This document shows positions 1-36,033 of a DNA stretch of 36,033 bases, piece by piece. The notes beneath the pieces were generated by a model. The model searched no databases, had not been told where the DNA came from, and saw only the letters and a program-made list of their open reading frames with translations. Position numbers and translations under genes: made by a program. Source of the DNA: Alcaligenaceae bacterium (lineage in GTDB: Bacteria > Pseudomonadota > Gammaproteobacteria > Burkholderiales > Burkholderiaceae_B); assembly GCA_029268265.1 (NCBI GenBank), contig JAJUGH010000003.1:1-36033 (forward strand), given 5' to 3'. Numbering within the stretch: position 1 is the first letter of the stretch; each line of letters opens with the position of its first letter.

Positions 1-2300
1 AGCCCCTGCTCCTGCGCCGCTTCAATCAGGGCGCGCATCAGTTGCGATCCCAGCCCGCAGCGCTGCCATTCATCACCGATCACCAGCGCGTACTCTGCGC
101 CCCGGCCATCGGCATTTCGCAGGTAATGTGCGAAGCCGATGATGCGCTCTCTGGGATACCCACGATTTTCGGGATTCGGCTCCTGTATCGTGGCCACCAG
201 CGCCAGCTCACGGTGGTAATCAATGCGCGTGTAACGAGCCAGCATCCTGGGTGTGAGTTCGCGCAACATCGACACGAAACGCATATAGCGCGATTCATCG
301 GAAAGCCCTCGCACGAACGTCTGTAGCGCTTCGGCATCTTCCGGCCGTATCGGCCGCAGCAGCCATTCCTTGCCGTCGCGCATCTCGCGCGTCTGCACCA
401 GGTGCCGCGGATACGGATGAATCGCCATGTGGCGATATCCGGTGGTCTCAGGCAACACCAGCATCGACGCGCTGGCCAGCCTGATGCGAAGGTCGGTGGC
501 CACCAGAACATCGCCATCCACATACAGCGGGTCGATATCCAGAGCCTCGACGGCCGGCACATCGGAGACGAGAAGCGAAATGCCCTCCAGCGCTTCGCGC
601 AGGTATTCGAAGGCGGACGGTGTCAGCGTCGCGGACAACGTGCTGGACCAGAATCCGCTGCGCTGCACGAGCTGCCGGGCAAGATAGCCGTTCAGCGGCG
701 GGAGCTCAATGGCGGCTTCGGCTCGTGCGAACGGTTCGAGGCCGCGCCCGAAACTCAGGCAGGGGCCGAATTTGGGATCGGTGTGCATCCGTATGGCCAT
801 CGCATCGGCATCCGACGGCGCTTCCGAGACCAACTGAATTGGCACATGAAAGCAGGCCAGCAACTGTATGGTCTCGTCGCTGGAAAGCGATAGCCTGCCG
901 CGTCGCTGCGCGGCGCGCACGATGCTTCGGGCCCGTTCGACGTCTGGCGGCCGGCTCAGGGGTTCCGGCGGCAGTATCTGCTGAGCCAGGTTCTGACTGT
1001 AGTGGTACGCGGCCAGGATCCCGAAGGCATTGGCCGCCGTCTCAGGCGTACGGAACGCGGGCGTGCCGGCTTCATCAAGCACGTGGCGCAAGCGCCGCAT
1101 CGTGGCATCGCCCATCAGACAGGTGACGATCGGCTTGGACGACGCGGGCGCCATGGCGGCCAGTTCAGTGGCCACGCTGTCGAGGTCGGCAAGCGGATCC
1201 GGCGCGAGCAACACCAGCACACCGTCCACTCCCTTGTCCTCCACCAGCACCTCGAGCAGGCGCCGCATGCGTTGGGCGGTGATCGGCGCATACGTCACCA
1301 CGGGGTTATCCACCCGCGCGCCGCTCTCGAGCTCGGCGGAGATTTTCTCAACGCTGGCGGCGGCGAGTTCAGCGCGCTGCACGGCGGTCGCCTCGCCCAT
1401 GACATCAAGCGCAAGCCGCGCCGCGCCCTCACCGTTGGACAACAATGCGATGCGCTTACCACGCGGCCGGCGCGTATGAACCAATACCTTGATCGCGGAA
1501 AACAGCTGGACAAAGAACCGGATCCGGACCGCCCCCACCCGCCGCAACAAGGCGTTGAAGGCAGCCACGTGCATGGGATCACGGTCCAGCGGCTCTTCCA
1601 CCTTTAGGACAATGACAGGCTTCACACTGGCGGCCGCCCTGGCGGCGCTCGTGAAATTGCGCGATGACGTGGTCTCTTCCAAATACAGCGCGATGCTGTC
1701 AGTGCGCGGATCCATCGACAGATAGTCCAGGACCTCCGGCACATCGATGGCCCCTTCGTCACCCACCGAGATCACGGCTGAAAAACCCAGGCGTACGTCG
1801 GCGGCCCAATCGAGCACGGCGGCGGCAATGCTGCGCGACTGGGTTACCAGCGCAACCCGACCCGGTAGCGCACACTGCGAATGATGACTCAGGTTCACGC
1901 CTCTGTGCGGCCGCTGCACGCCAAAAGAGCGTGGCCCCAGCACCAGGCAATCATTCAGGGTGCTCCATGCGCGGCAATAGACCATGTCCTGTATCGGATC
2001 GCCGGACTGGTCCGGATGGGCCAGCACCACCACGATGCGGGGCCGATAACGGCGCAAACCGTCCAGCACCAGCGGCAGGCTTGATGGCGGGACGCAAACC
2101 AGCGCCTGATCGAGCCGCTCTCCGGCGGCGACACCCGCCAGCGTTGATGGCCAGAGATCGTGTTCGGCTTCCTCCAGACCCAGCCGGGTAATGCCGTTGC
2201 GCAACGCCGGCGGCGTGTTTGTCTCGAGCGGCAACGGCCGATCAGAGACGACCACTAGCGCGCGTGGCTCGAAGAGCGCAGCAAGTCTGTGACGCAGCAT
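1..2300 (-). CDS. Fused NDP-forming acyl-CoA synthetase-like / GNAT N-acetyltransferase (Pat-like); C-terminus runs off the left edge
   Basis: Own minus-strand translation from ATG at 2300; frame checked at several points (about 1800-1850, 1310, 750-900, 537, 137). CoA-binding-like N-terminus, 'KRIALLSNGEGAARLALDV', 'DIDPLYVDGDVLVATDLRI', then GNAT-like 'LLRPIRPEDAEALQTFVRGLSDESRYMRFV...YALVIGDEWQRCGLGSQLMRALIEAA'. Missing from the ORF track because there is no stop inside the window. Confidence 0.85.
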   Translation of the reverse strand, partial: MLRHRLAALFEPRALVVVSDRPLPLETNTPPALRNGITRLGLEEAEHDLWPSTLAGVAAGERLDQALVCVPPSSLPLVLDGLRRYRPRIVVVLAHPDQSGDPIQDMVYCRAWSTLNDCLVLGPRSFGVQRPHRGVNLSHHSQCALPGRVALVTQSRSIAAAVLDWAADVRLGFSAVISVGDEGAIDVPEVLDYLSMDPRTDSIALYLEETTSSRNFTSAARAAASVKPVIVLKVEEPLDRDPMHVAAFNALLRRVGAVRIRFFVQLFSAIKVLVHTRRPRGKRIALLSNGEGAARLALDVMGEATAVQRAELAAASVEKISAELESGARVDNPVVTYAPITAQRMRRLLEVLVEDKGVDGVLVLLAPDPLADLDSVATELAAMAPASSKPIVTCLMGDATMRRLRHVLDEAGTPAFRTPETAANAFGILAAYHYSQNLAQQILPPEPLSRPPDVERARSIVRAAQRRGRLSLSSDETIQLLACFHVPIQLVSEAPSDADAMAIRMHTDPKFGPCLSFGRGLEPFARAEAAIELPPLNGYLARQLVQRSGFWSSTLSATLTPSAFEYLREALEGISLLVSDVPAVEALDIDPLYVDGDVLVATDLRIRLASASMLVLPETTGYRHMAIHPYPRHLVQTREMRDGKEWLLRPIRPEDAEALQTFVRGLSDESRYMRFVSMLRELTPRMLARYTRIDYHRELALVATIQEPNPENRGYPRERIIGFAHYLRNADGRGAEYALVIGDEWQRCGLGSQLMRALIEAAQEQG

Positions 2301-2333
2301 GATTCCCTTTTTATCGGCCAACTCCGCTTACTC

Positions 2334-2339
2334 TAAAAT
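2334..2339 (+). promoter_or_regulatory. Candidate -10 element (TAAAAT) for gltX inside CTCTA-AAA-TAGAG
   Basis: TAAAAT matches TATAAT at 5/6, about 57 bp upstream of the gltX ATG; no convincing -35. Confidence 0.3.
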
Positions 2340-2395
2340 AGAGCGAGCCAGTTGCCAACCTGCCGCGCCTTACCCGGCCGGCGTTTTCCATTGCC

Positions 2396-3802
2396 ATGAT
2401 CACCAATACACCCAACGCCGTCCGCACCCGCTTCGCCCCGTCTCCCACGGGTTTTCTGCATTTGGGGGGCGCACGCACGGCCCTGTTCTCCTGGGCGTTC
2501 GCACGCCATCACGGCGGCACGTTCGTGCTTCGTATCGAAGACACCGACCTGGAGCGGTCCACGCCCGAGGCCGTGCAGGCCATCCTGGACGGCATGGAGT
2601 GGCTGGGTCTCACGCCGGATGAGGGCCCCTTCTACCAGATGCAGCGCATGAACCGCTACCGCGAAGTGATTCAACGCATGCTTGAGGAAGGCACCGCCTA
2701 TCATTGCTACTGCACGCCTGAAGAGGTGGAGGCCATGCGAGAGAAGGCCCGTGCCCAGGGCCTGAAGCCGCGCTACGACGGCACGTGGCGCCCCGAGCCG
2801 GGCAAGTCGTTGCCGGCTATTCCGGAAGGCCGCAAGCCCGTGGTGCGCTTCCGCAATCCGCAGGACGGCGTCACCGGCTGGAACGACATGGTGAAGGGGC
2901 CGATCCATTTCGATAACACCGAGCTGGATGACCTCATCATCGCCCGGCCGGACGGCACGCCCACCTACAACTTCTGCGTGGTTGTGGATGACTGGGATAT
3001 GCGCATCACCCACGTGATCCGCGGCGACGACCACGTCAATAACACCCCGCGCCAGATCAATATCCTGCGCGCGCTGGGCGCCGAGCCGCCTATCTATGGC
3101 CACGTCCCGATGATCCTGGGCCCGGACGGCGAAAAGCTATCGAAGCGACATGGTGCGGTAAGCGTCATGGAGTACGACAAGGACGGCTACCTGCCTGACG
3201 CCATGGTGAATTACCTGGCCCGTCTGGGATGGAGCCACGGAAACGATGAATTGTTCAGCCGCGAGCAGCTGGTGGAGTGGTTCGACAGCGGCAACCTCAG
3301 CAAGTCGGCATCGCAATGGGATCCAAAAAAACTCAATTGGGTGAACGCGCACTACATCAAGCACAGCAGTGACGCCGATCTGGCCGCCAGAGTCGCACCG
3401 CGAATTCAGGCCTTGGGCGGCGATCCGGAAGCCGTGGATCTTCCTTCCGTGATGGCCCTGCTGAAAGACCGGGCCGAGACACTGAACGAACTGGCGGACG
3501 GCGCCATGCTGTTCTGCGCGCCCTTTGCCGCTGCAGAATCCGAACTGATGGACCAGCACGTTGACGACGCCGCCAGAGCCCTGTTGGCTGACTTCGCCGA
3601 ACAGGCACGTGGCCTGGCGGAGTGGACGCCCGAAGCGCTCGACGCCGTGATCAAGTCATTGCTGACACAACATGGCGTGAAGATGCCCAAGCTGGGCATC
3701 CCGCTGCGGCTGGTTGTCACCGGCCGAAAGCAGACGCCGTCGATCACTCACGTGTTGGCCATTCTCGGCCGTGACCTCGTGCTTGAGCGCCTGGCGGCCT
3801 GA
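2396..3802 (+). CDS. gltX: Glutamyl-tRNA synthetase
   Basis: 468 aa; '[26 protein letters not shown]' (HIGH region) and 'KLSKRHGA' (KMSKS region). Confidence 0.97.
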
Positions 3803-4288
3803 TCACCACGCCAATCGATAGTCGGGCGGCATCCGCCTGGCATCGAGCTTCACACCGTCCGGTGAGCGCAGACTCAGGCGCTCACCCGCTTTGCCTGTGA
3901 GCTGATATCGGTTTTGGTAGATCGGATCCTTCGTATCGACCGGCGATCCATTCGACTCGAGCGTGCGCAACACGAAGGCATCACCGTCCCGGCGCCAGCA
4001 GCCGGTCTCTGCCAGCCCTTGCGGAGGCCGCTTGGGACGCGTCAGCTGTTCGGTATAGCTCATCGTGCCATCTGCACGCAGGTCGAAGAATGTCTTCAGC
4101 TCTCCGCTGACCCCCGACTCACGCCGCACGCTCAGCCACTTTCCCACTAGCGGGTCCGCCTGGGCGGCCGGCACGCAGGCTGTGTCATCGGGCGATGCAC
4201 GCTTTTGCTCCGCGGGGCCGGCACACCCGGCAAGCAGGGCGATAGCACCCATGGCGACAACGGCCATTGATGGTCGGGTAGGCAACAT
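3803..4288 (-). CDS. Small predicted lipoprotein
   Basis: 161 aa; signal peptide with lipobox 'ALLAGCAG'. No family recognised. Confidence 0.75.
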   Translation of the reverse strand: MLPTRPSMAVVAMGAIALLAGCAGPAEQKRASPDDTACVPAAQADPLVGKWLSVRRESGVSGELKTFFDLRADGTMSYTEQLTRPKRPPQGLAETGCWRRDGDAFVLRTLESNGSPVDTKDPIYQNRYQLTGKAGERLSLRSPDGVKLDARRMPPDYRLAW

Positions 4289-4299
4289 GTGTTCGACTC

Positions 4300-4758
4300 C
4301 TAATCCTTGATGGGCAGACTTATTTCGTTCTTGATTTCCCGCAGTGCCACGATGCTGCGGGTCTGCCGTATGCCGGGCAGATTGAAAAGGAAGCGGTGTA
4401 GAAAGGCATCGTAGGCTTCGGGAGTTTCGACCAATATTTTCAGCAGGAAGTCCGAGTCACCGGTGACGGCATGGCATTCCAGGATTTCGGGGGCGTTGCG
4501 CACGGCCCGCTCGAAGTTTTCCACCACGTCGGCTGAGTGACGCTCCAGGCTGATCTGCGCGAACATGCAAGTGCCGAGCCCGACTTTGCGTCGGTCCACG
4601 CGGGCGTGATAGCCCTGGATCACCCGCTCGGACTCTAGCGCCTTGATGCGGCGCCACACCGGCGCGGCCGAGAGTCCCACCTGATCCGCGGCCTGTTGAG
4701 CGGAAATTCGAGCGTCGGCTTGCAGCACCCGGAGGATGCGGCGATCGATTTTGTCCAT
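4300..4758 (-). CDS. Lrp/AsnC family transcriptional regulator
   Basis: 'MDKIDRRILRVLQADARISAQQAADQVGLSAAPVWRRIKALE' HTH plus C-terminal ligand-binding domain. Start set at the internal Met of the longer ORF. Confidence 0.93.
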   Translation of the reverse strand: MDKIDRRILRVLQADARISAQQAADQVGLSAAPVWRRIKALESERVIQGYHARVDRRKVGLGTCMFAQISLERHSADVVENFERAVRNAPEILECHAVTGDSDFLLKILVETPEAYDAFLHRFLFNLPGIRQTRSIVALREIKNEISLPIKD

Positions 4759-4772
4759 GGTTTGTCTCTCCC

Positions 4773-4824
4773 ACGCAATATTCATTTCGTTTTCAAGGGA
4801 TTCTACGACGCCATTACGCAATAA
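4773..4824. promoter_or_regulatory. Candidate Lrp-type operator: ACGCAATATTCATTTCGT plus a second ATTACGCAATAA
   Basis: ACGnAATn4ATTnCGT-type palindrome at 4773-4790; ACGCAATA repeated at 4816-4823, 43 bp from the first, between divergent lrp and IOR genes. Confidence 0.45.
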
Positions 4825-4871
4825 ACCGCCAGCTCGAGCTGCCTATCATGGGAATGAAGGAGGACTCCATC

Positions 4872-7800
4872 ATGGCCGCCATCGCCCGACCCAAACCCTA
4901 TCGCCTGCAGGACAATCTCACGGCAGAGCACGACCGCATTTTCCTGACCGGTACACAGGCGCTCGTACGCATGCTTCTCAGCCAACGGCGGCGGGACCGC
5001 CGCCAGGGCCTGAACACCGCCGGCTTCGTCAGTGGTTACCGCGGATCGCCGCTAGGCGGCGTTGACCAGGCGATGTGGCGCGCGAAATCGGAGCTCGACG
5101 CGCACGATGTCCGGTTCATTCCGGCCATCAACGAAGACCTGGCGGCCACCATGATGATGGGCAGCCAGCAGGCGGCCATGCATGCCGAACGCAAGGTCGA
5201 TGGCGTATTCGGCATGTGGTACGGCAAGGGACCGGGCGTGGATCGCGCCGGCGACGCGCTGCACCACGGCAATGCGGCCGGCGCGACGCGGCACGGTGGC
5301 GTGCTTCTTGTGGTGGGCGATGACCACACGGCGGCCTCATCATCGATCCCGCACGCGAGCGACGCCACGCTGGCATCATGGAGCATTCCCGTCATTCACC
5401 CGGCCTCGGTGGAAGACTATGAGTATTTCGGGCTGTGGGGATGGGCGCTGTCGCGCTTTTCGGGCGCGTGGGTGGCCCTGAAGGCGGTGACCGAAACCGT
5501 GGAAAGCGGACGCAGCTTCGTGCCGCGGAGCATCCCGGACTTCGACATGCCCCCGGAGGCAGTGCTCCAACACCGTCGGGAATACAGCGCAAGGGAATTC
5601 CTGACGCCTGCCATCGAAGAACGCATGCAGCAGCGTCTGGAGGCCGTGCGGTTGTTCAGCCGGCATCACCCGCTTGATACGCTGCTGGAGCCGGCGCCCG
5701 GTGCAAAATGGGGGATCATCAGTGTCGGCAAGGCGTCGCTTGATACCTCTGACGCCCTGCGCCGCCTGTGTGAAACACAGCCCGAGCTTCCTGCCATCCG
5801 TCATCTGCAGATCGGCCTTGTATGGCCGCTGGATACCGATGTGCTGGCGCGCTTCGCACTTGGGCTCGACCACCTGATCGTCATCGAAGAGAAGGGTCCG
5901 GTCGTTGAAGACCAGATTCGCCAGCATTTCTTCAACGCCGCGCGCCGGCCCAGTGTTTACGGAAAACACGACATGAACGGCGCGGTGCTGGTACCGGCGG
6001 CTGGTCAGCTCTCTCCTTCGATCGTGCTGCATGCATTGGCTTCGTGGCTGCAGCAGACGGCAGGCATTCCGCTACCCCACAAGCAGTCCAGCATTGCGGC
6101 CGCGCCTTCGGTAGCCGGCATTACACTACGTCGCCCCTATTTCTGCTCCGGCTGTCCCCACAGCACCGGCACGCGTGTGCCGGATGGCAGCCAGGCCCTG
6201 GGCGGCGTTGGGTGCCACTACATGGCCACATGGATGGACCGCAACACCAGCGGGCTTACCCAGATGGGAGGCGAAGGCGTGGACTGGATCGGCCTTGCGC
6301 CCTTCATCGAAAACAATCACGTCTTCCAGAACATGGGCGAAGGCACCTATTTCCATTCGGGAGTACTCGCCATCCGCCAGGCGATCGCAGCCGGCAGCAA
6401 CATCACGTACAAGATTCTCTTCAATGACGCGGTTGCCATGACGGGCGGCCAACCTGTGGACGGCCCGATCTCGGTGCCGGGCCTGTGCGGACAGTTGCTG
6501 GGGGAAGGCGTGCGGCATATCGTCGTGACGACCGATGAGCCGGAACGCTACAAGGGCGTGGCGCTGCCTGCCGGCGTGAAGGTGCACCATCGCCGCGAAC
6601 TCGATGCGATCCAACGCGAGCTGCGCATGATGAAAGGCGTGACGGTGCTGGTGCACGATCAGACCTGCGCCGCAGAGAAGCGCCGTCGCCGCAAGAAAAA
6701 GGAAATGCCGGAGCCCAGCCGGCGCCTCTTCATCAACACTGCTGTGTGTGAGGGTTGCGGAGACTGCGGAGTGCAATCAAATTGCCTCTCCATCGTGCCC
6801 GTGGAAACGCCCCTCGGCCGCAAACGGGCGATCGAGCAGTCCACCTGCAACACGGATTACACCTGCGTCGAAGGGTTCTGTCCCAGCTTTGTATCGGTCG
6901 TGGGAGCGAAGCTGCGCAAGTCCGCCGCGGCACTACCCCAGGCCAAGCGGGCAGAGCTCGATGCCCTGCTATCCGCCATTCCGGAACCGGAGAAACGGCC
7001 TGGCGAAAGTTGCAACCTTCTGGTGGTCGGCATAGGCGGCACCGGTGTAGTCACAATAGGCGCCCTCGTCTCAATGGCGGCTCATCTGGAAGGACGGCCG
7101 GCTTCCGTATTCGACATCACCGGTCTGGCGCAAAAGGGCGGCGCGGTAATCAGCCATGTTCGCATCGGCGGGGCCGCGTCTCATGCGACCCCGGTGCGCA
7201 TCGACGTCGCGGCGGCGGACACCGCCATACTGTGCGATGGGGTGGCAGGGATGAAGCCCGAGGCATTCCAGACGCTGGCCTCCGGTCGCACGCTGGCCGT
7301 GCTCAACGCCCATCTCGCTCCGCCGGCGGAGTTCACCCGTGATCCGGGCGCCGGCCATGACCTGCAGGCCATCACCTCGGCGTACCGCCAGGCCGTGGGT
7401 GATTCGCAGCTCAGCAGTCTCGATGCGCACGAATTGGCGTTGCGCCACTTCGGCGATGCGCTGCTGTCGAACATGATATTGCTCGGGCACGCGTGGCAGC
7501 TGGGCGGCGTGCCCGTCAGTGCATCAGCATTGCAGCAAGCCATTGAGCTGAACGGTGTGGCGGTCAGCGCCAATCTCGAGGCCTTCCGTCTCGGCCGGCT
7601 GTCGGCGTGGCGAGCCGAAGCGCTACGCACGCTCCTTATGCCGGCACCGGTGCAAGATGCCGCTCCCGAAACGCTTGAAGCGATCTTGAGGCGCAATGCA
7701 GACGCCCTGGCTGCCTACCAGAACGACGCCTACGCCCGCCGCTATGCCCGCGCCGTCTCGCAGGTGCACGAAGCCGAGTTGCGCGTACGCCCATCACAGG

Positions 7801-8345
7801 CGCCAAAGCTGGCCATGGCCGCGGCCCGTTCGCTCTACCACCTCATGGCGATCAAGGACGAATACGAAGTCGCCCGCCTCTATTCCGATCCGGAGTTCCG
7901 TCAGAAGCTGGCGGAGCAATTCGACGGCGACTTCTCGCTGCGCTTCCACCTCGCTCCACCGCTATTCGCCCCGAAGGATCCGCGGACCGGCCGGCCGCGC
8001 AAGATCGACTTTGGTCCCTACATGGAAGGCGTATTCCGTGTATTGGCGCGAGGGAAGATGCTGCGCGGAACATGGCTCGATGTTTTCGGATGGCAGGCTG
8101 AACGCCGCGAAGAAAAGCGCCTCCTGGCGGAGTTCGAAAAGATGCTGGATGCCATCGCGTCGCGGCTCACGGCAGAAAACTACGGCGATGCACTGAGGCT
8201 CGCCGAACTGCCGCTCACCGTGCGGGGATTCGGCCATGTCAAAGCCGCGGCCATTGCCCGATACGAGAGTGAGCTTGCGGGTCTGAAGCCCGTGTTCGTA
8301 GAAGTACGGGTGCGTCCCAGAGGTCTGGCGCAGGCGCACTCCTGA
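4872..8345 (+). CDS. Indolepyruvate ferredoxin oxidoreductase, fused alpha/beta/gamma-type single polypeptide
   Basis: About 1157 aa; TPP-enzyme regions 'GYRGSPLGG' and 'GGQPVDGPISVPG', Fe-S cluster 'CEGCGDCGVQSNC', C-terminal gamma-like 'GIGGTGVVTIGALVSMAA...GLAQKGGAVISHVRI'. AAGGAGGA lies just upstream of ATG 4872. Confidence 0.93.
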   Translation: MAAIARPKPYRLQDNLTAEHDRIFLTGTQALVRMLLSQRRRDRRQGLNTAGFVSGYRGSPLGGVDQAMWRAKSELDAHDVRFIPAINEDLAATMMMGSQQAAMHAERKVDGVFGMWYGKGPGVDRAGDALHHGNAAGATRHGGVLLVVGDDHTAASSSIPHASDATLASWSIPVIHPASVEDYEYFGLWGWALSRFSGAWVALKAVTETVESGRSFVPRSIPDFDMPPEAVLQHRREYSAREFLTPAIEERMQQRLEAVRLFSRHHPLDTLLEPAPGAKWGIISVGKASLDTSDALRRLCETQPELPAIRHLQIGLVWPLDTDVLARFALGLDHLIVIEEKGPVVEDQIRQHFFNAARRPSVYGKHDMNGAVLVPAAGQLSPSIVLHALASWLQQTAGIPLPHKQSSIAAAPSVAGITLRRPYFCSGCPHSTGTRVPDGSQALGGVGCHYMATWMDRNTSGLTQMGGEGVDWIGLAPFIENNHVFQNMGEGTYFHSGVLAIRQAIAAGSNITYKILFNDAVAMTGGQPVDGPISVPGLCGQLLGEGVRHIVVTTDEPERYKGVALPAGVKVHHRRELDAIQRELRMMKGVTVLVHDQTCAAEKRRRRKKKEMPEPSRRLFINTAVCEGCGDCGVQSNCLSIVPVETPLGRKRAIEQSTCNTDYTCVEGFCPSFVSVVGAKLRKSAAALPQAKRAELDALLSAIPEPEKRPGESCNLLVVGIGGTGVVTIGALVSMAAHLEGRPASVFDITGLAQKGGAVISHVRIGGAASHATPVRIDVAAADTAILCDGVAGMKPEAFQTLASGRTLAVLNAHLAPPAEFTRDPGAGHDLQAITSAYRQAVGDSQLSSLDAHELALRHFGDALLSNMILLGHAWQLGGVPVSASALQQAIELNGVAVSANLEAFRLGRLSAWRAEALRTLLMPAPVQDAAPETLEAILRRNADALAAYQNDAYARRYARAVSQVHEAELRVRPSQAPKLAMAAARSLYHLMAIKDEYEVARLYSDPEFRQKLAEQFDGDFSLRFHLAPPLFAPKDPRTGRPRKIDFGPYMEGVFRVLARGKMLRGTWLDVFGWQAERREEKRLLAEFEKMLDAIASRLTAENYGDALRLAELPLTVRGFGHVKAAAIARYESELAGLKPVFVEVRVRPRGLAQAHS

Positions 8346-8388
8346 CCTCCACACGCGCCCATCACCACTAGAAAATATGACGAAATCC

Positions 8389-8419
8389 GGCCCCCGGCGG
8401 CTCAAAAGCCCCGGGGGCC
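8389..8419 (+). terminator. Strong GC hairpin after the IOR gene (terminator-like)
   Basis: Perfect 9-bp arms GGCCCCCGG (8389-8397)/CCGGGGGCC (8411-8419) with inner GGCT-CAAA-AGCC; the downstream T-tract is weak. Confidence 0.55.
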
Positions 8420-8436
8420 TTGCGTTTGCGCCGCAG

Positions 8437-8465
8437 TTGCCACGTCCGTCTCCACACCCTACAAT
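8437..8465 (+). promoter_or_regulatory. Sigma70-type promoter for nrdAB: TTGCCA-N17-TACAAT
   Basis: TTGCCA 8437-8442 (5/6), 17-bp spacer, TACAAT 8460-8465 (5/6), about 50 bp upstream of nrdA ATG. Confidence 0.65.
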
Positions 8466-8502
8466 TAGGCCGAAACCAACGCCACACCACTATATTTAGT
8501 GT
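8456..8502. promoter_or_regulatory. Pair of candidate NrdR boxes, 31 bp apart
   Basis: CCACTATATTTAGTGT at 8487-8502 matches ACACWATATATWGTGT at 14/16; weaker ACCCTACAATTAGGCC at 8456-8471 (9/16, CTA...TAG core kept), overlapping the -10. Confidence 0.7.
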
Positions 8503-8515
8503 CACAGAGGCCGAC

Positions 8516-11440
<2,925 letters not shown>

Positions 11441-11475
11441 GGCTGCGCCTGCAAAGAACTCAGAAAGGAATCACC

Positions 11476-12666
11476 ATGCTTGACTGGAACGACACTCCCT
11501 CACCTTCCACCCAGCCGCAAGGCCCACAGTCCGGGAGCCGCCCGGCCCCGGCTCAACCCGCTCAACCACTTGGTGCAACGGCTGCCGCCGCCACACCGGC
11601 GAACGCGGGCACGCCCTCGCACGGCCACAGTATTGCCGCCGAAACCCCCAGCCGCGTTCGCGCTGCCGACAAACGCATCATCAATGGCGAAACGGACGTC
11701 AACCAGCTCGTGCCCTTCAAATACAAATGGGCATGGGAAAAGTATCTCGCGACCTGCGCGAACCACTGGATGCCGCAGGAGATCAACATGTCGCGCGATA
11801 TCGCGCAATGGAAGAATCCCGACGCACTGACCGAAGATGAGCGGCGCATCGTAAAGCGCAATCTCGGTTTCTTCACCACGGCCGATTCGCTGGCGGCCAA
11901 CAACATCGTGTTGGGAACGTATCGCCACATCACTGCGCCGGAATGCCGCCAGTTTCTGCTGCGCCAGGCTTTCGAGGAAGCGATCCATACGCACGCCTAC
12001 CAGTACATCGTGGAGAGCATTGGCCTGGATGAGTCCGAGATCTTCAACGCGTATCACGAGATCCCTTCGATACGTGCAAAGGATGAGTTCCTGATTCCGT
12101 TCATCGACGCAATCTCGGATCCGAACTTCCAGACGGGCACGCCCGAGTCGGATCAAACGCTGCTGAAGTCGCTCATCGTATTCGCCTGCCTGATGGAAGG
12201 TTTGTTTTTCTACGTCGGCTTCACGCAGATCCTGGCACTGGGCCGCCAGAACAAGATGACGGGAGCGGCCGAGCAGTACATGTACATCCTGCGCGATGAA
12301 TCGATGCACTGCAATTTCGGTATCGACCTCATCAACACCATCAAGCTCGAAAACCCGCATCTCTGGACGCCGTCCTTCCGCGAAGAAATTGCGGAGCTGT
12401 TCAAGCAGGCCGTCGAGCTTGAGTACGCGTATGCGGAAGACACGATGCCGCGCGGCGTACTGGGCCTGAACGCGTCGATGTTCAAGTCCTACCTGCGCTT
12501 CATCGCCAATCGGCGTTGCCAGCAAATCGGCATCGATACACTGTTTCCACATGAGGAAAATCCATTTCCGTGGATGGCGGAAATGATCGACCTCAAAAAG
12601 GAACGCAACTTTTTTGAGACACGTGTCATCGAATATCAGACGGGAGGCGCGCTCAGCTGGGAATAA
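11476..12666 (+). CDS. nrdB: Class Ia ribonucleoside-diphosphate reductase beta subunit
   Basis: Metal/radical motifs '[10 protein letters not shown]', '[13 protein letters not shown]' (E-x2-H-x3-Y), '[10 protein letters not shown]', 'RDESMHCNF'. Confidence 0.96.
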
Positions 12667-12670
12667 TGCT

Positions 12671-12730
12671 TGGTAGTGCTTTAGGCTTAAGTTAGACTCT
12701 GGAAGACTCAGACTCCAAGGAGCACTACCA
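12671..12730. repeat. 10-bp perfect inverted repeat TGGTAGTGCT / AGCACTACCA flanking the H1-like gene leader
   Basis: Left arm 12671-12680, right arm 12721-12730; the right arm ends on the A of the start codon. Confidence 0.8.
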
Positions 12731-13617
12731 TGGCTAAAGCCAAAGTGGCCGCCAACGTAGCAAAGAAAACCAAGAGCACCAAGGCCGCAACCAGCAAGGA
12801 TGCGTCAGTGAAGAGTCCGGCAGCGCAGCCGGCGCCGGAAGCGGCGAAAACGGCAAAGGCGGCGAAGTCTGCCGCCACCAAGGGCGCTGCCAAGAAGGCC
12901 ACGGTGACCAAGGGTACTGCAACCAAGGCCACGGCCAAGAAGGCGGCCAAGACCGCAACCAAAGCAGCCAAGGCCACCAAGGTAGCCACTCCGAGCAAGG
13001 CAGCGAAGGCCACGAAGACTTCCGCTGCAGCGCCCGCCAAGGCTCCAGCAAAGTCTACGGCCACGAAGGCTCCTGCCAAATCGGCAGCCAAGAAGGCCCC
13101 CGCCAAGTCGGCCGCCAAGGCCCCCTCGGCGGCCGCAGCAAAAGCTCCGTCAAAAGCAGCGGCAAAGAAAGCTGGCAAGACCAGTTCTGCGGCGGGTACA
13201 TCCGCCACCAAGGCAACCAAGACCAGTTCCGCAACCGGGGCGCCCGCCACCAAGGCCGCATCGGTGAAGAAGACAGCAGCCAAGGCCGCCTCCAAACAGA
13301 CGGCATCTTCGGATACGCCGGCCGCCGACACGGCACCGGCCAAAACGGCCGCAAAGAAGGCCTCGAAAAAGGTAGCCGCGCCAGCAGCCAAAAAAGCTGC
13401 CAAGGCCGGGGCGACATCATCAGATAAGGAAGTACCGGTGACTGATACATCCACCGACAGCAAAGGCAAGAAGGCCGCCGTGCCTGAAAAGGCGGCAAAG
13501 AAGAGCGTCTCGAAGAAAACTGCCAAGGCAGCAAAGAAGACGGCTGAAGCCACACCAGCCAAGAAGACGCGCAACCCGACCGCTTCCTGGCCGTTCCCTA
13601 CGGGCAACCGCCCCTAG
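12730..13617 (+). CDS. Lys/Ala-rich histone H1-like nucleoid protein
   Basis: 295 aa dominated by AAKKA/KKAAK-type repeats; SD-like AAGGAG upstream; distinctive tail 'KKTRNPTASWPFPTGNRP'. Confidence 0.85.
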   Translation: MAKAKVAANVAKKTKSTKAATSKDASVKSPAAQPAPEAAKTAKAAKSAATKGAAKKATVTKGTATKATAKKAAKTATKAAKATKVATPSKAAKATKTSAAAPAKAPAKSTATKAPAKSAAKKAPAKSAAKAPSAAAAKAPSKAAAKKAGKTSSAAGTSATKATKTSSATGAPATKAASVKKTAAKAASKQTASSDTPAADTAPAKTAAKKASKKVAAPAAKKAAKAGATSSDKEVPVTDTSTDSKGKKAAVPEKAAKKSVSKKTAKAAKKTAEATPAKKTRNPTASWPFPTGNRP

Positions 13618-13644
13618 TTGGCGGCTCGTACGAATCTCAACGAT

Positions 13645-13667
13645 AAGCCCGACGCGTCGGGCTTTTT
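13645..13667 (+). terminator. Rho-independent terminator after the H1-like gene
   Basis: AAGCCCGA-CGCG-TCGGGCTT stem followed by TTTCCTTTCGCTTTT. Confidence 0.9.
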
Positions 13668-13734
13668 CCTTTCGCTTTTGGCGCCTGCACTGTCATGCGA
13701 CAATGGCGCTTCACGTATTTCCGAGTAGGCCACC

Positions 13735-14298
13735 ATGTTCAGCGATGTGCTGTATTTCGTGCTCAACATTCTGTTTTCGCTGTTCGGCATCGCGCTCATC
13801 ATTCGGGCCTGGATGTATGCCATCCGACTGCACCCCTTCAATCCCTATGCACAAGCCGTGCTGCGCGGGACGAACTGGCTGGTGAGCCCGCTGCGGAACG
13901 TCATCAAGCCATCAAACCGCGTTGACTGGCCGAGCCTGGTCGCGTGCTGGCTGACCGCCGTCGTATTTCTGCTGGTCACGTGGTTGTTGCTGGTGGGGCA
14001 ACTGCCTTCCATGGAAGGCATCATGCGCTCACTGCTGGCGGCCTTGGTGACCATGGGCAAATGGGCCTTCAATCTGGTGCTCTGGATCACGCTGATTCAG
14101 GCCATCCTGTCTTGGGTGAACCCGCTGGCACCGATCATGCCGTTGCTGCAGACACTCACTGCCCCATTGCTGGATCCGATTCGGCGCTTCATGCCAGACC
14201 TGGGCGGGCTGGACCTGTCACCCCTGGTCTTGCTGGTGCTGGCGCAGGTGGCCATCATGGTGCTCCAGCGCTTCGCCTTCTCGATCTTCGGGGTCTGA
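13735..14298 (+). CDS. YggT family membrane protein
   Basis: 187 aa; two repeats of hydrophobic YGGT-type sequence, e.g. 'LITLIQAILSWVNPLAPIMPLLQTLTAPLLDPIRRFMPDLGGLDLSPLVLLVLAQ'. Confidence 0.9.
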   Translation: MFSDVLYFVLNILFSLFGIALIIRAWMYAIRLHPFNPYAQAVLRGTNWLVSPLRNVIKPSNRVDWPSLVACWLTAVVFLLVTWLLLVGQLPSMEGIMRSLLAALVTMGKWAFNLVLWITLIQAILSWVNPLAPIMPLLQTLTAPLLDPIRRFMPDLGGLDLSPLVLLVLAQVAIMVLQRFAFSIFGV

Positions 14299-14324
14299 CG
14301 CAGATCGAAGTTGGACCAGAATGA

Positions 14325-14351
14325 AAAATGGCGGGCATTGCCCGCCATTTT
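14325..14351. terminator. Bidirectional rho-independent terminator between convergent genes
   Basis: Perfect 12-bp stem AAAATGGCGGGC-ATT-GCCCGCCATTTT, with A-run upstream and T-run downstream. Confidence 0.92.
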
Positions 14352-14356
14352 CTTGC

Positions 14357-14860
14357 TTACATCGGGACGACCCGGGTCGGGCCGCCACCGCTGATCACGC
14401 GTACCCGTTGGCCTGGGCTCAGCGCGACATCGTCTTCCTGCGCAATGACACGCGTCTCGCCGTTGTCGAGCCGAACGGTGATCTCAAGTGCACTGGATTT
14501 GCCCATGCGATGTTCGACGGCGTCACCGGCCATTGCACCCAGCAAGCCACCGCCTATTGCCGCCAGAACCTGGCCGCGGCCGCCGCCAATGGAACTGCCG
14601 GCCACACCGCCGAGAGCACCACCGGCAAGCGCGCCGGCACCGCCAGTGCGTTCGTTCTGGATCACCACCTGGCGTACCGCCTCGACCGTGCCCAGGCGTA
14701 CGATCTGTTCGCGCTGAGCCTGTCCGTATGAATAAACCGAACTGGATGCGCTCTTGTGAGCACAACCGGCCAGCACCGCCAACGAGCCGGCCACCGCTAC
14801 TGCCGCCAGCCAGCGCCGGGAGGCACGGCCTGCGGAATGTTGTTGAATAGAGGTATTCAT
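14357..14860 (-). CDS. Glycine-zipper 2TM outer membrane lipoprotein (SlyB/17 kDa antigen-like)
   Basis: Lipobox 'AVLAGCAH'; Gly-zipper 'GGAGALAGGALGGVAGSSIGGGRGQVLAAIGGGLLGAMAGDAVE'. Confidence 0.88.
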   Translation of the reverse strand: MNTSIQQHSAGRASRRWLAAVAVAGSLAVLAGCAHKSASSSVYSYGQAQREQIVRLGTVEAVRQVVIQNERTGGAGALAGGALGGVAGSSIGGGRGQVLAAIGGGLLGAMAGDAVEHRMGKSSALEITVRLDNGETRVIAQEDDVALSPGQRVRVISGGGPTRVVPM

Positions 14861-15826
14861 TTACCGCTCCTGTGTGTTCACCTGCTCTTGGTCCAGGCTG
14901 ATTCCATAACGGGTTTGCAGCATGGACTCGATATCCTGACGGGTCGGCCGATGGTTCTGCGGCCCACGAGAGGCCACCTTCAGGCTGCCCATCACATTAC
15001 CCAGTTTACATGCGTCGACCAGGCCCCATCCATTGGTCAGGCCATACAGCAAGCCCGCTCTATGGGCGTCGCCGCATCCGGTGGGATCGACAACGGTCTC
15101 GGCCGGAACGACGTCGACGGTGATGCTGCGGTTCCCTTCATATACTACTGCGCCATCGGCACCATGGGTGACGATGGCTCCCTTCAAACCTGCTGCAATC
15201 TGTTCCAGTGTCAAGCCGGTGCGTTGGCTCACCACTTCTGCCTCGTATTCGTTCACGCAGAGGATGGAAGCCATGGTCATCATTCGCCGCAGATCGTCGC
15301 CATCGAACAGCGGCATCGCCTGACCCAGGTCGAAAACAAACGGAATGCCTGCAGCATGGAGTCGTTCCGCATGCGCGAACATGCCTTCCTTTGCATCGGG
15401 GGCGATGATCGCCCATGCCGCGTCCTGCCCGGTGATGTCGTTTTCGGCGGAATGCTGCATGGCGCCGGGGTGAAACGAGGCGATCTGATTGTTGTCCAGA
15501 TCGGTGGTAATGAAGCACTGGGGCGTGTACTTGTCTTCCAGCACACGCACCATGCTGATGTCGATCCCCAGCTGCTGCATGTACTCGAGATAGTCCGCAG
15601 CATCGGCGCCCACGGTGCCGACCGGCACGGCGTGACCGCCGAGCAAGCTCAAGTTGTAGGCAATATTGCCCGCACAGCCTCCATACTCTTTTCGCAAGCT
15701 CGGCACGAAGAAAGAGACACTCAATGCCTGAATGCTGTCGGCCAGAATGTGGTCTTTGAAATGGCCCTCGAAGACGGCAATGGTATCGAAAGCAATGGAA
15801 CCGCAAATGAGCACTTTGTCAGACAT
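14861..15826 (-). CDS. PfkB-family carbohydrate/nucleoside kinase (adenosine kinase-like)
   Basis: 'GGCAGNIAYNLSLLGG' and 'DPTGCGDAHRAGLLYGL' PfkB signatures. Confidence 0.88.
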   Translation of the reverse strand: MSDKVLICGSIAFDTIAVFEGHFKDHILADSIQALSVSFFVPSLRKEYGGCAGNIAYNLSLLGGHAVPVGTVGADAADYLEYMQQLGIDISMVRVLEDKYTPQCFITTDLDNNQIASFHPGAMQHSAENDITGQDAAWAIIAPDAKEGMFAHAERLHAAGIPFVFDLGQAMPLFDGDDLRRMMTMASILCVNEYEAEVVSQRTGLTLEQIAAGLKGAIVTHGADGAVVYEGNRSITVDVVPAETVVDPTGCGDAHRAGLLYGLTNGWGLVDACKLGNVMGSLKVASRGPQNHRPTRQDIESMLQTRYGISLDQEQVNTQER

Positions 15827-15839
15827 TGACGCCAACACC

Positions 15840-17192
15840 TTATGGGAAGAATTTGTCGAGCTGATAGCCGTTGGCCTGCACGCTGCGCACCGATAAGGGT
15901 ACCTGCACGGTCAGTTCGCTACCGGCTGCGAATGGGCCACTGCGTAGCGAAGCAGGCACCCAGACTGAAGGCGCCAGGTTGCGCCGGACCACCACAGCGC
16001 CCGAAGCATCCTTCAGGTCCAGGACCAACGTAGGCCATTCCTGCGGACGCTCGTGAGTATTGCGCAGCGTCACCTCAAGAGTCAGCGATGACACGTCGTC
16101 TTTCGGGGCACCCGAGGAGCGCAGCGCCGACCCGGTAATGGCGATCAGCCCGATCTGCCGCTCATAGGGAACCGCGCAGGAAAGCCGCTCGCAGGCTGCC
16201 TCCAGCACTGGTCTCAAGTTTGGAAAATTGTTGGCCAGCTGGCCGCGGTATACGTAAATGGCCTGAGCGAGCAGCAACACCAGCCCGCAGATAATCAGCA
16301 CCAGCCATACCGGCGTCAGCCAGGCGGGACGATGCAGAGTGCCATCGAAAGGCTTGGCCTGGTGGCGCTCGGAACGCCGGCCCGGACTCGGGTCGACGTA
16401 CAAGTAATCGGGGGCTCTGTCCTCTTCGTCGGCCGGTTCCGTTGGCTCGGGGTCGGATGCCGTAAACACAGGCATGGGTCGCCGCCCACTCACGGATCCG
16501 GACGTTGGCTCAGAAATCGTGAACTTGGGGGCGTAGCCCGGCCCCCCTGCATCGCCGCGCTGCCGCACTACCGAAGGCAGGCTGGGCTCCCTTGAAGACG
16601 CCGGGTGTTTTGCCAAAGCGCCGGCACCGATTACAGGCTCGGCACGGCTCCGGGAGGATGCGCCCGCTGTCCACGATGGCGCAACAATGTCGTTATTCCC
16701 CTCCGTAGGCAACGGAGGCAGCGTCGGCTCGTTGACCACCGGCACCGCGCGAGGAAGCCTCGGCTCCGTTATCACTGGCCCCGCGGCAGGCAGCTTCGGC
16801 TCGCCCGGAACGGGGGCTACCGGAGTAGGCCGCGGCCCACTGCTCAAGGGCGCAGACGGACGAGGCACGGGATCGCTTGACACGGGCGCTGGCGCTGGTG
16901 CCTTTGTCTCCGCGCCCGCAAGGGTTGGCGCTACGGGAGCCGGCGGCACCGGCACCGGCTTTGGAATTACCGGCTCGGCGCGGGGTACCGATGCGACCGG
17001 ATCAGGCCGACTGCCGACGGCAGGCTCCTGCCGTTTCCCGGCGGAAGCTTCGGCGGCGGGTACCACCGCATCAAAGCCGTCGAAAATATTCGCGCACTGG
17101 ATGCAGCGGATATATCCCTTGCGAAGTTGAAGCTGCTCCAGAGAGACCGGAAATGCGGTCTCGCACTGTGGACATCGTGTAGTCAGCTCCAT
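15840..17192 (-). CDS. Zinc-ribbon/DUF3426 membrane protein with Pro-rich linker
   Basis: N-terminal 'CPQCETAF...RCIQCANIFDGF' zinc ribbon, Pro-rich middle, one TM 'LTPVWLVLIICGLVLLLAQAIYVY', C-terminal DUF3426-like domain. Confidence 0.85.
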   Translation of the reverse strand: MELTTRCPQCETAFPVSLEQLQLRKGYIRCIQCANIFDGFDAVVPAAEASAGKRQEPAVGSRPDPVASVPRAEPVIPKPVPVPPAPVAPTLAGAETKAPAPAPVSSDPVPRPSAPLSSGPRPTPVAPVPGEPKLPAAGPVITEPRLPRAVPVVNEPTLPPLPTEGNNDIVAPSWTAGASSRSRAEPVIGAGALAKHPASSREPSLPSVVRQRGDAGGPGYAPKFTISEPTSGSVSGRRPMPVFTASDPEPTEPADEEDRAPDYLYVDPSPGRRSERHQAKPFDGTLHRPAWLTPVWLVLIICGLVLLLAQAIYVYRGQLANNFPNLRPVLEAACERLSCAVPYERQIGLIAITGSALRSSGAPKDDVSSLTLEVTLRNTHERPQEWPTLVLDLKDASGAVVVRRNLAPSVWVPASLRSGPFAAGSELTVQVPLSVRSVQANGYQLDKFFP

Positions 17193-17204
17193 GCCGTCAC
17201 CCGC

Positions 17205-18131
17205 TCAGTCGTCCCGACCCCGCACGCCGTGCAGACAGACCCAGCCGTCGCGCGCCTGCCATACGCCCATTTCGAGCCATGGCCGGTACGCCGCGGCCAC
17301 TTCCTCGGCCTGGCGCTCGAGCACACCGGAAAGCACAAGGCTGCCGCCCGGCGCCACGCGGTTAGACAGCATGGGCGCAAGCACCTTGAGCGGGTTGGAC
17401 AATATGTTGGCAACGACGATGTCGAACTGGCCGGCCTCCAAGGCGTCAGGCAAACACGCAGTGACACTCACGCCGTTCTGGCTGGCATTGTCGCGTGTGG
17501 ACTGCACCGCGAGCTCGTCGATGTCGACCGCGTCGACGCGCGAGGCGCCCAGCATCGCAGCTGCAATGGCCAGAATGCCGGATCCACAGCCGTAGTCGAG
17601 CACGGTCGCTCCGCGCGGCAGGCCGGAGGCCAGCCACTCCAGGCACAAGTGTGTGGTCGGATGGCTGCCGGTTCCGAAGGCGAGCCCGGGATCCAGCTGG
17701 ATGCGGACAATGCCACCCGGTTCTGTGTCAGCAGCAGGCAGCACGGGATCTTCCGCATGCCAGCTGGGCACTATCCAGATGTTGTCACCTACCTTGATCG
17801 GTCCGAACTGTGACTGCGTCAGACGGACCCAATCCTGGTCAGGTACGTCGCGCAGCGACCAGTCCGAGTCGGTCACTTCCCGGTCGGCTTCGTGCGACAG
17901 CTGCTCGAGTACTTGCCTGGGATCCAGCCCATCAGGCAACAGCGCAACGACACGATTGTTGCGCCAGGCCTGGACTTCAGGTTCGAGACCCGGCTCGCCA
18001 TACAGGGGGCGCTCGACTTCCGTATCGCTGTCTGCGTCTTCGACCGTCACCGCCAGCACGCCGGTATCCATCAGGATATCGGACAGTGCTTCGGCTTCCG
18101 CCTCGGAACAACTCAGGACCAGTTCACGCAT
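17205..18131 (-). CDS. prmA: Ribosomal protein L11 methyltransferase
   Basis: 'IQLDPGLAFGTGSHPTTHLCLEWL', 'VLDYGCGSGILAIAAAMLGA', 'VVANILSNPLKVLAP'. Confidence 0.95.
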   Translation of the reverse strand: MRELVLSCSEAEAEALSDILMDTGVLAVTVEDADSDTEVERPLYGEPGLEPEVQAWRNNRVVALLPDGLDPRQVLEQLSHEADREVTDSDWSLRDVPDQDWVRLTQSQFGPIKVGDNIWIVPSWHAEDPVLPAADTEPGGIVRIQLDPGLAFGTGSHPTTHLCLEWLASGLPRGATVLDYGCGSGILAIAAAMLGASRVDAVDIDELAVQSTRDNASQNGVSVTACLPDALEAGQFDIVVANILSNPLKVLAPMLSNRVAPGGSLVLSGVLERQAEEVAAAYRPWLEMGVWQARDGWVCLHGVRGRDD

Positions 18132-18197
18132 TCTTTTCTCCGTAGCTCCGCCCTGCGGCATCGGCCGTCACAGCGCTGCCCGCGGCAGCGCACAGGC

Positions 18198-19544
18198 TCA
18201 AGGCCTCTGAGACAGCTTGTGCTCCAGATAATGAATGGAGGTACCGCCCTCGATGAAGCGCGCGTCGGCCATGAGCTCGCGATGCAGTGGGATGTTGGTG
18301 TTGACGCCTTCGACAACCATCTCGGACAGAGCAATACTCATGCGCGCGATGGCCTGGTCTCGGGTATCGCCATAAGTGATGAGCTTGCCGATCATCGAAT
18401 CATAGTTTGGCGGCACCGTATATCCGGCGAACACATGCGAATCCATACGAACGCCGGGACCACCTGGCACGTGCCAGTTCGTGATCTTGCCCGGGCTCGG
18501 CATGAACTTGAACGGATCTTCAGCATTGATGCGGCATTCGATCGCATGGCCACGGAACTGCACGTCGCGTTGACGCAGCGTGAACTTCTCGCCAGCGGCG
18601 ATAAGAATCTGCTGCTGCACGAGGTCGATGCCCGTGATCATTTCGGTGACCGTGTGCTCGACCTGTATGCGGGTGTTCATCTCGATGAAGTAGAACTCGC
18701 CGTCTTCATACAGGAATTCGAACGTGCCGGCGCCGCGGTATTGCATGCCGCGGCAGGCATCGGCACAACGCTCGCCAATGCGCTCGATGAGCCGACGAGG
18801 AATGCCCGGTGCGGGCGCTTCTTCAATCACTTTCTGATGGCGCCGCTGCATGGAGCAATCGCGCTCGCCCAGCCACAGGGCATTACGACCGCCGTCGGCC
18901 AGAATCTGGATCTCGATATGGCGAGGGTTCTCGAGGAACTTCTCCATATAGACTTCCGGATTGTCGAATGCCGCCTGGGCTTCGCTGCGCGTCAGGGCCA
19001 CCGCATTCAGCAACGCTGCCTCGGTATAGACCACACGCATGCCGCGGCCACCGCCACCGCCCGCCGCCTTCACGATCACCGGATACCCGATGTCGCGCGC
19101 GATGCGCACGATTTCAGCGGGGTCATCGGGCAGGCCGCCCTCGGAGCCCGGCACCACCGGCACGCCGGCAGCAATCATGGCCTGCTTGGCTCTGACCTTG
19201 TCGCCCATGATGCGGATCGATTCCGGGCGCGGGCCGATGAATACGAAACCACTCTTCTCTACACGCTCGGCAAAATCCGCATTCTCGGCGAGAAAGCCGT
19301 AGCCGGGATGGATTGCTTCGGCATCGGTGACTTCGGCCGCCGAGATGATGGCCGGCATATTCAGATAGCTGTCGCGCGGGGAAGCCGGGCCGATGCAGAC
19401 CGATTCATCGGCCAGACGCACGTACTTGGCATCGCGGTCGGCTTCGGAGTGAACGACGACGGTCTTGACACCGAGTTCGCGACAAGCCCTCTGGATCCGC
19501 AACGCGATTTCGCCGCGGTTGGCGATGAGGATTTTCTCGAACAT
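18198..19544 (-). CDS. accC: Acetyl-CoA carboxylase biotin carboxylase subunit
   Basis: '[25 protein letters not shown]', '[15 protein letters not shown]', '[12 protein letters not shown]', '[16 protein letters not shown]'. Confidence 0.98.
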
Positions 19545-19551
19545 GAATCTA

Positions 19552-19995
19552 TCAGCCGATGACGAACAAAGGTTGACCGTATTCGACGGGCTCGCCGTTC
19601 TCGACCAGGATTTCCTTGATCACGCCAGCCTTGTCGGCTTCGATTTCGTTCAGAAGCTTCATGGCCTCAATGATGCACAGCGGATCGCCTTCCTTGACGC
19701 TTTGGCCAACTTCTACGAAGGGAGCAGCGCCGGGGTTCGGTGCACGATAGAAAGTTCCGACCATGGGCGCCTTCACCACATGACCGGCGGGCGCAGCGGG
19801 GGCCGGTGCTGCGGGCGCAGCCGCTGTCGGAGCCGCCGCCACGACGGCAGCAGGTGCCTCGGCGGGCGCTACGGGCTGCGTGGCTTGCGAGAACTTGACG
19901 ATCCGCACCTTGCCTTCACCTTCGGTGATCTCGAGTTCCGCAATACCGGAATCCGCAACGAGGTCGATGAGGGTTTTGAGTTTTCTTAGGTCCAT
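19552..19995 (-). CDS. accB: Acetyl-CoA carboxylase biotin carboxyl carrier protein
   Basis: '[23 protein letters not shown]', Ala/Pro linker, biotinylation motif '[12 protein letters not shown]'. Confidence 0.97.
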
Positions 19996-20069
19996 ACCAA
20001 CTTTCCGTGGCATTGGCCCGCCATAGGATGCAGGCCAAGCAATTGTTTGTGAAAAAGGGAACCGCCCGC

Positions 20070-20504
20070 CTATGCGGCAAGGGCGTACTGCAAAGCGGCC
20101 TCGTAACCGAATGCGCCCAACCCTGCTATCACTCCTTGCGCCGCCGTAGCCAGGTAGGAATGATGGCGAAACTCCTCGCGCTTGTAGACATTGGATAAAT
20201 GCACTTCAACGTAAGGAATGCAAACGGCCGCCAGCGCATCTCGTATCGCAATACTGGTATGCGTGTAAGCGGCCGCGTTGATGATGATGTACTCCGTGCC
20301 CTCACGGGCGGCTTCCTGAATTCGGTCGACCAGGGCGCCTTCGTGGTTGCTTTGGAAGACGGTCAGTACCGCACCTTGGGCCTGTGCCAGGTTTTCGAGT
20401 CGTTCGTTGATGTCGGACAGAGAAAGCCTGCCGTAGACCTCGGGCTCGCGCGTGCCGAGCAGGTTTAGATTGGGGCCGTGCAGAACCAGAATGCGCTGCG
20501 CCAT
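20070..20504 (-). CDS. aroQ: Type II 3-dehydroquinate dehydratase
   Basis: '[21 protein letters not shown]', '[17 protein letters not shown]', '[20 protein letters not shown]'. Confidence 0.97.
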
Positions 20505-20542
20505 TATGGAAATTTTTTGAAGACAGACCGCCTTTTTACGCC

Positions 20543-20568
20543 AAAAAGCCCGGTTTGTCCAACAAACC
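20543..20568 (-). terminator. Putative terminator after the TlpA-like gene, in the aroQ leader/promoter region
   Basis: Minus strand GGTTTGT-TGG-ACAAACC then GGGCTTTTT. A possible aroQ promoter TGGACA-N17-TAAAAA overlaps it. Confidence 0.5.
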
Positions 20569-20593
20569 ACCCATAAATGGAACGAGCTTGACG

Positions 20594-21109
20594 CTATCCG
20601 CGGTCGGTCGAAAGCGAGGCCAGATGGGCATCAAGCTCAGCAGGATCAACCTGCCCGAGGATCTCGTGAGATATCCGGGAATCCGCATCAAAAACAACGG
20701 TATAGGGCAGGCCGCCCTTACTGTTGCCCAAGGCCTTCATCTGTTGGATGCCGCCGTGCCCGGCCACCACCAGGGGGTACGAGACCTTCACCTTTTCAAG
20801 AAAGCGTTCGATATTCGGCCGCGTGTCGATCGCGACACCCAGAAAGGTCATACCGGGATACTTGTGCGCCAGTTCGTCGAGGTCCGGCATCTCCTTGATG
20901 CACGGCGCACACCACGTGGCCCAGAAGTTCACCACCAGCGGCCGGCCCTGAAACCTGGACAACGGCACCGGCTCGCCATCGAGACCAGGATAGGAGTACG
21001 AAAGAAAGGTGGCTGCCCGATCAGGGTCAGTGCCGGCCAGCAAGGGGAAGGGGGCCAGCGCCGCGCCGGCGGCAGCCATGCCATGGCGCAGGAAGTCTCG
21101 CCGATTCAT
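20594..21109 (-). CDS. TlpA/ResA-like thioredoxin with Tat-like signal
   Basis: '[26 protein letters not shown]' then '[22 protein letters not shown]'. Confidence 0.92.
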
Positions 21110-21252
21110 CGCGTAATGCCTTGATGTGTATTGAATATCGGTCTTGATGATAGCACTCCGGGAGGCGGCGCTCGTGCTGCACATGGACATGTCCGGCCAT
21201 GACTCGAACCCGGCCCTCAGGCTCCCACTACAATAGGCACCGGAGGATAAAC

Positions 21253-22632
21253 ATGCACTTGCACATCATCGGTATCTGCGGCACTTTCATGGGCGGCCTG
21301 GCTTTGATCGCCCGTGCTGCGGGCCATACCGTCACGGGCTGCGATGCCGGCGTCTACCCGCCCATGAGCACCCAGCTCGAGGAACAGGGCATCCGCCTGA
21401 TCGAAGGCTTCGATGCAGACCAGATGAGCCTGCGCCCGGATCTTTTCGTGGTGGGCAATGTGGTGCGCCGGGGGAATCCCCTCATGGAGGCGATCCTGGA
21501 CGCCGGGCTGCCCTACACCTCCGGACCGCAGTGGCTGGGTGAAGCCGTGCTGCGGGGGCGGCATGTCCTCGCGGTAGCCGGCACACACGGCAAGACCACC
21601 ACTACCGCCATGCTCACGCACGTGTTGCAGCATAATGGCCTAGCCCCGGACTTTCTGATCGGCGGTGTCGCCTCGGATTTCGGCGTTTCAGCCCGATATT
21701 CGCAGACCGGTCGCCACTTCGTGATCGAAGCGGACGAATACGACACGGCGTTCTTCGACAAGCGGTCCAAGTTCGTGCATTACCGGCCGCGCACGGCCAT
21801 ATTGAACAATCTGGAATACGACCACGCCGACATTTTCCCGGACCTTGCCGCCATCGAGACGCAATTCCATCACCTGCTTCGCACCGTTCCTGCGCAGGGG
21901 CGCATCATACTTCCTGCAAATGATGAAGCCTTGAAGCGTGTGGTGGAGCGCGGATGCTGGACCCCCACCGAAACGTTCGGGCCGGGCGGCGAGTGGCGCG
22001 CTGAAGGCGAGCCCGATTCCGGCCGCTTCGACGTCCTGCATGGCGAACGCCACCTGGGCACCATCGACTGGGAGCACGGCGGCGCTCACAATCAGCGCAA
22101 CGCGCTGGCATCCATCGCCGCAGCGAATCACGTCGGTATCGCACCGGCCCAGGCCATCCAGGCCCTGAACTGCTTCCGCGGCGTGAAGCGGCGTATGGAA
22201 GTGCGCGGAACCGTTGCGGGCGTCACCGTCTACGATGACTTCGCGCATCATCCCACCGCCATTGCCACCACAGTGGCCGGTTTGCGCCATCGGCACAAGG
22301 AAGGTCGCATCCTGGCCGTCGTCGAACCGCGTTCCAACACCATGAAACTGGGAGCCATGGCCGCCCGTCTGCCGGGGTCGCTGGCACAGGCTGACAGGGT
22401 ATTCTGCTTCGGCGCAACCTCAGGCCCGCATGCGCTCGGCTGGGATCCAGCCGCGGTGTTGGCCCCGCTGGGGGATCGCGCCAGCTGCTGGAACGATATC
22501 GATGACATGGTGGAGGCCATCTGCGCAGCCGCTCGCCCCGGCGACCACGTGCTGGTCATGAGCAATGGTGGCTTCGGAGGCATCCACGACCGCCTGTTGC
22601 GGCGCATGGCTCGTAGCGGGAGCCCCGCGTGA
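21253..22632 (+). CDS. mpl: UDP-N-acetylmuramate:L-alanyl-gamma-D-glutamyl-meso-diaminopimelate ligase
   Basis: 'MHLHIIGICGTFMGGLALIARAAGHTVTGCDAGVYPPMSTQLEEQGI', 'VAGTHGKTTTTAMLTHVL'. Confidence 0.97.
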   Translation: MHLHIIGICGTFMGGLALIARAAGHTVTGCDAGVYPPMSTQLEEQGIRLIEGFDADQMSLRPDLFVVGNVVRRGNPLMEAILDAGLPYTSGPQWLGEAVLRGRHVLAVAGTHGKTTTTAMLTHVLQHNGLAPDFLIGGVASDFGVSARYSQTGRHFVIEADEYDTAFFDKRSKFVHYRPRTAILNNLEYDHADIFPDLAAIETQFHHLLRTVPAQGRIILPANDEALKRVVERGCWTPTETFGPGGEWRAEGEPDSGRFDVLHGERHLGTIDWEHGGAHNQRNALASIAAANHVGIAPAQAIQALNCFRGVKRRMEVRGTVAGVTVYDDFAHHPTAIATTVAGLRHRHKEGRILAVVEPRSNTMKLGAMAARLPGSLAQADRVFCFGATSGPHALGWDPAAVLAPLGDRASCWNDIDDMVEAICAAARPGDHVLVMSNGGFGGIHDRLLRRMARSGSPA

Positions 22633-23219
22633 TCCTCTATCTACACGGGTTCCGATCCTCGCCGCAGTCTACCAAAGCCGGCCTGCTGGCCCGCGCGGTG
22701 CATGAGGCGGGCCATGGGGATGCGTGGCACTGCCCGCAACTGCCCCCCAGTCCCCGGGAGGCGTTGGAACTCGCGGACCACCTCATCCATCAGCAGGTCG
22801 CCCAAGGCCTGGACCCTCACAACGGCCTAATCGTCCTGGGCTCTTCACTCGGCGGCTACTATGCAACCTGCCTTGCCGAAACCTGGCAATGCCGCGCCAT
22901 GCTGTTCAATCCGGTCGTGTACGCCGCGCGTGATCTCGCCACGCAAGTGGGCGAGCACACCATGTGGAACTCGCCGGAACGCTTCCATTTCCTGCCGGAG
23001 TACGTCGACGAGCTCGCCGAGATGGCGGTCGGGCGGCCTTCGGATCCCAGCCGGTACTACCTGATGGCGGCAACCGGCGACGAAGTGCTGGACTGGCGCG
23101 AGATGGTGGAGTGGTACCAGGGCTGTGAACTGCGACTGCTCGAGGGCAGCGACCACGGCATCTCGGACTTCGAGCAATGGCTGCCCGAAGTGATGGACCG
23201 CATCCTGCAGCGCCAATGA
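22629..23219 (+). CDS. YqiA/YcfP family alpha/beta-fold esterase
   Basis: 'MILYLHGFRSSPQSTKA', 'GLIVLGSSLGGYYATCLAE', 'GSDHGISDFE'. GTG start overlaps the mpl stop (GTGA). Confidence 0.9.
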   Translation: MILYLHGFRSSPQSTKAGLLARAVHEAGHGDAWHCPQLPPSPREALELADHLIHQQVAQGLDPHNGLIVLGSSLGGYYATCLAETWQCRAMLFNPVVYAARDLATQVGEHTMWNSPERFHFLPEYVDELAEMAVGRPSDPSRYYLMAATGDEVLDWREMVEWYQGCELRLLEGSDHGISDFEQWLPEVMDRILQRQ

Positions 23220-25141
23220 AAACCGCCGTACCCACGGCCAAAACAGATCACATCATGTACGTTCTTTACGAAGAAAGCGGTAACTTCAAAGCCGCAAAAG
23301 TGTTTTCCCGTAGCGACTCGACCATGCAGGTAGAGTCCGAAAGCGGCAAGCGCAGCAAGATCAAAAACGCCAACGTCCTGTTCGAGTTCGATGCCCCCGA
23401 CCCGCAAACATTGCTGAAGCAGGGACAGGCACAGGCCGCCGAGATCGAAATCGACTTCCTGTGGGAATGTACGCCGCAAGAAGAGTTCGAAGCGACCACC
23501 TTTGCCGAGGAGTACTTCGGCCACCCGCCCAATGCCGTGGAAAAGGCCGCGCTGATCTTCGCCCTGAACAGTGCCCCGGCGTATTTCCATCGTCGCGGCA
23601 AGGGGTGCTATCGCCCTGCCCCGCCCGATATTCTGGCCGCCGCCCTCGCTGCGCTTGAGAAGAAGCGCCTGCAAGCCGAGCAACAGCAGCGCTGGACCGA
23701 TCAGCTCCTGGCCGGTGAGCTACCGCCAGAGATCGGCCAGATGGCCACTGCGCTCCTGACACGGCCGGACAAAAACTCGAATGAATGGAAGGCTTTCAAC
23801 GCCGCCGTCGAGCAAAAGCAGACCACCCCCGAACGGCTGTTGCTTTCCGTAGGCGCCTGGCCGCATCCGCTCGCCCTGCATCAGGCACGCTTCATGGCCA
23901 CGCACTTCCCCAAGGGAGCCGAATTCCCCGAAGTGACGCCGACGCAGGATTTCGACGATCTCCCGATCGCAGACGTCGTGGCTTACTCCATGGACGACAG
24001 CTTCACCACCGAAGTCGATGACGCGATCTCGGTGACGACTCTGGGCGACGACATGATCCGCCTGGGCATTCACATCGCGGCTCCCGGCCTTGCCATCGAG
24101 CGCGATGGAGAGCTCGACCGGCTCGCCCGCGCGCGCATGTCCACGGTCTACACCCCCGGACACAAGATCCCGATGCTCCCCGGCGAAATGATTTCGGCGT
24201 TTTCGCTGGATGCAGGAAAACTGCGTCCGGCGGTATCGCTATATGTAGACGCCAACCTGGCTACGGGTGAGATGACGAGCACCGAGACCCGGCTCGAGCG
24301 CATTCGTGTCGCCGAAAATCTGCGGCACGATCGGCTTGACGACGCCATCACCACCGAAGCGCTCAACGATCCGTCTGCCGATGTTCCGTATGCGGAATGG
24401 GTACGCCCGCTCTGGCGTTATGCCCAGCACCTCACCGCCCAACGCGATGCGGTGCGAGGGAAAGCAGAGAGCAACAATCGCGTGGAGTACAGCTTCATCC
24501 TGGAAGGGCCGCATGACGATCCGGACACGCCTGTGCGCCTGGTGCCGCGCCGTCGCGATGCGCCGCTGGACCGCATCATCGCCGAACTGATGATTCTGGC
24601 CAACAATCTTTGGGGCGGACTGCTCGCTCAACACGGCGTACCGGGGATCTACCGCTCCCAGCAGGCCGGCCGCGTACGCATGTCCACCCATCCGTTACCG
24701 CACGAGGCAATAGGGGTGCCCTATTACGCCTGGTCCACCTCACCGCTACACCGCTACGTGGACCTGGTAAACCAGTGGCAGGTAATTGCGACGGCACGAC
24801 ACGGCGTGTCGGCCCGGCTGGCGGCTCCCTTCAAGCCGAAGGACGCCGACCTGTTCGCCATCATCGGCGCTTTCGACGCCCAGTATTCCGCCTGGGGCGA
24901 TTATCAGAACGCCATGGAGCGTTACTGGTGTCTGCGCTGGCTGCAGCAACAAGACATACGCGTCACCGAGGCAACCGTCCTTCGCGACGACCTCGTTCGC
25001 CTCGACCACGCCCCGCTGGTGACCCGTGTGCCCGGCATGCCCACACTGGAACGGGGCCACAAGGTCTCGATCGAGATTATGGGTTTTGACGAGCTGGGCC
25101 TTGAAGTGGACTGCAGGCTGCGCGACACTGCCCCTGCATAA
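23216..25141 (+). CDS. RNase II/RNB-domain exoribonuclease family protein
   Basis: RNB-domain 'SMDDSFTTEVDDAISVTTLGDDMIRLGIHIA', 'TSPLHRYVDLVNQWQ'. ATGA overlap with the upstream gene. Confidence 0.9.
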   Translation: MKTAVPTAKTDHIMYVLYEESGNFKAAKVFSRSDSTMQVESESGKRSKIKNANVLFEFDAPDPQTLLKQGQAQAAEIEIDFLWECTPQEEFEATTFAEEYFGHPPNAVEKAALIFALNSAPAYFHRRGKGCYRPAPPDILAAALAALEKKRLQAEQQQRWTDQLLAGELPPEIGQMATALLTRPDKNSNEWKAFNAAVEQKQTTPERLLLSVGAWPHPLALHQARFMATHFPKGAEFPEVTPTQDFDDLPIADVVAYSMDDSFTTEVDDAISVTTLGDDMIRLGIHIAAPGLAIERDGELDRLARARMSTVYTPGHKIPMLPGEMISAFSLDAGKLRPAVSLYVDANLATGEMTSTETRLERIRVAENLRHDRLDDAITTEALNDPSADVPYAEWVRPLWRYAQHLTAQRDAVRGKAESNNRVEYSFILEGPHDDPDTPVRLVPRRRDAPLDRIIAELMILANNLWGGLLAQHGVPGIYRSQQAGRVRMSTHPLPHEAIGVPYYAWSTSPLHRYVDLVNQWQVIATARHGVSARLAAPFKPKDADLFAIIGAFDAQYSAWGDYQNAMERYWCLRWLQQQDIRVTEATVLRDDLVRLDHAPLVTRVPGMPTLERGHKVSIEIMGFDELGLEVDCRLRDTAPA

Positions 25142-25158
25142 GTCCGGGGTTCGCATCC

Positions 25159-26037
25159 ATGTCCGTACTGGCAGCACGCCTTCTGCAGATTCGGGGAAGC
25201 CGCGACGACCACTTCGGCATCGCGTTGCTGATTTCGCTGGCCGTCCATGCGGCCATGCTGGCGATACACCTCTCCTCGCCACCCCCACCGCACGCTCATG
25301 AAACCACGCTGGAAGTGACACTGCTGAACGTACGGGGCGATACGCCACCGATGGCGCCGAAGGTGATTGCGCAGCATGATTTCGATGGAGGCGGTGACGC
25401 GCAGGCAGGGGTCGCCGCCACGCCGCTTCCTCTCACCGCCAGCAACACGCCGGATGAAGTCGTGCTGGCCGCCCTGAAGAAACGCCAGGAGGAGCTGGAA
25501 GCGGAACAGCAGCGCCTATTCGCCTTGCTGCAAGCCTCCGACGCGGCGGCTATTGACGGTGAGGTTCCCGAGCCTGCAGACGGCGCCGACCCCGGCGAAG
25601 ACGAGCTGGAACAGGAAAGCGTCATTATCAACGCACGCATCGCCGCATTGAAGGAACGCATCGAACGCTACAACGCCAGGCCCCGCCAGCACTTCGTGGG
25701 GCCGTCGGCCGCTTCGGCGCCGGAAGCGCAATATGTCGAAGCATGGCGCCAGAAGATCGAACTGCTCGGTACGGAACATTATCCGGATGAAGCCCGCGGC
25801 AAGGTATATGGCAGCTTGCAGCTCACGGTCTACATACGCCGTGATGGCTCACTGCTACGGGTCGAGATCGATCGGCCTGCCATGCATCCTGTGTTGAACC
25901 AGGCGGCCCTGCGTATCGTTCAATTGGCCGCGCCATTCCCCCCGCTGCCGGCAGAGCTGGCTGCCGACACCGACATCCTGGCCATCACCCGAACCTGGCA
26001 TTTCACGCGCGACCAGCTCGAAACTCGCGTACCCTGA
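25159..26037 (+). CDS. TonB-like energy transducer protein
   Basis: N-terminal TM anchor, coiled region, C-terminal 'GKVYGSLQLTVYIRRDGSLLRVEIDRPAMHPVLNQAALRIVQLAAPFPPLP'. Confidence 0.85.
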   Translation: MSVLAARLLQIRGSRDDHFGIALLISLAVHAAMLAIHLSSPPPPHAHETTLEVTLLNVRGDTPPMAPKVIAQHDFDGGGDAQAGVAATPLPLTASNTPDEVVLAALKKRQEELEAEQQRLFALLQASDAAAIDGEVPEPADGADPGEDELEQESVIINARIAALKERIERYNARPRQHFVGPSAASAPEAQYVEAWRQKIELLGTEHYPDEARGKVYGSLQLTVYIRRDGSLLRVEIDRPAMHPVLNQAALRIVQLAAPFPPLPAELAADTDILAITRTWHFTRDQLETRVP

Positions 26038-26041
26038 GCCC

Positions 26042-26893
26042 ATGACCTTGAACACGCCCCAACGGTATGCCGTCATCGGCAACCCGATCGAACACAGCCG
26101 CTCGCCGGCCATCCACGCCGCCTTTGCCAGACAGTGCGGCATCGAGCTGCAGTACGATCGTCTGCTTGCGCCGTTGGACGGCTTCGCCGACACGGTCGAA
26201 ACCTTCTTCGCAAATGGCGGCCGGGGGCTGAACGTGACTGTGCCCTTCAAGGAGCAGGCATTCCAGCTGGCGCGTGACCACCTCAGCGATCGCGCGCGTA
26301 TTGCCGGCGCGGTCAACACGTTGTGGCACGAAGACGGCAAGGTTCATGGCTGCAACACGGACGGTGTGGGACTGCTCAACGATTTGCGCCGGCTCGGACA
26401 CGACCCGGCGGGCCGGCGCGTGTTGCTGGTGGGCGCGGGCGGGGCCGCCCGGGGCGTCGTGCTGCCACTGCTGGCCGCCGGCTGCGTGGAGCTGCGTGTC
26501 GTGAATCGCAGCAGTGAGCGGGCCGTACGCCTTCATCACGACGTGGTCGAACAGCTGCCGCAGCACGGCCGCCACCTGTCATCGGGCTCTCTGGACGAGG
26601 CGGGGTCCGACTGGGACATCGTCATCAACGCCACCTCCAGCAGCCTGGTCGGCGACGCGCCCGCCTTACCGGGTGAAATCTATGCGACTGGCGCGCTCGC
26701 TTACGACATGGTTTATGGCACTGAGCCGACGCCGTTCATGCTGAAAGCACGCGCACAGGGCGCAGCCGCTTGCGCAGACGGCCTGGGCATGCTCGTGGGC
26801 CAGGCGGCAGCGAGCTTTGAAATATGGCATGGCGTGCTGCCCGATGCCGTACCGGTGCTGGCCCAGCTGCGGGCCGACCTGGAAGCCGGCTGA
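26042..26893 (+). CDS. aroE: Shikimate dehydrogenase
   Basis: 'YAVIGNPIEHSRSPAIHAAFARQ', 'LNVTVPFKEQAF', 'GCNTDGVGLLNDL', 'LLVGAGGAARGV'. Confidence 0.97.
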   Translation: MTLNTPQRYAVIGNPIEHSRSPAIHAAFARQCGIELQYDRLLAPLDGFADTVETFFANGGRGLNVTVPFKEQAFQLARDHLSDRARIAGAVNTLWHEDGKVHGCNTDGVGLLNDLRRLGHDPAGRRVLLVGAGGAARGVVLPLLAAGCVELRVVNRSSERAVRLHHDVVEQLPQHGRHLSSGSLDEAGSDWDIVINATSSSLVGDAPALPGEIYATGALAYDMVYGTEPTPFMLKARAQGAAACADGLGMLVGQAAASFEIWHGVLPDAVPVLAQLRADLEAG

Positions 26894-26905
26894 GGCGCGG
26901 TCGGC

Positions 26906-27610
26906 ATGGCAGTATTGCGCCTACTGAAGACGTTGTTGCTGGTTGCCGCCGGCCTGGTGCTGATTTACCAGGTAGGCCTGCTGATCATGGTGATCTGGTA
27001 CGGCGTGTACAACCCCTCTAGCACCGCCGTCATGCAGCAGACGCTGCGCGAGCTGCGCCGCGAGGACCCCGGGGCCGCACTCAGGCATCAATGGGTGCCG
27101 TACGAAGAGATCAGCACGCACCTGAAGCGAGCAGTGGTCGCCTCGGAAGACTCGAACTTCATCAACCATTCCGGTGTGGAATGGGAAGACATCATGCGGG
27201 CCTGGGAATACAACCGCAAGCAGGCCGCCAGCGGAAGCAACGCCATGCGGGGCGGCTCGACCATCACCCAACAGCTGGCGAAGAACCTCTTTCTGTCCAA
27301 TTCACGCAGCTACCTGCGCAAGGGCCAGGAGTTGATCATCACCTACATGATCGAACTCACCATGGACAAGAAGCGGATTCTGGAGCTTTACCTGAATTTT
27401 GCCCAGTGGGGTGTCGACGTCTTCGGTATCCAGGCCGCGGCGATGCACTACTACAAGCGCGATGCGGCCTCGCTGGGCCCAAGCCAATCCGCAAGGCTGG
27501 CGACCATGCTGCCGCGTCCGGCGTTCTACGACAAGAATCGGGATACCCGCTACCTGCGTTCGCGCAGCGCCACCATCCAGCAGCGCATGCGGCTCGTGCA
27601 GGTGCCCTGA
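26906..27610 (+). CDS. mtgA: Monofunctional biosynthetic peptidoglycan transglycosylase
   Basis: 'AVVASEDSNFINHSGVEWEDI', 'MRGGSTITQQLAKNLFLSNSRSYLRKGQE'. Confidence 0.96.
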   Translation: MAVLRLLKTLLLVAAGLVLIYQVGLLIMVIWYGVYNPSSTAVMQQTLRELRREDPGAALRHQWVPYEEISTHLKRAVVASEDSNFINHSGVEWEDIMRAWEYNRKQAASGSNAMRGGSTITQQLAKNLFLSNSRSYLRKGQELIITYMIELTMDKKRILELYLNFAQWGVDVFGIQAAAMHYYKRDAASLGPSQSARLATMLPRPAFYDKNRDTRYLRSRSATIQQRMRLVQVP

Positions 27611-27689
27611 ACCATCCGGCCGGCGGGCGACCACCGGGCAACGATGTTAATCTTGCGTATTCTGGACCTCCCGCTTCATTCCGAACCCC

Positions 27690-28868
27690 ATGCGCACGAC
27701 CCGACGCTACCTGGCACAAGAGATCTATCGATCCAGTTCCGTCGTGCTCATCGCCCTCCTGGGCCTCTTCACCCTGTTCGCCCTGATCGAGGAACTCGAC
27801 AAGGTCGGCACCCGGTTCACGCTGCTGAATCTGTTCTACATGCAGGCGCTCGCCGTACCGGCGTATCTGTACGACCTTCTTCCCATCGGGGTGCTTATTG
27901 GTGCGGTGCTGGCATTGGCCGGCCTGGCCCAGCGCAACGAACTCGTGATACTGCGGGTTTCGGGGGTCAGCGGCTTCAAGCTACTGGCGACGCTGTGGCT
28001 GGTCACCATTCCCTGGGTGATCGGCGCCTTCGTTTTGTCGGAAGTCGTCACGCCCGCTGCCGAGCTGAAAGCCAGCGAAGTGAGCCTGCAGCTGCTCGGG
28101 CGAGCCGAAGGAGGCCGCATGAGCAGTGGCTACTGGTTCAAGGAAGCCGATGCAGACGGTGGCACGCGCATCATCAATATTTCCGGACTGGGCGCCGATG
28201 GCTCAGTCAGTGGCGTCATTTTGTATGAATTCCGCGCCGGCCAGGAATTGGCGTCGATGTCCCAGGCCGCCAGAGGGCAATTCACCGGCGATTCGTTGCG
28301 TCTGCACGATGTCACGCAGACCATCGTCGATGAAAAATCGGTTGCCGCACTTGCCGATGCCCGGCCGCCTTCCGAGCCGGTGACCCGGATCGAGAAGCAC
28401 GCTGAGCGGGTTCTGCCCACCACCCTCACGCCGGACCGACTCATTGCACGCGTGCTCACGCCCGAGCGCATGTCGATCCTGGATCTCACGGATTACATCG
28501 GCTACCTGTCCGAAAACAATCTACAGACCGACAGGCAGGTGGTGGCGCTGTGGCGCAAGGTTGCCTACCCCTTCACACTCTTCGTCATGATGACGATCGC
28601 GGCTCCTATCGCCTTCATGCAGACACGCCGAGGCGGCGTGGGCACAAAGGTCTTTATCGGCATCCTTCTGGGTGTGGGCTTCTTCATGATCAACCAGCTA
28701 GCGCTCAACGTGGGAATGCTGAGCCAGTGGGCGCCCTGGGTGACCGCCCTGGTTCCGAACGTCGGCGCGTTGACGCTTGCGTTCGGTATTCTTGTGCTGA
28801 TGGAGAACCAGCACGGCGTGCGCCGCTTCCTGCAGGCGCGATGGCCATGGAGCGGGAAGACGGCATGA
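27690..28868 (+). CDS. lptG: LPS export ABC transporter permease LptG
   Basis: YjgP/YjgQ-type topology; '[39 protein letters not shown]', C-terminal TM cluster '[27 protein letters not shown]'. Confidence 0.92.
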
Positions 28869-29704
28869 TGGATCAAGGCCCGATCTGGATGATCGGAGAC
28901 CTGCAAGGTTGCAACGACGCGCTGCAGCGCCTTCTGGACCATCCGGAAGTCGCTGCAGACCCCCGGGCACGTTTCTGGTTCGCCGGCGACCTGATCAACC
29001 GCGGCCCCGACTCGCTGCGGACATTACGTAGCGTCATGTCGCTGGGCGAGCGCGCGACCTGCGTGCTCGGCAATCACGATTTTCACCTCCTTGCGGTGGC
29101 TGCCGGCGTGAAGCGGCCGGGCAAATCCGACACGTTCCAGGACATACTGGCCGCCCCGGACGCCGACGGCATCATCGACTGGCTTCGGCATCGGCCGCTC
29201 ATGCACCGTGCTCACGGGCATATCCTGGTGCATGCCGGGATTCTCGCGCCATGGTCCGCCGAGGAAGCCATGGCGCTGGCGCGCGAGGTCGAAACGGCGC
29301 TACGCGGCCCGCGATGGAAGACGGCGCTGGAGAAAATCTACGGCAACGAGCCGGATTACTGGCACCCCGGGCTGGACAACGGCAAGCGCCTGCGCGTGAT
29401 CGTGAATGCGATGACCCGCATGCGCATGTGCACCCGTGATGGCCGGATGGACTTTTCGCACAAGGATGCACCTGCGGTCCATGGCGATCTCGTTCCGTGG
29501 TTTGACATACCGGGCCGTGCAATCGAGAACGAGACAATCGTCTTCGGACATTGGTCCACCTTGGGACTGATGATCCGGCCAGACGCCATCTGTCTGGATA
29601 CCGGTTGCGTATGGGGCCGTCAGCTCACGGCCCTGCGCCTGCACGATCACAAGCTGGTGCAGGTCAGCTGCCCGCAGTTCAAGGCTCCGGCCGCTGCGCA
29701 TTGA
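28865..29704 (+). CDS. apaH: Symmetrical bis(5'-nucleosyl)-tetraphosphatase
   Basis: '[16 protein letters not shown]', '[17 protein letters not shown]', '[13 protein letters not shown]', 'FGHWSTLG'; overlaps lptG stop at ATGA. Confidence 0.97.
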
Positions 29705-30443
29705 CGCGCACGATTTTCCTGATGGCTTCTTCCGATTTCGCCGCTACACCCACCCTTCCCAGCGTGGCGCACTCCTCGGCTGTAATGACCGGGCAGAAAA
29801 CCATTTCGACCTCCGTGCCGGTCGTGGTCAGCAGGTTCCACAAATTATGTACGAGCGTCTGTTCGCCGACGAAGGCGTAGCGGCTGGTACGCCGGCCGCG
29901 ATGTAGAAACATCAGGGCCACGGGTTGAACGTCCACCCCCGCCCTAACGGCAGGCTCGAACAGGCTGGTATGGAACGGGGCCACGTCCATACCTTCGGAT
30001 GTCGTGCCCTCCGGAAACAGGCCGACGGCCTCTCCGCGCGCAAAGCGCTCATTCATCTGATGCCCGACCGCGCGCACCGCATGCCGACGGCCGCGTTCGA
30101 TGAACAGCGTACCGGCTCCCGCGACCAGCCAGCCGACGAGCGGCCACTTGCGTATATCACTCTTGGCGATGAAAGAGGTGGCTCGCACACTGTCGAGCAC
30201 GAAAATGTCCACCCATGAAACATGGTTGGCGACCCAGAGGACGGCGGTGTCCAGCACGGGTTCACCGCGGCAGCGCAGGCGCACGCCGCAGCAAGCCATC
30301 AGTACACGCGACCAATGCTTGATCGCCCGCTGGCGCGCCTGCAGCCTGAGCATGGGGAACACCACCATAACGGTGAACAGGCCCCCAAGGCCCCATGCCA
30401 GGACGATCACCAGCCGGAAAGGAAAGAGAAGGAATCCCGCCAC
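29679..30443 (-). CDS. 1-acyl-sn-glycerol-3-phosphate acyltransferase family (PlsC)
   Basis: '[14 protein letters not shown]' (HX4D) and '[10 protein letters not shown]' motifs; GTG start. Confidence 0.93.
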
Positions 30444-30444
30444 G

Positions 30445-30858
30445 TCAGCTGTGCCCGGCGCCTTCTGCCTGCTTCGCGTCGAGGTAACGCTGAAGGATCA
30501 GCGCGGCGGCCACCGCATCATCGTCATCATTGTTGCCGAGCAGCTCCTGCGCCTCGACGCTGGTACCGCGCTCGTCCACCAATTCCACCGCCAGCCCAAA
30601 ACGCCCATGCAGCTGATTCGCGAAGCGTTTGCATCGCAGGGTGGCGTATTGCTCGCCGCCTTCTGTGGTGAGCGGCAGGCCCACGACGAGACGGTCGGGC
30701 TCCCATGCCTGCAACACCTCGGCGATTTCCCGAAAGCGCTGCTCTCGGGTGATCGGGCGCAGGATCTTGAGCGGCCGGGCGCGGCCAGTAAGGGTATTGC
30801 CAATGGCCACGCCGATCTTCTTCAAGCCGTAGTCGAACGCCACCACGGTTTCAGGCAT
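30445..30858 (-). CDS. ruvX: Holliday junction resolvase-like RuvX/YqgF
   Basis: 'VVAFDYGLKKIGVAIGNTLTGRARPL', 'DRLVVGLPL', 'VELVDERGTSVEA'. Confidence 0.95.
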   Translation of the reverse strand: MPETVVAFDYGLKKIGVAIGNTLTGRARPLKILRPITREQRFREIAEVLQAWEPDRLVVGLPLTTEGGEQYATLRCKRFANQLHGRFGLAVELVDERGTSVEAQELLGNNDDDDAVAAALILQRYLDAKQAEGAGHS

Positions 30859-31438
30859 GGCCGGCGTCACCTGAGAGCATGACGGAACTTTCGATGCCCA
30901 ATTGCGCCAGCGCGGCGTCGTATCGCTGTTCCGGCGGCATGTCGAAGATGATCTGGTTGGTCGCTGCCACGTTAAGCCATGCATTCTGGGACATTTCTTC
31001 TTCGAGCTGCCCCGCACCCCACCCGGCATAGCCGAGCGTAATCAGCATTTGATCAGGCCCCTTGCCCACCGCGACATCCTGCAATACGTCCCGCGAGGTG
31101 GTCAGTGCGATATCGCCCAGCTGAATGCTGGATCCATAACCTTTTGGCGGCATGTGCAGCACGAAGCCGCGGTCGGTCTGGACCGGGCCGCCGAAGAAAA
31201 CCGGTGCCTCCTGCTGGGCGCCGATTTCCAGCGACAGCGGAAGCTCGAGACGTTTGAGGAGGTCGCCCACCGTGAGATCGGTGGGTCGGTTGATCACCAG
31301 CCCGAGCGCGCCCTGGTCGGTGTGTTCGCAGATGTAAATCACTGTATTGGCCAGGCTGCCCATCACCTTGCCAGGCATGGCAAGCAGCAACTGCTTCGAC
31401 AAGTCGACGATGGGTTCGGTTTGCTTGGTGTCATTCAT
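30851..31438 (-). CDS. YqgE/AlgH family protein
   Basis: 'LLLAMPGKVMGSLANTVIYICEHTDQGALGLVINRPTDLTVGDLL', 'FFGGPVQTDRGFVLH'. Confidence 0.95.
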   Translation of the reverse strand: MNDTKQTEPIVDLSKQLLLAMPGKVMGSLANTVIYICEHTDQGALGLVINRPTDLTVGDLLKRLELPLSLEIGAQQEAPVFFGGPVQTDRGFVLHMPPKGYGSSIQLGDIALTTSRDVLQDVAVGKGPDQMLITLGYAGWGAGQLEEEMSQNAWLNVAATNQIIFDMPPEQRYDAALAQLGIESSVMLSGDAGHA

Positions 31439-31478
31439 GGCTCACCCCCTGGGCTGTGTACAGCGACATCAGCACGAA

Positions 31479-31643
31479 TCAGACCTCGATGAGTTCAAAG
31501 TCTTCCTTGCGCGCGCCGCATTCCGGGCATACCCAGTTGGGCGGGACGTCTTCCCACCGGGTGCCGGGGGCGATGCCTTCCTCCGGCAGTCCGGCTTCCT
31601 CATCATATATCCATCCACAAATCAAACACATCCAGGTTCGCAT
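31479..31643 (-). CDS. Rubredoxin
   Basis: Own translation (54 aa, below the ORF-track cutoff): MRTWMCLICGWIYDEEAGLPEEGIAPGTRWEDVPPNWVCPECGARKEDFELIEV, two CxxC motifs. Confidence 0.95.
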   Translation of the reverse strand: MRTWMCLICGWIYDEEAGLPEEGIAPGTRWEDVPPNWVCPECGARKEDFELIEV

Positions 31644-31735
31644 GATTCCGTTGCTCGCTTAAGAGTGAAGCCGTGCGCTGCCGGCATGGCTTCCTATAGA
31701 ATTGGGGCCAATCTTACTAGACCCAAGGGTTCATC

Positions 31736-32533
31736 GTGTCTGCAGCGTTCGTGCCCACCGTAATGATCTTCGGGCCATTCGACCCCAGTGGTTCAACCAG
31801 TCTGCCCGCGGACGCCATCACCTGCGCCGGCCTCGGCTGCCATCCGCTCGCGGTTCTGACCGGCAATCTCGTACAGGATACCGCCGGTACCGAGACCATC
31901 GAGGCAATAACCCCTGAGCTGATGGATGATCAGGCACGCTGTCTTCTTGAAGACATGCCGGTGCATGCCATCAAGACCGGTCCGCTTTATACAACGGAAT
32001 CGGTGAGCGTACTCGCCCAGATTGCGGCCGACTACAGCCAAATTCCGCTGGTGGTCAACCTCCAGCGCGTAGCTGACCTCTCTCTCGAAGAGGAACTGGA
32101 CTCGGAAGATACCGAGGCGGCGCTGCTTGAACTGGTATTGCCACAGACCGATCTGGTGGTGACTGATCGGGCGCTGCTGCAGCAGTGGCAATCCCATGGC
32201 CTCCTTCCAGGCGAAACGCTTGAAGACGCCATGGAGGCATTGCTCGGATATGGTGCGAGCGCGCTGTTGATCTCCGGTGTCTCCGGCATCGGGCCAAAGC
32301 GCAGTTTCCTGCTTCGCGATGAGCTGGGACAGACGGCGAACTGGGCAGACGCTTCAGACGCAGCCGTACTGGGCTCGGACAGCCTGCTTGCCACGGCCAT
32401 TGCCTCAGAGCTGGCGCGGGGCGGCGAGATCCCACCGGCAGTCGCTCATGGCATCGATGTGGTGAACCGCATGGCGGCCCGTACCTTCCAGCCGGGAATG
32501 GGCGCCCGCATCTTCAATCGGAGTCGCATGTGA
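31736..32533 (+). CDS. ThiD-like (HMP/HMP-P kinase family) protein with degenerate catalytic motifs
   Basis: 'FGPFDPSGSTSLPADAITCAGLGCHPLAVLTGNLVQDT' aligns with the ThiD N-terminus; GTG start; translationally coupled to thiE. Confidence 0.75.
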   Translation: MSAAFVPTVMIFGPFDPSGSTSLPADAITCAGLGCHPLAVLTGNLVQDTAGTETIEAITPELMDDQARCLLEDMPVHAIKTGPLYTTESVSVLAQIAADYSQIPLVVNLQRVADLSLEEELDSEDTEAALLELVLPQTDLVVTDRALLQQWQSHGLLPGETLEDAMEALLGYGASALLISGVSGIGPKRSFLLRDELGQTANWADASDAAVLGSDSLLATAIASELARGGEIPPAVAHGIDVVNRMAARTFQPGMGARIFNRSRM

Positions 32534-33180
32534 CCGAAGATCTTCGCTTTCCTCGCGGCCTTTACGGCATTTCTCCGGAGTGGGATGACACCAACAGGCT
32601 GCTGGCCGCCATCGAGGCCGCAGCCGCCGGCGGCATGACGGCTTTTCAATGGCGCCGCAAGACCGCCACAGCGGATGAGGGGGTCAAACAGGCGCGCCTG
32701 GTGGTGGAGCGGTGTCGCGAACTGGGCGTGGTGAGCATCATCAACGACGACTGGCGGCTTGCCGCTCTGGTGAATGCCGACGGGGTGCACCTGGGCCGCG
32801 ACGATGGCGGGCTAACCGAGGCCCGCGTCGCGATGGGGCCGGATCGGATCATCGGCTGCTCCTGCTATAACGAGCCCGCGCTCGCGGAACTGGCCATGGC
32901 GGCCGAAGCCGACTACGTGGCATTCGGAGCAATGTATCCCTCCAGCATCAAGCCCGACGCGGTACGGGCACTACCCGAGCATCTGCAGGAAGGTAGTCGA
33001 ATCGTGGCTTCCGCAGGCCCCAGGCCGCGCCCGGCGGTCGTGGCCATTGGCGGCATCACGCCGGAAAATGCGGCGGCGGTCGTCGCGGCGGGTGCAGACA
33101 GCATCGCAGTGATAAGTGGGCTGTTTCAGGCCCCTGACATCGAATCGGCAGCCCGCCGTCTCGCGGCGCTATTTGGCTGA
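32530..33180 (+). CDS. thiE: Thiamine-phosphate synthase
   Basis: 'INDDWRLAALVNADGVHLGRDD', 'ADYVAFGAMYPSSIKP', 'VVAIGGITPENAAAVVAAGADSIAVIS'. Confidence 0.93.
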   Translation: MTEDLRFPRGLYGISPEWDDTNRLLAAIEAAAAGGMTAFQWRRKTATADEGVKQARLVVERCRELGVVSIINDDWRLAALVNADGVHLGRDDGGLTEARVAMGPDRIIGCSCYNEPALAELAMAAEADYVAFGAMYPSSIKPDAVRALPEHLQEGSRIVASAGPRPRPAVVAIGGITPENAAAVVAAGADSIAVISGLFQAPDIESAARRLAALFG

Positions 33181-33258
33181 TGGTCTATCATACGGCGGTC
33201 GGCGGGGCACGAGCCTCACGCCGGATTCGCCTGCATATCCCTATCGAACGAGCACGAC

Positions 33259-34545
33259 ATGTCCCGTAATTCCGAATTATTCGACCGCGCCTGCAAAACC
33301 ATTCCCGGCGGAGTGAATTCTCCTGTACGGGCATTCCGTTCGGTGGGAGGCACGCCGCGTTTCATCGAGCGCGCCAAGGGCGCACACGTGTGGGATGCCG
33401 ACGGCAAGCGCTATATCGACTACGTGGGTTCGTGGGGACCGGCGATTCTCGGCCATGCCCATCCGGAAGTCATCAGCGCGGTGCAAAAGGCCGCAGAGAA
33501 CGGCTTGTCATTCGGCGCGCCCACCGAGGCCGAGATCGAAATCGCCGAGGCCATCGTGGCACGCATTCCTTCAATGGAGCAAGTGCGGCTGGTCAGCTCC
33601 GGCACCGAAGCCACGATGTCCGCCATTCGCCTGGCTCGCGGTTACACCGGGCGCTCACGCATCATCAAATTCGAAGGCTGCTATCACGGCCATGCCGACA
33701 GCCTGCTGGTCAAGGCCGGCTCGGGAATGCTCACTTTCGGCAATCCCACATCCGCCGGCGTACCGGCCGAATTCGTCAAGCACACGCTCGTACTGGATTT
33801 CAATGACCTTGATGCCGTTGCAGCAGCATTCAAGCAGTACCCAGACGACATCGCCTGCATCATCGTGGAGCCCATCGCGGGCAACATGAATCTGGTGAAG
33901 CCGCGCGACGGTTTCCTCGAAGGCCTGCGCGAGCTATGCAGCCGCCATGGCGCCATGCTGATTTTCGACGAAGTCATGACCGGCTTCCGCGTCGGCCCGC
34001 AAGGGGTGCAAGGCCTCACCGGCGTCCAACCCGACATCACCACGCTGGCGAAGGTGATCGGCGGGGGCATGCCGGTCGGCGCGTTTGGCGGACGGGCCGA
34101 AATCATGAACCACATCGCGCCATTGGGCGGCGTCTATCAGGCGGGCACGCTGTCGGGCAACCCGGTAGCCGTGGCCGCCGGACTCACCACCTTGCGCCTG
34201 CTCGGCCAGCCCGGTTTCTACGAGAACCTGGGAGAACGGTCCGCGCAGCTGGCCCAGGGCCTGCAGGAACGGGCCCGCGCCGCAGGCATCCCGTTCAGTG
34301 CCGATTCGGTGGGAGGCATGTTTGGTCTGTACTTCCGCGACGCGGTGCCGACCTCATTCGCAGAGGTTTCCGAGTGCGACGTGCAGCTCTTCAATCGCTT
34401 CTTCCACGGCATGCTCGAACAAGGTGTGCACTTTGCGCCGTCCGCCTTCGAGGCCGGATTCGTGTCGGGCGCCCATGATGCCGCGCTCATCGACGAGACG
34501 CTGGACATCGCGGCCCAGGTGTTCGCGTCGCTGAAGGCAGGCTGA
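33259..34545 (+). CDS. hemL: Glutamate-1-semialdehyde 2,1-aminomutase
   Basis: '[20 protein letters not shown]', '[20 protein letters not shown]', '[18 protein letters not shown]', '[16 protein letters not shown]'. Confidence 0.98.
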
Positions 34546-34620
34546 CGCGCCGGCACGCGGCAGGGGCATGCCAAGCATGCAGCAGTTGCTCCAGTAACGG
34601 CTGCGCAGGCACTACGCCAA

Positions 34621-34645
34621 GGCAGGAAATTGCGAATTTCCTGCC
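34621..34645. promoter_or_regulatory. Perfect 11-bp inverted repeat upstream of the MarR gene (candidate operator)
   Basis: GGCAGGAAATT-GCG-AATTTCCTGCC, about 80 bp upstream of ATG 34726; TGCGAAT half-motif repeated 30 bp downstream at 34661. Confidence 0.6.
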
Positions 34646-34725
34646 AAACATCAAAGCGCCTGCGAATATCGATACCTAAACTGTGCGGATCCCGCCGGAA
34701 TTCCGGCTCATGGAGACAGGTCCGC

Positions 34726-35241
34726 ATGAAAGACTCCAATAACATTGGCCTGGTCAATGCAGCACATCCCGACCGGGAGAGTTGGGCAAGGCCCGACGAC
34801 AAGCTCGACCTCCGCCTATGGCTGCGACTGCTGACGTGCAGCACGCTGGTCGAAAACCGCCTGCGTACGCTGATGCGCAACGATTTCGCGATGACCCTTC
34901 CGCGCTTCGACCTCATGGCCCAGTTGGCCAGTGCGCCGCGCGGCATGAAGATGAGCGAGCTCTCGCGCAGCATGATGGTGACCAACGGCAATATCACCGG
35001 CATTGTCGACCAGCTCGAGCAGGAAGGCTATGTGGAACGCCAGAAGGTGGACACCGACCGCCGCAGCAGCCTGATCCGCCTGACGGCCGAAGGCAGACGT
35101 AAGTTCCGCGGCATGTCTCGCTCGTATCGCGCCTGGGTGGGCGAGTTATTCGAGCCTTTGTCCGAAGAAAGCCGACAGCAGTTGTTCAACTTGCTCGGCG
35201 AGCTCAAGGAAGCCGGCCGAAGCGCATCGACCCCAGCCTGA
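34726..35241 (+). CDS. MarR family transcriptional regulator
   Basis: 171 aa; winged-helix 'MKMSELSRSMMVTNGNITGIVDQLEQEGYVERQKVDTDRRSSLIRLTAEGRRKF'. Confidence 0.93.
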   Translation: MKDSNNIGLVNAAHPDRESWARPDDKLDLRLWLRLLTCSTLVENRLRTLMRNDFAMTLPRFDLMAQLASAPRGMKMSELSRSMMVTNGNITGIVDQLEQEGYVERQKVDTDRRSSLIRLTAEGRRKFRGMSRSYRAWVGELFEPLSEESRQQLFNLLGELKEAGRSASTPA

Positions 35242-35343
35242 CAGGGCAGCAGCATGAATGAATGAGTGCCGTTGCACCCGCAAACTGACCCGCGATGTGC
35301 TGGGATAGAATGAGCGTTTTCATCCCTCCGTTCGCATAGAAAG

Positions 35344-36033
35344 ATGGCCGTCAATCTTCATATTCCTGCGCAGTCTGAGATCTACGCCGTGCCTGGTATC
35401 GAAATCGGCACGACACAGGGCGGCATCCGCAAGGCCGGCCGCAAGGACGTCACGGTATTCCGCCTGGCCGAAGGCACCTCGGTGGCCGGTGTATTCACCA
35501 CCAACCGTTTCCGTGCTGCGCCGGTACAGGTCAGCGAACGCCATCTGGCGGCGGGTCGCGGAATACGCGCTCTGGTGGTCAACACCGGCAATGCCAACGC
35601 CGGCACCGGCGCGCCCGGCCTGCAGGCGGCGGAGCAAACGTGCCGGTCGCTGGCCGATCTTCTTCAGTTCGATGCGGAACAGGTGCTCCCGTTCTCCACC
35701 GGCGTCATCCTGGAGCCGCTACCCGTCGACAAACTCGTAGCCGCATTGCCGGCGGCAGTGGCCGATCTCGCGCCGGGCAACTGGTTTGATGCCGCCCACG
35801 GCATCATGACGACCGACACACAGCCGAAGATCGCCTCACGCCGCATCACGCTGGGCGACCATACGATCACCCTCACGGGCATCAGCAAGGGTGCGGGCAT
35901 GATTCGGCCGAACATGGCCACCATGCTCGGCTTTCTGGCCACCGACGCCGCGATCGCTCCCGAGCTTCTCGAATCGATGACGCGGCAGATCGCCGACCGC
36001 TCCTTCAACCGGATTACGGTCGACGGTGACACG
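35344..36033 (+). CDS. argJ: Bifunctional glutamate N-acetyltransferase/amino-acid acetyltransferase (partial, runs off the right edge)
   Basis: Own translation '[61 protein letters not shown]...NTGNANAGTG...[24 protein letters not shown]'. Confidence 0.96.

Follow-up and report, generated by a model that had tools for sequence, protein, structure and literature searches.

What does a protein do when it carries the fold and N-terminal motifs of ThiD, the bifunctional HMP kinase/HMP-P kinase, but not the motifs with which that enzyme transfers phosphate? The question is raised by one gene in the 36,033-nucleotide stretch of DNA analysed here (the window), which comes from a MAG of the Alcaligenaceae. 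Its reading frame is intact, begins with GTG and ends in a TGA stop (32531–32533) that overlaps the GTG start of thiE (32530) in the sequence GTGA (Table 1). The initial annotation had described an intact frame coupled through GTG to an apparently normal thiE, and this description holds. The thiE product exceeds its TIGRFAM cut-off, and no second ThiE was found in this MAG. The next gene, hemL, comes after thiE in nearly all relatives as well. A search of the window for a TPP riboswitch or any other Rfam family found none.

Table 1. Coordinates of the ThiD-like gene, its neighbours and its degenerate motif positions in the window
Feature	Coordinates	Strand	Basis
ThiD-like gene (265 aa)	31736..32533	+	PF08543 over full length; AlphaFold2 fold; PDB ThiD matches
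thiE, thiamine phosphate synthase	32530..33180	+	TIGR00693, 162 bits, above cut-off of 145.1
Rubredoxin gene, divergent from ThiD-like gene	31479..31643	-	Reading frame; synteny across the order
hemL, glutamate-1-semialdehyde aminotransferase	33259..34545	+	ORF; name from sequence
GTGC anion-hole/catalytic Cys position, reads G213-S-D-S216	32372..32383	+	Alignment with intact orthologues and PDB ThiDs
TPNxxE position (NxxE of ribokinase family), residues 143–147 TDRAL	32162..32176	+	Family alignment
DxVM Asp position (E. coli D105), reads N108	32057..32059	+	Family alignment

The resemblance to ThiD is not confined to the N-terminus. The protein matches PF08543 (Phos_pyr_kin) with 105.5 bits against a cut-off of 27 (E = 3.9e-30) across profile positions 1–242 of 246, which places the initially proposed relationship far beyond chance, and the solved structures closest to it in sequence are ThiDs. 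An AlphaFold2 model built from a 29-row alignment (pLDDT 89.2, pTM 0.90) has a predicted ribokinase-type fold, and in Foldseek its best PDB matches are again ThiDs (TM ~0.8), followed by ThiD-type pyridoxal kinases. Against TIGR00097, the equivalog for HMP-P kinase with a cut-off of 204.95, the protein reaches only 72 bits, although this criterion is weak by itself because the motif-intact orthologues L040 and L076 likewise fall below it (200 and 180 bits).

The catalytic side of the protein is a different matter. In alignment, FGPFDPSG...LPAD...TGNLVQDT falls on the DPSG/QAD of ThiD, LVVNLQRV on DPVM, DLVVTDRALLQQW on TPNxxEA and LGSDSLLATAIASEL on GTGC; the three motif statements of the initial annotation are correct, with each segment where it had placed it. 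The catalytic Cys is present in 0/109 aligned Alcaligenaceae orthologues compared with 21/21 intact orthologues. T142, P143, N144, E147 and D108 are each found in 0/109, position 108 being His in 81%. In E. coli numbering, for which the E. coli ThiD row in the family alignment serves only as a ruler, the equivalents of Cys213, N139, E142 and D105 are present in 0/109, and Gly17, Ala18, H179, R202, H209 and G210 are essentially absent too. Conversely, D13, D23, G31, Q63, K77, G79 and A91 are kept at 0.98–1.00 in the same orthologues. Two residues that line the HMP pocket in the Salmonella ThiD–HMP structure are D23 (kept at 0.98 in the family) and Q44 (0.83 in the family, but just 0.45 in degenerate copies outside the Alcaligenaceae). 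No Gly-rich motif that might stand in for GTGC elsewhere in the protein is conserved in the Alcaligenaceae alignment, and recovery of the motif at another site was rejected. Phosphoryl transfer in the ribokinase fold depends on the anion hole, NxxE and the DxV Asp. Because all three are lost together, phosphoryl transfer by the ThiD-like protein is very unlikely, as far as its sequence allows a judgement.

Loss of these motifs does not reflect local decay of the gene. The degenerate state is common to all 109 aligned orthologues of the Alcaligenaceae, the family of Achromobacter, Bordetella, Castellaniella and Pusillimonas as well as of the window's genus (Yanghanlia caeni), and every one of these reading frames is open; an early-branching family member that reads GAGS (L032) was left out of the 109. 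In Achromobacter, the ThiD-like gene has a median dN/dS of 0.09 (19 genomes, 171 pairs, median dS 0.34) and 0 internal stops, whereas the adjacent thiE has a higher dN/dS of 0.148. Values in the window's genus are 0.07–0.31, with dS near saturation. By these estimates the ThiD-like gene is under strong purifying selection, and the combination of lost motifs with retained selection is that of a pseudoenzyme. The low dN/dS (~0.09) and the 109 open orthologues rule out a pseudogene, in line with the initial annotation. They also weigh against a milder version of the same idea, in which a redundant gene is in slow decay and survives chiefly as a translational leader for thiE. The coupled stop and start, the canonical ThiD in the genome and the absence of the ThiD-like gene from some relatives would all fit slow decay, but purifying selection at the amino-acid level exceeds that on thiE itself, and lineages in which no thiE follows still retain the gene; we regard this explanation as very improbable.

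Two members of the family, L055 (G019) and L075 (G061), have an intact ThiD with GSGC at this site and only that copy. A quick tree places the pair near the second-copy ThiDs, so that either replacement or retention of the ancestral copy may account for it.

The gene order, with rubredoxin divergent from thiD-thiE-hemL, is conserved through the Burkholderiales, and most other families of the order have a single ThiD with GSGC. Thus, by conserved order, the one motif-intact ThiD that other Burkholderiales possess has its positional orthologue in the ThiD-like gene. The initial annotation had suggested looking for a second, canonical thiD, and the window's MAG does carry canonical thiD genes (GTGC) elsewhere, in a thiS-thiG-thiD context. 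The MAG (G000) has two thiS-thiG-thiD loci, on contigs C14 (L002) and C203 (L001), but one thiC, so one of the two loci probably belongs to a second strain or is contamination. A candidate exception to the pairing of the two genes, G007, at first seemed to have a degenerate ThiD only; thiG is absent from it too, and its thi locus is therefore probably missing from the MAG assembly. Co-occurrence in one genome, together with membership of one fold family and the lack of thiG in the apparent exception, could also mean that the ThiD-like protein is an allosteric heterodimer subunit of canonical ThiD. However, the co-occurring canonical ThiDs are of different types across lineages, which makes a conserved dimer partner unlikely across all of them, and we give this idea the least credence of those considered here.

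A link to ThiC was also considered and rejected, as two genomes have the ThiD-like gene with thiC undetected. Both genomes (G009 and G025) are complete and have canonical ThiD in addition to the ThiD-like protein; both probably need to import pyrimidine or thiamine.

Seven more family groups (f4, f7, f13, f21, f31, f48 and f50) have lost the Cys from the same gene, and the motif remnants there include GAGA, GAGT, GASA, GITD and GAGD, among others. In f4, f21 and f50, intact and degenerate copies both occur or may do so. A single clade of all degenerate copies is rejected (p-AU 4.6e-93). The tree requires at least six changes without the motif columns and a minimum of four with them, with the caveat that long branches may draw some degenerate lineages together. 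Outside the Alcaligenaceae, a second canonical ThiD is present in the genomes of 20/20 degenerate copies compared with 6/21 intact ones (Fisher 1.1e-6), and the downstream thiE is gone in 20/20 compared with 0/21. These counts are phylogenetically non-independent and contain only 2–4 independent pairs, so the Fisher value overstates the correlation with redundancy, and a sign test (p 0.5) cannot reach significance. The neighbours of the degenerate loci that lack thiE differ, and no common downstream partner was found among them. In two f4 loci, L036 (G039) and L067 (G086), the degenerate thiD is followed by a small P-loop kinase-like gene (GCRGAGKTS or GTSSSGKTS).

The same comparisons bear on whether the ThiD-like protein is a partner of ThiE. 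Co-translation through the GTGA overlap and the near-universal adjacency of thiE in the Alcaligenaceae would suit a protein that binds ThiE, for example to deliver HMP-PP or to stabilise it. However, 20 degenerate loci of other families persist without a downstream thiE, and four Alcaligenaceae genomes keep thiE alone: in L181 (G032), L183 (G029), L184 (G021) and L185 (G030) the rubredoxin gene adjoins thiE, the ThiD-like gene is cleanly absent, and a canonical thiD lies elsewhere. Because the gene order is ancestral, adjacency can be explained without partnership. On both counts inherited gene order is the better explanation of the coupling in the window, and the dedicated ThiE partner put forward initially is disfavoured; we consider it unlikely.

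Another reading takes the ThiD-like protein to be a small-molecule kinase with a different substrate or catalytic base, neofunctionalised rather than dead. The fold family has given rise to pyridoxal kinases (PDB 2i5b and 4c5k are among the matches), and one lineage, f48, has restored a ribokinase-type motif. In the four f48 loci, L056–L059 (G084, G121, G153 and G181), GAGD or GSGD, with the catalytic Asp of ribokinase-type enzymes, replaces GSGC; these genes are rubredoxin-linked and have lost NxxE and the DxV Asp, and they may encode a kinase whose base or substrate has changed. In the Alcaligenaceae family, by contrast, none of G210-G212-C213, NxxE, D105, H179, R202 and H209 survives, Gly stands at the Cys position in 92%, and D215 is poorly kept (0.47). 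The kinase with a new mechanism that the initial annotation had entertained is thus conceivable for f48, but unlikely for the Alcaligenaceae family, in which no substitute motif is conserved. For the ThiD-like protein of the window, neofunctionalisation as a kinase is unlikely.

Homology, motif loss, synteny, redundancy, recurrence and purifying selection, each read directly from the sequences, are consistent with a model in which the ThiD-like protein is a catalytically dead ThiD paralogue, released by redundancy and still functional in a non-catalytic role. We consider this model probable; the loss of activity and the non-catalytic role are its inferred parts. Among the possibilities raised initially, the pseudokinase is the one that agrees with motifs gone in 109/109 orthologues, a canonical ThiD elsewhere and strong purifying selection. 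Under this model, the second canonical thiD (thiS-thiG-thiD) in the lineage would have made kinase activity at the ThiD-like gene dispensable, and the ATP and phosphoryl-transfer side would have degenerated, with purifying selection continuing to act on the fold and on some ancestral residues. The protein might then bind a pyrimidine ligand (HMP, HMP-P or HMP-PP) without phosphorylating it and serve pyrimidine/thiamine metabolism as a regulator or by sequestering its ligand. We favour this mechanism because what is left is the fold together with some of the pyrimidine side (D23, Q44), but as a tentative guess that is possible rather than probable. The HMP-P sensor suggested initially is likewise possible. 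A pyrimidine-binding role shared with the degenerate copies of other families is made less plausible by their low retention of Q44. In addition, any retained role is dispensable, since at least four Alcaligenaceae genomes have thiE but lack the ThiD-like gene.

It is also possible, though again short of probable, that a further, non-catalytic function already belonged to the rubredoxin-linked ThiD of Burkholderiales at a time when its kinase activity was not yet redundant, so that catalysis was lost in place and the moonlighting protein kept. If so, each lineage that gained another thiD would have unmasked a hidden function of ThiD. Conservation of such a function would be expected to leave an excess of lineage-specific over pan-ThiD residues among those kept, but the two classes did not differ (14/45 compared with 14/39, Fisher p 0.65). 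Nine residues (H36, D48, R68, L71, E72, D99, Y100, P104 and M255) are kept at 1.00 in both the Alcaligenaceae and the other degenerate groups, and this set, which was chosen post hoc, is suggestive.

Among known systems, the closest is ThiD itself (PF08543; PDB 1jxh/1jxi, 1ub0 and 8g1h), with which the ThiD-like protein shares its fold, its length, the DPSG, (Q/P)AD and KxG residues and the genomic position of the intact Burkholderiales enzyme, but not the catalytic Cys, the Gly-rich anion hole, NxxE or the DxV Asp. ThiD-type pyridoxal kinases (PDB 2i5b and 4c5j-n) have the same fold, but the phosphoryl-transfer motifs expected of an active kinase are not kept in the ThiD-like protein. Pseudoenzymes born of redundancy offer a general parallel, as they too lose motifs while fold and purifying selection are kept and an active paralogue remains in the same genome; unlike them, the ThiD pseudokinase recurs in parallel lineages. 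We found no description of a ThiD pseudokinase in the literature searched, which was that available outside subscription.

Judged by Pfam alone, such genes in Achromobacter, Bordetella and other genera would be read as HMP-P kinases, an error that would mislead metabolic models and lists of drug targets. Finally, the repeated loss of catalysis from a gene that is nonetheless kept points to a role for ThiD, so far undescribed, that is independent of catalysis.
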